IMG/VR virus record: IMGVR_UViG_3300034356_000609
Coordinates: 35,810 to 99,809 of that record
From: a virus
DNA: 64,000 nt
Direction: 5' to 3' (one strand)
The notes beneath the pieces were generated by a model. That model searched no databases. It had not been told where the DNA came from and was given only the letters and a program-made list of their open reading frames with translations. The number at the start of each line of letters is the position of its first letter. The first letter of the stretch is position 1. The position numbers and the translations under genes are program-made. Positions 1 through 64,000 of this stretch are shown in pieces.

Positions 1-3000
1 ACAGGTTGTTTGTATCTAGTTTTAATTAATTGTACTTTACGACCTTTACCACGACTCTCTGCGTTCTTATTAGCTTGGATAATACTACTGTCTACTTCAT
101 CTAAAGTTTCTCCAGGTAACCCTTCCCTCCACAATAGTTTAATACTGTCAAAGAAAGTATGGAATCTCTTTTTAATGTTTGTTTCAGTTACTCTTTCTTG
201 ACCACTTTTGACTGCGTTTGGTACTACATAACCTCTAAGTCTTTGACTTGCAGGGAGTTTTCTTTGAATGTCTTCATACAAACCTACCAAATCTCCTACC
301 AACGCTTTGTCTTCATTGTTTAACTTTTCGTAGTCTGGGTTATTATATTTACCGTCAGTAGTTTCTTTGGGTCTTAAATCCCCTAAGAAGTTATAGTCTT
401 TGTTTTTGTACTCGTCTCTTACCCTAGGGATAGTCCACTCAAAGCTAGGATTTTCTTGTCTAATATATTTAGAGTCAGAAGGAATGGTCTTGGTCCAAAT
501 ATATATAGGGCGTTCTGTTACATCTTCAAACTCTTCTCCCGTATCTTTATCAAATCTTTTGCGTACTATGCTAATGTGATTGGCTTTATACCAGTCAGTG
601 TCACGCATACGTTTATTGACTTCATTAGAATAAAGAACACTATAGTAAGCATCTATTAAATTCTTTCTGTAGATAGCAGATTTAAGGTCTGTTAAAGTTT
701 GAGCTGTAGGCAACTCGTCTAATGCACTAGGGTCTGAAAAGATACCAACGTCTAAATGGTTGCCATCAGTTTCAATAAAGTGGTCTGCCATCTTTTCAGC
801 CTTGGTTTGCATTTCTGCAAGTAAAACTGTCTCAGTAGCGAGTTGACCTCTAATGTTTCTCTTGACACTTTCTACTACTTCGTAGTAATAGTCTGTCTTC
901 TCTTTTGTTTGTAGTGCAAACAATCTTTTGAACAATCCTTTTAACAGAAGTTTATCTGCATCTGTCATGTTACGATTCTGGTCTGCAGCATCCTTTAAAT
1001 CTTCTATCTCATTTTCAATCTCACGGATAGTTTCACTTAACCCTAACTCAACTGCCGAACCTACTATAACTCCATCTTGGTCTCTATAACCTTTAACTGC
1101 ATTAAACAACCTAGTATATGCATCGTTAATCTCTGGGCTCTCTCCATATTTAAGAAAGACTGCCTTAATCTTATCAGCAATAGTTTGTTGTAACTCAAAA
1201 AACTGAGGATCTATTTCTATTCTAGTGTTGTTCTTGAGCCAAGTAGCTAAGTTGTTTTGTGCTTCTACTAGATTTTCTTTTTCTTCAAACAACTTACTTT
1301 GGAGTGCAGTTGTGTTTTGACCTAACGCTTCTGCATCTGCTAAGTCTGTTTCTAGAATACCAATACGAGTCTTAACCTGCTTTACAGCATCTTTACGACT
1401 TTGCTTTTCTATGTTAAACCTCTTAAGTACTGCTTCAGGAATAGTAAACTCAACAACATCAAGTTCTTTTCTTCTCTGCTTATAAGATATAATAGATTCA
1501 GCAATATCCCTTTCTTTTGAGCCTATGGGTTTTTCTGACCCGTCCTCATTAAATATAGAACCTAATCTCTCGTATTGTCTTCTTAGGTCTCCACGTACCT
1601 TACGATCTTCTTCTGTAGAGTCAACGTCTCCAAATACGTCTATGTGTTCTTTTATCTCGTCTAGTAAGGCGGCTCTAGCTTCACGAGCTTCTTCACTTAA
1701 AAGCGATTCTGCCTGATAATACTCATCCGTGTATCTACCTACTGCATACTTTTCTTGGAAATCTCCCAATGCTTTTTCCGCTGCTAGTATATCAGCTTCA
1801 ACTCCTGCCTTTTCTGCTACTTCTAAGTTATGCTGAAGGTCAAGCAAATCAGAGTAGAACTCAGCTTCTTTGAATTTAGTGTTATAGGCTAACTGTTTTA
1901 CTTTAGTTCTTCTTCCTTGCTCGTCATAATAGATCATATCTACCTCACGAGTTAACCCTTGGTAATGTTTATCTACAGTACTAAAGGCACTTACATTCCC
2001 TCTTTGTTTGTTTCTAGCTTCTACACGACGTTCAATGGCTTCTGCTCGTGTAGTTGTATCTATACTTGAGTTCTCTGCTTCTGTTAAATGGACATCTAAG
2101 AACTGTTTAAGTACTTGAACTACAGGGCTGCCAGAACTCGTAGCCATACCCATGTATACATTCCACATACTTCCTCCTTCATATGAAGGGTCCATACCTC
2201 TTTGTAGAAGTATTTGTATGTTCTGTGTAGTTGGCACCCAAGACAAAAAGTACTTTAAGTTTTGAATGTCTGACTCTAGGTTTTTTATCTTCTTAGCTTC
2301 ATTGTTAGCTTGTGCATCTAGTAACAAAGCTTCTTTAGCAGCAAGTTCTTGATTAAGTTGACTGTCTGAAGCTTGTAGCTTTTTACTAATTAATCTAAAA
2401 GGTTCTGCAAGCTGAGAAGCTACGGGAATAATAATAGCTTTTTGAGCAGCAGTACGTAAGTTAGTACTATTGTTTTGTATTCTTTCTAACTTGGTCTGTA
2501 ACTCTTTAACAACTACATCATAGTTTTCTATCTGTCTTCTGCGTTCCTGTAAGAATTCTGCCTTACCAGTTGGGTCTAACGCCAATTGGTCTTTAGTTAC
2601 ATTCATTACAAGTTCAGGCATCAACAAGCTATTAAAGCTTTCTACTTGCTCGTTGATTAAGTCTGATAGGTTTTTAGCATAGTTAAACAAACGTATAGCC
2701 TCTACATCTGACATCTGGCTTAGATTGTCCTTTGTTGTTTTGACTGTTGTTTGAATCCGTTTAAGTATGTTCTCTAATGCATCTATATAACTTACAGTAG
2801 AGTTAATAGTATCTGCTACTCCAGCACTAGATATATTGCCAAGCTTTTGTTTAATTCTTTCAATAGAGCCAAAGCGTGGATCTATCTCTGATAAAGCTTG
2901 AGACATCTGTGCCCAACTAGAACTGTTTAAACTCTCTCGTACATAGTTTTGAAACTTACTTAAATCTATTGAAGGAGGCGTTACTGTGGCACTACTATAG

Positions 3001-4187
3001 GGAGCATTGAATCTTAGTTGATGTTCTCCTGCCAGTTCAGGCATATCTTCTAAACTTTCTAAGTAATCAAAGTACTCGTTTAAAGTAACATCTAAGTCAC
3101 TTAAAGATACGTTGGTAAACTGACCCTTTAAGAATCTTTTTATAGTTGCAACAAGTCTTCCTAGTAAGCCAGTATTCTTAGCTTTCTGTTCTGCCTCTTG
3201 GAGTGTTTCTCTAAAATAAGGATTAGATAGGTACTCACTTACAAACTCTTCAGTATTCTTAAATCCGTAGTTATTCTGAAGTAAAGGAAAGTTACTTCTA
3301 TATTGGGATAAATACCTATCCATCTCTTGAGAGAATTGTATCTCTGCAGGAGTTTGAGGGTTAGTCAAAGCGTGGATAGTGTATGCGTGTAATGTCTCGT
3401 GGATAAGTTCCTTAACGAAACTTTTACTATTGAAGTCAGATGAAACCGTCTTACCTACGTATACCGTATTGGTTTTAGGGTCATAGAAAGATCTTTGATA
3501 CTCGTCTGCTACGGTAGCATCATCAAACACTACCAACTTTAAAGTTGGATTAATCCTAAGTAAGCTACTAAGTCTGGTTAAGATTTCCTTTTGGAAGTTC
3601 TCTGTCTCCCCGCTATTAACAACTCCATCGATAAGTTCTTTTAACTGTGCGTTAGAAAAGTCCTGTACGCTGTTGACTATCAAAGAAGGGAACTTTACTT
3701 TGTTTAAGTATGCTTTACTTACAGGCTTTAAAGTCTTTTCAGATATAGCTGGTTTAACTGATAAATAGTATTTACCATCACGGGTTACTACCTCACTTGT
3801 GATTAAATCATACTTAGGGTTTAGATTAATTTCTTCGTGGATAAACTCAAAGGCATTGGGATTTGTATATCCTATGTTCAAGTATCCAAGAGAAGCTACC
3901 TCTTCTATTTGTTCTGCTGACCTAATCTCTTGGTCAGTCATATTCAATCTAAGATGTTTGTTAATCTCCTGTATGCTAGGCTCTCCTACAAAGTTTAACT
4001 TAGGACTATATCCTAGTTGTTGCTTTGTCCAGTCAAAACCAAACTCTGTTTTAAATGTATTTGTAGTCAGTGCCTCATAAATACTTTTACCTTGTGCAGG
4101 TGGAAAGAATGAAGTCAACTGATAGTATGCAGGACTTGTAACTTGAAGGCCTGACAGAGGGGATTTTATGGTAGCAAAACAAGACAT
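1..4187 (-). CDS. Giant virion protein with zincin motif, 3' end cut by window edge
   Basis: The frame is open from the ATG at 4187 to the left edge, giving at least 1,395 residues; the real end lies outside the window. A zinc-metalloprotease signature H263-E-T-L-H267 is visible, inside a helix-like stretch (KELIHETLHAYTIH). The rest is largely charged helical sequence with long coiled-coil-like segments (roughly residues 430-1,150), and the last residues seen are very basic. In crAss-like phages a zincin domain is known in one of the giant proteins next to the virion RNA polymerase, so this is probably its counterpart: packaged in the head, ejected with DNA, possibly processing virion or host proteins. 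It is the last gene of the unit starting near 24200, 32 bases after the 203-aa gene. The protease role is inferred from the motif alone. Confidence 0.8.
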   Translation of the reverse strand, partial: MSCFATIKSPLSGLQVTSPAYYQLTSFFPPAQGKSIYEALTTNTFKTEFGFDWTKQQLGYSPKLNFVGEPSIQEINKHLRLNMTDQEIRSAEQIEEVASLGYLNIGYTNPNAFEFIHEEINLNPKYDLITSEVVTRDGKYYLSVKPAISEKTLKPVSKAYLNKVKFPSLIVNSVQDFSNAQLKELIDGVVNSGETENFQKEILTRLSSLLRINPTLKLVVFDDATVADEYQRSFYDPKTNTVYVGKTVSSDFNSKSFVKELIHETLHAYTIHALTNPQTPAEIQFSQEMDRYLSQYRSNFPLLQNNYGFKNTEEFVSEYLSNPYFRETLQEAEQKAKNTGLLGRLVATIKRFLKGQFTNVSLSDLDVTLNEYFDYLESLEDMPELAGEHQLRFNAPYSSATVTPPSIDLSKFQNYVRESLNSSSWAQMSQALSEIDPRFGSIERIKQKLGNISSAGVADTINSTVSYIDALENILKRIQTTVKTTKDNLSQMSDVEAIRLFNYAKNLSDLINEQVESFNSLLMPELVMNVTKDQLALDPTGKAEFLQERRRQIENYDVVVKELQTKLERIQNNSTNLRTAAQKAIIIPVASQLAEPFRLISKKLQASDSQLNQELAAKEALLLDAQANNEAKKIKNLESDIQNLKYFLSWVPTTQNIQILLQRGMDPSYEGGSMWNVYMGMATSSGSPVVQVLKQFLDVHLTEAENSSIDTTTRAEAIERRVEARNKQRGNVSAFSTVDKHYQGLTREVDMIYYDEQGRRTKVKQLAYNTKFKEAEFYSDLLDLQHNLEVAEKAGVEADILAAEKALGDFQEKYAVGRYTDEYYQAESLLSEEAREARAALLDEIKEHIDVFGDVDSTEEDRKVRGDLRRQYERLGSIFNEDGSEKPIGSKERDIAESIISYKQRRKELDVVEFTIPEAVLKRFNIEKQSRKDAVKQVKTRIGILETDLADAEALGQNTTALQSKLFEEKENLVEAQNNLATWLKNNTRIEIDPQFFELQQTIADKIKAVFLKYGESPEINDAYTRLFNAVKGYRDQDGVIVGSAVELGLSETIREIENEIEDLKDAADQNRNMTDADKLLLKGLFKRLFALQTKEKTDYYYEVVESVKRNIRGQLATETVLLAEMQTKAEKMADHFIETDGNHLDVGIFSDPSALDELPTAQTLTDLKSAIYRKNLIDAYYSVLYSNEVNKRMRDTDWYKANHISIVRKRFDKDTGEEFEDVTERPIYIWTKTIPSDSKYIRQENPSFEWTIPRVRDEYKNKDYNFLGDLRPKETTDGKYNNPDYEKLNNEDKALVGDLVGLYEDIQRKLPASQRLRGYVVPNAVKSGQERVTETNIKKRFHTFFDSIKLLWREGLPGETLDEVDSSIIQANKNAESRGKGRKVQLIKTRYKQP

Positions 4188-4219
4188 TATTTACAAATTT
4201 AATCTATTTAAGAACTAAA

Positions 4220-4831
4220 TCAAGGTACTTCACAACTCACCTCTTCAAAGCTAATGCTATTGAGGTCTGGAGTATCTGGGGCACTTGTTTTATCTAGAGA
4301 CAAAGTAAGCTGTAGAGGCTGCTGTCTTAAAGGAGCTTCGTATACTTGAGTATCAGGTATCTGAACAGATGTTTCCATTACTTCAAATAAACTATCCTCT
4401 AAGTCGTTTAACTCCTGTAAAGCTAAAGCGGCATCGTCTTTGTAAAAACCTTCAGGTCTATAACTCACAGGTAACTCAAAAGCTTCTTGTAAAGATACTT
4501 CTTCAAACTTAACTTGATATGCGGCCAATAACTTAGGTGTAATGTATACTTGGATAGCAGCACCATCAGTATAACTACGACCTCCAAAAACAACTCCAAA
4601 TAACTTTCTTGGTATGTTTAACTCATTAGATATAGCAACTGCCGTACTGTCTGCAATACTACGTACTTTCTTAACTGTATTCATACTAGCATCCCTAGAG
4701 TTTACTGGGAGAAATATCTCTCCTGTACCCAGTAGTTTAAATGCATTATTTTTTGTCTTAGCAATCGTAACTGCCTTAGGAGTTATCTGACTGCTAATTT
4801 CTCTAGCTGATATTTTACATGCTTGTGCCAT
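4220..4831 (-). CDS. Conserved-position protein between giant virion genes (203 aa)
   Basis: I do not recognise a family. The 203-aa protein starts M-A-Q-A-C-K and ends with S-C-E-V-P, so it has a cysteine near each end. The N-terminal two thirds look like a compact alpha/beta domain (a positively charged segment, then VFGGRSYTDGAAIQVYITPK), and the last 60 residues are acidic and Pro/Gln-rich and probably flexible. It sits four bases after the RNA polymerase stop codon and 32 bases before the zincin giant protein, so it is made together with them. Small proteins between the giant virion proteins are common in crAss-like genomes, so a virion component or polymerase-associated factor is the likeliest role, but that is context only. 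Confidence 0.6.
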   Translation of the reverse strand: MAQACKISAREISSQITPKAVTIAKTKNNAFKLLGTGEIFLPVNSRDASMNTVKKVRSIADSTAVAISNELNIPRKLFGVVFGGRSYTDGAAIQVYITPKLLAAYQVKFEEVSLQEAFELPVSYRPEGFYKDDAALALQELNDLEDSLFEVMETSVQIPDTQVYEAPLRQQPLQLTLSLDKTSAPDTPDLNSISFEEVSCEVP

Positions 4832-4835
4832 AGTC

Positions 4836-7800
4836 TTATCCGCAAGGATTTATATTAGGTAAGTTATTAATATCGTTTTGGTTAGGATTTGTAGATGGTT
4901 GAGTAATAGGTTTATTTACTACTTCAAACTCTATAGCATAAGGATATTGACCTACATTTTTATCAGTTACAGATTTTACCCATCCTTCTTTTTGCCAGGT
5001 AGCATCTTGATATTCTTGTGTAAATGGAGTAACTTTAGTAATTCTAGTATATACTTGTCTTCCTGTTTTATCAGTCATTCTTATAACTTTACCTACAAGA
5101 TCTGATATTTTAGATAAACCATAATCCTTAGACATTCTTTGTATGTCAGTATTAGCTCTGGTAGTTCTAGTTCTATCCCCTGATATAATAAGATCCATAG
5201 TAGACTTTCCTTTAAACTGAGGTTGCATTTGACCGCCTTGACCATCTGCAAAGTTTTGTGCTATAGGTGTTAGTTTATCTGCTAGGTTAAATTCATCAAC
5301 ACTAGTAGCTGGTTGAATAGTCTCGGTAGGCATACTTTCAGGTGAGTATACACTACGTTCTATTGCAATCAAACTCTTAATGGCCGAGTCTTGTAACCTC
5401 ATGGTTTTTAACTTCTCTGGGTTTGTTCTGGCTAAGAACTCGATGCTTGTAGTTATAGGGGATAGTGTAGTACTAAACATCTTAGTAGAGTATCTTACGA
5501 GAGTCAAATAGGACTTGAACTTTTGCGGCTCTTCCTTCCTCATTGTCTCTAGTTCATTGTAAGACTTTGTTGTGTAGTCTATATAAGCTTCATGAGGTAC
5601 GATACTAGATACATTGTCTGTGTTGAAGTGACCTCCGTATTGCATAAAAGATCCCAATGCCAAATCAGTAAAGAACTCTTTTATCTCAGCAATAGGACTG
5701 TTTAGTCCTTCTAAGAATGCAGTCCTATATAACTTGTTGGTCTCCGACATAACGACACTCTTTAACTTAAAGTTTATCTCACCAGTATTACTTGTCTCTG
5801 GATACAAGTTCTGTACTAGATAATTATTCCTTAAATCAGGATTACTGATTATACCCTCAAAACGTTTTGCAAGGTTGTTAGAAGTGGTCTTTTGCATTAG
5901 ACCGTCTTTACCTCTATAGTATTCTAACAAATTGCCCTTTTCGTTACTAGCTGTTTTTTGGGTATAGTTAAAGATTAGATTTGTCTTTAACCTTTTAATA
6001 GCCTTCATACGAAGTTCTTGACCTGTTATATCATTCTTAGTTAAGAAAGTATTTATAGTCTCATGAACTTCCACAGAGTCAGACAATGGATATATTTGAC
6101 CCATAACCTCTTGTACAAATCCGCTTACATTAAACTGCGCCAATGCAGATTGATTAAACATAAAGTCAATTGCCTCTGCGTTAAAGTATTCTTTTAATCC
6201 TCCCTCTTTGGCAACCGTCTCCGTACTTTGGAATGAAGTTCTATAATTCGTAGTATTAAAGTCAGTAATGCTAGTCAACTCCCTCAACCCACTTTGCTGT
6301 GCTACAACTACACCAAACTGTAATAAATAGGCAATATCCCTCATTGCCTTCTCTTCACCAGTCAATGTCTCATTAGGATTAAAATTAGTAATGTATTGAT
6401 TCAAAGTAGGTACACCCATCATCGCTTCAATATACATAGCTAGCTTTTTCTTAGATCCTTTGATGTTAGCTGCTTTAATTTCTTTGTCTATACCTGCAAC
6501 AAACTTTTCTAGCTTTACATTCCCTGAAGTCTGAACTCGGTTTTTAATAAGAGACATAATAGCTGAGTTCTTACTGACGTATAAGTTCTCCATCTTCTTA
6601 TGTATCTCTGCTCTGTTAGCCATGCTTAGAGCTAGTTTAATTACATCTGAGTTGATGAAGTCCAATACATCTTTTACAGGAGTACCTGCAAGAATCATAG
6701 CATGTGCCAATGGACTAGTCTCTTGGTTTAAACCTAAAAGAATAATCCAATCTTCGTTTGCAATGTCGACGTGTCCGTTTACAAACTCACTCAATACTTT
6801 AGAGATACGATTCGTTCCATCTGCGTCTTTCTTGCCTCCAAGCATTATCTGACCCTCAGCATTTCTGTTGGCCTTAAAGTAATAGGCATTAAACAAACTA
6901 GAAGTATACTTTAGTCCTGCCCTTTGGAATTCTTTCTGTAGAGTATTAATCTTAGCGTCAATACCCAATGCATCTTTAGATAGGATATTTTCCAAGAAAA
7001 TTCTCCAAGATGTTCTAGGATTAAACACATCGGTAGAACTAATCTTCTTTCCAGGTTTAGTATACTGGGTAAGAATGCTGTTGTTGTTTGGAGTAGTTAA
7101 AGAATCATACAACTCTCCTGTCTTTAGAATGGATTTTAAACTATCTACAAGTCCATTGCCTAATGCTTTTTTATAGTCGTCAACTACGGCAATTTCATTT
7201 CTTATATCTTTTATGTCATTGCGTACTTCTGCTAAAATAAACAAAGCCTCCATAGGGTTTTCTCTATCTAGTTTTGCAAGTTCTGCAAACTTTCTAGCTA
7301 TTAGTTTCTTTTCTTTTCTAATATCTAACAAAGTCTCTGACTCTTCTTGACCTACAATCTCATTAACCAGCAACTCCTTAATGCCTTCAATTGCTTCGTC
7401 AATCTCCTCGTTGAGTATGTTTATCTCATCTTTGATGTCTTTGCGTTGTTCGTAGATAGGATTCTCACTCATCTCTGCACGCATCTCTTTTTGAATAGCT
7501 TTTAACCTAGAGAGACTTATCTTAAGTTCTTTTTGACGAGACAACTCGCTGGTATAGTCTTCTACGTCAAACTCTTTTTTAATTACTTCTCCCGACTCTG
7601 ATAAGGCCGTCATAAAGAATGTTAACTTATCAATGTCGTAGTCACCTCCTGTTTTAGTTACTATCTGTGCAGGAAGAATCATTACTGCACCTGCGGATTC
7701 GTCAAGAAACTCCCGAACAATAGCATACTCCATAGAAGAAAATCCTTGTACTGGAATACGTACACCAACCATAGTTAATTTGTCCTTGTGAAGTTCTTTC

Positions 7801-10800
7801 CAACTATTAGCCGTTTCCGTAGAAGAAGTAAGAATACTATTTAATACCTGTAAAGAGCCGACCTTCTTACCCTCGTAAGTCAAGTTAAGTAGTCCTGCAT
7901 GCTTCTTAGGGTTAAATGCAATCTTAACCTCCATAGGATTTGTTTCTCCTGTAGTGGGGTTGAGGGTATAAAACTTTAAGTCGTTCGCTCCAAACTGTTC
8001 TAACTGTTGTTGAGTAGGGTTAGCAAATCGGATTCTCTCAAATCCAGTACCAGCTACTTGGATAAAGCTTTCTCCAAATATCTTTTGAGAAATAACTTTG
8101 TTGTTGAAAATGTTTAATATAAGAGCCTCTACCTCATCTCTGTCTTTGTTCGCATCCAAAGGATTTACAAAGTTACCTTGCTCATCTACCTTAATAAAGT
8201 TACGTAGTCCTTCAGAAACTTCTTTCTCCTCGAATTGTTCTGCAACATATCTAGCCAACTGAAGTTGATTAATACCGTCAATCTGTCCGTTAGTTCTAGT
8301 TATACCTAACTTCTTTTCTAGTTTGATAACTTCAAACTGTACCAAGTTGTTTAAGTTATTAGTGAACTCATTGTACAATCCTGATATACGTTCCTGGGTG
8401 TCAAGACTAAAGTCTCCAGAGAGTTCTCCAAACTCATAGAAGTCTCCAAAGATTAACTTCATCATCTGAGTTGCAAGTGTACTTTCATCCTTATACTTAG
8501 GAGCTTGATATTGCTGTTCTCTTAAGTTTTCTATATGGAGTGTAGTAACTAAACTGTCGTCTATGTTTTGTTTTACTTCTAAGTACTCTACTCCGTTACG
8601 TGTTACCTTTTCGTAATAATCGCTTGGTTCAGCATTGTCAGACATCTTAGAGCCAGACTTGAATGTATAATAGTTTACTTGCGTATTATACATGGCTATC
8701 ATTTGCTTTTCCATTTGTCTCCCTTCTACTACACTAGGTATCATAGGTATTAGAGAAAACTTATGTAATGCTACTTGTTTTGGGTCTCTCTCTGTAGGTC
8801 CAAAGTGTCCTAGCTTCAAAGGAGGAAAAGGAGTCAAACCAGTAGTGTTAATTAACTTGGTCTTTTCTGATATTAATTCTTGTGCATTAGCAGGGTTGCC
8901 CTTTAGTGCAACATTAATTTCTGCAATACGTACTTGCTGTTGGTAAGCCTTCTCTTGTTTAGTACTGTCCCATCTACCTATACTTATTAAATAATTTCTA
9001 TAAAAGTCAAGTGTAACTACACCTTGAGCATCTGCTTCCTTAGGATTGTTTACGTAAGCGTCAAACTCGGACTTCTCTTCTTCTAAGAGTGTATCCCAAT
9101 TACCACTATCGTAAACCTTTTTGTAGGTTTCAAAATCACTCTTACTAAAACTAAGTACATCCTTATAGATTACAGTACGGATAACAGGATTAAACTTATT
9201 CTCAACTCCTGTGTAAGCTATACTAATAGCATCTTGTCCTGTATCGGTATCAAAGAAGTCTTGTAAGGCACTATCCCAGAATACTGGACTACCAGGTGAT
9301 GCTGAGAATGCAGGTCTCTTAAACAACTCTCTATAGTCTGCCTTAACATTAAAGTTAGACATATCACCAATAAAGAACTTCAAGAACTCTACGTTATTAA
9401 TAAAAGCATTCTTCAGCATTACTTGTGCTAAGTACTGAAGATTCTGACTTGTAATTGTAGGAGGTGTTTTTCTGTCGGCAGCTGGAAGTAACTGAGCATT
9501 AATCATATTTAATTTACTTAAATATGATGCAGTTTGTGCAAGACGTGTACTGTAGTCTACTGTATAACCCTGAGAATTTACAGGAGTTGACATAATATCT
9601 ACCAACTCTCTAGTGAATAACTCACCTTGAGTTGCAAAGTAAGTACTTAAAGATTGTGGCAAAGCTGCTACAGCCTTATGGTAACCTGCTATTAGTTCTT
9701 CTTTTGTGGTAGCTTTTGTAATCTCTTCTACAATCTCATTGGGAAGAATGTCATTAAAAATAAATAGATTCTTAGCGTTTTTATTATAAGTAGTTTTTGC
9801 TACACCCTCACCAGCTTCAATTGCATTAGATATCCTTGTGACTTCTGAGACTAAGTAGTTCTTAAACGTAGCCACCAACTCAGGTTCTATAGGCACTTCT
9901 TCCGTGGGAGATTTAAGAAGATTTACATTGATAGGTACATAAATCTTCTCTGCTAGAATAGGATTAGAAAAACTTGTGCTTAAAGAAGAAGTCTTATCTC
10001 CAAAGCGCATATTCTCTAATTCTGTAGATTGGAAGAAACTTACAAAGTCTTGGATAATTTTATCTCCAGGATGTAAATTGGTTGTATGACCTCCGTAGTT
10101 ATCAGAGTCAAAGTCTTTAAGTTCTAAACCTCCGAAGTCAGTTACATTGATTGTACGTGGTCCTGTAGTCTTGTCTACGACTTTAGTATAACTACTTAAT
10201 GGATTCTTTTCTATCTCTGCCTTAGTTAATGGCAATCCAAACAAACGGTTTAACCAAATAGATCCTAGTATGTCTGGATTCTTTCTATAGTCAAAACGAG
10301 CATAGGCAGGTTGGCTTATTAGTTCTTCGTAGTTATTAGCTTTGTTTACTGCGGAAGCTTGCTGAGTCATAAAAGACCAAGGGGAACGTATGAACTTTTT
10401 CTTCTGCTCTGCCGTTGTATACGCTGTAGGTCTAGATGCTACGTCAAAGTTTGAAAAGAACTTAGTAAAAGGATTTAACTCTGTCTCCTTCTTCTGTAAA
10501 TAAGAAGTAGCTTGTTGTAGACTGTAAGTTACAACTTTACTATTGACTGCCTTTTTAAGAGCTTGAGATATACTGCTTACGTCAATTCTCCAATCCTTAA
10601 ACGAAGCTGTCTGTGTACCTGCAAGTCTTGCTTCGATATAACTCTCAAACAAAGGTTCTTGAAGTGAAGACACCTCGTAACCTCTGTCTTTAATGTATTT
10701 AAGTGCCTCTTCTTTAGTTGTAGAAAAGGCGATAATCTTTTCAAACAAGTCGTCAGCTTCTGCGAGCTCTGTTGGACTCATACTTGCTTGTCCTGTCTTA

Positions 10801-12440
10801 GTAATATCTAAAGTTCTAGATATCTGTCTACCATTGGGAAATGTACGTACGTCAGTGCCGATGATATAAGTAAGAGGTTTATAAATCTTAATCTGATCTG
10901 CAGGGTTTAAGTTAGCATTAATCGCAGCAGTTACACGTAACTTTTGGAAGATGGTTGTTAACTGTGAAAGGTTATCAACTATAAACTTTGTAGTTAAGTC
11001 TCTGTTGTTGGGGTTTAGGTAATCTTGATTGGTTAATCCTAGTCCAATGTCTTGTAGAAAAGTCAACAAAGCCGACAAGCGGTTGTCTGTCATATACAAG
11101 TTCATGTCACTTTTCTTAGCTAACCCAGAAGCTATGTTCTTAAAAGTTTGTTCGTAGTCTTTAACTAACGCATCTACGTTTAAGTATTGTTCTCCACTCT
11201 CGTCTATAAGTTTATACTTTGGCCTATACAAAAAGTACTGTGCATCATATTGACCTAGAATATTGCGTACGTTCTGGAATCCTTTTTTCTGCAACGTAGT
11301 TGCAATCATTCCATTATCCTTAATCGAGATATCAACTACGTTAGAAACTACCTCAGGATTGCTTAGAATACCTTTAAAGGCAGATACTAACACCATCTTC
11401 TTGACATCTTTGGTAGATCCTTTAACTCTAGGGTCTGGCATATCTTGAAGTAAGTAGTTAAACTGAGGATACTGCTTAGAAAGATTGAGCATAATGTCAT
11501 ACATCTCCGTGTAAGTAGTCTTACCTGACAATGCATTACTTAGGATTTTCCAGTTCTTTAAGAAATCTCCACTCTTTGGAAGTCCCAATAAATTACCTTC
11601 TAGTTGAATAGCATTACCACTACGTACTAATCCCCCCTCTACCTCATTAGACAGTGAGTTTCTATACGAAGGTAAACCTGTTACTAAGGCAATAACAGCA
11701 CTACCTGCTCTTTGGATTTGTGACTTTTCTTTTGTCTTCCAATCCTCACTATCCTCGTTCTTTGACTCTAAATCTTCAACCCCTACAATACCTTCTTGAG
11801 AAGAATACCAATCTACAAACAAATCAAAGTTCTGAAGAACTTTTTCTAAGTTTACAATCTTTACAATATCTCCCTCAAAGGTTTTGTTTTCTTGGAATCT
11901 TGATAGTATCTCGTTTCTCTTATCAGTCAAAGCGGTAAATACTGAGTACCAGTTTTTACCGTAACCTAATAGGAACTGAAATGTATCGTAAATCTCTTGT
12001 GCTTCTTCTGGTGCATAATGTATAGGAGTTACATTTCCGTCAATCTCAGCTTCTAAGAAGTTGATAGCCATACTACTAGGAGTATTGATAGCCGCTTTGG
12101 TACGTTCTTGTAATTCCCTAACACGTTGCTTTTGTTTCTCTACGTAGTCAACTACCTGATCAACAGAATATCTACCTTCGGCATCAGCAATATACTGGCT
12201 CTTAAAATTAACAAAGAAAGTCCGAGCTACTAACTCTAGTGCAGTCTTTCTATTACCTTCTGTAATTGGATGTGCAAGTAAAGCTCCGTACAGAGGATTG
12301 TCAATTACCTCGTCTCCAACTTTAATCTTATCCAAAGGTTGTTCATTGTTCTGTGTCCATACATAGGCCACAGCTGAAGGGTCTAGAAACTCTAAGTATT
12401 CTTTCTCGTAATTAGTACCTTTAATGCTACAAGCGTTCAT
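4836..12440 (-). CDS. Virion DNA-dependent RNA polymerase (crAss-like, single giant chain)
   Basis: This 2,534-aa protein carries the hallmark of two-barrel RNA polymerases. G-G-D-Y-D-I-D-K-L places three metal-binding aspartates at D1600, D1602 and D1604. Before it, R1561-I-P-V-Q-G1566 occupies the place of the NRAPTLHR segment of bacterial beta-prime, and ILPAQIV-TKTGGDYDID parallels LHPLVC-NADFDGD. In crAss-like phages (phage phi14:2 is the studied case) such a polymerase is packaged in the virion, enters the cell with the DNA and transcribes early genes. Upstream and downstream regions are long and helical. Residues about 2,410-2,525 form a separate domain with G-D-R-T-R-T-T-R and D-L-V-G-K-V-I-R-M, which looks like an ASCH-type beta-barrel. 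The chain starts M-N-A-C-S and ends N-P-C-G. It lies 2 bases after the preceding giant gene and 4 bases before the next, so translation is probably coupled. Confidence 0.9.
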   Translation of the reverse strand: MNACSIKGTNYEKEYLEFLDPSAVAYVWTQNNEQPLDKIKVGDEVIDNPLYGALLAHPITEGNRKTALELVARTFFVNFKSQYIADAEGRYSVDQVVDYVEKQKQRVRELQERTKAAINTPSSMAINFLEAEIDGNVTPIHYAPEEAQEIYDTFQFLLGYGKNWYSVFTALTDKRNEILSRFQENKTFEGDIVKIVNLEKVLQNFDLFVDWYSSQEGIVGVEDLESKNEDSEDWKTKEKSQIQRAGSAVIALVTGLPSYRNSLSNEVEGGLVRSGNAIQLEGNLLGLPKSGDFLKNWKILSNALSGKTTYTEMYDIMLNLSKQYPQFNYLLQDMPDPRVKGSTKDVKKMVLVSAFKGILSNPEVVSNVVDISIKDNGMIATTLQKKGFQNVRNILGQYDAQYFLYRPKYKLIDESGEQYLNVDALVKDYEQTFKNIASGLAKKSDMNLYMTDNRLSALLTFLQDIGLGLTNQDYLNPNNRDLTTKFIVDNLSQLTTIFQKLRVTAAINANLNPADQIKIYKPLTYIIGTDVRTFPNGRQISRTLDITKTGQASMSPTELAEADDLFEKIIAFSTTKEEALKYIKDRGYEVSSLQEPLFESYIEARLAGTQTASFKDWRIDVSSISQALKKAVNSKVVTYSLQQATSYLQKKETELNPFTKFFSNFDVASRPTAYTTAEQKKKFIRSPWSFMTQQASAVNKANNYEELISQPAYARFDYRKNPDILGSIWLNRLFGLPLTKAEIEKNPLSSYTKVVDKTTGPRTINVTDFGGLELKDFDSDNYGGHTTNLHPGDKIIQDFVSFFQSTELENMRFGDKTSSLSTSFSNPILAEKIYVPINVNLLKSPTEEVPIEPELVATFKNYLVSEVTRISNAIEAGEGVAKTTYNKNAKNLFIFNDILPNEIVEEITKATTKEELIAGYHKAVAALPQSLSTYFATQGELFTRELVDIMSTPVNSQGYTVDYSTRLAQTASYLSKLNMINAQLLPAADRKTPPTITSQNLQYLAQVMLKNAFINNVEFLKFFIGDMSNFNVKADYRELFKRPAFSASPGSPVFWDSALQDFFDTDTGQDAISIAYTGVENKFNPVIRTVIYKDVLSFSKSDFETYKKVYDSGNWDTLLEEEKSEFDAYVNNPKEADAQGVVTLDFYRNYLISIGRWDSTKQEKAYQQQVRIAEINVALKGNPANAQELISEKTKLINTTGLTPFPPLKLGHFGPTERDPKQVALHKFSLIPMIPSVVEGRQMEKQMIAMYNTQVNYYTFKSGSKMSDNAEPSDYYEKVTRNGVEYLEVKQNIDDSLVTTLHIENLREQQYQAPKYKDESTLATQMMKLIFGDFYEFGELSGDFSLDTQERISGLYNEFTNNLNNLVQFEVIKLEKKLGITRTNGQIDGINQLQLARYVAEQFEEKEVSEGLRNFIKVDEQGNFVNPLDANKDRDEVEALILNIFNNKVISQKIFGESFIQVAGTGFERIRFANPTQQQLEQFGANDLKFYTLNPTTGETNPMEVKIAFNPKKHAGLLNLTYEGKKVGSLQVLNSILTSSTETANSWKELHKDKLTMVGVRIPVQGFSSMEYAIVREFLDESAGAVMILPAQIVTKTGGDYDIDKLTFFMTALSESGEVIKKEFDVEDYTSELSRQKELKISLSRLKAIQKEMRAEMSENPIYEQRKDIKDEINILNEEIDEAIEGIKELLVNEIVGQEESETLLDIRKEKKLIARKFAELAKLDRENPMEALFILAEVRNDIKDIRNEIAVVDDYKKALGNGLVDSLKSILKTGELYDSLTTPNNNSILTQYTKPGKKISSTDVFNPRTSWRIFLENILSKDALGIDAKINTLQKEFQRAGLKYTSSLFNAYYFKANRNAEGQIMLGGKKDADGTNRISKVLSEFVNGHVDIANEDWIILLGLNQETSPLAHAMILAGTPVKDVLDFINSDVIKLALSMANRAEIHKKMENLYVSKNSAIMSLIKNRVQTSGNVKLEKFVAGIDKEIKAANIKGSKKKLAMYIEAMMGVPTLNQYITNFNPNETLTGEEKAMRDIAYLLQFGVVVAQQSGLRELTSITDFNTTNYRTSFQSTETVAKEGGLKEYFNAEAIDFMFNQSALAQFNVSGFVQEVMGQIYPLSDSVEVHETINTFLTKNDITGQELRMKAIKRLKTNLIFNYTQKTASNEKGNLLEYYRGKDGLMQKTTSNNLAKRFEGIISNPDLRNNYLVQNLYPETSNTGEINFKLKSVVMSETNKLYRTAFLEGLNSPIAEIKEFFTDLALGSFMQYGGHFNTDNVSSIVPHEAYIDYTTKSYNELETMRKEEPQKFKSYLTLVRYSTKMFSTTLSPITTSIEFLARTNPEKLKTMRLQDSAIKSLIAIERSVYSPESMPTETIQPATSVDEFNLADKLTPIAQNFADGQGGQMQPQFKGKSTMDLIISGDRTRTTRANTDIQRMSKDYGLSKISDLVGKVIRMTDKTGRQVYTRITKVTPFTQEYQDATWQKEGWVKSVTDKNVGQYPYAIEFEVVNKPITQPSTNPNQNDINNLPNINPCG

Positions 12441-12442
12441 CT

Positions 12443-15400
12443 TTATGTGCAGGGTTTAGGATTAATACTATCTGCGGTTTTATCTCCGTTTCCTAAGCTA
12501 GTTCTACCTAACTCAGAGTTAATATCAATGCCTAGCGAAGATAACACATTTAATGTGCTTTGTGAATTTGCTCCTCCTAGTTCAGGTATATTTTCTGTAA
12601 TAGCATCTATACTAGTAGGTTGTGTAGGAGCAGGTTGAACAGCTACTTGCTCTTGAGGAGTATTTGTTCTTGCGTTAATCTGCTTGATGACTTGGAAGTC
12701 ATAACCTAAACTAATAATGGTATCTGAAATAGGGCTCTTATGCTTCTCTATAACAGGTGCTTTGTTAGATGCTAGAGTTAATCCTTTTATTGTTATAACT
12801 CCTGGCTTAACAAATAAGCTTCCTTCGTTTTCGTTTAAGTAGTTATGTATAGCTAAGAAAGTCTTACTATCGTACTTACTAAACTTTGGATTCTTACCAT
12901 TCCACATAGATTTGATAAACCATCCATTAGTAGCAAACCCCGTAATAGGAGTCCACTCACCCTCAGACTCTGCTCCAGTACCTGTGCCTGTTGATTTATA
13001 TACTAGGAAATGTTCTCCTCCTGCAAATACATCTACGATTCTACGGCCTGATACTTCTGCACGGAAACTACCAATAGTCCAAGGTGCACTTTCTTTATCA
13101 AGTTTTTGTCCCAAGTCAAATAGTTTCTGAGTCTCTGCATTTACTAAGGATGCTGAACCACTTGAGCCATCTATCTTTTGATTTATCCAAGGATTAAATA
13201 TACTTGGTTTGTTTTGTGCGTCTTGTGTAACTACTACTTCTACATTACTACCTACTGTTTTAGGGTTGTTTTGTACTCCAGGTATCTGTGGTGCTTTAGG
13301 TTGCCTAGATGTATCAGGGATACTACTCTCTTCATACTCTGAGGCAAATGCTAGAATGTTGATTGTTTTAGGAGACAAATCAAAGTCTTCACTAAGTATA
13401 GAGTAAGTCGATTGTTGGGTGCTCCATTTAGATACTGCCGAAGGGTATCTAGGATTCATCAAGTACATGCTATCAGTAAACTTCTGTAGTGTGTTAAACT
13501 TCTTGTTCTTGAAGTCAATAATGTGAGTGTTGCCTTCCGTATCTACCGCTACAATATCCATCGCCCCTGCTACTCCGAAGTATCCTGTAGCATCTTTTTC
13601 TTCTTGAGTAAACTCACGATGTACAATTAAACCTTCTGTAAATACTTTCCATCCCTTGTCTTCAAATTCTTTTGCTACTGATTGCATCTCTGCTACCAAA
13701 GCATCAAACTGTTCTTGAGTTACTTCTAACTCATAGCCCTGCTTGTCTCTTAGAGGTTTGTTCATCTGACGTACTTCTTTTAAGTAATCGTCAAGTTTTT
13801 TAACTGGTTTACCTCCTAAGATGTCACGACCTAAAATATCGACAAAGTTTCCTACAGCTGCACCCATCTCCATGTTACGTACGCTGTCTTCTGTATTTAC
13901 TTTCTTTTCTCCAAGTACTCTTTGAACAAAAGCCGACTGACGTTCATATCTATTGCCGTTAATTACATAACCTTCCTTGCTAGGATCACCTATGGCTTTT
14001 GACTCTGTAATCAGTTTTTCTAACGCAGCCACTGTGTTTGCTTGAGTTTTCTCAGTAGGCATTGCTATTTGTTCTTTTACTTTAACTGCTTCTTTCTGAA
14101 CACTAGCAGTAGGATAGGCTAGAGTAGGAATGATGTCAGAGTTATTGAACTCTATCACATATCCAGAGTTCTGTTGAATTGTTTGTTCAGGATTATTTGG
14201 ATCTTCAATAGTCTTTATTTCTTGGGCATAAGGAATACTTACCAAAGACACTTCGTGCTTTACTCTGCCTCCTACTAGTATTTGTTTTCTCAAAGAGTCA
14301 AACTGTTGGTCTACTGGGGTAGGGTTTGCTTTCCCTTTAGATGTAGGTAGGTATAAAAACAAACTGCTCTTACCATTACTGTCTTTGTTACCCTCAGTGT
14401 CAAACTTTTGAATCTTACCCGACCCATCGATAGTAGCAAATACCAATGTATTAATAGCACTGAAAGTAATAGGGTTAGAACCAATCTTAGGGTAAACTAA
14501 ACCGTTTATCTTGTCCTTAGTAGGATCGGCTTGTAACCACAAGTTTGTTGTAGTTACACTTCCGTCAGATTCTATGACACTCTTACCATTTTTAACTAAA
14601 AGTAATAACTTACCCTCTTTGAATTGCACCACGGCTTCTCCAAACTTACGACCATCTGCCATTTGTACAGATACCTTACGGCCTCGATTTAATGCCATCA
14701 ATTCCTCTATGGTAGCGTTCTCTTTAATCTTGTCCACTTGGCTTACATCAGCTACTGATACTTTGTCTATCATCTGTGTAGAGAAGATATAATCTCTTAC
14801 ACTAGCCTTCATAAAGGTTACAGGGATTAATCTCTTAAACTTCTCATAGAGTTCTACCATTTTCTCATCAGACAAAGTGGGAGTAGATTGTATCTCGTTG
14901 AATATGTCTTCTATCTCTCTGAGAACTTCTGTGCCTAACACCTCTTCAATTACAGTAAACATATCGACAAGTACTGGCTTAGTCTTGGAAGGTTCTTTAG
15001 TAATTGATTTGATAATCTTTTCTTGTGCTTGAAAGTAAGGATTGTTACCTTTTGCCTCAAAGAAAAGAGGAGAGGTAGAACTCACATTAGATGTCTGTGC
15101 AAGGGTAGACTTCTGTTCTTCAGTAACTGCAGGTTCTAAAGTAACCGCAGGTTCTACAATAGGAAGTACAACTACCTCAGTTACAACTTCTTCTGGAACT
15201 GTTGCATCTATTGTTGTCTCCACTACTGCCTCTATAGGAGTTACTCCTAAGTTAACTTGAGTTGCTTTATCTGCCTTACCGATAAACTTACTTGTAAAAT
15301 CCCCTACGATGTCAAGCATGTCAAACATGTGAGTACCTGTATCTTCCATTATAGGCATACCTTTACCTACAGTATCCATTAGGTTTAATGTCTCTTGGAT

Positions 15401-18400
15401 GTTTTCTGCAGATTCACCAGCGGCTTGCATTACTGCAGCCATCTTAGCTTTAGCAGAGTCAAGTGATGCTGAGTTTGCCACATCTACGAGTAAACCATTT
15501 ATTAGTTTGGTTCTAGCATTGCTGTATTCCTGTTGATCAACAAAAGTCCCTAAGATAGAACTACCTGTAAAATCTATTGGACTTTCCTCTAACTGCTTAA
15601 TGCTTTCTTCAAACGCAACAGTTACATCTTCAGGCAATAACTCAGGAGCAGTAAATGTTACTCCTGCTTCTTCTATAGTTACTTCTTCTCTAGTCTCAAC
15701 TTGCTCTTGGGTAGCTTTAACATCGCTAATGTATTTGTTTATCTTGTCGGCATTCTGAGCAACAAACTCTATGAATCTAAACTTATCGTAAAAGATTTCT
15801 TGTTCAAATGCTTGATCGCCTGTCAGCAATCTAGAGACAGCTTGAAACTTCATAGCAACATTATCCATTAAGGACTCTTGCTGTTCGATACTAACATTAC
15901 CTTTAGCAATCGTATTTAAAACCGCCTCGTTTAAGATAGTGTTTATCTTTTCCTTACGTTCTGTTAAATCGTCATGCTCGTTCTTAATAACTGCTAGAAC
16001 CTCAGTAAGTTCTTCAAACTGCTCTTCACTTAAATCCTTCAAAGAACTATAACGTTTGATTGGATCTGTCTCTTCTTCTCCTTCTTTCTCTGCTTCTAGT
16101 GTACTTGCAGTTTTAGTTTTAGCGTTAAGGTTCTCAAGAAAGTTTTCTATTACCGCCTCTGAGTCTTTGTCTAGGTTTTCTAAGTGTCGGTCTAAATCTC
16201 CACTTAAAAACATGTACAACTCTTTACCTCTATCAGGACTCATCATTGCCTGAACTAAAGAATCTTCTAGTTCTTCTATTGTATCAAAACCTCCGATAGA
16301 AGTCGCGGGTACTTTATTCTCTAATTGATCTACAATAGGGTTGTATGTTCCATCCTCAAATGCTCTCTCTTGTGCTACAACTCTATCAGTTTTAATCTGT
16401 GCTAGATTGTCTCTATATCTTCTTAAACTTTCTACAAAGTATTCAGGTCTTTGATTTACACGAGCCTCTGCTGTCAACTGTTCTATCTGAGCTGACATGT
16501 TTTCTAGATTCTCAGAATCTAATCCTCTAGATAAATTAACTTTATTGTCTATATTTTTATCTAGAACTGCTTTCTTATCAGCAGCAGTCATCTGACCATA
16601 AAAGTCAGATCTTTCTTTATAGTTATTAATTGTTCTACTTGCTTCCTCTGCCTGATTAATTAAATCTTCTCTTTGAGCTTCTGTGTATTGAGTAGCACCA
16701 GCATCTGCAAGTTTCTTTTCTATGTCTTGCTTCTTTAATACTTTTTCAAAGTAGTCAAACTGCATAATAGGGTCACTCATCAAATCATCCAAAGTTTCAA
16801 TCTCCTTGTTAGTTTGAAAGTTTCTTAGATTCTTGATTCCGTTTTGTTGCTCTATAGTTTCTAACTCTTGAATCTTAGCAATAGCAACAGAGGCTTGCTG
16901 TGGAGTAAGGTTGCCTGCTTTTAGTTCAGTATTAATTTTATTTTTATAATACTGACTATTCATCATAATATCAAACAACTGCCCTGTCTTACGATTCTTT
17001 TCGTAGTTTGATACTTGTGTCCCTAAACCAATTGGAGGTCCTAGGAATGCACCAGAGAAAGCATTTACGATGTCTTGGGTTTCTAGTTCTCTAGGAGCTT
17101 CTCCTTTCATTGCTGCCACACCCATATGATTGTCAGCAAAGTAGTTCATTAGTTCAGCCGTTACTTCTTCAAGACCTTCTTCTATTCCTCTTTTAGCTAC
17201 GAATCTAGCACCTGCACCAAGCTTACCTAAGTTTGATAATGATTGAGTTGCTAAGTAGTCTAGGGTCTTGCCAGAAAATGTCTTTCCAAAAACATCTCCA
17301 TACAAGGTTCTATACTGTTGGAGACTACCTGTCCACTTGTTCTTGTTGAAACCTTTTACTTCGAAGTCATCTAAGTACTTCATATCAGGAAATATGTTCT
17401 CTGTAATGACTTCTATTCCAGTAGTCAAAGCAGCAATAGTGTGGGCTTTCCCTCTAGCGTCTTTAATTCCCTTTTGATATAACTCGTTGTAAGTAGCTGC
17501 AAACTGTTGTGGATATACTAAGGCTCCCATAGACATTGCACTTGGTATTCTATCTGCCAATGCTCTTACTAAGCCATTACTACTCTGAGATACAGTAGAC
17601 CTTAGTGCTTGTCCGTAACTACCTGTAGCTGTTAATACTTTATTAAATTGTCCAGCTCTTTGAGCACTCATCAACCCCCTAGCAGTTAAACTGTTGAGAC
17701 TGGACTTCAATGCTCTACCTCCTAAACCTGTAACTCCTGCACCTCCATATACGGTTGCTATCACCAACGGTGTTGTCTCTGCACCTGTATATAACAAAGA
17801 TGTTGGTTGAAACTTCTGATTGCCTTCACCATCTACAAAATAAAAGTCCATTCCTGTTTGGAACTCCCCTTTATTATTCTGTATATCAAAGTTTATCAAC
17901 TCTCTAGGAGAGACGTAATTACTTATACGTCTACTTGTAGTTGCTAACGCATCCCAACCTGTAACTATACCTAAGCCTTCAGTTATATTAGTTCCTAATT
18001 TAACAACCGCAGAACTTAAATACCCAGCAGTCTTAGCTGCAACAGCCATTCCTTTCTCTAATCCACTTAGTTCTCCTGAGTAGTATAACTTACTTTCTTT
18101 GAGAATTGCTTCTTGCTCCTCTAGATAAGAACCTGCAAAGTTTTTAATAGACGCATCTTTCTTCATAGCATCATAGCTATAAACTTCGTTTGTCTTACCT
18201 ATTAACTTTTGATATACTTCTAGTTCCTTCTTAGAGGAATTAAACTGCTGTTCTACTTTCTTGTATTCCTCAGGACTTAAGTTTGCTTTCTTACTAGTGT
18301 TGATTAAATCCTCTTGTTTGCGAACCACCGTAAGAGCTGCACTACTTAATTGGTTACTTATAGATTCCCCCAATTGTTGGTAGGCATTTATAATATGATT

Positions 18401-19555
18401 ACGTGTATTATCATATCTGTTCTCAGCGATTGCTTCTCCTACAGTTAAAGTTGTATTCTGTTCAAACCTTTGAAGTGCTTGTTCATTTAATACTTTTTCT
18501 CCTCCTAATTCTAAATCTTCAGGAGTCAAAGGACGATTTAAATATTTGTCTGGATATGCTTGTCTGATGAGTGGACCAAGTACTAGGTTAGTTATACCTC
18601 CAAGTGCTACCTGCTTCTTTAAATAATCATCTACGTTTGTAGATTGAGAGATTTCAGTTATTAATTGCTGAGCACGTTGTCCTCCTGCAATATTAAATAC
18701 TTTATTCTGATAAGTCTTATCTAAAGACTCCTTAAGTTTAACTAACTCTGCCTTTCTACCAGCATTTACATCTGCCCCAGAGGCAGCAAGGTTCATAGCT
18801 GCTCCTTGAGGCAATTGACTTAATTGCTGTGGAGTGTACGTGTATCCTAATTGATTTAACTCTTTGTCTATCTGTGCATCTAACGCTTTCTTAGATTCTT
18901 GTATCTCATTAAGGTCGTCGCTATTACTTAAAAACCTACTAGCAGTAGCTTGTAAATTTGCATAACGACTACTTGCAGTAGCCTTTTGCTGTGCAATAGC
19001 TTCTGGTGTTAAATTGTAAGTATCTGCAGTAGCAAAACCTTTATTCAACAGTTTAGCTACTTGCTCTGATGCAGCACTAATCTGAGAGTTTTTATCTGTA
19101 ATACCCCAAGTGTTTTTTGTTAATTCTCCTCCATATATTTTTAGAGGATTAGTTACATTCTTAGTGTGAATGTCTAACTCCTCTTGTGGAGTTAAAAAAA
19201 ACTTCTGGTCGTATACAGTACTAAGTTTCTTCTGAGGTGCAGGAGCCACATTGCCTGCGGCATCTAAAGCTTCTGGGTTAGGTATATTTCTTTTGTATTC
19301 CCCACTTTGAATCATAGCTGCCAATGATTTGTTAGAGGGAACAGGTTTTGGTGGAGCTACTGTAGGTGTAGTTTTAGGTACAGGAGCAGCTGCAGTACCC
19401 ATTGACTGATATACACCTAACGTACTGTTAGCGTAAAAATTAGTCCTTACTGCAGCAACTTGACTATCAAGTTCATTACCCACACTAAATGCTTTGTCAG
19501 CACTTACACCTTTGGACATAAGCCCTATTGCCTTTACGGTACCTGGAGAAAACAT
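12443..19555 (-). CDS. Giant internal virion protein with PD-(D/E)XK nuclease domain
   Basis: This 2,370-aa protein directly precedes the RNA polymerase. Residues about 1,890-2,090 form a nuclease domain of the RecB/Cas4-like PD-(D/E)XK type: G-A-M-D2000-I-V-A-V, then I-I-D2014-F-K2016, followed by a helix with W-S-T-Q-Q-S-T-Y like the usual QxxxY element. The N-terminal ~500 residues are Gln/Ala-rich and helical. The middle (about 560-860) has Gly/Ala-rich amphipathic stretches (e.g. VIATVYGGAGVTGLGGRAL) of the kind found in ejected virion proteins. An acidic, coiled-coil-rich stretch and small beta-barrel-like segments follow. The C-terminus ends N-P-K-P-C-T. It is probably packaged in the head and ejected; the nuclease might process host or incoming DNA. 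The fold is inferred from motif spacing; the packaging role is inferred from position. Confidence 0.8.
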   Translation of the reverse strand: MFSPGTVKAIGLMSKGVSADKAFSVGNELDSQVAAVRTNFYANSTLGVYQSMGTAAAPVPKTTPTVAPPKPVPSNKSLAAMIQSGEYKRNIPNPEALDAAGNVAPAPQKKLSTVYDQKFFLTPQEELDIHTKNVTNPLKIYGGELTKNTWGITDKNSQISAASEQVAKLLNKGFATADTYNLTPEAIAQQKATASSRYANLQATASRFLSNSDDLNEIQESKKALDAQIDKELNQLGYTYTPQQLSQLPQGAAMNLAASGADVNAGRKAELVKLKESLDKTYQNKVFNIAGGQRAQQLITEISQSTNVDDYLKKQVALGGITNLVLGPLIRQAYPDKYLNRPLTPEDLELGGEKVLNEQALQRFEQNTTLTVGEAIAENRYDNTRNHIINAYQQLGESISNQLSSAALTVVRKQEDLINTSKKANLSPEEYKKVEQQFNSSKKELEVYQKLIGKTNEVYSYDAMKKDASIKNFAGSYLEEQEAILKESKLYYSGELSGLEKGMAVAAKTAGYLSSAVVKLGTNITEGLGIVTGWDALATTSRRISNYVSPRELINFDIQNNKGEFQTGMDFYFVDGEGNQKFQPTSLLYTGAETTPLVIATVYGGAGVTGLGGRALKSSLNSLTARGLMSAQRAGQFNKVLTATGSYGQALRSTVSQSSNGLVRALADRIPSAMSMGALVYPQQFAATYNELYQKGIKDARGKAHTIAALTTGIEVITENIFPDMKYLDDFEVKGFNKNKWTGSLQQYRTLYGDVFGKTFSGKTLDYLATQSLSNLGKLGAGARFVAKRGIEEGLEEVTAELMNYFADNHMGVAAMKGEAPRELETQDIVNAFSGAFLGPPIGLGTQVSNYEKNRKTGQLFDIMMNSQYYKNKINTELKAGNLTPQQASVAIAKIQELETIEQQNGIKNLRNFQTNKEIETLDDLMSDPIMQFDYFEKVLKKQDIEKKLADAGATQYTEAQREDLINQAEEASRTINNYKERSDFYGQMTAADKKAVLDKNIDNKVNLSRGLDSENLENMSAQIEQLTAEARVNQRPEYFVESLRRYRDNLAQIKTDRVVAQERAFEDGTYNPIVDQLENKVPATSIGGFDTIEELEDSLVQAMMSPDRGKELYMFLSGDLDRHLENLDKDSEAVIENFLENLNAKTKTASTLEAEKEGEEETDPIKRYSSLKDLSEEQFEELTEVLAVIKNEHDDLTERKEKINTILNEAVLNTIAKGNVSIEQQESLMDNVAMKFQAVSRLLTGDQAFEQEIFYDKFRFIEFVAQNADKINKYISDVKATQEQVETREEVTIEEAGVTFTAPELLPEDVTVAFEESIKQLEESPIDFTGSSILGTFVDQQEYSNARTKLINGLLVDVANSASLDSAKAKMAAVMQAAGESAENIQETLNLMDTVGKGMPIMEDTGTHMFDMLDIVGDFTSKFIGKADKATQVNLGVTPIEAVVETTIDATVPEEVVTEVVVLPIVEPAVTLEPAVTEEQKSTLAQTSNVSSTSPLFFEAKGNNPYFQAQEKIIKSITKEPSKTKPVLVDMFTVIEEVLGTEVLREIEDIFNEIQSTPTLSDEKMVELYEKFKRLIPVTFMKASVRDYIFSTQMIDKVSVADVSQVDKIKENATIEELMALNRGRKVSVQMADGRKFGEAVVQFKEGKLLLLVKNGKSVIESDGSVTTTNLWLQADPTKDKINGLVYPKIGSNPITFSAINTLVFATIDGSGKIQKFDTEGNKDSNGKSSLFLYLPTSKGKANPTPVDQQFDSLRKQILVGGRVKHEVSLVSIPYAQEIKTIEDPNNPEQTIQQNSGYVIEFNNSDIIPTLAYPTASVQKEAVKVKEQIAMPTEKTQANTVAALEKLITESKAIGDPSKEGYVINGNRYERQSAFVQRVLGEKKVNTEDSVRNMEMGAAVGNFVDILGRDILGGKPVKKLDDYLKEVRQMNKPLRDKQGYELEVTQEQFDALVAEMQSVAKEFEDKGWKVFTEGLIVHREFTQEEKDATGYFGVAGAMDIVAVDTEGNTHIIDFKNKKFNTLQKFTDSMYLMNPRYPSAVSKWSTQQSTYSILSEDFDLSPKTINILAFASEYEESSIPDTSRQPKAPQIPGVQNNPKTVGSNVEVVVTQDAQNKPSIFNPWINQKIDGSSGSASLVNAETQKLFDLGQKLDKESAPWTIGSFRAEVSGRRIVDVFAGGEHFLVYKSTGTGTGAESEGEWTPITGFATNGWFIKSMWNGKNPKFSKYDSKTFLAIHNYLNENEGSLFVKPGVITIKGLTLASNKAPVIEKHKSPISDTIISLGYDFQVIKQINARTNTPQEQVAVQPAPTQPTSIDAITENIPELGGANSQSTLNVLSSLGIDINSELGRTSLGNGDKTADSINPKPCT

Positions 19556-19570
19556 GTTTTATATTTAAAA

Positions 19571-21232
19571 TTATTTACTTAGCTTCTCTTCCATTGCATT
19601 CTGCACTAACTTATCAATTTCAGCTTTAGGCTTATTAGGATAGATAGCTTTAAATCCAGCTTCTATTTCAGCTTTTGTCTTGGCTGCTTTTTGTTCTGGA
19701 GTTTCTTTTGCTGCAGTTGCTTTAGGAGCATTTCTTTGTAATACCTCAATTGTATTGCCACTCGCCATTACGTCAAAGATAGAACGAGTCAACAAGTCAC
19801 TTGCAGATGTTTCTACTCTACCAAGTCCAGAAGAACGATTTAATACAATCTTACTGTTTGTTGCCCCTCTAATAGCTGAATCATAAAATGCTTTAAGACT
19901 AGCCAACTCGGTAACATACTTGTTCTTATTAACTGCACTTAACTTCTTGGGGTCGATGTTATTGATTTGTGTAATAACATCGTCAATCTGTTGCTGTGGC
20001 GTTTTGGCAGGATCCAACTTAAAGTCCTTACTAAGTAAATTTGGAACCCCTTTAAGAATACCTAAACTTGAAGTACTTGCTACGTTGTAGTTTTCAATGT
20101 CATTCTCTACGGTAGCAGTTAATCTATCTTGTGCTCCTTCAGCATTAATCTGACTAATTTTATTTCTATGCTCTAGTCCAATAAGGAATACTTTGTCTTC
20201 CTTTAAGTCAACCTTTGTATTCTCATAGGCTAGCTTTTTAGAGAAGCCTGTTAAGAATCTTTTTGTAAACAAGTCAGTGTACTCACCTGCATCAAACTCA
20301 TCAGGATTCATTTCAATGTTTGTCTTGGTAGCGTTAATTACTGACTCTTGACTTTCTATAATGTTTTGAAGCTGACGGATACTTTCTTTTTGTGCTTCTG
20401 TCCTTTGGTTAGGAGGTATTGATTCTAAAGAAGACAAACCACCGAGTGCCTCTCTACGAGTTGTCTCTGCTAGTATCTTTTCCTGTTTGTTGTGTCCTAC
20501 CCATACTTGATATGCAGCTCCATCACCCATTCTATACATTTCAGCTTGTGCATGAATCTGTAGTTGGCGTTGTTCTGCTGGAGTCATTCCAAGCATTGCT
20601 CTCTCATAAATGTCTTGTTGGCGTTTACGAGTATACTCAACCTCTTTTAAGTATCCTTGCGGACCTTGTTCAATACGTTCAAACGTCTCTGCAGGAATTT
20701 CTTTTTCTGCATCAGCTAATTTCTTACTGATGTCTATGTACTGCTCGTAAGATTTATTTTGAACAATCTCAGTATCCAAACCTCCATTCTGAATGTACTC
20801 TTGTGCATCTTGCATGTATACAAGATCATTATCAGAATTACGTTTATCCTTAGCCATACCACTCAACTCTTTGGTACGTCGTTGATACTCCATACCATTC
20901 TTTAGAGCTATCTTAATGTACTTATCATTCTCTAGTGGTTTGCCTATGTTCATTACAGCTTCTACGTTGTTAATGTTTGCAAAGTCAAGTCCTGCGTTTT
21001 CGTTCACGTTCTTTACAAACTTACCCATCTCTTGGTCAAAGTACTTAAGTGCATTCTCGTTAACAATGGTACCACGTAACTGCTGATACTTATCTACCTC
21101 TTGCTTAATCTTTTGTCGGCCTTCATCGTACATCTCTTGCTTCTTTAAAGCAACTTTGATTAAGTCCTCTGCTGGTAGGGGACTTATATAATCATGAGAG
21201 ACAAATCTGGTATGTTGTGCTGAAATAGCCAT
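19571..21232 (-). CDS. Internal virion (cargo-like) protein, coiled-coil rich (553 aa)
   Basis: This 553-aa protein is almost entirely charged and helical, with probable coiled coils at about 25-60, 150-260 and 520-553, no signal peptide and no membrane segment. The start (S-P-L-P-A-E-D-L-I-K-V-A-L-K-K-Q-E-M-Y) is a helical opening I associate with internal virion proteins of large Bacteroidota phages. The C-terminal tail is Lys/Ala/Glu-rich. It lies between the 958-aa protein (7-base gap) and the nuclease giant (15-base gap), a place where crAss-like phages encode cargo proteins stored in the capsid or tail. No enzymatic motif is visible. A structural or ejection role is inferred from context. 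Confidence 0.7.
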   Translation of the reverse strand: MAISAQHTRFVSHDYISPLPAEDLIKVALKKQEMYDEGRQKIKQEVDKYQQLRGTIVNENALKYFDQEMGKFVKNVNENAGLDFANINNVEAVMNIGKPLENDKYIKIALKNGMEYQRRTKELSGMAKDKRNSDNDLVYMQDAQEYIQNGGLDTEIVQNKSYEQYIDISKKLADAEKEIPAETFERIEQGPQGYLKEVEYTRKRQQDIYERAMLGMTPAEQRQLQIHAQAEMYRMGDGAAYQVWVGHNKQEKILAETTRREALGGLSSLESIPPNQRTEAQKESIRQLQNIIESQESVINATKTNIEMNPDEFDAGEYTDLFTKRFLTGFSKKLAYENTKVDLKEDKVFLIGLEHRNKISQINAEGAQDRLTATVENDIENYNVASTSSLGILKGVPNLLSKDFKLDPAKTPQQQIDDVITQINNIDPKKLSAVNKNKYVTELASLKAFYDSAIRGATNSKIVLNRSSGLGRVETSASDLLTRSIFDVMASGNTIEVLQRNAPKATAAKETPEQKAAKTKAEIEAGFKAIYPNKPKAEIDKLVQNAMEEKLSK

Positions 21233-21239
21233 AGTTTAG

Positions 21240-24116
21240 TTATTTAGATTCTTCTGTAGTTGTAGTACTTGTAGTACTTGTAGTGCCTGTAGTAGCTGTG
21301 GTACTTTTTTTACTTTTGTCTTGTACTTGATTGTTGAACAACATCTCCCCCAAGTCTACTAAACTTGTAACAGTATCTGGCTTTACAGTAATAGCTCCCG
21401 TCTTACCGTCTACTTTATAATTCCTTACAAAGTTATTAATATACAATGCCTTACGATTCTCTTCTTGATTGTACATCTCACGTTTCTTAGCAGCAGAGTC
21501 AATCAATGCTTGACGCTGTGATGTAACAGCATCGTCAGCCTGTGCAATCAAAGTATTGTATACTTTATCTAAAGACTGCATGTCATATACATCTTCCTGC
21601 CAACGTGCTTGTGCATTGTATTGATCAGTAGCTGCTCTTTGTTGTGCATCAAAGTTTTGTTTCTCTGAGTAGATTCTTTGCTTTCCTCCTAAGGTTGCAA
21701 GTAATGCTGCGTTTGGATCTGCACCTGCATTAATAGCCGCCATATAAGAATTGTCAATATCTTGTAACTGTGGTTGTATATTCAATGTTTGAGGCATTAA
21801 GTATGGAGCTGTATAGTCCATAGGTTGATATGCAAACATCTGTGCCGAAGCCATCCCATACAATTCAGGTGCAAGTTGAGGGAAGTCAAAAGGAGCTTTT
21901 ACATACTCTCCTCCTGGACTTCCAGTTATTTTCTTATTAAACTCCCCACCACCGTCTTCAGTTTTAACACCCTCTTTTGGCTTTTGGGGTTTAATAGGTT
22001 CTTCATCTTCAAAGGCACTAATCTGACCGATAGTTGTATTACCACCCCATCTATCCACAGGAGAGATAGGAAGTCCCATCCATTGGTGATCTTGTAATCC
22101 TTCGGGAGCTACTCTATAACCTTTTAGTAATTCGGGTTTAGATTTTTTAACTGCAGCAAATGCCTTGTAAGACGCTTGGTAGTTTTCTGTGTAGTCGTGG
22201 TTAATCTCCGCATTCTCCAAAGTATAGATAGGATTACCTTTAGAGTCTTTACTTAATTTAGGTTGTTCTTTTAACCAAGGAATAAATGTAGATGCTTTAC
22301 CTGCTTTTACATCTGCCGCATACTGAGGAGATTCTACGTAGTCTTTAAATAACTTAGCCGTTTTAGCTTGAGCCATATTATCAAAAGCTCCCTTATCTAA
22401 AGCAGGATCAAACAAGTCTCCTTCTTTGCCAATGACTTTAAAGTAGTTTCTCATAGCTACCAAAGAGCTATTCCCTGACTCCATTACATCGACTAATTCT
22501 TCTGCACTACCTACTGCTAAATTTTTATTTTTTAACTGAGCCTGATAAGCAGACAAAAGGGTAGGTGTCAACTCTTCGTAGTGCTCGTTAAGACGATTAC
22601 GTACTAAGTTAAATACATCTCCTCCGTATTGGTCTCTATAAGATTTACCTTTAAATTCTCCTTGACCCTCTACGTAATAACTTCTACCACTGGCTGTTTT
22701 CTTTCTGTAGATAGAATTCTCATCGGCTCCATTACCTTTACTTACAGTTCCTGCACTAGTAACATCTGCCTGAGTAGCTCCTGCTTTAGCAGCCGTGTTA
22801 TTGGATTGCTGTAGCTGGTTATTAGTACTGTTTAAATCTTGATCTCCAAATAAAGTTTGATTCTTAACAAACTCTTTTGCTTGTTCTGGAGTTAATACCG
22901 AAGGAACTGCAGGTGCTGCAGAAGTAGTGGCACTAGGCATAACTGCAGAACCTGTATTTGGTTTTGCTTCCGTAGCTTTCTTTGCAATCTCAGCAGTTTT
23001 TTCCGCTGTATCTAACTTCTGCAAATGTTTAGTTAAGGCGTCTGCCTCTGCTGACTTAGCTTCTAACTCTACATCCCCTTGCATATACTCAGGAATAGTA
23101 TTTAAAGTTGCACTTTGGTTAGAGTATCCAGGGTTATTAAACATACCTTGGTTTAGGTAGTACTGTTGTTGTTGTTCGGGAGTCAACACGGCAGGTGCAT
23201 TAGGACCAAAGGTCGGAGCTCGGTTTACATTAATTAAACCTGCTTGCCCTTTTCTCATACTTTGTGTTTCTGCTTCTCCATTAGAGTTGCCGTTCTTGGC
23301 TTGTTGTATACCAAATAACTCTTGCAACTTTTTCATGTTCCTATCCATCATGATTTGTGCAGTATCTCTATCAACTGCTTTTGCATGTGGATTCTCCAAA
23401 GTCTCTCGGTACTTTGTTATATCATAACTCTTTGCCATTTGGGCAAAAGTTTTACTTGTACCAGGAACTTTTAAGTAGTCAGAAAATACAATAGTGCCCT
23501 GAGGCAGTACAAACTTTTCTCCACCCGAATGGTGCTTCTTACCACCTACTACGTAACTGTCTAGATTTGGAAGCATAAACATTTCACCTCTTTCTAGCTC
23601 AGCTTCCTCTGCTCCTGTCTGTGTGCCTGTACGCACTTCAGCACCGTGCTTAGCAAAAATTACAGATTGACTTCCAGGTCTTGCCATGTTTTCATACTCA
23701 TTAGGCATATACCTAGCTTGGTCATTTAAATTCTGAACTCTTTCAGTTAAGTTCATACGACCTTTAGCGTCATCTTGTACTCCTTTAATGTTAGATACTG
23801 CACCTACTCCTGCTCTTACATAGTTCCTCCAATCTCTTGGAGGTGTGATAGTTGGTGCTTCCTCTTGTGCTACTTCTGCCTTCTCATCAATGTTAACTGC
23901 CATAAACCCTTCAGGGTTTTCTCTAGTTACATTGGGAGTTTGCTCAGGGGTAGAGTAGTCATAAGGACTAGATTTATAGTTTAACTCCTTTTCTATACTT
24001 TGAGTTAAGTCAGGAATACCCAACATATCTGTTGGATTTTTAACTATAGGGTCAGTCTGATACTTCCTAAAAAGTGCCGTCTTTAAACCTTTAACTCTAT
24101 TTTTACCAGTATTCAT
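21240..24116 (-). CDS. Internal virion protein with GGKxHxSGG element (958 aa)
   Basis: This is the first gene after the promoter at 24175-24204, with an AT-rich leader of about 50 bases in which AAAGTTAAT occurs twice just before the ATG. The most recognisable part is residues about 165-225, where E-R-G-E-M-F is followed by V-G-G-K-K-H-H-S-G-G-E-K-F and a stretch ending in V-F-S-D. This His/Gly element recurs in internal virion proteins of many uncultured Bacteroidota phages, but its function is unknown to me. The rest alternates low-complexity Gln/Asn/Thr/Ala linkers (about 300-470) with helical parts, a region of about 140 residues that may be globular (about 480-640), and a Thr/Ser-only tail. 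It is likely a virion cargo protein made with the RNA polymerase block. Confidence 0.7.
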   Translation of the reverse strand: MNTGKNRVKGLKTALFRKYQTDPIVKNPTDMLGIPDLTQSIEKELNYKSSPYDYSTPEQTPNVTRENPEGFMAVNIDEKAEVAQEEAPTITPPRDWRNYVRAGVGAVSNIKGVQDDAKGRMNLTERVQNLNDQARYMPNEYENMARPGSQSVIFAKHGAEVRTGTQTGAEEAELERGEMFMLPNLDSYVVGGKKHHSGGEKFVLPQGTIVFSDYLKVPGTSKTFAQMAKSYDITKYRETLENPHAKAVDRDTAQIMMDRNMKKLQELFGIQQAKNGNSNGEAETQSMRKGQAGLINVNRAPTFGPNAPAVLTPEQQQQYYLNQGMFNNPGYSNQSATLNTIPEYMQGDVELEAKSAEADALTKHLQKLDTAEKTAEIAKKATEAKPNTGSAVMPSATTSAAPAVPSVLTPEQAKEFVKNQTLFGDQDLNSTNNQLQQSNNTAAKAGATQADVTSAGTVSKGNGADENSIYRKKTASGRSYYVEGQGEFKGKSYRDQYGGDVFNLVRNRLNEHYEELTPTLLSAYQAQLKNKNLAVGSAEELVDVMESGNSSLVAMRNYFKVIGKEGDLFDPALDKGAFDNMAQAKTAKLFKDYVESPQYAADVKAGKASTFIPWLKEQPKLSKDSKGNPIYTLENAEINHDYTENYQASYKAFAAVKKSKPELLKGYRVAPEGLQDHQWMGLPISPVDRWGGNTTIGQISAFEDEEPIKPQKPKEGVKTEDGGGEFNKKITGSPGGEYVKAPFDFPQLAPELYGMASAQMFAYQPMDYTAPYLMPQTLNIQPQLQDIDNSYMAAINAGADPNAALLATLGGKQRIYSEKQNFDAQQRAATDQYNAQARWQEDVYDMQSLDKVYNTLIAQADDAVTSQRQALIDSAAKKREMYNQEENRKALYINNFVRNYKVDGKTGAITVKPDTVTSLVDLGEMLFNNQVQDKSKKSTTATTGTTSTTSTTTTEESK

Positions 24117-24174
24117 TAACTTTAATTATTATTAACTTTATTAATTATAATATTTATATTTAAAAGTCTAAATA

Positions 24175-24204
24175 CAAATATAATTGATTAAGGAGAAAAA
24201 GCAA
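24175..24204 (-). promoter_or_regulatory. Bacteroidota-type promoter for the giant-protein unit
   Basis: Read on the minus strand, TTG at 24204-24202 is followed by 19 bases and then TATATTTG at 24182-24175. This matches the Bacteroidota housekeeping pattern (-33 TTTG or TTG, -7 TAnnTTTG). Transcription should start near 24168, about 50 bases before the 958-aa gene, and no other such gap occurs before position 1. The -33 element overlaps a perfect 12-base palindrome AAGTAATTACTT (24203-24214), which also covers the stop codon of the preceding small gene and could be an operator. Confidence 0.75.
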
Positions 24205-24212
24205 GTAATTAC

Positions 24213-24368
24213 TTAGCCCTGACCTCTTGAGAGCTTCTTGTAGTTTCTACTTTGTTTTAACTTAGAAGTTCTTGTCTTTGCATGAACTCCTGGTCTGTTG
24301 ACCTTAGGTTTTTCTTTAAACAAATTAGAAGTAGAAGTACTTTTAGATTTTGCTGCTTTAGTTGCCAT
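24213..24368 (-). CDS. Small very basic protein (51 aa)
   Basis: The reading frame ATG 24368 to TAA 24213 gives 51 residues: a Ser/Thr/Lys-rich start, then K-P-K-V-N-R-P-G-V-H-A-K-T-R-T-S and a C-terminal L-K-Q-S-R-N-Y-K-K-L-S-R-G-Q-G. About 17 residues are Lys or Arg. The pattern G-V-H-A-K-T-(R/K)-T-S-K followed by N-Y-K-K and R-G-Q-G is one I recall from short basic proteins of other Bacteroidota phages. It lies 22 bases after the 651-aa gene and ends inside the promoter region of the next unit. A nucleic-acid-binding or capsid-internal role would fit the charge but is speculative. Confidence 0.75.
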   Translation of the reverse strand: MATKAAKSKSTSTSNLFKEKPKVNRPGVHAKTRTSKLKQSRNYKKLSRGQG

Positions 24369-24390
24369 GTTGTTGTATATTAGTAAGTTA

Positions 24391-26346
24391 TCACCACTTT
24401 ACTTTATTAGCCCAGTATGCAGCTGAAGATTTACCTTTAGCTATATTCTTTGCGTGACGTGCTTTAAAAGATGCTGCACGCTTAGTATTAGTCCTGTCTC
24501 CTGTTACACCTGCTTGTCCGAAACGAATCAACTTGTAGTTGCCTCCAACCTTAGTAACTACTGCATGACTCTTGCCTCCACTCGTAGTTCTTTTAGGTTG
24601 GTCTACACCACTAAATCCCATCTTCTTGTACCGGTCTGGAAATTGTCCACCCTTCTTCATGTAATACATGTCTTTGAGTGTACCTCCACTTTCAAACTTC
24701 TTAACCTCTTGATTGAATATCTCCTTCTTTAAGTTAGTGGGTTGCATTGCTACTTGTCCTGTATTAGGATCTACTGCCTCTGTAAAAGTGTTAGACTTTA
24801 ACATAGGTTTAGCAGAAGGAGAGTCAAACATCATACGACCTGTTTGGTCTGCATATGAGTTAGGGTTAGAAGACTTGTAGTAATCGTATACAGCGTTTCT
24901 AGTCGGCAAGTCAGCTTTAGTAACTCCTGATTGATTTAGTTTTTGAATCTGTTGATTGTAATACTGTTCAAATTTAGGATCGTTACCATCTGCTGCGTAG
25001 GTATCTATAACCTTTGCTCCTAATGCCATGTATTTTTTAGAATACATATTTTTAGTATTACCTCCTGTTTTGTAAGCTAATAAAGGAGACAACAGCATAT
25101 GTTGCCCTGCATGACTAAATTGATGTTGTGCACCTTTACTTACTCCGCTACCAACTAAATTGCCTGCAGCACTTCCTGCTTTAGTTCTTCCAACAGCATT
25201 TGCTCCTCTACCTATAACTCCTTCAGAGATGTTACCAGCCTTACCTCTCAAAGCGGCCAATGCTGCTGTTTTACCTGCAGCTGATACTCCTTCTGTATAA
25301 TTACCTGCAGAAACTTCACCTGCCGCATTTGCTGCTCCTGAAACTAAACTAGCCCCAATACTTAATGGGTTTATTAAATCTACTGCTTTACCTACTGAGG
25401 ACTGCATTACCTTTTCAGTAACTGCCTTGCTACTAGCTAAGTTGCTAGCCATATTAGTTGCACCTACAGCCGCTGCTCCAGCAGTTCCAATATCAAATAA
25501 ATCAGTTACAACATTTCTATCACTGCTTGCGTTCAAGTAAGTACCAAAGCCTTCCATGTAATCCCCTATGTTTTGCATAGACACATCACCAGACTTAATT
25601 TTATTAAATGCAGCTTTACTTGTTTGTGTACTCGTAGGTACAAAAGAAGCAGCACGTGCCTGTTGATTAGCTTGAGACTGTCCAACAACCTCATCCATTA
25701 CTTGTTGGGAATCTGTCTTAGGAGCAGGACTACTTAGACCTAATGCTCTTCCTGCCTTTCTTACATTACCTTTTACTCTATCTAAAAAAGAACGTTTTCT
25801 TCTTATAGCCAAAGGTTCCATTCTTTCTATGTCGGTAGGTACTTCTTCTTTAGGGGCATTAGCAAATGCTGAGGCTTTAGAGAAATCAAATCCTGCTGTA
25901 CCTGCATTCATATTAGGCATACCTGTAGGACTAAATCCTCCTACTTGCATTTTGTAACCATACTTAGAAGCAGTTGCTTTAGCTTGACCTACATTGCCAT
26001 TAGCTGCAGCCATGAATCTAGCACGTGCAATATCTGCTGGCATCTTACCACCACTTTGCATTTTTGCCATCATAGCTTCTTGAAGTACTGATTGTCCTAT
26101 AGCAGTTTGAGGCATTAACCCACCCTCCTGCACATTAGACTGTATTTTAGCTTGAACGTAACCAGGTAAAGCCTCAAAGCCTGGATTGTTTATACCACCC
26201 TCAGCCATGTTTCTTTTAATCTTACGTTCTTGCTTAAGCATTTCTGCGGTAGGTTTCTTACCACTACCCCGATTTGCTCTAATGTTATCCCACAATCCTC
26301 TTTGAGAGTAAGAACCATCAGCCCGTTTTATCATTTGCTTTTTCAT
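24391..26346 (-). CDS. Virion protein with Ala/Gly-rich membrane-active-like core (651 aa)
   Basis: The first 50 residues are basic (K-R-A-D-G-S-Y-S-Q-R-G-L-W-D-N-I-R-A-N). About residues 275-405 are Ala/Gly/Val-rich with few charges and could form amphipathic or membrane-inserting helices, as in phage ejection proteins. The C-terminal 60 residues carry Y-K-L-I-R-F-G-Q-A-G-V and A-R-H-A-K-N-I-A-K-G-K, ending Y-W-A-N-K-V-K-W, a short conserved tail I recall from other large-virus and phage proteins. At least nine x-x-G-G tetrapeptides are scattered through it (for example MQSGG, MQVGG, YKTGG, FESGG, MKKGG). The start codon overlaps the preceding gene's stop by four bases (ATGA). It is probably a structural or ejected protein; no enzyme motif is visible. 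Confidence 0.7.
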   Translation of the reverse strand: MKKQMIKRADGSYSQRGLWDNIRANRGSGKKPTAEMLKQERKIKRNMAEGGINNPGFEALPGYVQAKIQSNVQEGGLMPQTAIGQSVLQEAMMAKMQSGGKMPADIARARFMAAANGNVGQAKATASKYGYKMQVGGFSPTGMPNMNAGTAGFDFSKASAFANAPKEEVPTDIERMEPLAIRRKRSFLDRVKGNVRKAGRALGLSSPAPKTDSQQVMDEVVGQSQANQQARAASFVPTSTQTSKAAFNKIKSGDVSMQNIGDYMEGFGTYLNASSDRNVVTDLFDIGTAGAAAVGATNMASNLASSKAVTEKVMQSSVGKAVDLINPLSIGASLVSGAANAAGEVSAGNYTEGVSAAGKTAALAALRGKAGNISEGVIGRGANAVGRTKAGSAAGNLVGSGVSKGAQHQFSHAGQHMLLSPLLAYKTGGNTKNMYSKKYMALGAKVIDTYAADGNDPKFEQYYNQQIQKLNQSGVTKADLPTRNAVYDYYKSSNPNSYADQTGRMMFDSPSAKPMLKSNTFTEAVDPNTGQVAMQPTNLKKEIFNQEVKKFESGGTLKDMYYMKKGGQFPDRYKKMGFSGVDQPKRTTSGGKSHAVVTKVGGNYKLIRFGQAGVTGDRTNTKRAASFKARHAKNIAKGKSSAAYWANKVKW

Positions 26347-27758
26347 TTTTTCTTTTTCTTCTTATAAGTATCTTTTAAACTTACAGGACTAATACTAGCT
26401 ACTACTGTCCCGTTAACTCCTGGTATAGACATGCCTCCCATTTGCATTACTTTGGCAGCCTCCATAAAGTCGTCAAGACTATACTCTACATCCTCCTCCT
26501 CAAAATCATCTACCATTTGCTTTGCAATTTGTTTTCTATTGTTTTTATCTTTAACTCTTCTTAAAATATCAGCAATACCTTCCACCATCTCCTTGTCATT
26601 CTTTTCTTCATCTTCCTCATCTTCGATTTCTCCTCCCTCTTCAAAGGCATTCATATAACTTAATCCTATGTTATAGTTGCCAGGTTGATTTGCTTGTTTT
26701 GAGTAACTACCGCTAAGATTTATATTTCTACCAAGATCTAAATTGGCTCCTACGTTGTATCCTTGAACTGCTTGATTTTCTGCTTGAATGTTGCCAGAAA
26801 TGTTAAGACGGTCTTTAAGTAGATTCAATGAGGCTTCACCTTCGTAGGTCATTCCTGTTTTAGGATTATACTGTCCTTCGACATTATATCTTAAAGGACC
26901 TACCTGCCCTTGTATGCCTAAGTTAGCATCTACATTGGCTTGTAGTTGTAGTGGGTCAAGACCCTTAAGAGTAACTGCGTCTTTACCCTTGAACTCTGTG
27001 CCTCCGTAAACAGATAATATTTCTGGAAGTACTTGAGTATTAAAGTTTAACTGATTCAATATTTCTGAGTCAGACATTCTTCTACTTACACTAAGGTTAC
27101 TATCCTTACTTCTTAAGTTTAGTGTTTGACTGTTGGGGCTTACTCTTATACTTCCCTTAGGTAGATTTTTACTGTAAGATAAATTGTTAAGTAAGTTCTC
27201 ACTAGCATTAGTGTCAAAGGGATTGTAAGAGCCACTGTAGTTTAAATTACCTAACTCTGAGGGTAAAGCTACTCTGGAACTAAGATTGATTCCACTGCTT
27301 TTAATAGCTTCTAATACTTGAGGAGACAAATCGCCAACATTCTTTGTAGCGTCCATTTGCCTTAAGTATTGGTTTTGTATATCTTTTAAATCTGTGTCTA
27401 GGGACACGCCTTTAGGTATAACTTTAGACCTTTGGGTGTCTTTAGCCATGTACTCGTTTAATCTCTTTTGATAATCTACACCTCCCTGTTGAAACTTCTT
27501 AGTTTCGTAAACAGATTTATCGTTAGGAAAAGTATAATCTTTTCCTGGCTGCATGACTTTTGTAGTACCACTTTGCATACCAATACCCATTATAGGAGAG
27601 TTAAAGTAATCACTCTCTCCTTTGGGGCCTTTCATAGTAATGTTGTTTGAGGGAACTACTACATCTCCGTCTTGATACCACATGCCCTTAGCGTTGACAG
27701 GAGTTTTACCTCCTACCTTATACTTAGCCTTGTAGTGTTCAAATAAAGATGACTTCAT
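26343..27758 (-). CDS. Virion protein with beta-barrel-like repeats and acidic tail (471 aa)
   Basis: The N-terminus (Y-K-V-G-G-K-T-P-V-N-A-K-G-M-W-Y) and residues about 40-100 look like a small beta domain. Residues about 245-365 show alternating polar/hydrophobic strands joined by N-P/N-I/G turns (LQANVDANLGIQGQVG, GYNVGANLDLGRNINLSGSY, YNIGLSYMNAF), the pattern of outer-membrane beta-barrel hairpins. A strongly acidic segment (E-D-E-E-D-E-E-K), a helical part, a QMGG motif and a run of lysines follow. There is no signal peptide, so any membrane insertion would have to occur from the virion during infection. It overlaps its neighbours by 1 and 4 bases. The barrel reading is by eye only; a beta-solenoid is the alternative. 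Confidence 0.65.
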   Translation of the reverse strand: MKSSLFEHYKAKYKVGGKTPVNAKGMWYQDGDVVVPSNNITMKGPKGESDYFNSPIMGIGMQSGTTKVMQPGKDYTFPNDKSVYETKKFQQGGVDYQKRLNEYMAKDTQRSKVIPKGVSLDTDLKDIQNQYLRQMDATKNVGDLSPQVLEAIKSSGINLSSRVALPSELGNLNYSGSYNPFDTNASENLLNNLSYSKNLPKGSIRVSPNSQTLNLRSKDSNLSVSRRMSDSEILNQLNFNTQVLPEILSVYGGTEFKGKDAVTLKGLDPLQLQANVDANLGIQGQVGPLRYNVEGQYNPKTGMTYEGEASLNLLKDRLNISGNIQAENQAVQGYNVGANLDLGRNINLSGSYSKQANQPGNYNIGLSYMNAFEEGGEIEDEEDEEKNDKEMVEGIADILRRVKDKNNRKQIAKQMVDDFEEEDVEYSLDDFMEAAKVMQMGGMSIPGVNGTVVASISPVSLKDTYKKKKKK

Positions 27759-27997
27759 TACTTCTTCATTTTAGACAATGTCTTTGCAAGTTGTGCTCGC
27801 TTTACTGTAGTAGAAGAAAAACTCTCTTTATTAGCAAGTACTTTATTTCTAAAAGCAGCCGTAGACATACCTGCTCTTTTAGCTTGTGCAGTAAATGAAC
27901 CTGGCTTCTTAATAGCATCTTTAATCCAGCTACCACCTTTCTTCATCTTTATGCCCGACTTAGCATAATAAAGTTCCTGTAGTTTTGAGTTATTCAT
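27758..27997 (-). CDS. Small basic virion-type protein (79 aa)
   Basis: This 79-aa Lys-rich protein has a K-M-K-K-G-G motif followed by S-W-I-K-D-A-I-K-K-P-G-S-F-T-A-Q-A. The W-I-x-x-A-I-K-K-P-G-(S/A)-(F/L) segment is one I know from small or C-terminal domains of other phage and large-virus proteins; its function is not known to me. The remaining 45 residues form a likely helical bundle (S-T-A-A-F-R-N-K-V-L-A-N). The KKGG just before the conserved part resembles the GG sites in the two following genes, so the first ~22 residues might be a removable leader. It overlaps the next gene by one base, indicating coupled translation. Confidence 0.7.
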   Translation of the reverse strand: MNNSKLQELYYAKSGIKMKKGGSWIKDAIKKPGSFTAQAKRAGMSTAAFRNKVLANKESFSSTTVKRAQLAKTLSKMKK

Positions 27998-28010
27998 CGT
28001 ATTTAAGCAA

Positions 28011-28388
28011 TTAACTTAGTGTAAGCAAATATAATGTCTTATTGATTAAAGCGATTAACTCATCTATAAGATTTTGTACATCAGTTCTATCCATACCAAA
28101 CACAATTCTATGCTTCTTTATGTAGTCTTTAAACTGCTTTAGGTGCGTCTCAGGATTCATGTAATCAGAAGCAGGGATTTTAAAGTTTAATCTTTTGCCA
28201 ATACATCCAAAGTACACTTCTGCTATCTCATCGGTAAGTTCTAGAACTCCTTCGTAATACTTTTGTAACGTATTATGTTGGGCATACGAAGTAGTTTGAA
28301 AATGTGCAATATGCATCATATCTCTAGATTGAAACATCTGTCCTAAAACCACTTCGGGTTTCATAGAACTTATCAATTCTGGTGTCAT
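28011..28388 (-). CDS. Small helical protein, possibly ferritin/Dps-like (125 aa)
   Basis: This 125-aa all-helical protein begins with an S-R-D-M-M-H-I-A-H-F-Q-T-T-S-Y-A-Q-H segment, then Y-Y-E-G-V-L-E-L-T-D-E-I-A-E-V-Y. The His and Glu/Asp spacing in successive helices resembles Dps or ferritin-like four-helix proteins and a phage family of unknown function I recall. It starts inside the end of the muzzle-like gene (4-base overlap) and is 13 bases from the next small gene. A four-helix fold is plausible, metal binding is speculation, and the role in the virion or cell is unknown. Confidence 0.65.
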   Translation of the reverse strand: MTPELISSMKPEVVLGQMFQSRDMMHIAHFQTTSYAQHNTLQKYYEGVLELTDEIAEVYFGCIGKRLNFKIPASDYMNPETHLKQFKDYIKKHRIVFGMDRTDVQNLIDELIALINKTLYLLTLS

Positions 28389-31300
28389 GTTATTGAGTTA
28401 TTTATTTGGGTTAGTTGTAAATTGTTAATGAACTTGTAACGGTTAAACTTATCTTGAATTAATCTTACTTTACAGAAAGTAGCTCTAATCTTTTGCTTAC
28501 CCATATTGTAAGTAGTATAGATAACTGCCTTAGGATTCACCACTTTGTCTATTGGATAAGTAGTTCTAACATCTTCCCAATCTGTGCTAAATAAGTTTTG
28601 AAAGTTCTTTTTATTGTTAGTAGCATCCCAAAATCCATTAAAGCTATTTTTGTGGTCTCTCTTGCTTAATAATACCTCTAGACCTACTCCTGATACTCTA
28701 GGATAAATAAGTCGCTGACGTGCGTTATTAGAGAGTTGTGGAACTAAATTAACAATACCAGACACTTGCTCCTTGTTATAAATGATTGCTTTTGTAAAGT
28801 TAGGAGTGTTCTTATCACTATTAGAACCTAGAGAATAGTATTCAGTACGATTGTAGTACTTGTGTACATCTTGAAAGTAGGTTACTGAGTTTACAGTTGC
28901 TGAGTTAGGAGCACTGTTTACGGCAAACTCTATAATGTAAGGATAGAATTGATTATAGTAAGTTTGATATGTTAAAGGAGACAAGTTGTGATTCCAAGTT
29001 GATGTCTTTGTAACTGTCTGGAAGTGGTCGATAAAAGATACGTAATTGTTTGGAATGAATGAGTGGAATGAAATCCAAGTCTTCGTTAAAACATTGTAAC
29101 TCATTGTCCAAGACTTATTCTCAAAGTACGTCAAATCTCCCAACTCAATCTCAACATCATTGTAATACAGCTTTTTGTTGAGGTAAGTTATATCATCTAT
29201 GTATTGGACTTTAATTTTGTAATCAAGTTTAGTTACAAACACACGATGATATCTCTCATCCCATCCCATTGCAATACCAATTCCTTTAAAGGTATTATCA
29301 ACAGGGAACTCAGGAATGTCTTTAATAATCTGGAAAGGAAGGTTTTCTTTGAACCAGTTCATAGAAGCTTTGTTTGAAATTTCCTCTATACCGTCACTAC
29401 CCCCTACTTTATAAATGTGACCTCTACGTGCATCTACCCAAAACCCTCCATGAGTTGTCTTAACAAATGCCTTATGCTGAGAACCTAAGTACCCTACATC
29501 AGAAGTGGAGAGTTCAATTGGCTTTTGTTTAAACATACTAGCATCTCCAATCTCCATTGAGATAGGATTGTTGCTATCCAAAGTGATAATAGAGTTGTAA
29601 AGTTTTGTGTTGTTTTCAAAACGTGCATAAACTTTAACGTTCTCAATACCATTCAAAGCAATAAGTTTTCCTGTGCTCTTAGGAAAGTCATAGAAGTTAG
29701 CCCTTCTAAAGTTTAACCACGGATCACCCTTGCCGTAAATATTTCCTTGGTCAGAATAAATCACACGGTTAAACAAATCTGTCTCACAATACAACTCAGG
29801 ATAATTCTCATTGTATGGGAAGTTAGGATTGATTTTGTTTTGAATAGAATACCCTGGATTGTAATAATAGAAGTTATCATACTTGATTGGTACGTTTACT
29901 TCTTGCAACCATTGGTCAGGAATCTCTCCAAGTTCTTTAGCTCCATAGAAATTCTCTTCTCTTTCGTTTCTACCATGACGGAAGTCTACGTTAACATCTG
30001 ATTCTACAAAGAATACAGGAATGCCGTAAGAGAATAAGTATACTTTACCCTTGTAGTAGAAATAGCTTTTATTAGGTGCTGTAAAGGTTACGTCATCATC
30101 CAAGAAGACAAAGGGTCTAGTGCCACCTAATAAATCAGATACAGTATCTAGTAGAGCTGCTTTAGGTAAATTTAATACAGCAGCCATTGCTATCTCTCCC
30201 GCACCTTTAGCGTCTCCCATGTAGGCAATAGCTGCGGCAATAATTCCAACCGCTGCCATCTCAACAATGAGAGTTGCCAACTGATCTTGTAATACTTGTA
30301 CTACGTCTATTGTATTAGAGTTAAATCCATAGAAATATGTAGGGTATCCTAAGTTAGGAAACAAGTAATAGTTAATAGGAATGTCGTCTGGCTTACCTGC
30401 TAAGTTTTGACGGAAGAAAGACTGCTTACGTTTAAGTGCAAATGCATTGATAAAAGTATCTCCACCAAAAGCAGGGTAAAACGTTTCTATTTGACGAGCG
30501 TTTCCTGATTGGTCTGTAGTTATATCTACTGAGTAACCCGTTGACATATAACTTAGGTTTGTCAAAGGACCGTATTGACTCGGTCTGTAGTCTTTAATAG
30601 AACCGTAGTATGCTCTTGTAGTACGAGAGTCGTTTACATCTGTAGCGTTGTCTACTGAGTCCTCACTAGAGATATATCTTGAGTTGTCGATTAAGTCGCT
30701 GTGGTGGTGATCAAACTCTCCATTTAGAGACAAGTATACACTAGTCTCACGGAATCTGTTGTGGAAGGGTTTTTCTCCCTGTCCAAAGGTCAAGATTTCA
30801 CTAGGAGCATAATTTCCAAACCGAACTCTTCTGCGTTTATGTCCTGCATTAGCAATAGTTCTATAGCCATTATATTTACCTACTCCGTTATACTGCCAAG
30901 CTAAGTTAATCTTTGGTACAAACTTTTCAATTAACTGTACAAACATAGCCTGATCATTAAACAAGTTTGAAGTATCCAAAGTGTAATCTTTGATATTCAA
31001 CAGGGTAGATAGTAAACCAGAAACTTGACTTACCCGTGCAGTAAAGAGTTTAATTTTACTATGTTCTTCTACTTCTACAAAGTGGCCTCTAACTTTACCT
31101 ATCTCTACTGTCTCTAGTTTTAACTCAGAACCTATTCTAGGGTAAGAGAAGTGTGTGTCAGGAGAGTGGAAGGTAAATCGTTTGTGCTTGTAACTTAACG
31201 TATTAGAAGTGACAAATCCATTATGAGAGAATTCATTTAAATCTCCTCCCAAAGCTTCTCTTCTATCCTGTTTATTATACCAATCACTACTTGTTCTTAA

Positions 31301-33982
31301 GTATGGATCTGATACTACAGAATCTCCTCTCCAGTTAATGTCGTTAAATGGATAGTTAGGGTAGTAGTATTCTTTCTCTCCGTTGTTACTTCTAAAGTAA
31401 CCTACGTCATATAGAAGACCTTTTGCTACTACAGACTTGTGTCCTACTCTTGATGCATATACTATCTCGTATCCACATATTAAATCTTTTGCTAAGTAAG
31501 GACTTTCTGGAGCTGATGTATTCTCAATAGACAACGTGTTGAGTAGGTCATTAAATACTCCTGCGTCTACTCTTACTCCTATGGGAAATACGTTGGTCTG
31601 TTGGTCAAAATTCGGAAATAAAGAACCTGAGTTATGTAAACCATCATGAATGTGGCTGATGTTAGAGTCAGGGAATTTATGAAATCTAATCGGTGTACCT
31701 GCCAATGCATTACCCCAAGCATCAGTATCCCATATCTGTTCGTTACATGGATACATTTCTTTTGACTCCCAATATGCAAACTCTCCTCGTTTATCATTTA
31801 AGATAGCACAAGAGAACTGTTTTTCCAACTCTGTAGGTTGTACTGGTGTTACAGTAGTGCCGACTCCTGCAGTATTATACACTTCCCACTTTGGTTTAGC
31901 CAAAGGTGCATCTAAACAATCTCCTTCTTCTATGAAGTTATCTCCGCTTGAGGTAGGAATAGAAGTTGTGTCTCCAGGTACTACGTCTTTTGCACGACCT
32001 GGAATATGATATACTTCAGTATACTTACCTGTCTTTAGTTTAAACTTAATACCAAAAGCATACACCTCATCTCTTTGGTAGGTACGAAATACACAAGCTA
32101 CTTCAGGGTTTGAGTAATCCCACTTGTCTCCAAATGGCATCTTTACTGTTTCCCATTGTAATCTTAACTTATTAGCAAAAGGTTGGAAGTTGTATTGAGC
32201 CTCTTTTTCTAAATCTGCCAATAATAAAATGTCGTTTTGACTTTCTACGATACCTGCTGTTTTATAGTATGGAGTACGTACTAATGGCTCTAGGCTAGAC
32301 TGAGTAGTTTTAACTTCCCCAGTATAGATAATAACATCTTGTAAGAACTGTTTATCTACACGATACTTTCCTACTAACTGGTAAGTAGTTGTAACTCCTT
32401 GTACTGTCTCTGCTACTACTAAGTTAAAATAATCAAAGATGTTTACCTTGTGGTCTATCTGAACTGTAATAGCATTGTTAGTAACGTAGTCGATAAGATT
32501 TGTAAGTTTCTTTTCGAAGATTGGAATAGGTTGACTAAAGTCAAAATAGTCAGTTAACTCTACACCTGCGTCATCTGTGTATGCTATTGCAAACTGGTAC
32601 GTACCTGCCTTTAATTGTCCTCCTGTACCTACACGGATAGGAGTTACTTTAGGGTGGCAGGTATCAGGAAATATCTTTAACTCCCCACAACTCTTTTTAG
32701 TTACTAGCTTTTTTCCTCCACAGTCTTGACTCTCTCCACAAGCATCTCTGTTAAGTGGTCTTTCAAGAGACAAATAACGAGGGGGATTCTTCTTATCTAC
32801 AAAGTATACTCTAGTTTCACACTGATCTACTCTATATGTCGCATAGATAGGATGCTCAATGTCAAAGTTCAAACAACAATTAGAGGGAGAAGGATCTAAA
32901 CAAGGGTTACAGTTTCCTGTAGAATAGATATTCTCGTAAGCAACTACAACATCTACCCCTGGAGTGCCTCTGTAAATAACTCTCCAACTATCTTTAAGCA
33001 TATTAAAAGACCCATACCCTTCAAAGGTGTTGTTAGGATTTTCTATACTTACTATGTTTCCGTTACAATCTGTGTACTCAATTACTACTTGACCTGTAGA
33101 ACTTCCAGGAGGAACTGTAGGATTAATAGTTTGAAGAGTTACAGTGTAACAATCTTGACAACAATCTGCACAGCATTCATCTATCAAAACTGAATCGTAA
33201 TCACAACAAGACTTTTCTGTAACTAAAGATGTACAGGGAAAAGTATCAAACCCTGCTGAACTAGCATTTGGATGCTGAAAAGGATTTACTCTAGGACTAG
33301 AACCATCTCCTAACTCATTAGACCAATCTATTGTAGCAATGCGGTCATAACATACTACATTGACTCTACTAGCCAAATAAGTAGGTGACATAGAAGCATC
33401 TGGAGTATAACCGTTATCTGCATACCAATCTGCTACCGTGGTAAATACTAACGAACTTGTATTGCCTTGTACTCTATTGCCGTTACAATCTACGTAGTAA
33501 TAATTATAATTAGTAATAAAAGCAGGCTCTTCACCTGCAGCATTGCTAATAGATTCGTAGATAATACCATAAATACAATTAGGATTTGCTGAAGTTGAGG
33601 TGTTCTTAACTTTAGTCACAGTAGAACTTAAAACCTTACCCCCAACACAACCGCAGTCGGTTTCAACTTCTTCACTAGTAATGCAGTCTAAACCATTGTT
33701 TGTAATTACTCCTATCTCTCCTTTACCGTCTGGTCCTACTAGGAAGACAACAACACGGTTCTGTTCTATAATATTTAAGAGTCCTACGATCCTATAGCCA
33801 GCTTTAAACGAACTAAAGTCCACGCAGACTTGGTTAGACATTTCATTTGTATAGGTAAATGTATTACCATCATGGGACTGAATATTAGCATTCAATGCCC
33901 AAGTCAACTGATTTCCTTGAACCTGCCAGTTGACCGAGTCTAAGTTTAGACCGTTGGTATTTTGATTACCCTTGAACTCCAT
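28385..33982 (-). CDS. Muzzle-like tail protein (giant tail-stump component, 1,865 aa)
   Basis: The opening (M-E-F-K-G-N-Q-N-T-N-G-L-N-L-D-S), the size (1,865 aa) and the position after the ring-type proteins fit the muzzle protein that closes the tail barrel in the crAss001 virion; this is from memory of that family. The first ~450 residues are unusually Cys-rich (E-C-C-A-D-C-C-Q-D-C, C-N-P-C, S-N-C-C) and look like repeated beta domains around 80-110 residues long. A hydrophobic Ala/Ile/Val-rich stretch lies at about 1,227-1,292 (around M1242) in an otherwise hydrophilic beta-rich protein. The C-terminal third is Tyr/Asn-rich. It is three bases from the 276-aa connector gene, whose product it probably contacts at the distal tail, and may bind the cell envelope or gate ejection. 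Confidence 0.75.
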   Translation of the reverse strand: MEFKGNQNTNGLNLDSVNWQVQGNQLTWALNANIQSHDGNTFTYTNEMSNQVCVDFSSFKAGYRIVGLLNIIEQNRVVVFLVGPDGKGEIGVITNNGLDCITSEEVETDCGCVGGKVLSSTVTKVKNTSTSANPNCIYGIIYESISNAAGEEPAFITNYNYYYVDCNGNRVQGNTSSLVFTTVADWYADNGYTPDASMSPTYLASRVNVVCYDRIATIDWSNELGDGSSPRVNPFQHPNASSAGFDTFPCTSLVTEKSCCDYDSVLIDECCADCCQDCYTVTLQTINPTVPPGSSTGQVVIEYTDCNGNIVSIENPNNTFEGYGSFNMLKDSWRVIYRGTPGVDVVVAYENIYSTGNCNPCLDPSPSNCCLNFDIEHPIYATYRVDQCETRVYFVDKKNPPRYLSLERPLNRDACGESQDCGGKKLVTKKSCGELKIFPDTCHPKVTPIRVGTGGQLKAGTYQFAIAYTDDAGVELTDYFDFSQPIPIFEKKLTNLIDYVTNNAITVQIDHKVNIFDYFNLVVAETVQGVTTTYQLVGKYRVDKQFLQDVIIYTGEVKTTQSSLEPLVRTPYYKTAGIVESQNDILLLADLEKEAQYNFQPFANKLRLQWETVKMPFGDKWDYSNPEVACVFRTYQRDEVYAFGIKFKLKTGKYTEVYHIPGRAKDVVPGDTTSIPTSSGDNFIEEGDCLDAPLAKPKWEVYNTAGVGTTVTPVQPTELEKQFSCAILNDKRGEFAYWESKEMYPCNEQIWDTDAWGNALAGTPIRFHKFPDSNISHIHDGLHNSGSLFPNFDQQTNVFPIGVRVDAGVFNDLLNTLSIENTSAPESPYLAKDLICGYEIVYASRVGHKSVVAKGLLYDVGYFRSNNGEKEYYYPNYPFNDINWRGDSVVSDPYLRTSSDWYNKQDRREALGGDLNEFSHNGFVTSNTLSYKHKRFTFHSPDTHFSYPRIGSELKLETVEIGKVRGHFVEVEEHSKIKLFTARVSQVSGLLSTLLNIKDYTLDTSNLFNDQAMFVQLIEKFVPKINLAWQYNGVGKYNGYRTIANAGHKRRRVRFGNYAPSEILTFGQGEKPFHNRFRETSVYLSLNGEFDHHHSDLIDNSRYISSEDSVDNATDVNDSRTTRAYYGSIKDYRPSQYGPLTNLSYMSTGYSVDITTDQSGNARQIETFYPAFGGDTFINAFALKRKQSFFRQNLAGKPDDIPINYYLFPNLGYPTYFYGFNSNTIDVVQVLQDQLATLIVEMAAVGIIAAAIAYMGDAKGAGEIAMAAVLNLPKAALLDTVSDLLGGTRPFVFLDDDVTFTAPNKSYFYYKGKVYLFSYGIPVFFVESDVNVDFRHGRNEREENFYGAKELGEIPDQWLQEVNVPIKYDNFYYYNPGYSIQNKINPNFPYNENYPELYCETDLFNRVIYSDQGNIYGKGDPWLNFRRANFYDFPKSTGKLIALNGIENVKVYARFENNTKLYNSIITLDSNNPISMEIGDASMFKQKPIELSTSDVGYLGSQHKAFVKTTHGGFWVDARRGHIYKVGGSDGIEEISNKASMNWFKENLPFQIIKDIPEFPVDNTFKGIGIAMGWDERYHRVFVTKLDYKIKVQYIDDITYLNKKLYYNDVEIELGDLTYFENKSWTMSYNVLTKTWISFHSFIPNNYVSFIDHFQTVTKTSTWNHNLSPLTYQTYYNQFYPYIIEFAVNSAPNSATVNSVTYFQDVHKYYNRTEYYSLGSNSDKNTPNFTKAIIYNKEQVSGIVNLVPQLSNNARQRLIYPRVSGVGLEVLLSKRDHKNSFNGFWDATNNKKNFQNLFSTDWEDVRTTYPIDKVVNPKAVIYTTYNMGKQKIRATFCKVRLIQDKFNRYKFINNLQLTQINNSIT

Positions 33983-33984
33983 TG

Positions 33985-34815
33985 TTAACCTATATGAAAT
34001 TTACTAAAACGATTACGTGTGCGAACAATACTATCAGCGATTTGCTGTTTAGTCTTGCTCATGAGTATATTGTAGGCAGCCTGAAGTTTTTCTAACTGCT
34101 CTCTTTTATAGTATTGAAGTTTGGCCTCTACTTGCTTGCTAGACTCATCCATTACAGAGTGCCACATTTGCTCGAAGAACTTATACTTTAAGTAAGACTT
34201 AACATATTCTTCTACCTCCATTACTTCTGGAATCATAACCATTCCATAGTCGTCTACAGGTCTAGAAAAGTATTTAACATATAAACAACCTTCTTGGAAA
34301 GTAGCAGATATCTTTTTGTGTTGATTAATCTTGATAATGTCAGTACTGCTTACCTTAAGGTTTTGACAATTCTCAGTGCAAAGTGACGTGGAGTCAAAGT
34401 AGACCCTAATCCACTTGGGATGCTTGAGCATAATCCTAAAGCCAGGCATAGGAATAGTAATCCGTTCAAACATCTCCACGCTTGACTCTGTGCTACATCC
34501 ATCTACTTGGATGTCTTTATACCAAGTACCAATAACAGAACTAACTGCTGAATCCCAAAATACATCTGAAGAATAAGACAACACGTAGTCCAGTAAGTAG
34601 AAGTCATAAGGCATCTCACTCTTATAATCTTCGATGCGTACTACCGCTTCCTCAGGTCTCAATGCAAGTACATTAAGTTTACGTAGTGCTTGGTCTACAA
34701 AAGTCGGAATAAGAACTTCACTTACGGCACCTGCCTCAAAGTAAGTTTTCAACTCTTGTTTAACCTCCGCAACTAGAGGCTCAGATGTTATGTATTTATA
34801 GTTATTGTACTTCAT
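33985..34815 (-). CDS. Tail ring/tubular-type connector protein (276 aa)
   Basis: This 276-aa soluble protein has an alpha-helical start (V-A-E-V-K-Q-E-L-K-T-Y-F-E-A-G), a central beta-rich part, and a long C-terminal helix (about 205-276) rich in Lys/Gln. Size, position between an HU-like gene and the muzzle-like gene, and the helix-beta-helix layout fit the ring or tail-tubular proteins that stack under the portal in crAss-like virions. It overlaps the 150-aa gene by 14 bases and precedes the muzzle gene by two. A cysteine pair lies in L-C-T-E-N-C. The connector role is inferred from gene order; I see no diagnostic motif. Confidence 0.65.
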   Translation of the reverse strand: MKYNNYKYITSEPLVAEVKQELKTYFEAGAVSEVLIPTFVDQALRKLNVLALRPEEAVVRIEDYKSEMPYDFYLLDYVLSYSSDVFWDSAVSSVIGTWYKDIQVDGCSTESSVEMFERITIPMPGFRIMLKHPKWIRVYFDSTSLCTENCQNLKVSSTDIIKINQHKKISATFQEGCLYVKYFSRPVDDYGMVMIPEVMEVEEYVKSYLKYKFFEQMWHSVMDESSKQVEAKLQYYKREQLEKLQAAYNILMSKTKQQIADSIVRTRNRFSKFHIG

Positions 34816-35254
34816 CGTTAATTACTTTAGTGGCTAAAAGCTGACGATTAGATCGACTTAATAGAAAATTATAAAATCCAAACTCAGTATTCTTCCTTTC
34901 GTACAAGTAAAAGAATAGTCTGTACATCATACCATCTGAATGAAAGTTCTTAAAAGTGGTATATACACCATCTTTATGGTAACGACCCCAATCAATTTTA
35001 CGAACGAGTTTTGTAGGAGTTACTTTAACTAAACTTAAAATACCTAGTTTAGGAAACCTTACGGCATATCTACCTGTAATAGCTTTGTCTACTACCTTTT
35101 CGTTGACTTTAAGAATAATCTTTGTATACATCTCATATGAGATATCAGTACGACCAGTAGTCTTTACAAACTTATCGTAAGTATCTCTACTAGTCGGATT
35201 TACATCTGACCTAATAGATTTTCTAGTATTAAGGCTGGTCATCTTCGTTATCAC
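34802..35254 (-). CDS. Basic protein, possibly IHF/HU-related (150 aa)
   Basis: Residues about 38-85 (I-S-Y-E-M-Y-T-K-I-I-L-K-V-N-E-K-V-V-D then R-F-P-K-L-G-I-L-S-L-V) have the helix plus V-x-x-P-x-L-G-x-L order seen in HU/IHF-type proteins, and crAss-like phages do encode IHF-like proteins beside tail genes. The next part, K-I-D-W-G-R-Y followed by F-H-S-D-G-M-M-Y-R, is a pattern I have seen in phage tail-region proteins. It is strongly basic. An ATG four codons downstream (35242) is an alternative start. It overlaps the genes on both sides. It could be a DNA-binding protein or a small tail component; I lean to the former. Confidence 0.6.
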   Translation of the reverse strand: MITKMTSLNTRKSIRSDVNPTSRDTYDKFVKTTGRTDISYEMYTKIILKVNEKVVDKAITGRYAVRFPKLGILSLVKVTPTKLVRKIDWGRYHKDGVYTTFKNFHSDGMMYRLFFYLYERKNTEFGFYNFLLSRSNRQLLATKVINDEVQ

Positions 35255-35858
35255 TATGAGGTTCAGGAAGCATTTTATGGTAGTTTACCAAACTTTGGTT
35301 TGTAGTTTCAAACAAAGCATCTAACAGATACTCAGGAAACTTAAACTCCATATCATACATAGACATACAAGGTGCAGGATTAACAGGCTCTGTAAAATAT
35401 GCATACATGTTTACTGCTTCTACGTCAGGGTTCAACACATAGAGATATCCATTACGGATAGTATAATAAGATCTGTTTGTTTTTACTCTTAGACGTGTGT
35501 GGTTAATAAAGTCCCTAATAGTTGTAGGAAAAATCTCTTCCGAGTTAGAGGTGTTGAATACACCCTGGATAAAGTAAGAGTATAGTCCCTCTTCAATTTT
35601 AGGAAGTTTTTTGCGAGTTCTTCGGATATCACACTTCAAGTCACACTCAGCTCCAGGAGCTTCTATTAAGTGGATACATTCATAAGCACTGTAGACGTTG
35701 TCAGAGGTTAGTAACTTTCTAAGGTTAATTTCTCTTCTAAGTAAAGCACTTGCCTTGGTCTTTAAAGTGTTGTATATAAATCTATCGGACACCAAGTCAT
35801 CATCACTAATAAACTTATTAGAAACTTTAATTCTAGATATTACATCTGATATAGTCAT
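35229..35858 (-). CDS. Neck/ring-type connector protein (209 aa)
   Basis: This is the first gene of the tail unit, with an 18-25 base leader after the promoter at 35876-35906. The N-terminus is helical (V-I-S-R-I-K-V-S-N-K-F-I-S-D-D-D-L), then A-Y-E-C-I-H-L-I-E-A-P-G-A-E-C-D-L-K-C with three nearby cysteines, and the rest is beta-rich with an acidic tail. The pattern of a helical start, a short C-x-x-L segment and I-R-R-T-R-K-K-L-P-K is one I associate with connector proteins of Bacteroidota podoviruses. A role as a ring of the neck or tail barrel is inferred from position. Confidence 0.6.
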   Translation of the reverse strand: MTISDVISRIKVSNKFISDDDLVSDRFIYNTLKTKASALLRREINLRKLLTSDNVYSAYECIHLIEAPGAECDLKCDIRRTRKKLPKIEEGLYSYFIQGVFNTSNSEEIFPTTIRDFINHTRLRVKTNRSYYTIRNGYLYVLNPDVEAVNMYAYFTEPVNPAPCMSMYDMEFKFPEYLLDALFETTNQSLVNYHKMLPEPHSDNEDDQP

Positions 35859-35875
35859 TAGCTTACCTTTTAATA

Positions 35876-35906
35876 CAAATATAATTTAATCCATTACGAT
35901 TGTCAA
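35876..35906 (-). promoter_or_regulatory. Bacteroidota-type promoter for the tail unit
   Basis: On the minus strand TTG (35906-35904) is followed by 20 bases and TATATTTG (35883-35876), a full match to TAnnTTTG at -7. Transcription should start near 35869, giving a very short leader to the ATG at 35858. It lies just downstream of the terminator at 35924-35947 in the direction of transcription, so the tail unit starts afresh here. Confidence 0.75.
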
Positions 35907-35923
35907 TTAATTTTACTTAAACC

Positions 35924-35947
35924 AAAAGAGCCTAGTTGCCTAGGCTC
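35924..35947 (-). terminator. Rho-independent terminator of the capsid unit
   Basis: On the minus strand GAGCCTAG, a GCAA (GNRA) tetraloop and CTAGGCTC form a perfect 8-bp stem, followed by TTTTGGTTT. It lies 50 bases after the stop of the 640-aa gene and just before the tail-unit promoter. On the plus strand the stem is not followed by a T run, so it acts on leftward transcripts. Confidence 0.85.
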
Positions 35948-35996
35948 CGTTTGGATGTTTGACAGACAACCAACCAAATTACTGCCAAGTTCTTTA

Positions 35997-37919
35997 TTAT
36001 GGTAGAACCGTATAAGAGAGACCTCCTAATAAGATTTCTACGTTTGACCCAGAGGCACTGTATACTACACTACCTGCGGGATATGTGGGATAAGGAATCA
36101 GTCTAAGTTGACCTGATGAATCAAGGGAAACCATTGCATCGTGAGAAGCACTTGGCTCGGTGTATGGAGCAGTAGCACGTACCAATACTCTTGCGTAGAA
36201 GTATACTGTAGAGGTAGGTCTAATTGCTGCGGGTGCAACTGCAATGTCAACTGCAGCTCCACTACTTAAACTAAAACTACCTGTTGATACCAATCTGATA
36301 TTACCATTTAAGGTTACCATATCTCCATGTTTAACACCCATCAAGTATCCACTACCAGGTGAGGTAGGGAATGTAGCAGAATTTAAGTTACTTGCTCCTG
36401 CAACAGCTGATGCGGTAAAGTTATACCTAGTAGCTGCAGCACCTGCTACTGACAAGTTGTAATTTACATTTCCTGCAGTTGTAGTAGGAGTAATAGTAAC
36501 AGTAGAGTCAGTGCTAGTAAGAGTTACCAACTGATTGATATTTCTATTTACCCAGTTTGTTCCATTGTAGTAAAGTACATGAGGATTTGAAGGAGTAGTT
36601 ATTACTACATCTCCCAAAGCATCTATAGAACAAGAAGCCAAAGAAGCACATGTAAATGTAGCTCCAGCTGCCAAAGAAACAATTTTAGAACCGCAGCCTG
36701 CTGTAGTTACAGTAAAGTCACCAGAGTAAGTAGTTTTCTCTGCGTTCAGTACAGTAACAATACGTTGCAACTGCGTTTGAATGCTTGCTCCTGTATTTGT
36801 AAAGCTGTAAGGTGCTGAACCAAAACATCCTACCCAGTTAAGAGCAAGTGTATCTGTCTTTATGTAGGCAGGAATTGCAGTAACTGTAGTGTCTACTGAG
36901 CATACTTTAGTAGTCAAGTAACTGATAGTAGCATGGGCTGAATCAGAACCAGTACCTCCCAAAGCTGTAAGGCAGTTTGCACTATTGTTAAATCTAACTG
37001 TACTTCCCAAGAAAGTAGTGATTGTACTTACGTTAGAGTTTGTTGAAGTAATGCTTGCACTCAATCCTGTGGTGATTGAACACATGTTATCTACTACCCA
37101 ATCAAACCAAGTACCAATAGAAGCACTAGAGGAAGGTTGAGCAGTCATAGTACAAGACCCTGGAACTGTAACTCCTGTAATTGTAATTCCTCCTGAACCA
37201 CTTGCAATAGCACAAATCTTACTGCCGTACTCAGTTAAGATAGCTCCAAGAGTAGATACTCCAGAAGTCAAACCTGTAACACAAGCAGGGACTGTAAAGG
37301 TAGGAGTCTCTACCGCTTTGACTCTTGTATTCAAAGCACATAAAGCAGCACTAGCACTCTCAGCAAATCCTTGAGCTGTTGTAATAGCAGAACCAGTAGA
37401 TTCTAAGTTACCACCGCTTCTGAGACAACTGTAGTTGAATCCACTGTACAACAGACCACTTGGAGTTAAGTTACACAATCTATCATGCAGATTCTTTATG
37501 GCTGCATCCATTGTGTAAGTAGTATCTATCAAAGCGGATAGTGTAGCTACAGCTATTGTTAGGTTATTGGCAGGAGTAGTTCCTCCTAATGAAGCACCTG
37601 CAATAGTCAAACTGTCACCAACTGCATAACCGCTTCCTGGGTTTACCAAGGAGACAATGTACGAAGTTGAAGAAGGCCCTCTAGTCACACTAAAGGTAGC
37701 TCCCGAACCAGCACCCCCTGTAGCTGCTACAACGACTGTAACAGCAGGTGTAATAGCCACAGCAGTACCAGACCTAGTAAAGGTGTTGATAGGACCTAAA
37801 GAACAGAATAAACTTGTTCCAGAATAAGTAATACACTTTCCAAAGTTGGTCGACAAACAACCTACTTCGGCACAAGGGTCAATTGTATTTACACCGTAGC
37901 AATCAGCACATGTAGTCAT
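35997..37919 (-). CDS. Fibre-like virion protein, probable head fibre (640 aa)
   Basis: This 640-aa Thr/Ser/Ala/Gly-rich beta protein has regularly spaced single cysteines. The N-terminus (T-T-C-A-D-C-Y-G-V, then G-K-C-I-T-Y-S-G) shares the K-C-(I/V)-x-Y-(S/T)-G element with the 182-aa protein encoded next to it upstream, so the two probably dock by the same N-terminal domain. Residues about 60-125 contain G-S-G-Y-A-V-G-D-S-L-T-I-A-G, a short repeat common in phage fibres. The C-terminal ~150 residues look like a trimeric fibre knob (strands rich in Thr/Val, Y-F-Y-A-R-V-L-V-R). It is the last gene before the capsid-unit terminator. A head fibre or appendage is inferred; a tail fibre is less likely given its place among capsid genes. 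Confidence 0.65.
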   Translation of the reverse strand: MTTCADCYGVNTIDPCAEVGCLSTNFGKCITYSGTSLFCSLGPINTFTRSGTAVAITPAVTVVVAATGGAGSGATFSVTRGPSSTSYIVSLVNPGSGYAVGDSLTIAGASLGGTTPANNLTIAVATLSALIDTTYTMDAAIKNLHDRLCNLTPSGLLYSGFNYSCLRSGGNLESTGSAITTAQGFAESASAALCALNTRVKAVETPTFTVPACVTGLTSGVSTLGAILTEYGSKICAIASGSGGITITGVTVPGSCTMTAQPSSSASIGTWFDWVVDNMCSITTGLSASITSTNSNVSTITTFLGSTVRFNNSANCLTALGGTGSDSAHATISYLTTKVCSVDTTVTAIPAYIKTDTLALNWVGCFGSAPYSFTNTGASIQTQLQRIVTVLNAEKTTYSGDFTVTTAGCGSKIVSLAAGATFTCASLASCSIDALGDVVITTPSNPHVLYYNGTNWVNRNINQLVTLTSTDSTVTITPTTTAGNVNYNLSVAGAAATRYNFTASAVAGASNLNSATFPTSPGSGYLMGVKHGDMVTLNGNIRLVSTGSFSLSSGAAVDIAVAPAAIRPTSTVYFYARVLVRATAPYTEPSASHDAMVSLDSSGQLRLIPYPTYPAGSVVYSASGSNVEILLGGLSYTVLP

Positions 37920-37930
37920 TTTTTATATAT

Positions 37931-38479
37931 TTAAGGGCAGCAAGAACAAATTTTAGTTATCATAACCTGTAACAATCCTCTCAAGGTAGTAATACCACCT
38001 GCAGGTACACAGGGCTCTGTCAAGATACATTGGCCATTTACACTCAACCAAGTCTTGAAGTCTTGGTCTAAAGGCAAATCAAGCCAAAATACGTTACCAC
38101 TGTCTGTAGTAACATTCTCATTCTTTAAGTAGTTAACTTGTTTTTGTAAGGCGCATACAACATTTAATAGCTGTACAACTACTTCACTTTGAACATAGCG
38201 AGTATCGTTAACTTCGTATGTAGTAAGAGAAGCAGTATTAACCAAACCAAGACCACAAGATGAGTTAGCACTATCAAGCGCAGTTTTGCTAATACCGATT
38301 TTTCCAATAATGTCTTTAAGATTATCATCAAATAAATGAATAACGTCATTTAGATAAGGAGTACAAGTAAACTCTTTATCAATAGGACCATCTGTAGTAG
38401 GAGTCCCAGTATATTTAACACACTTAGATGGAATTATCTCCACACAGTTGTTAGGTTCGCAACAAGGTTTATGTGCCAT
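37931..38479 (-). CDS. Cys-rich virion protein sharing an N-terminal motif with the head fibre (182 aa)
   Basis: The protein starts with a Cys cluster (C-C-E-P-N-N-C), has the S-K-C-V-K-Y-T-G element seen in the 640-aa neighbour, and ends C-S-C-C-P; ten cysteines in 182 residues is high. The centre is helical with a possible short coiled coil (L-N-V-V-C-A-L-Q-K-Q-V-N-Y-L-K). It is 11 bases upstream of the 640-aa gene and 10 bases after a small gene, within the capsid unit. It may be a base or adaptor for the fibre. Function is unknown; the shared motif is what the sequence shows. Confidence 0.65.
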   Translation of the reverse strand: MAHKPCCEPNNCVEIIPSKCVKYTGTPTTDGPIDKEFTCTPYLNDVIHLFDDNLKDIIGKIGISKTALDSANSSCGLGLVNTASLTTYEVNDTRYVQSEVVVQLLNVVCALQKQVNYLKNENVTTDSGNVFWLDLPLDQDFKTWLSVNGQCILTEPCVPAGGITTLRGLLQVMITKICSCCP

Positions 38480-38489
38480 TTGTTTCTAG

Positions 38490-38678
38490 TTATAGTTTTA
38501 TTTTAAGGTTAGCGTTGACAGTACAGTCTAAACAATGAGTAATCTTAAGGTATCTTGAATACTTTCTTGACTTCTTGTAATAAGGAGCAGTAAGATACTT
38601 CATGTGTTGCATCTCTTTAATTGCCGCCTTAGCAAGTTTTTGCTTAACAGTCAAGTTCAAATCTTCTAAGTAAGTCAT
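38490..38678 (-). CDS. Small basic protein (62 aa)
   Basis: I set the start at the ATG at 38678, which overlaps the 169-aa gene by 35 bases; an upstream ATG at 38729 in the same frame would add 17 residues but overlap far more. The product is basic (V-K-Q-K-L-A-K-A-A-I-K-E-M-Q-H-M-K-Y), with a C-terminal part holding two cysteines (H-C-L-D-C-T). It fills the space between two capsid-unit genes with a 10-base gap, which supports it being real. I do not recognise it. Confidence 0.5.
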   Translation of the reverse strand: MTYLEDLNLTVKQKLAKAAIKEMQHMKYLTAPYYKKSRKYSRYLKITHCLDCTVNANLKIKL

Positions 38679-39153
38679 TAGCTTTAATGTAAAGTTCAGT
38701 TGCTTTTTCAGGGTTGCATAAATCAGCATTGGCTTCTGCTCCCCTAATTAAGAAGTCAACACGGTCAAGGTAATAAAGAATTTTTTCATCTTCGCAGTCT
38801 TGAGCATACTTAGCCCATTGTACTGCAAGTCTACAGTCAATCTTACAAGTACGTAAGTGATATCTAGTACAAGTTCCTACGTCAGGACATACGGCTAAGT
38901 TAAGTGTGTATACACCGTCAGGAAGATCTGTAAATGCTTCAGTCTCACTAGTAGTAAATCCAAATGAGTAGGAATTGAAGATGTTAACTTCTCCCACTAC
39001 AAATGCAAATTCAAACGGAGTATCATATCCTGGAACATAAATTTGTAGGTTTGCTGAGTCAGGTGCAGTTGGATACACTGAAGTATCTAACACCGACAAA
39101 TAGGCACAGTCTTTTGCCTTAAACACTTCGATATTTCTCTGTAAGTTTGCCAT
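38644..39153 (-). CDS. Capsid-unit protein with beta domain and helical tail (169 aa)
   Basis: Residues 1-110 form a beta-rich domain (L-Q-I-Y-V-P-G-Y-D-T-P-F-E, then L-P-D-G-V-Y-T-L-N-L-A-V-C) that reads like an immunoglobulin-type sandwich with an L-P-D-G-x-Y loop. The last 55 residues are helical. Cysteines are concentrated near the junction (C-P-D-V-G-T-C and C-K-I-D-C). It follows the terminator at 39159-39181 without a promoter I can see, so it depends on read-through. An accessory capsid or neck protein is likely; no named family is recognised. Confidence 0.65.
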   Translation of the reverse strand: MANLQRNIEVFKAKDCAYLSVLDTSVYPTAPDSANLQIYVPGYDTPFEFAFVVGEVNIFNSYSFGFTTSETEAFTDLPDGVYTLNLAVCPDVGTCTRYHLRTCKIDCRLAVQWAKYAQDCEDEKILYYLDRVDFLIRGAEANADLCNPEKATELYIKANDLLRRFELDC

Positions 39154-39158
39154 AGTTT

Positions 39159-39181
39159 AAAAAGGGGTGGTTTCCCACCCC
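39159..39181 (-). terminator. Rho-independent terminator within the capsid unit
   Basis: On the minus strand GGGGTGG, a GAAA (GNRA) loop and CCACCCC are followed by TTTTT. It sits 6 bases after the 149-aa gene and 6 bases before the start of the 169-aa gene. Because genes continue on the far side without a visible promoter, it probably lets part of the transcripts through. Confidence 0.85.
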
Positions 39182-39187
39182 ATTAAA

Positions 39188-39637
39188 TTACATGATTGCA
39201 AATCCAATAGTTACAACTCCAGTGTTTGCAACAACACCACCAAGAGTTACAGTACAAGAACCAGCCACAATACCATCAGTTTGTACTGCCAACACACCAG
39301 AACCTGTTGTGTCATTTACAGTAGCAAGAATGATAGAGTCTGCCTTAATAAAACTATTGTTGAACGTGAATGAAGAAGCTGCACCTGCACCAATAGTAGC
39401 ACTTACAGTTACGATGTCACCAGCAGGCTGATTTAAAGTTACTGCAGTAGTAATACTACCTGATTGAGTTACAACAGCCTTACTTAAAGTTACGTACTTT
39501 ACGCAACAGGTAGGACTCTTCAACAAGTTAACTACGAACTTCTCTAAAGAAGCCCCTGGGACCGCACCTGCTGCAATACTTTTGTTAGTAACTGCAGTCA
39601 CGTACGTACCCATCTTTAAAATAATGTCTTTTCCCAT
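39188..39637 (-). CDS. Small beta-rich capsid decoration-type protein (149 aa)
   Basis: This 149-aa protein has an N-terminal arm with one Cys-Cys pair (S-P-T-C-C-V-K-Y) and about 100 residues of Thr/Val/Ala/Gly-rich strands ending in V-T-I-G-F-A-I-M. The pattern D-S-I-I-L-A-T-V-N-D-T-T-G-S-G then G-S-C-T-V-T-L-G-G-V is typical of small beta-sandwich proteins that coat phage heads or tip head fibres. It is enclosed by two strong terminator hairpins (39159-39181 and 39660-39685), implying tight control of its transcript level. A decoration role is inferred from fold type and position. Confidence 0.65.
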   Translation of the reverse strand: MGKDIILKMGTYVTAVTNKSIAAGAVPGASLEKFVVNLLKSPTCCVKYVTLSKAVVTQSGSITTAVTLNQPAGDIVTVSATIGAGAASSFTFNNSFIKADSIILATVNDTTGSGVLAVQTDGIVAGSCTVTLGGVVANTGVVTIGFAIM

Positions 39638-39659
39638 TTTGTGTTTTTGTTAAAAAGTT

Positions 39660-39685
39660 AAAAAAAGGGGGAGTATCAGTCCCCC
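39660..39685 (-). terminator. Rho-independent terminator after the 467-aa capsid gene
   Basis: On the minus strand GGGGGA, a 7-base loop and TCCCCC are followed by seven T. It begins 11 bases after the stop of the 467-aa gene and precedes the 149-aa gene. No promoter is visible in the 58-base gap, so the next gene must rely on read-through. Confidence 0.85.
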
Positions 39686-39695
39686 AAATTAAATG

Positions 39696-41099
39696 TTAGG
39701 CAGCGAAGTAATTAAAGAATGCCAACACGTTAGCAGTTCCAATAACACCATTTGAAGTTTCATTTGCAGTGTCTACCATAACCAAAATCTCATGGCTATT
39801 AGTTGACTTCTTCTCAAATCCTACTGGAGAATCATCCAAGAATTTGATAGACAACACGTTGTACAACAAAGAGCTGTTTACATACAAGAATTGGTTTACA
39901 TCTTCGTTGTAAATAGGATTCCAGTAGTACACAGACTCAGCAACGTTTGGCAAGTTGTTACGGAAGAAGTGACGCTCCAATTCAGCCATAGCAGAACCTT
40001 GACCAATTGCATAACGAATGTTCTGAGTGGTAGTGATGTACCAAGGAGTTACTACATCGTTGATGTCAAAGTCTTGGGTGCTAAATGGACCTTTGTGTAC
40101 GTTAGCTTGGAATTTAACCAAGTTAAATACGTAAGGAACTGCATCAGGAACACAAGCGTTTCCGAAAGCATCCAAAGCTTTACCTTCCAACTTGATACCA
40201 CAAGTAGTTACTGAACCTGCAGATACCAACTGCTTCTCCCAAATAACACCGTTGAAGCTAGGCATATCAGCTACGTTAGCAATCAAAGGAGTTGCAATTT
40301 CAAACATAGTGTTTCCAGTAGTGTTTGCATCGTCAGCACCGTCAGCATCAGCAGTCAAAGTGATAGTACCATAAGTTCCTGCAGGGTAGTAAGGCTGCAA
40401 AGTAGAAGTGATGTAAGTTGCAGCTGCACCAGTACCGAAACTATCAGGAACTGTCAAAGTGTATTTGTAGGTAGGAGCAGAACCTTTGAATACATGAGTA
40501 GCAGTTACGTACTTGCTCAACAAAGGATGAGCATTAACTTTAGCCACCATCTCATTAATGTAATCGTAGCAGTTCAATGCATCACAACCACCACCACACT
40601 CAGTGCAAGATACAGTTTTAACACGAACTGACTCTTGAATCAAAGGTTGGAATACACCTTTAGACCAGTACTCGTCAATCTTCAAAGTCAAAGTGTACTC
40701 TTCATCACAAGAAAAAGAAGGGCCTTTGAAATCGTTAACTTCGTCAAAACCAATGTAAGTGATTTGCTGTCTTGCAGCAGTTGCGTCAGCAGCTACATAA
40801 GACACTTGAGATACTTTACCCTTCTTAATTACGGGAGATTTAAAGCTTCCGAATTTAGTAGCAGGGAAAGAAGTACCAGTACCCATAGCCAACACAATCT
40901 CTTTGAAAGGTTGAGTAGCTGAAGGAGTAGGAGCACCTGAAGCATAAGCTACAGACTGATAACCAACCAATCTATCAGTACCTGATACATAGGTAGGAGT
41001 AAATACGCCGAAGATACGAGCACCTAGTGCATCGAATCCGTTTCCAGTTGTAACGTATTTGTTAGTAGGAACAAATACTTGTGTAAAATCGTAGTTCAT
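39696..41099 (-). CDS. Abundant structural protein of the head (467 aa)
   Basis: This 467-aa protein has no signal peptide or membrane segment. The centre has a Cys-rich turn (V-S-C-T-E-C-G-G-G-C-D-A-L-N-C-Y), then a beta-rich half with N-N-L-P-N and a C-terminal L-A-F-F-N-Y-F-A-A. Codon choice differs from the giant genes and resembles the major capsid gene: AAC, ATC, TTC, TTG and GGT dominate, a sign of high expression. It is followed by a strong terminator. Position four genes after scaffold and capsid makes it an abundant head or tail-barrel component; which one I cannot tell. In crAss-like phages auxiliary capsid and head-fibre proteins are encoded here. Confidence 0.65.
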   Translation of the reverse strand: MNYDFTQVFVPTNKYVTTGNGFDALGARIFGVFTPTYVSGTDRLVGYQSVAYASGAPTPSATQPFKEIVLAMGTGTSFPATKFGSFKSPVIKKGKVSQVSYVAADATAARQQITYIGFDEVNDFKGPSFSCDEEYTLTLKIDEYWSKGVFQPLIQESVRVKTVSCTECGGGCDALNCYDYINEMVAKVNAHPLLSKYVTATHVFKGSAPTYKYTLTVPDSFGTGAAATYITSTLQPYYPAGTYGTITLTADADGADDANTTGNTMFEIATPLIANVADMPSFNGVIWEKQLVSAGSVTTCGIKLEGKALDAFGNACVPDAVPYVFNLVKFQANVHKGPFSTQDFDINDVVTPWYITTTQNIRYAIGQGSAMAELERHFFRNNLPNVAESVYYWNPIYNEDVNQFLYVNSSLLYNVLSIKFLDDSPVGFEKKSTNSHEILVMVDTANETSNGVIGTANVLAFFNYFAA

Positions 41100-41111
41100 T
41101 TTGTTTTTTTA

Positions 41112-41828
41112 TTATTCTGTTGTTTTAACATATCTATCCTCTGCAAAGGCGGCTTGTGCCTGGTTATCAGTTGACTGTGCGGCAAACTTACTAGCTAAGT
41201 CTAAAATGTCTGACTTAGCATAATAAGGCAACTCACAATCTTGATTTACTGAGTCAGTACCGTCAATCTTAATATACCCTTCCGAGTCTATTGATTTAGG
41301 ATACCTCAAGTAAGTCAAATAGACATACTCTAGTTCAAACGATCCATCGGTGTATACGATGATGTTATCTTGGCCTATTGTAGCAAATGTAGATCTCCAT
41401 TCATAGGAGGGGCTAAAGTTTGCATCAAAGTACAAAGTTGATAAATCGTTTTGTCTGATTAAATCTACTGTTAAACCTGCATTACAATCCTGCTTACTCG
41501 CTGCTGTGTGTGACATTACATAGAACATGTAATCTGGCACCTGCTTTAAGTCTGCTTTGTAACCTTTATAAAGAACGTCATTTGTTTCTTGTAATGTCAA
41601 GGATTGATTGTCCACCTTAAGGGTCTGCAAATCATCTATGCGTTTCCTCGTGGCTTCATATCCATCCTTGTATATGTTATTCTCCCCTATCTTGGTTTTA
41701 ATCCAAGAGAGCTGGGCTTGGTTTAAGTATACTAAAATATCTTCCAAAGGGACTAACACGTTGTCTTGTCTGTCCATTTTATTTAAGCTTAACTTAAACT
41801 CGTATACCAACTCTTGTACTGGGATCAT
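41112..41828 (-). CDS. Head-tail connector/ring-type protein (238 aa)
   Basis: The N-terminal helices (L-V-Y-E-F-K-L-S-L-N-K, then D-I-L-V-Y-L-N-Q-A-Q-L-S-W-I-K-T-K) follow the pattern of phage adaptor proteins that attach below the portal, where a helix of the form L-N-x-A-x-x-x-W is common. A beta-rich centre and a helical C-terminus (D-L-A-S-K-F-A-A-Q-S) complete it. It lies one base from the 313-aa gene and 12 bases from the 467-aa gene. A ring or head-completion role is inferred from layout and position. The assignment to a specific ring of the crAss001 neck is not possible by eye. Confidence 0.6.
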   Translation of the reverse strand: MIPVQELVYEFKLSLNKMDRQDNVLVPLEDILVYLNQAQLSWIKTKIGENNIYKDGYEATRKRIDDLQTLKVDNQSLTLQETNDVLYKGYKADLKQVPDYMFYVMSHTAASKQDCNAGLTVDLIRQNDLSTLYFDANFSPSYEWRSTFATIGQDNIIVYTDGSFELEYVYLTYLRYPKSIDSEGYIKIDGTDSVNQDCELPYYAKSDILDLASKFAAQSTDNQAQAAFAEDRYVKTTE

Positions 41829-41829
41829 A

Positions 41830-42771
41830 TTATATTGTTGTGAACTTCAATTTTGCTTTTAACTTGTCCTTAAAGGAATCAAATACCTCTGAGTTCTTTG
41901 GGTCTGCCAAGTAGAGTTCAAACTCTTCAATTGACTTAGACCAAATGTGATCTCCCTCATAGACAATAGAACCTTTAATTCTAACTATATTCTTATCAAC
42001 TAAGTCTCTGATTAATGACTTGATAGCCAAAATCTCGTCACTGTAGTTGACAATCTTTGTGAATGCAGTGATTGGATCTTTATCAAGTGCACTTGCAGGG
42101 ATACGCAAATACTCGTCTAGAGCATTGTATACTTCCTCCTCACTTGAATCTCCAGCCAATCCTAATCCTAGTAACTTCTGAACCCTCTTACGTTTAACTG
42201 CAGTCATTTTATCCAAGGCTGCAATCGCACTGTTGATTTTCTTCTTCCGTTCAAAAGATGTTTTAGATTCCACTTCTCCATCATGTACGTAGAATCGTAC
42301 AATTGATGTGTCTGCTTTACCTGAGTTAATCTCTTCCATACTTGAAGCTACCACTTCTGTCTCCATCAACCAGTAAAAGTTGACAGCGTCTCGTGGATTC
42401 TCTAAGTTAAAGATGTTATCTCCATCTACTAGGGTAAAACCATTCTCTTTTATTTCGTCATAGAACGTACTTGTAGGGTCGAGACTTTCATCTAAGATAG
42501 ATTCGTAGTAAGTTTTTACATTCTTAATACGTTCCATCTCTTGCTCCCTGATTTCTAAGTCGTCAATGGCACGCAATTTCATTGCGGTTTCATCTAGACC
42601 TGTTCGTATTACTCCTCGTGAGTCAACACGGGGGTAAAACTTTTTAGATGTTCCTGGGATAAAATTATATCCCTCTCTAAATAACGAGCCTTCTAGAGTT
42701 CTAGCACTAGCGGGCTCTTTGCGATAAGGTCTGATGATCTTAACGCCCTTGGCAAATTGATTTCCTTTCAT
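41830..42771 (-). CDS. Conserved-position protein next to the capsid gene (313 aa)
   Basis: I do not recognise a family. The N-terminal 60 residues are basic and extended (K-G-V-K-I-I-R-P-Y-R-K-E-P), then a helix (about 60-95, E-I-R-E-Q-E-M-E-R-I-K), an acidic alpha/beta middle, and two helical segments with K-K-K-I-N-S-A-I and R-K-R-V-Q-K-L-L-G-L. The C-terminal ~70 residues could be a small winged-helix-like domain (D-K-N-I-V-R-I-K-G-S-I-V-Y). It begins 41 bases after the strong hairpin following the capsid gene. Its place suggests an assembly or minor head protein. Confidence 0.6.
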   Translation of the reverse strand: MKGNQFAKGVKIIRPYRKEPASARTLEGSLFREGYNFIPGTSKKFYPRVDSRGVIRTGLDETAMKLRAIDDLEIREQEMERIKNVKTYYESILDESLDPTSTFYDEIKENGFTLVDGDNIFNLENPRDAVNFYWLMETEVVASSMEEINSGKADTSIVRFYVHDGEVESKTSFERKKKINSAIAALDKMTAVKRKRVQKLLGLGLAGDSSEEEVYNALDEYLRIPASALDKDPITAFTKIVNYSDEILAIKSLIRDLVDKNIVRIKGSIVYEGDHIWSKSIEEFELYLADPKNSEVFDSFKDKLKAKLKFTTI

Positions 42772-42812
42772 TATTGTGGTTGATTGTTTTTGGTTAATCT
42801 TATATCTTTATT

Positions 42813-42838
42813 AGGGGAGAGTCGTAAAACTCTCCCCT
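42813..42838 (-). terminator. Strong hairpin after the major capsid gene
   Basis: AGGGGAGAGT and ACTCTCCCCT form a perfect 10-bp stem with a 6-base loop, 17 bases after the capsid stop codon. On the minus strand it is followed by AATAAAG, not a T run, so it should not terminate efficiently there; on the plus strand TTTT follows. It more likely protects the 3' end of the capsid mRNA or causes partial termination. Confidence 0.65.
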
Positions 42839-42855
42839 TTTAAAGACCGTCTAGA

Positions 42856-44385
42856 TTAGAGACGTGGGTATTCTTTAATGATTACTGTACGGGTAGGATC
42901 TTCCAAGAAGATACCGCAGAAATCCTTCATGATGTAAGTAGAATATGGATCTTTGTTAGCAATTACTGTTTGCTGAGAACCGAATCCTACTGAACCAGGG
43001 ATATACTGATAGTACATGTTAGGACGAGTAGACAACTTCACCTCACGGATACCAGCGTCTTCTTGACCAGATACATCCAAGATGATGAAGATTGGAGGAG
43101 TCTTTTTGTTAGGACCCAACTCCAAGAAAGTTGCATGCATGTTCAACTGTTCCAATTCAACGAACTCAACAGGACCAGTTTCAGTAGTCATGTAGTGGTC
43201 AAATTGCAATGCGTAACCTTGCTTCAAACGATCTTTACCATCCATAAACTTGTCAGCATTCAACATGAATCCTGCGTTGTTAAAGTCTTTCTTGATAGCA
43301 GTAGAAGCCAACTCCATACCTGAACGGTTGGTGTAGATTTTAATGCTACGGTCAGTGATTTTAACACGGTTGTAAAACAAGTCACCTACAGCAGAACGAA
43401 TCAAGTTCAAAGAGAACTGACCACGGTCATACTGGATAACGTTACCCAAGTGCAACTGCTGCCACAAACCTTGCTTCATACGAGTAGAACGACCTTTCTC
43501 GTCTTTGGTGTTACCCTGACGACCCCACATCATAATGTTGGCCTTCATACGCATCATTTCCATACGCAACAAACGAGATACAGTTGGTTCCCAACCTACA
43601 ATTTTAGTTTTCTCAGCTTCAGCAGTAGGATCAGTCAAAGTGTAGTAGGTCAAATCCATAGGATTACCTGTAGCATCAGTTTGCATACCCAACTTAGTGG
43701 CATCAGCCCAGTCAGTGATAGTGTGTTCTACACCATATTGTTGCAATACGTCAGCCATAACTTCCAAGTGACCATCAAACAATCCCAAGCTAGAGAATGA
43801 AGTGGTGTACTCACCCAATACGTTACCAATCTTGAAGTACTCTACTCCAATAGTCAAGAAACGTTGGTTAACGAAGTCAGTAGAAGTTGCACCAGCGGCA
43901 CGACAACGATACTTGAAACCGTTTTGGAAACGCTCGGGCTCAGATACAATCTGAATCAAAGTTTCTTGCTCGTAGCGGTGAGCACTAATAATGTCGTTAG
44001 CTACAAAACCTTGTTTGTCAAATACAATCTCGAACTCTTGACCATCGATACCTGGTTTGGCAACGGTGTCTGCAAAGTTTGCAATGATTTTAGGAAGTTC
44101 AGAAGCCTTCTTGATTTTGTACGTAAATACACCATTAGGATCATTTACTTGAAAAGGCTTGCCTGTCTTCATTACTAAGTCCAACAAATCGTTAGAATAC
44201 AATTTGGTGTCAGTAAATAGACGCAACATAACCTTGTCATACTGATCAGGCTTGGTCTTCAACATTGACTCAACAAAGTTTTTGTCAGTCAGTTTACCCA
44301 AACTATTCTTTGAATAGTATGAGCTGGTAACGTGGGCGTTGGCTATAACGCGTCCGTTAACTCTGGAAATGGATTGATTTGGCAT
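42856..44385 (-). CDS. Major capsid protein (crAss-like, HK97 fold)
   Basis: This 509-aa protein matches the size and general sequence of crAss-like major capsid proteins, and it follows a scaffold-like gene and portal in the expected order. The start (M-P-N-Q-S-I-S-R-V-N-G-R-V) and inner segments such as M-M-R-M-K-A-N-I-M-M-W-G-R-Q-G and the C-terminal F-C-G-I-F-L-E-D-P-T-R-T are, from memory, typical of this family. The HK97 fold is known for the crAss001 capsid protein; here it is inferred. Codon use is biased towards AAC, ATC, TTC, TTG and GGT, unlike the giant genes, as expected for the most abundant virion protein. A 10-bp hairpin follows the stop codon. Confidence 0.85.
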   Translation of the reverse strand: MPNQSISRVNGRVIANAHVTSSYYSKNSLGKLTDKNFVESMLKTKPDQYDKVMLRLFTDTKLYSNDLLDLVMKTGKPFQVNDPNGVFTYKIKKASELPKIIANFADTVAKPGIDGQEFEIVFDKQGFVANDIISAHRYEQETLIQIVSEPERFQNGFKYRCRAAGATSTDFVNQRFLTIGVEYFKIGNVLGEYTTSFSSLGLFDGHLEVMADVLQQYGVEHTITDWADATKLGMQTDATGNPMDLTYYTLTDPTAEAEKTKIVGWEPTVSRLLRMEMMRMKANIMMWGRQGNTKDEKGRSTRMKQGLWQQLHLGNVIQYDRGQFSLNLIRSAVGDLFYNRVKITDRSIKIYTNRSGMELASTAIKKDFNNAGFMLNADKFMDGKDRLKQGYALQFDHYMTTETGPVEFVELEQLNMHATFLELGPNKKTPPIFIILDVSGQEDAGIREVKLSTRPNMYYQYIPGSVGFGSQQTVIANKDPYSTYIMKDFCGIFLEDPTRTVIIKEYPRL

Positions 44386-44416
44386 TTTATGTTTGTTTTA
44401 TGTGTTCTTAAAAGTT

Positions 44417-45589
44417 TTAACGTCCGAAGAAACTACTAAAGAGTTGTGTCTCTTTCTTTGTCTCTGTCTTCTGTCCCCTCTTAGATTTATTCTGGAGTTC
44501 CTTAAAAATACTATTGGTTTCTTCAGTTACACCTTTCTTCTTTACAGGAGACAGGTCTAAATCTGCTTGCACCAATCTTGCTACTGCTAAGAACTTTTGT
44601 GGTTCTTCCTGACGCATCTTAGCTAATGTATATTCAAACTCACTAATCTTCTGTCCGTTAGGAAGCTGATAGTTTCTGTCTGTTACATAGTTAAATAAAG
44701 TGCTGGCTTCATTTTGAGTAATGGGATATCCATTAATGTCACCTTGTTTAATAGCACCCTCCAAAGTTTTAATATAAGATTCTTGACGAACCTGCTCTCT
44801 TTCTTGGGCCTCTTTAACTTTCTGTGCACTCTGTACTGCTAGGGTTTCACGTTCTTGACGACTTCTTTCTAGTAACTTGGCGTAGTACTTTTCACTAAAG
44901 GTTTCTAGCTTGTTAGTCTTTAATGCATATTCTAACTGCTCTTCTACCTCATCTTGGTCAAGTCCTGTGCGAGACAAATACTCACGGAAGATTGCCTCTT
45001 GATTACGTTGGTCTGTTAAGTCAATATTCTCAAGTGCAATTTGTTCGTTGTACTTAGCAAGATATGTCTGAACAGGTACCTTATTAATAAAGAGATCTTT
45101 TACTAACTCTAGTCCTTCTTGTCCGTAAGCTTCTACGGCAATCTCTTCTAGTTGTTTCCAAGCTTTATTCTCAATGGTAGTAGACATCATTTCTAAGAAA
45201 CTGTCTTCTGTCCATTCAACTTGTTCTGGATCTATCTCTTCACCTAAGTCAAAGTGTCCTGCTCTAAGCAATCCTTTGCCAAAAGCTTCGTAGTAGTTAA
45301 TCTCTTCTCCCTCTTCTTCACCTTCTAGTGGAGCAGATTCTTCTGTATCTTCTTCAGTCTCTAAAGGTTCTGCGGGAAGTTCAGGTTTAGCTGCGGGAGC
45401 TGGTTGTGCACTTGGATTAGGAAGGTCGTCTTCATCTAACTCCATCTTCTCACCACTAAGAATATCAGGGGCTAAGTTGGCATTAGGGTCGTACGTGGGT
45501 TCTCCTAGCGGATCATCAGTAGCAAAATTTTCAAAGAACTCTAGGTTGTCTAAACCTAATTGGTCGTTTTCGGGTTGGTTATTATTCAT
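44417..45589 (-). CDS. Capsid scaffold-type protein (390 aa)
   Basis: This acidic protein sits between portal and major capsid genes, the usual place of the scaffold. Residues 1-100 are disordered-looking and rich in Glu, Pro and Ala (e.g. G-E-E-E-G-E-E-I). The middle is helical (about 110-240), followed by a charged coiled coil (about 230-285, E-R-S-R-Q-E-R-E-T-L). A basic C-terminus ends S-S-F-F-G-R, as scaffolds often bind the capsid protein through a basic C-terminal helix. No protease motif is seen. It is the first gene after the promoter at 45621-45650. The role is inferred from position and composition. Confidence 0.75.
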   Translation of the reverse strand: MNNNQPENDQLGLDNLEFFENFATDDPLGEPTYDPNANLAPDILSGEKMELDEDDLPNPSAQPAPAAKPELPAEPLETEEDTEESAPLEGEEEGEEINYYEAFGKGLLRAGHFDLGEEIDPEQVEWTEDSFLEMMSTTIENKAWKQLEEIAVEAYGQEGLELVKDLFINKVPVQTYLAKYNEQIALENIDLTDQRNQEAIFREYLSRTGLDQDEVEEQLEYALKTNKLETFSEKYYAKLLERSRQERETLAVQSAQKVKEAQEREQVRQESYIKTLEGAIKQGDINGYPITQNEASTLFNYVTDRNYQLPNGQKISEFEYTLAKMRQEEPQKFLAVARLVQADLDLSPVKKKGVTEETNSIFKELQNKSKRGQKTETKKETQLFSSFFGR

Positions 45590-45620
45590 GACAATATATG
45601 TTGGTCGGCTTGTCTGGTTT

Positions 45621-45650
45621 CAAAATTATAGCAATAAAAAATTAACGCAA
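45621..45650 (-). promoter_or_regulatory. Bacteroidota-type promoter for scaffold and capsid genes
   Basis: On the minus strand TTG (45650-45648), a 19-base spacer and TAATTTTG (45628-45621) match TTG-N19-TAnnTTTG. It lies in the 105-base gap between portal and scaffold and gives a leader of about 25 bases. A separate promoter here would let capsid and scaffold be made in excess over terminase and portal. Confidence 0.75.
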
Positions 45651-45694
45651 GAGGTTAAAAAAAGTGCGTGTGTGAATATAGCTAAACTTTTTTC

Positions 45695-48142
45695 TTATTT
45701 TTTCTTGTCAAACTTATTCTTGTTTGTTTTGGCTATTTTAAGCTTTGCATCGATATCTTTTTCCTTAATATCTAACTCTCTCTGCTTTAAACTTACCTGC
45801 TGGTCGTTCTTATTTTGCTCGAATCTTCTCATAGATTCTTGCTGAGCAGCTTTGGTTTGTTCGATTACCAATGGAGTTAAATCTTTATCGGAATAGGAAG
45901 ATTCATTTGCAATAGCCTGTAGCTTAACAATCTCAAGTTTATTCTGACGATCAAGTTCTTTGTTCATATCCTCACGCTCATTGTCCTCTTGTCTGCGTTG
46001 CTCATCAATCTGCATCTTTTGTTGGAACTGTTGTTGTTGCATTTCCATCTCTTGTTGCTTTTGCTGCATACCTTGTTGTTGCATTGCCATCTTACGGTCT
46101 TGTACTCCTTGTAAGATATGACGTAAACTCCTCTCGGAAGATGCAGTGTACAAGTCAAAGATTTCTATTAACTCAGCACCATTTTGAAGAGCAGGTTGTG
46201 CAAGACTTCTCAATTGTTCTAGTGTTACTTTGTCTTCTGCGTAAGAAGTTACAAATACAAACAATTCTCTAAGTAGTTCATTTTTAGTTACTTTCAAGAA
46301 CACAGACTCAAGTTCTGAGTTTAAGTAATTTAAAGTAGAGGTAGGTTTCTGCAACTCGGTGTACTGTGCCATCTCAAGCATAGTTTGATATACTTGCTGC
46401 ATGGTATTGTCGTGCCAAGAAAACCAAGTTTCAGTTTGTGCAAATGATTGTGTTAAACCTTCCTTAGTTGCTGTAGCAGTTTCTGACGCTGAAGGAGAAC
46501 CCAACCTTTGTCTTGTAATACCTACAAGTTCATAAGCCTCATTCCTTAATGCTTGTGCTAACTGAATACGAGATTGAATCTCTGCAGTTCTAGTTAAGTC
46601 AACACGTGACATTTGATTGAACTGCACGGCACCTCCAGTATTTTCTGGTGATGTATCAATAAAAAGTGCTCCTCTATTCTTAGCATTCCAAAGCATTGTT
46701 TCGATAGGATCTTGGGAATCTTTCTTAGGAACTACTTTTAAGTCACCTAAGAATACAACCCCAATCTCCTTTTCTAGCAATTCCCACAATTGGTTCATAC
46801 AGATATTGTAAAGAACCTGATAAGGCTTAAGAAGGTCTAAGAGTGATTTACCTTGAGTGTTACGAGTAGTGTTAACTATCCCTACAATAGGAGGAGTTTG
46901 GCTATACTCTAGTGGCTCTACGTCAATGTAAATGTCCGCACCTATCTTAACACCTTTCCACCACTCGTTAATCCACAATTCGTCTAGAGCAATATCTCCT
47001 AACTCCTTGTTAAATTTATACTCCTCAGAGACAAACTGCTCCTGCATGTAGCCCTCTTCATCTATGTATTGGCGTTTGTAAATCTTTTTCTTTGACTGCC
47101 AATAAGAAGTAACTACTGTATATGCGTGTTGTGAGTTGAATGAGAATACGTTGTGGTCAATACCACCATTGGCAAAGTCACCTACGTTTTCAAATGTCAA
47201 CTGCCACAAGGGGTCATTAGGGTCAGGTAGTGCAACAGACAAAGGGGAATATTCATTGTTGCGGAGGTTTTGCAAACTCTTAGTAGTTAGGTGTTTTACT
47301 TCCTCTCCACTTAAGTTAAACCTTTCTACTATCTCACTAACTGACAATACTTCAATTGTACCTAAAGCCCAACAGTCTGTAGTGTACATAGCGTTACGAT
47401 TTGCCAAGTACCAAACGTTAGATGGGTTTTCTACCTTGTAATTAAACCCTACTCTAGAGTTGTCTGGGTAAAAGTGGTGAAACTCTTGTCCTGTTATAAG
47501 AAAGTCTAAGAACGCTTGGTTTGACTTTTCCTTTAGTTTAAAACTATATTTAAGTGCGTTCAGGACTTTGTTGCCCCACTCCTCTGCCGTTGATGTATAG
47601 TCTAATACTTTCTTTTGTATCTCTTCCATCATTTGAGCCTGTACCTGCTCTAATTGCTCTTCAGGTACACCCTCTAAACTTGAGTACATCTTATTTATAA
47701 AGAACTCTTTTATAAGCTCCGTACGATAGTCAATGTTCTCATCAATGCTGTGGTCATCTACTGCCTTAACCTTATATTTAAAAGGTCTATTAATCAATTC
47801 ACCACGTAACTGATTAATAGGTGGGTTAACTATTGGATAATGTTTAAGATGCTGAGGAATTTCTGGCTCTTGATCAGGAGTATCTGACAAGTAATTAATA
47901 ATCTCTTGTATCTGGGGCTCATTACTATAATCGTCAAAGTTAAATTCTCCGTTGAATAATCTATAATTCTTCCTATACTTTATGTTTTGCCTGTACTGTG
48001 CAAATGCAATATTTGCAAAGTAATCCAACGTAGACTTAATCCATTGAGGCTTTTGCTTCTTAGCTGCGCTAATAAACTGCTCTGGGTAAAAGTAGCTATG
48101 ATTTAGCGGATCGGTATATTCCTTTAAGGATTCTATAATCAT
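45695..48142 (-). CDS. Portal protein (crAss-like)
   Basis: This 815-aa protein lies directly after the large terminase, the normal portal position, and has the size of crAss-like portals. The N-terminal part contains D-Y-F-A-N-I-A-F-A-Q-Y-R-Q-N. The core is alpha/beta, with V-N-T-T-R-N-T-Q-G-K-S-L-L-D-L-L followed by helices of the type found in portal stems. From about residue 660 to the end it is a long Gln/Met/Lys/Glu-rich coiled coil (Q-Q-Q-Q-F-Q-Q-K-M-Q). Portals form a twelve-fold ring at one capsid vertex through which DNA is packaged and released. The extended Gln-rich tail probably forms the barrel inside the head. The next gene starts 105 bases on, behind its own promoter. Confidence 0.85.
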   Translation of the reverse strand: MIIESLKEYTDPLNHSYFYPEQFISAAKKQKPQWIKSTLDYFANIAFAQYRQNIKYRKNYRLFNGEFNFDDYSNEPQIQEIINYLSDTPDQEPEIPQHLKHYPIVNPPINQLRGELINRPFKYKVKAVDDHSIDENIDYRTELIKEFFINKMYSSLEGVPEEQLEQVQAQMMEEIQKKVLDYTSTAEEWGNKVLNALKYSFKLKEKSNQAFLDFLITGQEFHHFYPDNSRVGFNYKVENPSNVWYLANRNAMYTTDCWALGTIEVLSVSEIVERFNLSGEEVKHLTTKSLQNLRNNEYSPLSVALPDPNDPLWQLTFENVGDFANGGIDHNVFSFNSQHAYTVVTSYWQSKKKIYKRQYIDEEGYMQEQFVSEEYKFNKELGDIALDELWINEWWKGVKIGADIYIDVEPLEYSQTPPIVGIVNTTRNTQGKSLLDLLKPYQVLYNICMNQLWELLEKEIGVVFLGDLKVVPKKDSQDPIETMLWNAKNRGALFIDTSPENTGGAVQFNQMSRVDLTRTAEIQSRIQLAQALRNEAYELVGITRQRLGSPSASETATATKEGLTQSFAQTETWFSWHDNTMQQVYQTMLEMAQYTELQKPTSTLNYLNSELESVFLKVTKNELLRELFVFVTSYAEDKVTLEQLRSLAQPALQNGAELIEIFDLYTASSERSLRHILQGVQDRKMAMQQQGMQQKQQEMEMQQQQFQQKMQIDEQRRQEDNEREDMNKELDRQNKLEIVKLQAIANESSYSDKDLTPLVIEQTKAAQQESMRRFEQNKNDQQVSLKQRELDIKEKDIDAKLKIAKTNKNKFDKKK

Positions 48143-48195
48143 AATAATTTATGTTAATGGCTTAACTTTTAAAGTATAACTCGCCGTAAAAATAA

Positions 48196-48216
48196 TACCA
48201 AATCTTAATTTTGGTA
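48196..48216 (-). terminator. Weak hairpin between terminase and portal genes
   Basis: On the minus strand TACCAAA and TTTGGTA form a 7-bp stem with a 7-base loop, followed by ATTATTTTT. It is AT-rich and may terminate only partly. The remaining gap (48143-48195) has no promoter with a good -7; a poor TTTG-N20-TATACTTT candidate is present. The portal is probably read mostly through this hairpin. Confidence 0.4.
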
Positions 48217-48241
48217 CACCTAAAGTTAAAAATCAACAATT

Positions 48242-50248
48242 TTAGTATCTAAAAGGGTTTCTTGTAGTCCTAAATAACTGTTTGGTTTTGGTAGATTTAA
48301 AGTAATCTTTCATACGTGCGTCCTCTGTAGACGACACTATGATAGATTTTCCATTCATCGACTTAGCCATTGCTAGTGTCAAACCAAAAGAAATAACCCT
48401 ATCCACGTTTAGTTTGGGAGTAAACTTAATTAATTCCCTGAGCAATAGTGGATCTAGTATACGACTCACTCCAAGTCTTTCTTTTACTATCGTTCCTTCT
48501 GCATCTGTCTCAACATCAATAACTTCCGTAATGTATTCAATGATTAGAGAGTTTAGATAATCTTTGATGTCTGCCGTCATATGTATACCATACTCACGAT
48601 TCACAGCACTACTAGGGTGTATATCATTTAAGAATGATGGCGTTCTTTCTAAAAAGAAAGGAGCTTCGTTCTTTTCAATACAATGCTGAATAAATCCCAT
48701 ATCCATGTTTTCACATAAACTCTTAGCATTGTAGTACTTAAGAAGCAACTTAGTAGTTTCGTACCATTGTTCTATTTTCTTAGGTCTGCCTGTGTAAGTA
48801 GCTACGACAATGTTAGACCAACCCTCTCCTGCAATATCATGTACTCTCTTATAAATATAAGTAGAACCTAAAGACGTAGAATACTTGGCTTGAGATTGTT
48901 TGTATGGATCCGTTCCTGCCGTGTATAAACCATAAGGAGCATTAGCGATAGGGTATTCCCAAATCTGAACAACACCTTCAAGATTCTCTGTTGGTTTAGA
49001 AGGAAAGTTTGATACGGGTTTCTTTTCGGTAAACTTATGCCCTACCGTGTTGTCTGTCTTAAAAAACAATTCTACATAGTCAGGATTGGCATCTAGTGCT
49101 GTTACCTTCTGCAGTTGCTCTTGCAATAAGTCAACGGGAAAGATATTTTGGGATAATTCTAAAAAGCATTCTTCATGAGTCAAAGGGTAGTACATAATCT
49201 CCTTGAGGTACGCCTCTAGTCCACTAGACTTTTTAATCTGCTCTCTTGCTTTTAGAATTAAGTCTTTTCCCTTTTCTTCGTCTGACAACCAAATCGTTAT
49301 TGAATCTAATTCAGATTCAGTATCTTTCTCCAAATGTAATCCTAGGGGCGTAGGTTGCTTAGGCACTTTCAAAGATTTGGTGCCAGGAATAAATAATCCA
49401 TAAGACTTTCCCGACTCGTTTACATCTACTGCCAAAAAGTTATATGCTTCGGGGTTATTAAAAAGTTCTTCTAAGTCCCCTGCTTTGGTCATATCTCCCG
49501 AAGTCCCAATGACAAAAGGAGAACAACGCCATCCATATGGACTGTCAAAACAAGGAGTAGTTGCCGCCAAGCAGTTGAGAATCTTTCCTTTTCCTCCTTC
49601 CTCCAAGAGAAAAGAAGATAAAGTAAGACCAGCAGCTGCTTCCGTATTGTTGCCTTCGTCAAAGTTTCTGACGTGAAATTTAGACCATTCATGTCGTGCA
49701 TTTTGTTTGTCTTTGTATCCTAAAGTTACTTGTCGTTTCCAATCATCCTCAATACGGGGAAACTTAAAGTACTCTGGAAGATTACGTAAACCTAAGTCTA
49801 CATACTCCGTAATGATTTTTAAATCAGGACCGTTAAGAGCTGATATAAGGTTATCACTTCCTTTCTGTGTTACTGCCTTATGAGTGATATAAGAAGAAGT
49901 AAGTACAGATTTAGAGATACGTCTTGAACCAACCATCACTACACCTTTCTTGCCATCTACGTGAGTTTCGGCCTTTTGTATTGTATCATCTACCGCTAAG
50001 TAAGTATCCCACAGTTGAGGTCTATCTAGCTTTCTAACAGCTCGTTTATTTACTATTGTGTCTACGTAAATAGACCAGTAGTTTAAATGCCAGTAAATAA
50101 AAGGAGAAAAGTAAAATCCATTAATAGTAATGCCGTCAGTAATTTTCTTATCTTCTGACTCCCAGAATGAAGAATACTCCGTTGACTCCTTGTCAGGAAT
50201 AGACTTCATATTGATAAAAAACTCTGGACTATTTAACATATTAGCCAA
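48242..50248 (-). CDS. Terminase large subunit
   Basis: This 668-aa packaging ATPase-nuclease has an N-terminal ATPase domain with a Walker A-like G107-S-R-R-I-S-K-S114 after hydrophobic V-V-M-V, and a Walker B-like S-S-F-L-L-E216-E217. The C-terminal RNase H-like nuclease domain begins near Y-T-A-G-T-D447-P-Y-K, with further acidic residues at E513 (L-C-E-N-M-D) and about D563. It pumps phage DNA through the portal and cuts concatemers. The Walker A is unusual in having S-R-R-I-S where many terminases have xxxGK. It overlaps the preceding 104-aa gene by 8 bases and precedes the portal gene. Confidence 0.9.
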   Translation of the reverse strand: MANMLNSPEFFINMKSIPDKESTEYSSFWESEDKKITDGITINGFYFSPFIYWHLNYWSIYVDTIVNKRAVRKLDRPQLWDTYLAVDDTIQKAETHVDGKKGVVMVGSRRISKSVLTSSYITHKAVTQKGSDNLISALNGPDLKIITEYVDLGLRNLPEYFKFPRIEDDWKRQVTLGYKDKQNARHEWSKFHVRNFDEGNNTEAAAGLTLSSFLLEEGGKGKILNCLAATTPCFDSPYGWRCSPFVIGTSGDMTKAGDLEELFNNPEAYNFLAVDVNESGKSYGLFIPGTKSLKVPKQPTPLGLHLEKDTESELDSITIWLSDEEKGKDLILKAREQIKKSSGLEAYLKEIMYYPLTHEECFLELSQNIFPVDLLQEQLQKVTALDANPDYVELFFKTDNTVGHKFTEKKPVSNFPSKPTENLEGVVQIWEYPIANAPYGLYTAGTDPYKQSQAKYSTSLGSTYIYKRVHDIAGEGWSNIVVATYTGRPKKIEQWYETTKLLLKYYNAKSLCENMDMGFIQHCIEKNEAPFFLERTPSFLNDIHPSSAVNREYGIHMTADIKDYLNSLIIEYITEVIDVETDAEGTIVKERLGVSRILDPLLLRELIKFTPKLNVDRVISFGLTLAMAKSMNGKSIIVSSTEDARMKDYFKSTKTKQLFRTTRNPFRY

Positions 50249-50555
50249 ACTTACTCATCTTACCATTAATCTCTTGAGAACCTCTCACCTCTGCTTTGGC
50301 TTCTTCCTTCTCACGTAACTTATCTACCACATCCAAGAGTGCTAGATATTCTTTCATAGTGTCTCTAACCGACTTAATTTGTTGTTCTATAGAAGCAATT
50401 ACCATAGGGATAGAACCTCCTTTAGATGTCGGCTTCCACTCTACTCGGTCTTTTAATGAGTGTAGTGGATTTTTATCTACATATTCTCTCCACTCCCCTA
50501 ACTTCTCTTCTGCCCAATCAAGTTCAGTAGATATGTATGATTGTCTTTTAGTCAT
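50241..50555 (-). CDS. Small coiled-coil protein before terminase (104 aa)
   Basis: This 104-aa charged protein has an N-terminal segment with L-D-W-A-E-E-K-L-G-E-W-R and a central turn (S-K-G-G-S-I-P). A C-terminal coiled coil follows (about 50-90, I-E-Q-Q-I-K-S-V-R-D-T-M-K-E-Y). It overlaps the terminase start by 8 bases, so the two are translationally coupled. By position it could be the small terminase subunit, which is usually a helical oligomer, but no DNA-binding motif is visible, so this is only a possibility. Confidence 0.6.
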   Translation of the reverse strand: MTKRQSYISTELDWAEEKLGEWREYVDKNPLHSLKDRVEWKPTSKGGSIPMVIASIEQQIKSVRDTMKEYLALLDVVDKLREKEEAKAEVRGSQEINGKMSKFG

Positions 50556-50767
50556 TATTGTAAGTATTGGTATTTCTGCATAAACTCATCTTCAGGCATC
50601 TCCATCAAATCTTGCAGCATATTCGAATAAAACAAGTCATTGTCTCCACTTCTCCCATAGACAAACCCTGCCTTCCAAAAAACTTTTGTTACTTCTAACA
50701 ATCTTTCTTGGAAGGTAAGGTTTGACGGGTAGGGTCTTTTGACAGGTTTGGTTGGTTGATTTGTCAT
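50555..50767 (-). CDS. Small protein of the packaging unit (70 aa)
   Basis: This 70-aa protein has a Pro/Lys-rich start (T-K-P-V-K-R-P-Y-P-S) and a helical body (F-Q-E-R-L-L-E-V-T-K-V-F-W-K-A-G), ending with acidic M-P-E-D-E-F-M-Q-K-Y. It overlaps the 104-aa gene by one base and starts two bases after the 55-aa gene, so it belongs to a tightly packed unit. No family recognised. Confidence 0.55.
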   Translation of the reverse strand: MTNQPTKPVKRPYPSNLTFQERLLEVTKVFWKAGFVYGRSGDNDLFYSNMLQDLMEMPEDEFMQKYQYLQ

Positions 50768-50769
50768 AA

Positions 50770-50937
50770 TTACACGGTTGCCTTAATTTCAGGCAATTTA
50801 GAATCAGATGGCATATAGTAAACTTCTACGCCACACTTTGTGCCTTTGTTTCCACCACAACCATTCAAAATCTTGAAGGATTGAGATACTCTAGCAATTG
50901 CACTTTTGCTAGTCTTGGGTTTTCTTAAAGTATTCAT
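50770..50937 (-). CDS. Very small basic protein (55 aa)
   Basis: ATG 50937 to TAA 50770 encodes 55 residues: a basic start (M-N-T-L-R-K-P-K-T-S-K-S-A-I-A-R), then N-G-C-G-G-N-K-G-T-K-C-G-V-E with two cysteines eight residues apart, and a short C-terminal strand. It fills exactly the gap between the 124-aa and 70-aa genes (10 and 2 bases), which supports it being real. Function unknown; the Cys pair and charge could suit a small nucleic-acid-binding protein, but that is speculative. Confidence 0.6.
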   Translation of the reverse strand: MNTLRKPKTSKSAIARVSQSFKILNGCGGNKGTKCGVEVYYMPSDSKLPEIKATV

Positions 50938-50947
50938 AGGGGTAAAG

Positions 50948-51322
50948 TTAATGTTTCTTTGTCCATTTTAATTCCATCTCCTTAGTAGGATTACGTTCAT
51001 TCCAAGTTTCTATACCACAGTTTGATGATAAAGATGCTGTCTTTAACTCTATGAGACAACCACATAGCGAACAGTGAAAGTCTGCTCTTCCTGTAGTGTA
51101 TGGCTTATTGTAGAGTGCCAAGTACTCGGTAGATACTTTAGCATTCCTTGAGTTGTAAGGGCAGTCGATACACTTATCCATTCTATCTGATATAGTGTGT
51201 TTGTCTTCATCGTTTAGTAAATTGAATTCTTTCAAGGTTTTCATGCTGATTCCCTCCACTATCTTGTCCGTATTTTTCACTCCTTGCTTCAGCAACTTGA
51301 TGTAATCTGCAAATGGATTCAT
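50948..51322 (-). CDS. Zinc-ribbon-type protein (124 aa)
   Basis: Cysteine pairs C51-x-x-C54 (M-D-K-C-I-D-C-P-Y-N-S-R-N-A) and C84-x-x-C87-G-C89, plus C102, suggest one or two zinc-binding knuckles. The N-terminal helix (K-Q-G-V-K-N-T-D-K-I-V-E-G-I) matches what I recall of a small phage protein family encoded near terminases, so I keep the first ATG. An ATG at 51244 has a Shine-Dalgarno-like GGAGGG seven bases upstream and would give a 98-aa form; it is an alternative start. The gene overlaps the 188-aa gene by 116 bases in another frame. Its role is unknown; a packaging or regulatory factor is possible. Confidence 0.65.
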   Translation of the reverse strand: MNPFADYIKLLKQGVKNTDKIVEGISMKTLKEFNLLNDEDKHTISDRMDKCIDCPYNSRNAKVSTEYLALYNKPYTTGRADFHCSLCGCLIELKTASLSSNCGIETWNERNPTKEMELKWTKKH

Positions 51323-51773
51323 ATAATTTATCTAGTCTTGTTTCTTTAAACTCTGCTAACCTAAGTCTTTGTTTCTGACTTACGGGCTTTTGAAATATAT
51401 CTAACTCTAAGAGCATGTCCATCTTCTGTATTCCTTGTTGATATACACTCTCAAAGTTGTCGTACATCTTTTTCATTAAAGTGTACTTACGTATTGTGTG
51501 ATATTTAGGAACTCTAAGCATGTAGGCCGTCAACTCTCGAAGCCGTACTACGTTACTATAAAGTATGTTAGGAATGCAGGCAGGATTTGCACGTAGTGAC
51601 CCTAATCCCTTTAAGTATATCTGCTTTGTTTCTGTTTTCTTGAGACCTCGGTAAATCTCGTCTATATAAAAAGAATACACAGCATCTACACTTCCACTTG
51701 TACAATTTAACTCTCGTGCAGCTAAACTATACAAACCAAATACCTTTATCTCTATTTGTAGTTCTTTTCTCAT
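51207..51773 (-). CDS. IHF/HU-like protein (188 aa)
   Basis: Residues about 22-65 (S-G-S-V-D-A-V-Y-S-F-Y-I-D-E-I-Y-R-G-L, then I-Y-L-K-G-L-G-S-L-R-A-N-P) have the two-helix plus (I/V)-x-L-x-G-x-G-S/T-(F/L) pattern of HU/IHF DNA-bending proteins. crAss-like phages are known to encode IHF-like proteins. The remaining 120 residues are a charged helical extension not found in bacterial HU. It overlaps the winged-helix-like gene by 4 bases at its start and the Zn-ribbon gene by 116 bases at its end. Possible roles are DNA condensation before packaging or regulation; both are inference. Confidence 0.6.
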   Translation of the reverse strand: MRKELQIEIKVFGLYSLAARELNCTSGSVDAVYSFYIDEIYRGLKKTETKQIYLKGLGSLRANPACIPNILYSNVVRLRELTAYMLRVPKYHTIRKYTLMKKMYDNFESVYQQGIQKMDMLLELDIFQKPVSQKQRLRLAEFKETRLDKLYESICRLHQVAEARSEKYGQDSGGNQHENLERIQFTKR

Positions 51774-52165
51774 GCAGGAACTTCAACAGTTTCTTTTACT
51801 TGAGGTTTAACTTCAGCAATTGATTCTTTCTTAGGTTTTCCGTTAGGTAGTTCCAAAGTAAAGTAAATAGTCAACTCACTACGTACGTCATTCTCTGGTT
51901 TAAGTTTAGGATTTATGTTATTCCTTAACAACAACTGCTGCTTACGAAGTTTGGTAATAGAGTTAGAAATTACCTGAATGCTAGTATTGAACTTTAATGC
52001 TATCTCCTTTTTTGTCTCTGAAGTCAATGCCTTTCTAAAAGAAGAGTATGCAAGAATAGTTACTGCTAAATCAGACAGTCTATAACCAGCAAGTCGCAGT
52101 AATACATCAATATAGTCTTTGTGTATTTGAATAGGATCTTGGTACTTACGAAGTAATTTTTTCAT
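51770..52165 (-). CDS. Winged-helix-like DNA-binding protein (131 aa)
   Basis: This is the first gene of the packaging unit, with about 25 bases of leader after the promoter at 52190-52219. Residues about 20-85 read as helix, helix, recognition helix (K-K-E-I-A-L-K-F-N-T-S-I-Q-V-I-S-N-S-I-T-K-L), then a hydrophobic wing (Q-Q-L-L-L-R-N-N), as in MarR or replication-initiator-type winged helices. The C-terminal 35 residues are Pro/Lys/Glu-rich and probably flexible. It may regulate its own late unit or act as a small terminase-like DNA-recognition protein. The fold is inferred by eye. Confidence 0.6.
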   Translation of the reverse strand: MKKLLRKYQDPIQIHKDYIDVLLRLAGYRLSDLAVTILAYSSFRKALTSETKKEIALKFNTSIQVISNSITKLRKQQLLLRNNINPKLKPENDVRSELTIYFTLELPNGKPKKESIAEVKPQVKETVEVPA

Positions 52166-52189
52166 TGGGTTGGTTGTCTTTCAACAACA

Positions 52190-52219
52190 CAAAGATAGCT
52201 TCCTAATAAAAAAAGTCAA
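52190..52219 (-). promoter_or_regulatory. Bacteroidota-type promoter for the packaging unit
   Basis: On the minus strand TTG (52219-52217; in context TTGAC), a 19-base spacer and TATCTTTG (52197-52190) match the TAnnTTTG pattern exactly. Transcription should start near 52183. The leader contains a small hairpin (GTTGT...ACAAC) and leads to the 131-aa gene at 52165. No GC-rich terminator is visible between the 147-aa gene and this promoter; the gap 52220-52274 is AT-rich and contains the 10-base palindrome TAATGCATTA (52259-52268). Confidence 0.8.
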
Positions 52220-52274
52220 GTCCTATGTTATTCTTTTTAACTTAAACAATTAATAACCTAATGCATTAAGTTTA

Positions 52275-52718
52275 TTACTTGTATGTATTAACTGCACGCT
52301 GTAATGACTTTTGTATTGCTTTTGATATGGCCTTTTTATTGTGAGGAATAGCGGTAACCTCTACAAACATTGCATTAACATATATAGTTTGAGTAGATTC
52401 TCCTACTAATATCTTACCCGCCATGTTGACTTGGGTCTGCACAATATATTGTCTTTTTAGGAATTGGATTCCAATAATGTTGACTAATTGCTCAGGCATT
52501 GCTACAGAGTTAATATCTGCAGTTATAATCTGACCTGTATCACATAGACTGTAACCTTTAGAGATTATCTCTTCTAGGGTGGTTTGAATTCCAAATAACA
52601 GGGGTTTGTTTGCAATAGTTTGGACTGAGGAAGTGTTTGTTACAGTGTCTACTTTGTAACATTGTGCGGAAAGACTTAGAGTCAAGAGACAAGCGGAGAG
52701 TATAATGAGTTTTTTCAT
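52275..52718 (-). CDS. Small secreted periplasmic-type protein (147 aa)
   Basis: A signal peptide is clear (M-K-K-L-I-I-L-S-A-C-L-L-T-L-S-L-S-A-Q, cleavage after SAQ; not a lipobox). The mature ~128 residues are alpha/beta with L-L-F-G-I-Q-T-T-L-E-E-I-I-S-K-G-Y and a strand-rich middle. A C-terminal helix (K-K-A-I-S-K-A-I-Q-K-S-L-Q-R-A-V) follows. It is the last gene of the envelope unit, 2 bases after the lectin gene. Its presence beside a CsgG-like lipoprotein and a barrel protein suggests a periplasmic partner, perhaps analogous to the small accessory proteins of curli export, but I see no CsgE or CsgF signature. Confidence 0.65.
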   Translation of the reverse strand: MKKLIILSACLLTLSLSAQCYKVDTVTNTSSVQTIANKPLLFGIQTTLEEIISKGYSLCDTGQIITADINSVAMPEQLVNIIGIQFLKRQYIVQTQVNMAGKILVGESTQTIYVNAMFVEVTAIPHNKKAISKAIQKSLQRAVNTYK

Positions 52719-52720
52719 AG

Positions 52721-53704
52721 TTAATAAGTTACTTGAGATGAATACCCAGGGGCTATTAGGTAAAGGTTTAGAGTTCCTCCTGAGGTTAAAGTTGTTGTTG
52801 TGTACGTATTAACTCCAGGGTAAGTCGCACGTACGTTTGTCTTTGCAGCTTTAATAGCGTTGTATTCACTTAAAGTAAAGATACGAACATCAGGTGCTAT
52901 TCTCCACTTAGAGAATCTTCCAGCCTTTCTTGCTGCCACGTAATATTTATCGGCCACAGAGATTACCCCGTCATCGTTGACATCAAACATATGAAAGGAT
53001 AAACCGTTCCTAACAGTCTTGTTTAAGACTACATTAGATACTGCTTGGATGTCTGAGCTTGTGTAGGCTTGTACTCTAGTGGGAGCACTTATCTCTATGT
53101 AATATTCTTTAGAAGGGTCATAAGCCTCAGATATAGAATAGTAACCCGAAGAGTTAGTATAGATGGTTTTATATAGTGCCCAAGAAGAAGTAGTTACTAC
53201 ATAGTTAAATTCTAGCACATAAGGTAATGAAACATTGTTAGGTAAGTCATTCCACTTACCGTTAGACACAAATTGTACATAGTCTTCGTTACCTGCGTTG
53301 TTTGGTTCTCCAGAGTTCCAGTTTTTATAAGAGTAAGTTTCTCCTGTCACCCATCTCCAAGTCCCTTCTGTCACTTCATCTGTTAATCCTATCCATCCAG
53401 AAGGCCATATATTAAATATAAAACTTTGTTCAGCTGCAGTAGTAATAGTTACTAGATAACCACCCATAGCTGCACAGTTAGATCTAGCAGTAGTCCAAGT
53501 AGCAGTTCCTGTAGAACGATAATAAGAGTGTCCGTTATAGTTCTGCTGGTTGGTAAATCCTGTAATGGTTGAGTTAGTTCTTCTGTAAAGCTTTACAGCC
53601 ACATTAGAAGCACCAGAACCATTTGCGTTATACAAGTACCCCGAATAGTTAAATTGAGCTGTTAGAGAACTTGTAATAAAGAATAGAACGATTATCCATT
53701 TCAT
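52721..53704 (-). CDS. Secreted C-type-lectin protein with dockerin-like module (327 aa)
   Basis: Signal peptide M-K-W-I-I-V-L-F-F-I-T-S-S-L-T-A-Q. Residues about 55-167 are a C-type-lectin domain: W104-I-G-L-T-D, E-G-T-W-R-W-V, the E133-P-N sugar/calcium motif and W151-N-D, the classical calcium-site-2 pair. The usual disulfides are missing (one Cys, C77; L-E-F where C-E is typical). The lectin part seems inserted in a CNA-B-like sandwich (S-G-Y-L-Y-N-A-N-G-S-G before, N-S-S-G-Y-Y-S-I after). Residues about 210-300 hold a dockerin-like module with a perfect calcium loop D241-V-N-D-D-G-V-I-S-V-A-D, followed by A-G-R-F-x-x-W. The same module occurs in the T9SS protein at 56472-58361. The 327-aa protein ends without a T9SS domain. 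It overlaps the barrel gene by four bases. Role: probable glycan binding at the cell surface. Confidence 0.8.
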   Translation of the reverse strand: MKWIIVLFFITSSLTAQFNYSGYLYNANGSGASNVAVKLYRRTNSTITGFTNQQNYNGHSYYRSTGTATWTTARSNCAAMGGYLVTITTAAEQSFIFNIWPSGWIGLTDEVTEGTWRWVTGETYSYKNWNSGEPNNAGNEDYVQFVSNGKWNDLPNNVSLPYVLEFNYVVTTSSWALYKTIYTNSSGYYSISEAYDPSKEYYIEISAPTRVQAYTSSDIQAVSNVVLNKTVRNGLSFHMFDVNDDGVISVADKYYVAARKAGRFSKWRIAPDVRIFTLSEYNAIKAAKTNVRATYPGVNTYTTTTLTSGGTLNLYLIAPGYSSQVTY

Positions 53705-55149
53705 ATCTTAAGCTTACCTCCCATTAAGATTTGATAGTTAACTACATTTTGGTTTGCTATGTAAGTTCCTCCACCTGTAAGTCCAAACTTAAATGTCTTG
53801 GTGATTGAGTAGTTAATGTTTAAGAACGGAACCACTATGGGTTGACTCTCAAACAAACTCTCTGTATAGTATTTTGTGTAAGGAGCATAAACAGCCGCAG
53901 CAATAACAGTAGCGTCTAGATGTTTAGTAAGTTTTCCCTTATACATAAATCCCCCTATAATCATAGTAGAGATCATTTCTTCTTGAAATAACTGCCCGTA
54001 AGAACCTGCAGCCCCATAAAGTGCAGTAAAGTTCTTCATAGAGTTTACTCTTACAAAAAGTAAAGATGAAGTATAAGACTTAGGCATTAACCCTAATCCT
54101 GCTGAAAGTACATTAATGTGTTTATATCCCTTAGAGTTAGTTCCTATCCAAGATTTTATTGCTCCTATGTTTCCTATCTTAGCATTAACCATATAATCAG
54201 CAGACAACCCTAGAGACGCTGTGCCATCTCCTTTTACTTTAGTAAAAGACATGGTGCCTCTAGCATCTTGATTACTGCTTCGAGCTGTTTGGATTCCTAC
54301 GATATCCCCAGTAACTAAGATAGCAGGCTTTTGGGTCTCTACTTTACCCTTAGCAGCAGCCTTTGCCGTAGTACCTCCACCAGCTTGTTGGGTTTCGGTC
54401 TTTTGCTCCTCTACTTGTTCGGGAGTTTTTTCTTCAGGCTTTTTATCAGTTCCACCACCTGAACCACCCCCTCCGCCAGAACCATTGCTACCGTTGCCAG
54501 AAGAAGAACCAGAGCTACTCCCAGAGCTGCTCCCAGAACCACTAGAGCCGCTAGAATTATTATTTGCATTGCTTCCGTCATTATTTACTTGTCCTTCGGA
54601 CGACCCCACGGATCCTTGTCCAGATGATTGGTCACCTGAGTTAGAAGAATTCCCAGAAGTACTAGTAGTGTTATTACTTCCATCACCACTAGACTTGTCG
54701 TTCGATTTTCCATTTTTAGTACGTACATTAACTCCCGATGTCCCCGAAGTAGTAGTTCCTCCTACGGAAGTTCCAGAACCCAGAGAAGTCGAAGATAAGT
54801 CTAAACTCGTTAAAGAGTTCAAGGTCATTACATTATTTACTAAACCCATTACCGTATTGGTTGAGGTTGTAGTTGTAGTTGTGGCTAGTACACCATCACA
54901 AGGTTTGGTTGTACGGAAGTTTGTGTAAGTAGAATTTAACCAAGAGTCAAACGTACCATCTTGCAATTCTGTGTAAGAAAAAGCCCTTACTTGTCCATAG
55001 TACGACACCATTATAGGTGTGTTCATATCTGCACTAATGAACTTTAACTCCTTAGTGCAAGGGTCTGTGTAACTGTACATAAAGGACTGAGCTTTTAAAC
55101 TCAGTCCCATTATGACAAATAAAAGTAATATGTTAACTCTTAAAGACAC
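53701..55149 (-). CDS. Exported protein with Ser/Gly linker and outer-membrane barrel-like domain (482 aa)
   Basis: Signal peptide about residues 1-20 (L-L-L-F-V-I-M-G-L-S-L-K-A-Q). A small N-terminal domain has paired cysteines (Y-T-D-P-C-T-K-E and T-K-P-C-D-G). Residues about 140-240 are a low-complexity linker of Ser, Gly, Asn and Thr, then Glu/Lys/Gln/Thr-rich sequence. From about 275 to the end, alternating strands with aromatic ends (T-S-S-L-L-F-V-R-V, F-L-N-I-N-Y-S-I, F-K-F-G-L-T-G-G-G-T-Y) look like an outer-membrane beta-barrel, ending M-G-G-K-L-K-I. It overlaps the CsgG-like gene by 17 bases and the lectin gene by four, so the three are co-translated. The barrel assignment is from strand pattern only. 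Confidence 0.7.
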   Translation of the reverse strand: MSLRVNILLLFVIMGLSLKAQSFMYSYTDPCTKELKFISADMNTPIMVSYYGQVRAFSYTELQDGTFDSWLNSTYTNFRTTKPCDGVLATTTTTTSTNTVMGLVNNVMTLNSLTSLDLSSTSLGSGTSVGGTTTSGTSGVNVRTKNGKSNDKSSGDGSNNTTSTSGNSSNSGDQSSGQGSVGSSEGQVNNDGSNANNNSSGSSGSGSSSGSSSGSSSGNGSNGSGGGGGSGGGTDKKPEEKTPEQVEEQKTETQQAGGGTTAKAAAKGKVETQKPAILVTGDIVGIQTARSSNQDARGTMSFTKVKGDGTASLGLSADYMVNAKIGNIGAIKSWIGTNSKGYKHINVLSAGLGLMPKSYTSSLLFVRVNSMKNFTALYGAAGSYGQLFQEEMISTMIIGGFMYKGKLTKHLDATVIAAAVYAPYTKYYTESLFESQPIVVPFLNINYSITKTFKFGLTGGGTYIANQNVVNYQILMGGKLKI

Positions 55150-55825
55150 CGTTCTTGATAAGGTTTTCGATCACTTTAGTTGTAGCAGTTTCAAGTGATT
55201 TACGAGTAGCCTTACCTACTGTGCTTTGCGAGAATTTCATTCCGTCTAGCGACTTTAAGAAAGATTCCCCTGTTTTAGTGGATTCTCCTTCTCCAGACCC
55301 AATAAAGATTTGACCTGTCTTTGCATCTACAAAACGAACCTGCAAACGGATAAAAGTAGTCACGACTACCTTTGCTTTAGCTCCTTCTACAGTCTCGTCT
55401 TCGTCAACGGCAAAGTCTGCAACTGTCACATACACAAAGTATTGTGCAGCTTTAATCTTTCCTTTACCATCAATAGGTTCTTCAAAAACTCCTTTTTTAG
55501 AAGCTTTGAATTGGGTTACCATCCTTTCCTTGATTTCTCCCTTCTCCTCAGTAAATACAAAACGATTTGTCTCATCTAAATAGTCTAATACGGATTCTGC
55601 AAAACCTAAGCCGACATTCTTCTCTTGTAAGTCAGGATACATAGCCAATACTTTGGTCATGTCCATACTGATTACTTGTACTGTTCTTTTAACAGAGTCA
55701 GTGTAACCAGACACAGTAGAAATGTCTGCTTTCTCAATAACCTCATCCTCGGTTGTGGTCTTCATAGAACCACAACCATAGATAAGAATTATTAATAGTA
55801 GGCTACCAAGGATCTGATTCCTCAT
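55133..55825 (-). CDS. CsgG-like outer-membrane lipoprotein (230 aa)
   Basis: I choose the ATG at 55825 rather than 55909 because it starts a proper lipoprotein signal: M-R-N-Q-I-L-G-S-L-L-L-I-I-L-I-Y-G-C18, with the lipid-carrying Cys at 18. The mature part resembles the CsgG family of curli export pores: Y-F-V-Y-V-T-V-A-D-F-A-V, then V-T-T-F-I-R-L-Q-V-R-F-V-D-A-K-T-G-Q-I-F-I-G-S-G-E-G. A C-terminal helix follows (S-L-E-T-A-T-T-K-V-I-E-N-L-I). CsgG forms a nine-fold lipoprotein pore in the outer membrane; here the family is recognised from these motifs, and pore formation is inference. The start overlaps the preceding membrane-protein gene by 23 bases, an arrangement also seen in spanin pairs. 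Confidence 0.7.
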   Translation of the reverse strand: MRNQILGSLLLIILIYGCGSMKTTTEDEVIEKADISTVSGYTDSVKRTVQVISMDMTKVLAMYPDLQEKNVGLGFAESVLDYLDETNRFVFTEEKGEIKERMVTQFKASKKGVFEEPIDGKGKIKAAQYFVYVTVADFAVDEDETVEGAKAKVVVTTFIRLQVRFVDAKTGQIFIGSGEGESTKTGESFLKSLDGMKFSQSTVGKATRKSLETATTKVIENLIKNGVFKS

Positions 55826-56120
55826 CTGCTTGGGGTTTAGCGGCAGGAGCAGCAGGAGCAGGTGCTGGAGCAGCCTTCTCTTTAATGATGACAGTTTTAC
55901 CACCGCCACCAGTGTTTGCTTGTTGCTTCTGTTCGTTGTTCGTAGTGATGTTAATCACAGGTGCGGGAGCTGCTACTGCAGCTTGTGGTTCAGACTTCTC
56001 TTCCTCTCCACCTAAGTGGGTAGCAAACCATGCACCTCCAGCAGTAATTGCAGTAGTGATGGCTCCAATGATAGTCTTCTTTAAACCAGACATTCCGCCT
56101 TCTTCTTGTTCTTCTGACAT
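55803..56120 (-). CDS. Single-pass membrane protein with Pro/Ala tail (105 aa)
   Basis: I set the start at the ATG at 56120; an upstream ATG adds 17 residues unlike a start region. An acidic N-terminus (S-E-E-Q-E-E-G-G) is followed by one membrane segment at about 14-33 (K-K-T-I-I-G-A-I-T-T-A-I-T-A-G-G-A-W-F-A). A Gln/Asn-rich stretch and a Pro/Ala-rich tail ending E-S-D-P-W come after it. The tail is long enough to project into the periplasm. It overlaps the CsgG-like lipoprotein gene by 23 bases in another frame. An inner-membrane partner of the lipoprotein (spanin-like or export accessory) is possible; unproven. Confidence 0.6.
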   Translation of the reverse strand: MSEEQEEGGMSGLKKTIIGAITTAITAGGAWFATHLGGEEEKSEPQAAVAAPAPVINITTNNEQKQQANTGGGGKTVIIKEKAAPAPAPAAPAAKPQADEESDPW

Positions 56121-56124
56121 AATA

Positions 56125-56475
56125 TTATGAATTAGTTGTGTTTGACAAAGATACACCATCCTCCTCATCAACTTTTTGGATCAACATTTTGTCCCTGTCT
56201 TCAGAGTTGAACCAGTAGTCAACTACTTTGTTCAAGTTACCTACAAAAGCTCCTAAGAGGATAAGCAACATTTCTTTCCAGTCTTCTCCAATGGATGCTC
56301 CTACAAAGACAGCAGCATTAATACCTACAATGATTAAGGTAAACAAACCTAACACAATGGCGGTAATTTTCCAACGATTAGCCTGCATCTGTTGCAACAT
56401 GTAGTAGAAACGATTGTTGTCTGCTACTACTACGGGTTCTGCTTGGCCAAAACCAAGTTTTTCTTTTAAGTTCAT
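56125..56475 (-). CDS. Two-pass membrane protein, possibly holin-type (116 aa)
   Basis: Two membrane segments lie at about 37-58 (I-T-A-I-V-L-G-L-F-T-L-I-I-V-G) and 68-83 (E-M-L-L-I-L-L-G-A-F-V-G-N). The second is followed by N-K-V-V-D-Y-W-F-N-S-E-D-R-D-K, a pattern I associate with small holin-like or membrane proteins of Bacteroidota phages. Both ends are charged. It overlaps the T9SS gene by four bases and lies five bases before the next gene's start. It could be a second holin or antiholin beside the 87-aa candidate, or part of the export group. Position allows both. Confidence 0.6.
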   Translation of the reverse strand: MNLKEKLGFGQAEPVVVADNNRFYYMLQQMQANRWKITAIVLGLFTLIIVGINAAVFVGASIGEDWKEMLLILLGAFVGNLNKVVDYWFNSEDRDKMLIQKVDEEDGVSLSNTTNS

Positions 56476-58361
56476 ATGATTAATAGTTTAGAGTCTAGGA
56501 CTTGTTTTTCTGTCTTTAACGTAAGGATGTAAACTCCGTCAGGTAATCTTTCTAAATCCACGCTGTACTTATAGTTTCCTATAGGCATGTGCTTGTCTAG
56601 GATATTTTGGACTAACTGACCTACCTCGTTGTATAAAGACAAGTTGACATCGGATTCTTCGGCTATCTTGAATTGTACTTGGATAGCACCTTCTGTGGGG
56701 TTTGGAAATGCCATTAGGTCACTTACTTGGTTAATAGATACCAATCCTTTTCTACGAACTTCTACTATGCCCATAGTAGGTGTAATGTTCATATCCTTAG
56801 CCTTGTTATCACCTACGTACTTTTCTGCTGTCCAAATAGCTGCTGTAGCCCAAGAGTCTTGTGGTTTTTTAGCAATGAACTGAAGAGTAAATACTTGTTC
56901 TCCGTCTTTTAATAGATTGGCATTTGTAAGGTCAGCTCCTCCCCAAGACACAACTCCATTAGAAGGATTTGTGTAGGCAGTCCACTTCATGATTTTTTCT
57001 GTTACTTCAATCTGTTTGAAAGACAAATAGGCAGTGTCGTATTTAAGGTCTAACTGAAGAGCAGTAAGGTCTTTGCCGTTAGTAATAACTTTTACTGGGA
57101 CATTTACTAGATTGCCGTCTTCCACTTTGACTTTAGGCATGTTTATCTCTACCGTCTCTAAAGTAGGATCGTCATAACTTACTGTTTTGTCAATGATGTA
57201 ATTCTTGGCATTTGCTTGGTTAACAATCTTAATAGGAGTCAAACGAGCACGTTTAAAACCTGTTTGGTTAGCATCTCCCCTTACGTTGATGTAGTAAGAG
57301 ATAGAATCTTTTCCGTCAATACTATAAGTAAAGTTGGTTACGCCTGTGTAAGTAGAAGTAAGGTTTGTAGCTGAACCATTGATTGAGTTAAATTCTGATA
57401 CGGTAAAGAATAAGATATCTTTCTTAGAGTTAGGCCAAGAAGTAAATCTCCCCGCCAAACGACCATACACACCGTATACGTCAGCAATAGTAATCAATCC
57501 GTCAGAACCGTTTACGTCAAAAGAGTAATAATCAAATCCTGTAGGTGTGTATTGACCTAGTATAGATTGGTTAATCTTCTGTGCATCTGCAGTTGAATAT
57601 ACGGCACCAGGAGTCATTGTATCTCCTTTGAGAACCATTCTTACATCCCAATAGGTTGTATCTAAGAATTTACGGAAGACAACAACGCCAGTAGAGTTTG
57701 TTGCTTTGGCTTCTACTTGAGTCCAAGAACCTGTAGGAGATTTCTTTTCTAAAGACACCCAAAGATTCTTAGCGTCTGTTCCCGTAGTGTTCATAAACTT
57801 AGCAGCAAAACGTAGAACTTTCTGATTAAAACGTCCACCATAAGAGTAAACTACCAATGTAGTATCGTTACCCCAGTTAGTAGCAGCTCTGTTAGAAAAT
57901 GATTTTACACCTGCTACTTTTAACGTCTTAATAGAATCTAAGTTGTTAAATACAGCTTCGGCAGCGTGAGTAAAGGTTAAATCAAATGTAGCACCGTTAG
58001 AATAGTTAAAAGTAGAACTAGACCCTGTGTAAGCTAGAGTTACAGTTAAGAATCCCTGTACGTTACTATCTACGTACTGAAGATACTGGTCTGAAGTAGA
58101 GATTTTTAGACTAGGCACAACAGCAGTAAAAGCTGTATTATCATAGAATACACGGAACTGCATACCTGTAATCTTCTCACTAGTAGAAGTGTTATAGAAA
58201 TGCAAGGGTGCTACTGTTTGCCCTACTGTAGTAGTAGCTACTTGATAACCTGAGTCAATTACGACCCAATGACCCGTGCCAGGAGAAGTACTAGCACTCT
58301 GTCCAAAGAGGCTAGCTGTAAGTAGGAATAACCCTACTAGAAGCGATTGTATTTTTTTCAT
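56472..58361 (-). CDS. T9SS-exported surface protein with cohesin-like and dockerin-like modules (629 aa)
   Basis: Signal peptide about 1-23. Residues about 31-165 and 408-537 are cohesin-like sandwiches (the second: V-N-V-P-V-K-V-I, L-Q-L-D-L-K-Y-D-T-A-Y-L, G-E-Q-V-F-T-L-Q-F). Between them, about 254-345, is a dockerin-like module with loop D282-V-N-G-S-D-G-L-I-T-I-A-D and A-G-R-F-x-x-W, shared with the lectin protein. The last 78 residues are a type A T9SS sorting domain: F552-P-N-P-T-E-G, V-N-L-S-L-Y-N-E-V-G, L-P-D-G-V-Y-I-L-T-L, K-L-L-I-I. That domain normally sends proteins across the outer membrane and is removed or anchored by a sortase. It lies in the envelope unit, overlapping genes on both sides by four bases. 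The phage therefore appears to use host T9SS. The source was probably a host gene. Confidence 0.8.
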   Translation of the reverse strand: MKKIQSLLVGLFLLTASLFGQSASTSPGTGHWVVIDSGYQVATTTVGQTVAPLHFYNTSTSEKITGMQFRVFYDNTAFTAVVPSLKISTSDQYLQYVDSNVQGFLTVTLAYTGSSSTFNYSNGATFDLTFTHAAEAVFNNLDSIKTLKVAGVKSFSNRAATNWGNDTTLVVYSYGGRFNQKVLRFAAKFMNTTGTDAKNLWVSLEKKSPTGSWTQVEAKATNSTGVVVFRKFLDTTYWDVRMVLKGDTMTPGAVYSTADAQKINQSILGQYTPTGFDYYSFDVNGSDGLITIADVYGVYGRLAGRFTSWPNSKKDILFFTVSEFNSINGSATNLTSTYTGVTNFTYSIDGKDSISYYINVRGDANQTGFKRARLTPIKIVNQANAKNYIIDKTVSYDDPTLETVEINMPKVKVEDGNLVNVPVKVITNGKDLTALQLDLKYDTAYLSFKQIEVTEKIMKWTAYTNPSNGVVSWGGADLTNANLLKDGEQVFTLQFIAKKPQDSWATAAIWTAEKYVGDNKAKDMNITPTMGIVEVRRKGLVSINQVSDLMAFPNPTEGAIQVQFKIAEESDVNLSLYNEVGQLVQNILDKHMPIGNYKYSVDLERLPDGVYILTLKTEKQVLDSKLLII

Positions 58362-58813
58362 GGTTTGTATAATTGTACTTTATCATAAGCATTTGCCGTT
58401 AACCATGGCTCTGGGGTTGGTAGTTTTTGTATGAAGGATAACTCGTACACATAGCATTTATACTCTTCTTCCTTCTCAGTTAAGAATCTATTTTCTATCA
58501 TAAATAGTAAATGGAGACTCTCGTGAACTATTACAGCCGCTAAGTTATTGATTGAGTTTAACTTAATGTCTGCATCTGCTATGAGTATGGTATATTGACC
58601 TTCTAATATACCATTGGAAGAAAAAGAACTTTTCCAAAAGTCAACACGATGGCATACCTTCTTTAGAACTGCATACTTACTAGAGTCAACAGTTCGTAAT
58701 AATTGTATGGCCGAGTCGACTTTTAAATCCCAACCGTCCCCTGCTTTGGCTATAACTTGAGCCTTACAAGGAACGGTTAAGAGTATTAAAAGACTGATAA
58801 ACAGTCTAAACAT
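58358..58813 (-). CDS. Secreted HExxH metallopeptidase-like protein (151 aa)
   Basis: Signal peptide (M-F-R-L-F-I-S-L-L-I-L-L-T-V-P-C-K-A-Q, cleavage after KAQ). The zinc motif is V-I-V-H97-E-S-L-H101, followed by acidic residues E115-E-E and Y-E124-L, so a third metal ligand is available 14-23 residues on, as in gluzincin-type peptidases. The mature protein is about 132 aa, very small for a peptidase. It overlaps the T9SS gene by four bases and the endolysin-like gene by one. It could help lysis, trim an envelope protein, or mature the T9SS substrate. The motif is seen; activity is inferred. Confidence 0.65.
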   Translation of the reverse strand: MFRLFISLLILLTVPCKAQVIAKAGDGWDLKVDSAIQLLRTVDSSKYAVLKKVCHRVDFWKSSFSSNGILEGQYTILIADADIKLNSINNLAAVIVHESLHLLFMIENRFLTEKEEEYKCYVYELSFIQKLPTPEPWLTANAYDKVQLYKP

Positions 58814-59448
58814 TATTTCTTGGCAGCTTTCTTAGCCTCACCTTTTGCTTTGTCTGCTGCAATAAAATCACCAGACTCAATCAAAGTATAAGTAAAAGAA
58901 TTACCATGAATCCCACGAGCTTGTTTGCAAAGTTCCAAAAACTGATTAAAGTCCTTTTCTCTCTTAAATACCTGACAACCCTCACTCCAATTCTCAACAT
59001 AGGTAGAATCTGCACCAGCCTTGTGGATGTTGATACCGAAAATACCTTCTTGGATTTTAGACTCGTCATAAGTCATATCCTTGTTGGCATCTCTGTATAC
59101 TTTTACGTTAGCTTTTTGCTTAAGAGCTTCGTATTTGCCTTGGTGTAATGCAATATGATGTGAACCTCTGTATTGACCTGGAACCAAACGAGCAACACCT
59201 GCTGCGTTGTGAAACTCTTTTACACCTTTAGTACCTGGATCAGTGGTCGCTTGCCATTGGTGAAACTGCCAAACTCCCTTGAGTTTGTAAGCAACAGTCA
59301 TAGTGTCGTCAAATAGATTAGTAACATCGTTACCAGTAGAAGAGTTACGTACTCCGATGATATTAATATCGTAGTCCTTTGTTCCGTCAAAGTAAACATA
59401 GCCCTTGGCTTTTACTGCGGCTTCAATTTGTTCTCTAGTATAATTCAT
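58813..59448 (-). CDS. Endolysin-type peptidoglycan hydrolase (211 aa)
   Basis: Motif G-I-N-I-H142-K-A-G then E-N-W154-S-E-G-C158-Q-V-F has the IHxx...W-S-x-G-C order found in L,D-transpeptidase/YkuD-like enzymes and in a family of putative endolysins of Bacteroidota phages. An earlier H-H-I-A-L-H is also present. There is no signal peptide, so it needs a holin to reach the wall, and the 87-aa holin-like gene lies five bases upstream. The last 20 residues are Lys/Ala-rich. The substrate bond (peptide cross-link or other) cannot be told from sequence. It could instead be a peptidoglycan-modifying transpeptidase, but the lysis context favours endolysin. Confidence 0.75.
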   Translation of the reverse strand: MNYTREQIEAAVKAKGYVYFDGTKDYDINIIGVRNSSTGNDVTNLFDDTMTVAYKLKGVWQFHQWQATTDPGTKGVKEFHNAAGVARLVPGQYRGSHHIALHQGKYEALKQKANVKVYRDANKDMTYDESKIQEGIFGINIHKAGADSTYVENWSEGCQVFKREKDFNQFLELCKQARGIHGNSFTYTLIESGDFIAADKAKGEAKKAAKK

Positions 59449-59453
59449 GATTA

Positions 59454-59717
59454 TTAAGATTCAGTGGTTTCAGAAGAGTTAGATGCTTCAGGCTTCTTCA
59501 TGATCTTTTCAACCGAAGTCAAACCCAAACAACCGAACGCAAGTAATGCAACAGCATCTACTAATGGAACAGAAGGTGCAAAGTGAGCTTCAGTAAATGA
59601 ATTAGCGTACAAAGTAGCGCACAGAGTCAATGTGCAAAATAAGCCGCACAAACGTTTCATGGAGACATTACCCTTCTCGTCTTTGAAAAGGCCTCCAATA
59701 AAGTTTAGAAATTTCAT
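59454..59717 (-). CDS. Holin-type two-pass membrane protein (87 aa)
   Basis: Two hydrophobic segments at about 22-39 (R-L-C-G-L-F-C-T-L-T-L-C-A-T-L-Y) and 50-67 (V-P-L-V-D-A-V-A-L-L-A-F-G-C-L-G-L), with a short charged N-terminus (F-K-D-E-K-G-N-V-S-M-K) and a Lys/Glu/Ser tail. Size, topology and the place right before the endolysin-like gene fit a holin, which makes holes in the inner membrane at lysis time. It is the first gene after the promoter at 59742-59770. Identity is from topology and context. Confidence 0.7.
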   Translation of the reverse strand: MKFLNFIGGLFKDEKGNVSMKRLCGLFCTLTLCATLYANSFTEAHFAPSVPLVDAVALLAFGCLGLTSVEKIMKKPEASNSSETTES

Positions 59718-59730
59718 AAGTATAGTTTTT

Positions 59731-59747
59731 TGTTCAAGAACAAAAAT
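59731..59747. promoter_or_regulatory. Palindrome at the start of the envelope unit
   Basis: Arms TTTTGTTC and GAACAAAA flank a 2-base centre (core TTGTTC-AA-GAACAA on the plus strand). It overlaps the last bases of the -7 element (59742-59749) and the predicted transcription start of the envelope/lysis unit. A loop of two bases is too short for a stable RNA hairpin, so a protein-binding operator is more likely than a terminator. Confidence 0.5.
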
Positions 59748-59770
59748 AAACTATTGAAAAAATAAGTCAA
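59742..59770 (-). promoter_or_regulatory. Bacteroidota-type promoter for the envelope/lysis unit
   Basis: On the minus strand TTG (59770-59768; in context TTGAC), an 18-base spacer and TATTTTTG (59749-59742) match TTG-N18-TAnnTTTG. The start should be near 59735, just before the holin-like gene at 59717. All genes down to 52275 follow with overlaps or gaps under 15 bases, so this one promoter can serve lysis and surface genes alike. Confidence 0.75.
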
Positions 59771-59778
59771 GTGCTTTA

Positions 59779-61476
59779 TTAATCTAATCTAAGGAAAGCT
59801 TCTAACTGTTCTCCTGTTGTTTGAGGAGTGGCTACATTCTTTAATCTCATTCCTATACTATCTGCTGTAGTTATGTTTGCTACTAAGTAATCCCAAACAG
59901 AAGCAGCGGTTAATACTGCGTTTCCAAAAGTATTATCTACAGGAATTCCAAAGGTTACTTGGTTTGCAGTAGGCATATTTAAAGTACCTGTTAAAGTAGC
60001 AAAAGCATAAAGTACACCTAATCTTACGTCTGTTGGATTAGGACTATCACTAGAAGCTGAGGGAGAAATGAATCTTTTAGTTGGGGCTACAACATTTGGG
60101 AAATTTAAACCTCCTGTTGAATTGTCTCTAAATTCTATGTATGTAGTTGTACTAGGAATTAAATGATAACGTGTAACCCAAAGAGGACTATATCCATAGG
60201 GGGAGTGAATAAACGGTCCAGAAAATAAATTAATTGTACTTCCACTAGGGGCATAAATAGTACATATATTCCCAGTTGAACTTATAGGACCAATAATTCT
60301 AAGCACAGCAGAAGTATAAACCAAAAGTCCTAATTGACTTCCTCCAAAACCAATTACAGGACCTGTAATATTAACAGTACAAAAAACAGTAAGCTCAAAT
60401 GGAAAGCTTACTTTTCCTAAAGTTAAAGTACCTGTCATATTAAAAGTACAGTTGCCTGTAATAGTACAAGCTTTCATGTCTGCCTCATTAACTTGAGTGA
60501 CATCTCCTGTTATGTTTATAGTAGGAGTAGAAGAAATATAAAGCATATTTCCACCTGTAGCACTTGAAGTCCAAGGTCTAATTGAACCTACAATATTTAT
60601 AGTTCCTGTGTTTAGAATATTGTAGATTGTTGTGTTTCCTCCTTGAGTTGTAGCTAAAGCAATATTAATATTTAAAGTACCTGCTCCATTAATTTGAAAA
60701 GTATTTCCTCCTGTAGAAGCGCGTAAAATAGGAGAAGTTATAGTGCTTGTTGTTCCTGCCCCACCTGTCCAGTTTAATATATTTACGTTAGAAGCTTCTA
60801 TAGAAACTGTGCAATTAACATTTACATTAGGAGCCAAGATAAAATTACCTCCAGTAACAGCGTTCTGAGCATCCTGAGAAGTTTCAAATAATCTTAATTC
60901 GGATATTGCAACATAATTAGTACTTAAACTTGCAGTAATATAAATTCTATAGCGAGTATAAGCTGTTGTATTAGTAAAAGTTCTAACATAAGGAAGTAAT
61001 TGAGAAGGAGATCCTACGTTAGTATCTAGCACAATCCAATTTGTCCCATCCCAAGCTTGAAATTGCCAGTTTGTAGGACGATCCCCATTATAAGTAGAAT
61101 TTTGAAGTGAATACCCTATAATAACTTTAGGACTAGAAAACTCATACTGTAACCACTCAGGTAACGGTCTCCCATTTTGACCAATCCAATGGGTCGTAAT
61201 ATTATTATCAAAAGCTCTCCAAGGCTGATAAGTATTATCGTCATATCTAGTTAGTGAACTTGCTATACCAGAAGGAGTAGTATATCCAGTCATCGTAGGA
61301 ACAGCACTTAACCCGAAGAATTCTTTATTAGACAAAGTAGCAACTGTTGCATTTTCATCTAAAGTCACCGTATATCCATTAGCAACTACAGTGTCTCCCG
61401 CAACAGGTTTTGTTCCTGTGTGCCATATAGCATTATTTGAAAAATTTCCACTTGCTATTGCTACTTTGATTGCCAT
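59779..61476 (-). CDS. Discoidin-domain tail fibre/adhesin, copy 2 (565 aa)
   Basis: N-terminus K-V-A-I-A-S-G-N-F-S-N-N-A-I-W with G-D-T-V-V-A-N-G-Y-T-V-T-L-D (about 1-50), shared with the neighbouring paralogue. Residues about 62-199 are a discoidin/F5-8C domain: W86-R-A-F-D-N-N-I-T-T-H-W, W108-L-Q-Y-E-F, W146-I-V-L, Y-T-R-Y-R-I-Y-I, I-S-E-L-R-L-F. Residues about 205-440 are repeated short strands (I-N-I-T-G-D-V, F-N-M-T-G-T-L, V-N-I-T-G-P-V) typical of a beta-helix. The tail contains a G-T-L-N-M-P... V-P-V/I-P-V-D-N-T-F-G-N-A element common in phage fibres, and S-I-G-M-R-L-K-N-V-A-T. Discoidin domains bind sugars or lipids, so it probably recognises the host surface. Six bases separate it from the paralogue. 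Confidence 0.8.
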   Translation of the reverse strand: MAIKVAIASGNFSNNAIWHTGTKPVAGDTVVANGYTVTLDENATVATLSNKEFFGLSAVPTMTGYTTPSGIASSLTRYDDNTYQPWRAFDNNITTHWIGQNGRPLPEWLQYEFSSPKVIIGYSLQNSTYNGDRPTNWQFQAWDGTNWIVLDTNVGSPSQLLPYVRTFTNTTAYTRYRIYITASLSTNYVAISELRLFETSQDAQNAVTGGNFILAPNVNVNCTVSIEASNVNILNWTGGAGTTSTITSPILRASTGGNTFQINGAGTLNINIALATTQGGNTTIYNILNTGTINIVGSIRPWTSSATGGNMLYISSTPTINITGDVTQVNEADMKACTITGNCTFNMTGTLTLGKVSFPFELTVFCTVNITGPVIGFGGSQLGLLVYTSAVLRIIGPISSTGNICTIYAPSGSTINLFSGPFIHSPYGYSPLWVTRYHLIPSTTTYIEFRDNSTGGLNFPNVVAPTKRFISPSASSDSPNPTDVRLGVLYAFATLTGTLNMPTANQVTFGIPVDNTFGNAVLTAASVWDYLVANITTADSIGMRLKNVATPQTTGEQLEAFLRLD

Positions 61477-61482
61477 AATTTG

Positions 61483-63135
61483 TTACGGATTATTATTTAA
61501 TGTGGTTTGAATTTGTACTCCAGTAGTCTCAACCGTAGCAGCGTTTTTAACTCTTCGACCTATACTGTTTGAAGTGTTTATGGAAGTCAAAGGGACAGCC
61601 CAAATAGCGGTAGGGTCAAGGACTGCTGTTCCTACTGTGTTGTCTACAGGTACGTTGTTAGCTACATTAGAAGGGGAAGGCACTATCATAGTTCCTGTTA
61701 ATGCTCCAGAAGAATAAGAAACCCCTTGTCTTACGTTATTAGGACTAGGAGCATCCGCAACTGTATCAGGACTAACTAATCTTGTTGAAGGAGGTTGTAC
61801 AGCTGGAGGTAATGCTCCATTAGTACTACTGTCCCTAAATTCCATATAAGAGTTAAAAGTTGGTATTAGGTGCATCCTTGAAATTAGCAATGGACTAATA
61901 CCATTTACTGAAAATATAAAAGGACCTGATAACAAAGTACTTGCGGCACTATCATAATTATTAGAAATTACTACGTTTCCAGAATTATTTAAAGCTGTTG
62001 CATTAAGAGTCCCAATAACACTTAATAGTCCTGAATTATTTTGAATTAAAGAAGCAGCAGCAAAAAATTTGTGAAATACATTTCCAACAATTTCACATCG
62101 AGAACTAGTATTAATAGAAATAGCAACTTGGGAACTACTTCCAATAAATAGGTTAGAAGTTACACTTCCTGTAATATAACACAAAGCAACGCTATTCAAT
62201 GATAAACAACCCCCACCACCTTCAAAACCTCCTTCTATATCTCCTGTAATATTAATACTACACTGGGCACTAGTACTAATAGCAAATCCCGTAGTTAAAG
62301 AATTTCGAGAGGCTATAATTCTACCTACAATATTAATAGTTGGATTACCTGCTGAAACTACAATCCCATTAGAAGCACTATATTTAATTATGTTTCCTAT
62401 TAAATTATAAGTACCTGCCGTAGTAAATGTGAGTAGTGTTGATCCTGATAAAAATCCAGCTTGAGTACAAGTAATAGTAACCCCAGGATTAACGGTAAAA
62501 GTTCCTCCTAAAACACTTGGTGTATTTCTGTCTCCTACATTTTGTAGGTGCATATCCCCAATAGAAGTATAAGACTGTCCGTTATTGGTTGTTATGTTAA
62601 TTCGGTACTTTTTATAAGCTGTTGTATTGGTAAAAGTACCTGTGTAGGAAAGAGCTGTATTACTTGTAACCGTGTGTAATACTACCCAAGCTGAACCACT
62701 CCACCCCTCAAATGTCCAGTCTCTAGGCATGTTACTTAGATTATTTTGGTAGGTTCTAAGTATAATATACTGATTGATTGCTTTAGGAGTTTTAAACTCG
62801 TAAGCAAGCCAAGCTGCAGGAAACCCGTTTGGGCTAATCCAACCTTCACCTAAACCATAGTTAAAATCAAAAGCTTTCCACGCTACATAAGATTCACCAC
62901 TGTCGAACTCTCCGCTTGTAGTAACTGCACAATCCCCCACAATGTAAGTTCGCATTGGAGGTACTGCGCTAGGGGGGTGAACAATGTTTGTAATACACTC
63001 TACAGTAACACTTTGATCTATGTTAACTGTAAATCCATTAGAAGCCACAATATCAGTAGCAGTAGGAATTGTACCTCCCTCCCAGATTGCTGGATTGCTC
63101 CAGTTACCACTAGCTATTGCAACTTTTAATCCCAT
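61483..63135 (-). CDS. Discoidin-domain tail fibre/adhesin, copy 1 (550 aa)
   Basis: Same layout as the next gene: N-terminal K-V-A-I-A-S-G-N-W-S-N-P-A-I-W (about 1-50), discoidin-like domain at about 60-198 (W86-K-A-F-D, W109-L-A-Y-E-F, W150-V-V-L, Y-K-K-Y-R-I-N-I-T). A strand-repeat region (about 210-400, I-N-I-V-G-R-I, I-N-I-T-G-D-I, C-E-I-V-G-N-V) and a C-terminal V-R-Q-G-V-S-Y-S-S-G-A-L-T-G-T, then V-P-V-D-N-T-V-G-T-A, follow. The two copies are clearly related but diverged most in the strand repeats. It follows a 98-aa gene by six bases. A receptor-binding role on the virion is inferred from these fibre-type elements. Confidence 0.8.
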   Translation of the reverse strand: MGLKVAIASGNWSNPAIWEGGTIPTATDIVASNGFTVNIDQSVTVECITNIVHPPSAVPPMRTYIVGDCAVTTSGEFDSGESYVAWKAFDFNYGLGEGWISPNGFPAAWLAYEFKTPKAINQYIILRTYQNNLSNMPRDWTFEGWSGSAWVVLHTVTSNTALSYTGTFTNTTAYKKYRINITTNNGQSYTSIGDMHLQNVGDRNTPSVLGGTFTVNPGVTITCTQAGFLSGSTLLTFTTAGTYNLIGNIIKYSASNGIVVSAGNPTINIVGRIIASRNSLTTGFAISTSAQCSINITGDIEGGFEGGGGCLSLNSVALCYITGSVTSNLFIGSSSQVAISINTSSRCEIVGNVFHKFFAAASLIQNNSGLLSVIGTLNATALNNSGNVVISNNYDSAASTLLSGPFIFSVNGISPLLISRMHLIPTFNSYMEFRDSSTNGALPPAVQPPSTRLVSPDTVADAPSPNNVRQGVSYSSGALTGTMIVPSPSNVANNVPVDNTVGTAVLDPTAIWAVPLTSINTSNSIGRRVKNAATVETTGVQIQTTLNNNP

Positions 63136-63141
63136 AACCTG

Positions 63142-63438
63142 TTACAAACCTTTATCAGTAATAAATTCTTGAAGACCTGTCATGATCTTAGTTATTGCAG
63201 AAGCAATTTCAGGATCTGACTCGGCTTCTTTAAAAACATCGAAGTAAGAAACAGCCTTAGCGTGGTCTGGAAGTTGTTCTATATTTCCTCCTAAGTCTCT
63301 ATAAGGAGTCAAACGCATAGCAACTGATGCTCCGATGATTCCTCCTTCTTGAACAAGTGGAGATATGGCTAGGTTAACTAGAAGTAGAGGATACTCTACT
63401 CCATCTACGATTGTTGGATTTGTTGATGTGATTGCCAT
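63142..63438 (-). CDS. Small fibre-associated protein (98 aa)
   Basis: This 98-aa protein has an N-terminal strand pair (A-I-T-S-T-N-P-T-I-V-D-G-V-E-Y-P), a beta-rich middle (G-A-S-V-A-M-R-L-T-P-Y-R) and a C-terminal helix (E-I-A-S-A-I-T-K-I-M-T-G-L-Q). It starts on the last base of the fibre gene's stop, so translation is coupled. Similar small genes following tail-fibre genes occur in Bacteroidota phages; a fibre cap, chaperone or base component is possible. No family name recognised. Confidence 0.65.
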   Translation of the reverse strand: MAITSTNPTIVDGVEYPLLLVNLAISPLVQEGGIIGASVAMRLTPYRDLGGNIEQLPDHAKAVSYFDVFKEAESDPEIASAITKIMTGLQEFITDKGL

Positions 63439-64000
63439 TATGTATATGTATTTGTTAGTCGGTTAGTCCAAGATGCACTTAATGCCTGGGTGATTAGTAC
63501 GTTACCATCTGTTAAAACTTGAATCCTTGTTATTTTCCAAACGTTTGCTCCTTCAGAACTTAACTGAGGTGCTCTTCCTACGTAAGAATACACTCCTTGA
63601 TAATCGTGTCGTACAGTTGCCGTCACAGCAGAGTTGACCCACTTTGTTCCGTTATAAGATAAGCTTTGTCCTATCTGTAAACTAGTAAGTTGAACGTCTG
63701 AAAGATTAGCTATTTGTGAAATCAATCCTGTCAACTGAGAACCATCTACTGCAGGGAGTTTACCTGAACCATCTAACTTTAGCAACTGGTTTACTCCATT
63801 AAATGTATTTCCTTGAAGAGTTACATTAGAAGACAAACGGGAATCAGAAAGAATGCCACTTGCGATGTTTGAGGCTACCGTAGTGTCGACATTTGCTACG
63901 TTGCTTAATCCTACTTGTGCTTTAGTGACGTTGTGAGGATTAGAAGTATTGCCTGTGTGACTGGTTAAGGTATTTTTTGTTGTTGTAATTTGTGTTTGGG
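63438..64000 (-). CDS. Tail fibre, C-terminal part (5' end outside window)
   Basis: The frame is open to the right edge; a TTG at 63836 would give only 132 residues, but the upstream in-frame sequence is clearly fibre-like, so I read it as the end of a longer gene (at least 187 codons seen). The first part contains S-N-P-H-N-V-T-K-A-Q-V-G-L-S-N-V, the HNVTxxQVGLxNV element known from many tail fibres. Then come N-T-F-N-G-V-N-Q-L-L-K-L-D-G-S-G-K-L-P and D-G-S-Q-L-T-G-L, another standard fibre element. The last ~80 residues are strand-rich (Y-Q-G-V-Y-S-Y-V-G) and may form the tip. It belongs to the tail fibres or receptor-binding set with the two discoidin proteins. Confidence 0.8.
   Translation of the reverse strand, partial: QTQITTTKNTLTSHTGNTSNPHNVTKAQVGLSNVANVDTTVASNIASGILSDSRLSSNVTLQGNTFNGVNQLLKLDGSGKLPAVDGSQLTGLISQIANLSDVQLTSLQIGQSLSYNGTKWVNSAVTATVRHDYQGVYSYVGRAPQLSSEGANVWKITRIQVLTDGNVLITQALSASWTNRLTNTYT

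Follow-up and report, generated by a model that had tools for sequence, protein, structure and literature searches.

The 64,000-nucleotide stretch of DNA analysed here (hereafter the window) covers positions 35,810 to 99,809 of the IMG/VR record IMGVR_UViG_3300034356_000609 and contains a cassette of seven tightly packed genes, all in one direction (Table 1). In order, these genes encode a 629-aa anchor protein, a two-TM protein, a one-TM protein, a CsgG-like protein, an outer-membrane protein, a C-type lectin protein and a small secreted protein; across relatives this envelope cassette comprises 6-7 genes. The anchor and lectin reading frames lie on the minus strand exactly where a preliminary description of the sequence had placed them (56472-58361 and 52721-53704). 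A gene for a SprT-like protein often, although not always, adjoins the cassette. Further along the window (59779-63135), two paralogues of 565 and 550 aa stand in tandem; both have domains of discoidin-like (F5/8 type C) kind and are probably tail or fibre proteins.

The record itself is a 99.8-kb virus contig whose terminase, portal and capsid proteins belong to phage families. Its nearest terminases among annotated phages include those of Cellulophaga phages (about 30%) and of named crAss-like gut phages (about 28%), and on these grounds we consider the window phage to be crAss-like.

Table 1. Genes and protein features of the envelope cassette and its neighbour (positions in the window; residues for features within proteins).
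Feature	Position	Strand	Basis or remark
Secreted/periplasmic protein, 147 aa	52275..52718	-	Last cassette gene here
C-type lectin protein, 327 aa	52721..53704	-	ORF list; Lectin_C, profile, BLAST
327-aa protein: signal peptide	residues 1-17
327-aa protein: lectin head	residues about 55-166		EPN 133-135, WND 151-153
327-aa protein: dockerin-like module	residues about 175-327		Calcium loop D241-x-N243-x-D245...D252
Outer-membrane protein, 482 aa	53701..55149	-	Signal peptide; putative barrel
CsgG-like envelope protein	55133..55828	-	PF03783 below cut-off
One-TM inner-membrane protein	55803..56117	-	A/P-rich periplasmic tail
Two-TM protein, 116 aa	56125..56475	-	In many, not all, cassettes
Anchor/scaffold protein, 629 aa	56472..58361	-	ORF list; profile and structure matches
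629-aa protein: signal peptide	residues 1-20
629-aa protein: cohesin-like domain 1	residues about 28-180
629-aa protein: TTR/Ig-like + dockerin-like module	residues about 182-376		Between both cohesins
629-aa protein: cohesin domain 2	residues 405-532
629-aa protein: T9SS type A sorting domain (CTD)	residues 552-628
Secreted SprT-like putative metallopeptidase, 151 aa	58358..58813	-	HESLH; below cut-off

The anchor protein combines a cohesin domain with a T9SS sorting domain

The preliminary description had proposed that the 629-aa protein is a T9SS protein in which two cohesin-like domains flank a dockerin-like module, and profile searches bore out this architecture. The Pfam Cohesin family matched in two stretches (E 2.2e-11). 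Taken alone, domain 2 scored 37.7 bits, well over the PF00963 cut-off of 24.1, and the weaker domain 1 scored 22.8 bits (E 1.1e-4), slightly below that cut-off; a profile comparison of the two domains gave a score within the range of shuffled nulls. A transthyretin/Ig-like domain between the cohesins was found by a profile search of solved structures. The sorting domain was recognized above curated cut-offs both by Pfam (Por_Secre_tail, 6.9e-12) and by NCBIfam (TIGR04183, 9.4e-11). Consistently, the family profile of the protein retrieved a solved cohesin (6kg8, 1.8e-4) and a solved T9SS tail (8glk, 5e-5). The AlphaFold model resembled solved cohesins (TM 0.83 to 1g1k and 0.82 to 6kge), but it was weak, with a pLDDT of 63.5 and of only about 30-37 at module residues 251-300.

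T9SS type A cargo is defined by a Sec signal peptide together with a C-terminal sorting domain, and the 629-aa protein has both. By a simple Bacteroidota-type rule, a signal peptide was present in 111/111 anchors and in most of 144 module proteins. Plasmid matches to the 629-aa protein fell mainly in the C-terminal region with the sorting domain.

The lectin protein and the envelope genes beside it

The 327-aa protein matched Lectin_C (PF00059) at 2.1e-18 and, by profile, solved lectins at 2.5e-34. The residues of the calcium-sugar site are nearly invariant among the lectin-type relatives, EPN being kept in 85/85 and WND in 84/85. The lectin head is inserted inside an Ig/TTR-like domain, which is followed by the dockerin-like part. 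The protein lacks a sorting domain. We rejected diversification of the lectin by a diversity-generating retroelement (DGR), as the 99.8-kb record has no match to RVT_1 (reverse transcriptase).

A PHROGs search at E 0.01 found no family for the 629-aa, 327-aa, 482-aa or 147-aa proteins. The one-TM protein, listed as an open reading frame from TTG 56171 but likely starting at MSEEQEEGG, has a tail that terminates in a conserved acidic motif with a final W, as do all of the 25 tails listed (for example EEDPW or ESW). In the 482-aa protein, a small N-terminal domain containing two invariant cysteines is followed by an S/G/N-rich linker and a putative C-terminal beta-barrel (about 235-482) that was read from the sequence and has no family match; nearly all outer-membrane proteins of the cassettes have Bacteroidota-type signal peptides by the same simple rule. 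Sequence searches of solved structures gave nothing useful for the outer-membrane and small secreted proteins. The CsgG-like frame is listed from GTG 55909, and its likely start is an internal ATG near 55828 (MRNQILGS).

Since the CsgG-like and outer-membrane proteins accompany the cassettes and the lectin has no sorting domain, the lectin and its relatives could be exported by this phage-encoded pair and assemble at the surface without contacting a cohesin. We regard this route as distinctly unlikely: the CsgG-like protein reached only 14.2 bits (E 0.028) against the PF03783 cut-off of 20.8, its profile retrieved no CsgG and no other match among solved structures in the PDB, and the conserved cohesin and module would be left unexplained.

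The shared module is dockerin-like

The module was said in the preliminary description to be homologous in the lectin and the 629-aa protein, and three kinds of comparison agree on this: BLAST (33% identity over 132 aa, E 2e-17), profile-profile alignment (99.7%) and predicted fold, as the lectin model, when searched with Foldseek, retrieved a phage T9SS-sorted protein (7.6e-8 over 155 columns). The lectin model is weak overall (pLDDT 59.6), with higher values in the module helices (77-90). The Foldseek search of the PDB with this model was uninformative on dockerins, as lectins dominate its matches and no dockerins appear.

We next asked how closely the module resembles dockerins. When it was aligned by hhalign with four dockerins, two of them entered by hand and two taken from a search result, 58 columns were in register across the repeat pair (P 9e-5), and the score of 29.5 exceeded that of each of 100 column-shuffled nulls, the highest of which reached 19.6. 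The Pfam dockerin family (PF00404) gave E 0.11 in the lectin and no match in the 629-aa protein; its cut-off of 22.9 bits was not reached by any sequence tested, the best relative scoring 18.1 bits. A dockerin is expected to have two calcium loops. Here the second loop is canonical, and the first is degenerate and has lost its ligands. The term dockerin-like used earlier is therefore retained: the profile kinship to dockerins stands, but because no tested sequence passes the family cut-off, the module is best filed by its sequence as dockerin-like and is not assigned to the dockerin family. Outside the window but in the same record, a 1473-aa frame (L327, G000:C1:24056-24142) has a weak dockerin-like match of 15.2 bits, also below the cut-off.

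The fate of the calcium loop differs between the two contexts. The 12-residue loop is kept in 137/145 separate modules compared to 38/137 internal ones, shuffled tails matching at 0.3%; the internal loop (residues 282-294 of the 629-aa protein) is often lost or carries a one-residue insertion.

Anchor and module protein are found together while heads are exchanged

The preliminary description had called for a search of other crAss-like genomes for the pair. We ran the module, cohesin and sorting-domain profiles over all open reading frames of the fetched loci and obtained 71 complete non-redundant cassettes, including those of crAss-like phages. All 71 contain a separate module protein without a sorting domain: there is one such protein in 70 cassettes, two in one, and no cassette has zero. 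Among the fetched loci, no module protein lying deep in a locus was found without a partner bearing the sorting domain. Many of the loci had been retrieved by way of the CsgG-like protein, and for those the module played no part in the selection; the 71 cassettes are mutually related and are not independent draws. The cassettes occur in three gene orders, and the link between anchor and module protein therefore survives rearrangement. The cassette with two separate module proteins, of 422 and 334 aa (L234:4549-6820), may be a case of one anchor serving two heads.

In the separate protein the module is constant, as for the most part is the N-terminus, and the head varies. Heads are C-type lectins in 74 cases, GEVED domains in 17, lectins with a LamG-type insertion in 15, PA14 domains in 10 and larger lectin forms in two; a further 26 non-redundant proteins share a head of about 170-210 aa without a Pfam match (L004, L006, L210 and relatives), located at the lectin's place in proteins of about 400 aa. 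Two loci capture such an exchange: L005 and L007 are 96% identical in flanks of 5.9 and 4.4 kb that reach inside the gene, and differ only in about 730 bases of head.

The cassette is shared by unrelated phages

Nineteen relatives share the window terminase at 73-89%. Three further relatives have a terminase at only 28% and a capsid protein at 24%. Their CsgG-like proteins nevertheless show 94-96% identity to members of the 19-relative group and nest inside that group with a support of 100/97. In T4-like phages with the terminase of Flavobacterium phage immuto (see below), the CsgG-like proteins are 83-88% identical to that of the window, and the cassette is also found on contigs of up to 308 kb whose T4-like terminase is more distant. 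Viral contigs of 205-308 kb that carry it are L286, L309, L280 and L308. These sequence relationships indicate that the cassette moves horizontally among crAss-like phages and T4-like myoviruses.

When 84,980 bacterial genomes were scanned with the CsgG-like query, which detects close relatives only, a single contig matched. This contig (L156, RFPL01000028.1), binned as a Sphingomonadaceae MAG, contains the phage cassette together with lysis genes and is probably phage sequence in the bin. Within the limits of such a close-relative scan, the family looks viral.

Phage immuto encodes the anchor as two genes

Flavobacterium phage immuto (Immutovirus, MW353175-7) is a cultured T4-like myovirus with gp20, gp23 and tail sheath, whose host is Flavobacterium sp. 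LMO8, and it carries the cassette minus the two-TM protein. The whole cassette is otherwise common to immuto and the window phage, except that two secreted proteins, both having a signal peptide, take the place of the single anchor in immuto. The first (g14) contains cohesin-like domain 1 and a degenerate module without a sorting domain; the second (g15) contains cohesin 2 and the sorting domain. The lectin (g13) has a module with a good calcium loop and no sorting domain, and g15 is the sole sorting-domain protein of the three. Anchors split in this manner were found in 12/71 complete cassettes. The deposited annotation of immuto already names "lectin C-type" and "cohesin" proteins; in the portion of the literature on its genus available to us, we found no description of the cassette as a unit or of its docking logic. 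At 49-60 kb (L219:23773-34589), immuto also has glycosyltransferase and sugar-nucleotide genes grouped in one block, and these may alter the surface glycans of the host.

The location of the immuto cassette, at 10-16 kb among replication genes, bears on two other functions. In the window and many relatives the cassette adjoins endolysin, holin-like and peptidase genes. It might thus serve accessory lysis or outer-membrane disruption, the inner-membrane, CsgG-like and barrel proteins acting in a spanin role and the other two, lectin and T9SS protein, loosening the surface at a late stage. We find this very unlikely, as the immuto cassette is complete although it stands apart from the genes for chitinase, holin and lysozyme, and as swappable glycan-binding heads would be hard to explain. 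The lectin and 629-aa proteins might also be tail fibres or other virion adhesins: phage receptor-binding proteins are known to contain lectin-like, PA14 and LamG folds, and the heads of the cassette are swapped in the way that such proteins are. Signal peptides on both proteins, the sorting domain on the 629-aa protein and the distance of the immuto genes from the structural block all argue against a place in the virion, which we hold to be highly improbable.

Discussion

We propose that the cassette encodes a surface-display system in which glycan-binding heads tagged with a dockerin-like connector would dock on a T9SS-exported cohesin; on the sequence evidence, we judge the chances of this to be about even. 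The 629-aa protein would be made during infection and cross the inner membrane by Sec, and the host type IX secretion system would then export and anchor it via the C-terminal sorting domain. A second secreted protein, devoid of a sorting domain, would provide an exchangeable head on the connector, here a C-type lectin. Docking on the 629-aa cohesin could take place in the periplasm, the lectin then being carried out along with its partner through the T9SS pore, or at the surface. Export or anchoring would be assisted by dedicated helpers, namely the CsgG-like, outer-membrane, inner-membrane and small periplasmic proteins. If dockerin-tagged heads dock on the exported cohesin in this way, the cell would show interchangeable glycan binders. 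The lectin coat would probably bind the host's own surface glycans and thereby mask receptors against competing phages, or, alternatively, change the adhesion of the infected cell, and head swapping would track glycan variation. Either effect would fit with heads that bind glycans and turn over and with a cassette that competing phages share.

Docking is favoured by four observations: a module protein lacking the sorting domain always accompanies a cohesin that bears it; the calcium loop is kept in the separate module, much less in the internal one; the module is constant while heads swap; and in the immuto split, cohesin and sorting domain reside on one protein and modules on two others that lack a sorting domain. 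Other points speak against it. The module falls under the Pfam dockerin cut-off with one canonical calcium loop of two, the internal module of the 629-aa protein could occupy its own cohesins, and a lectin lacking a sorting domain would need carriage by a partner or another exit route, an unusual arrangement. Nor do linked genes that occur together prove binding.

The module might instead be a generic building block of Bacteroidota surface proteins (TTR/Ig plus dockerin-like), structural or self-pairing and making no contact with cohesins, so that the lectin and the 629-aa protein would both be surface or periplasmic products of the same cassette. Its presence in both proteins and its failure to reach the dockerin cut-off agree with such a block, as does the internal copy, whose frequent loss of a normal calcium loop implies that the module can persist without one. 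The strict pairing in every complete cassette, the immuto-type split and the selective retention of the loop in the separate copy would all be unexpected of a mere spacer, and we consider the generic block rather unlikely. The display model is directly testable, since the cassette is carried by a phage in culture, immuto, with a Flavobacterium host.

More broadly, Bacteroidota phages of unrelated virion types may share a virus-encoded scaffold of cohesin-dockerin-like type, which would hijack the host T9SS and onto which swappable glycan-binding heads would be plugged at the surface of the infected cell, forming a modular, horizontally traded system of surface remodelling and receptor masking; taken as a whole, this joint proposition seems to us to fall a little short of an even chance. 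To our knowledge, phage control of the exterior of an infected Gram-negative cell is described mostly for small lipoproteins and O-antigen enzymes, and we know of no earlier virus-made cohesin-dockerin-like assembly. If correct, the display model would give phages a new means of remodelling the host surface through a first assembly of this kind, and a new path by which superinfection could be excluded or adhesion altered in aquatic Bacteroidota.

The closest known arrangement is the cellulosome (PF00963/PF00404), where likewise a surface-anchored cohesin protein stands beside separate proteins made of a head and a connector, heads are carbohydrate-active or carbohydrate-binding, and calcium-loop residues are kept. 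The cassette differs in being phage-encoded and anchored by a T9SS sorting domain, and its docking is putative; its module has one degenerate loop, scores below the family cut-off and is fused to a TTR/Ig-like domain, and its heads look like binders, not enzymes.

Among phages, the Bacteroidota phage Cryophage (Bellas et al. 2020, PMC7468147) encodes variable T9SS-sorted proteins, one of them with PA14, for which its authors suggested superinfection exclusion or strain competition. No cohesin-dockerin pair is mentioned in the part of that account consulted, and the sorting domain resides there on the variable cargo itself, whereas in the cassette it resides on the conserved cohesin scaffold and the variable heads lack it. 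A variable C-type lectin domain is also found in zeta crAss-like phages (PMC12386605), in tail fibres that are DGR targets. These lectins resemble that of the cassette in being variable and of C-type, but they belong to virion fibres and are diversified by a reverse transcriptase, whereas the cassette lectin has a signal peptide, no reverse transcriptase in its record and varies by whole-head replacement.
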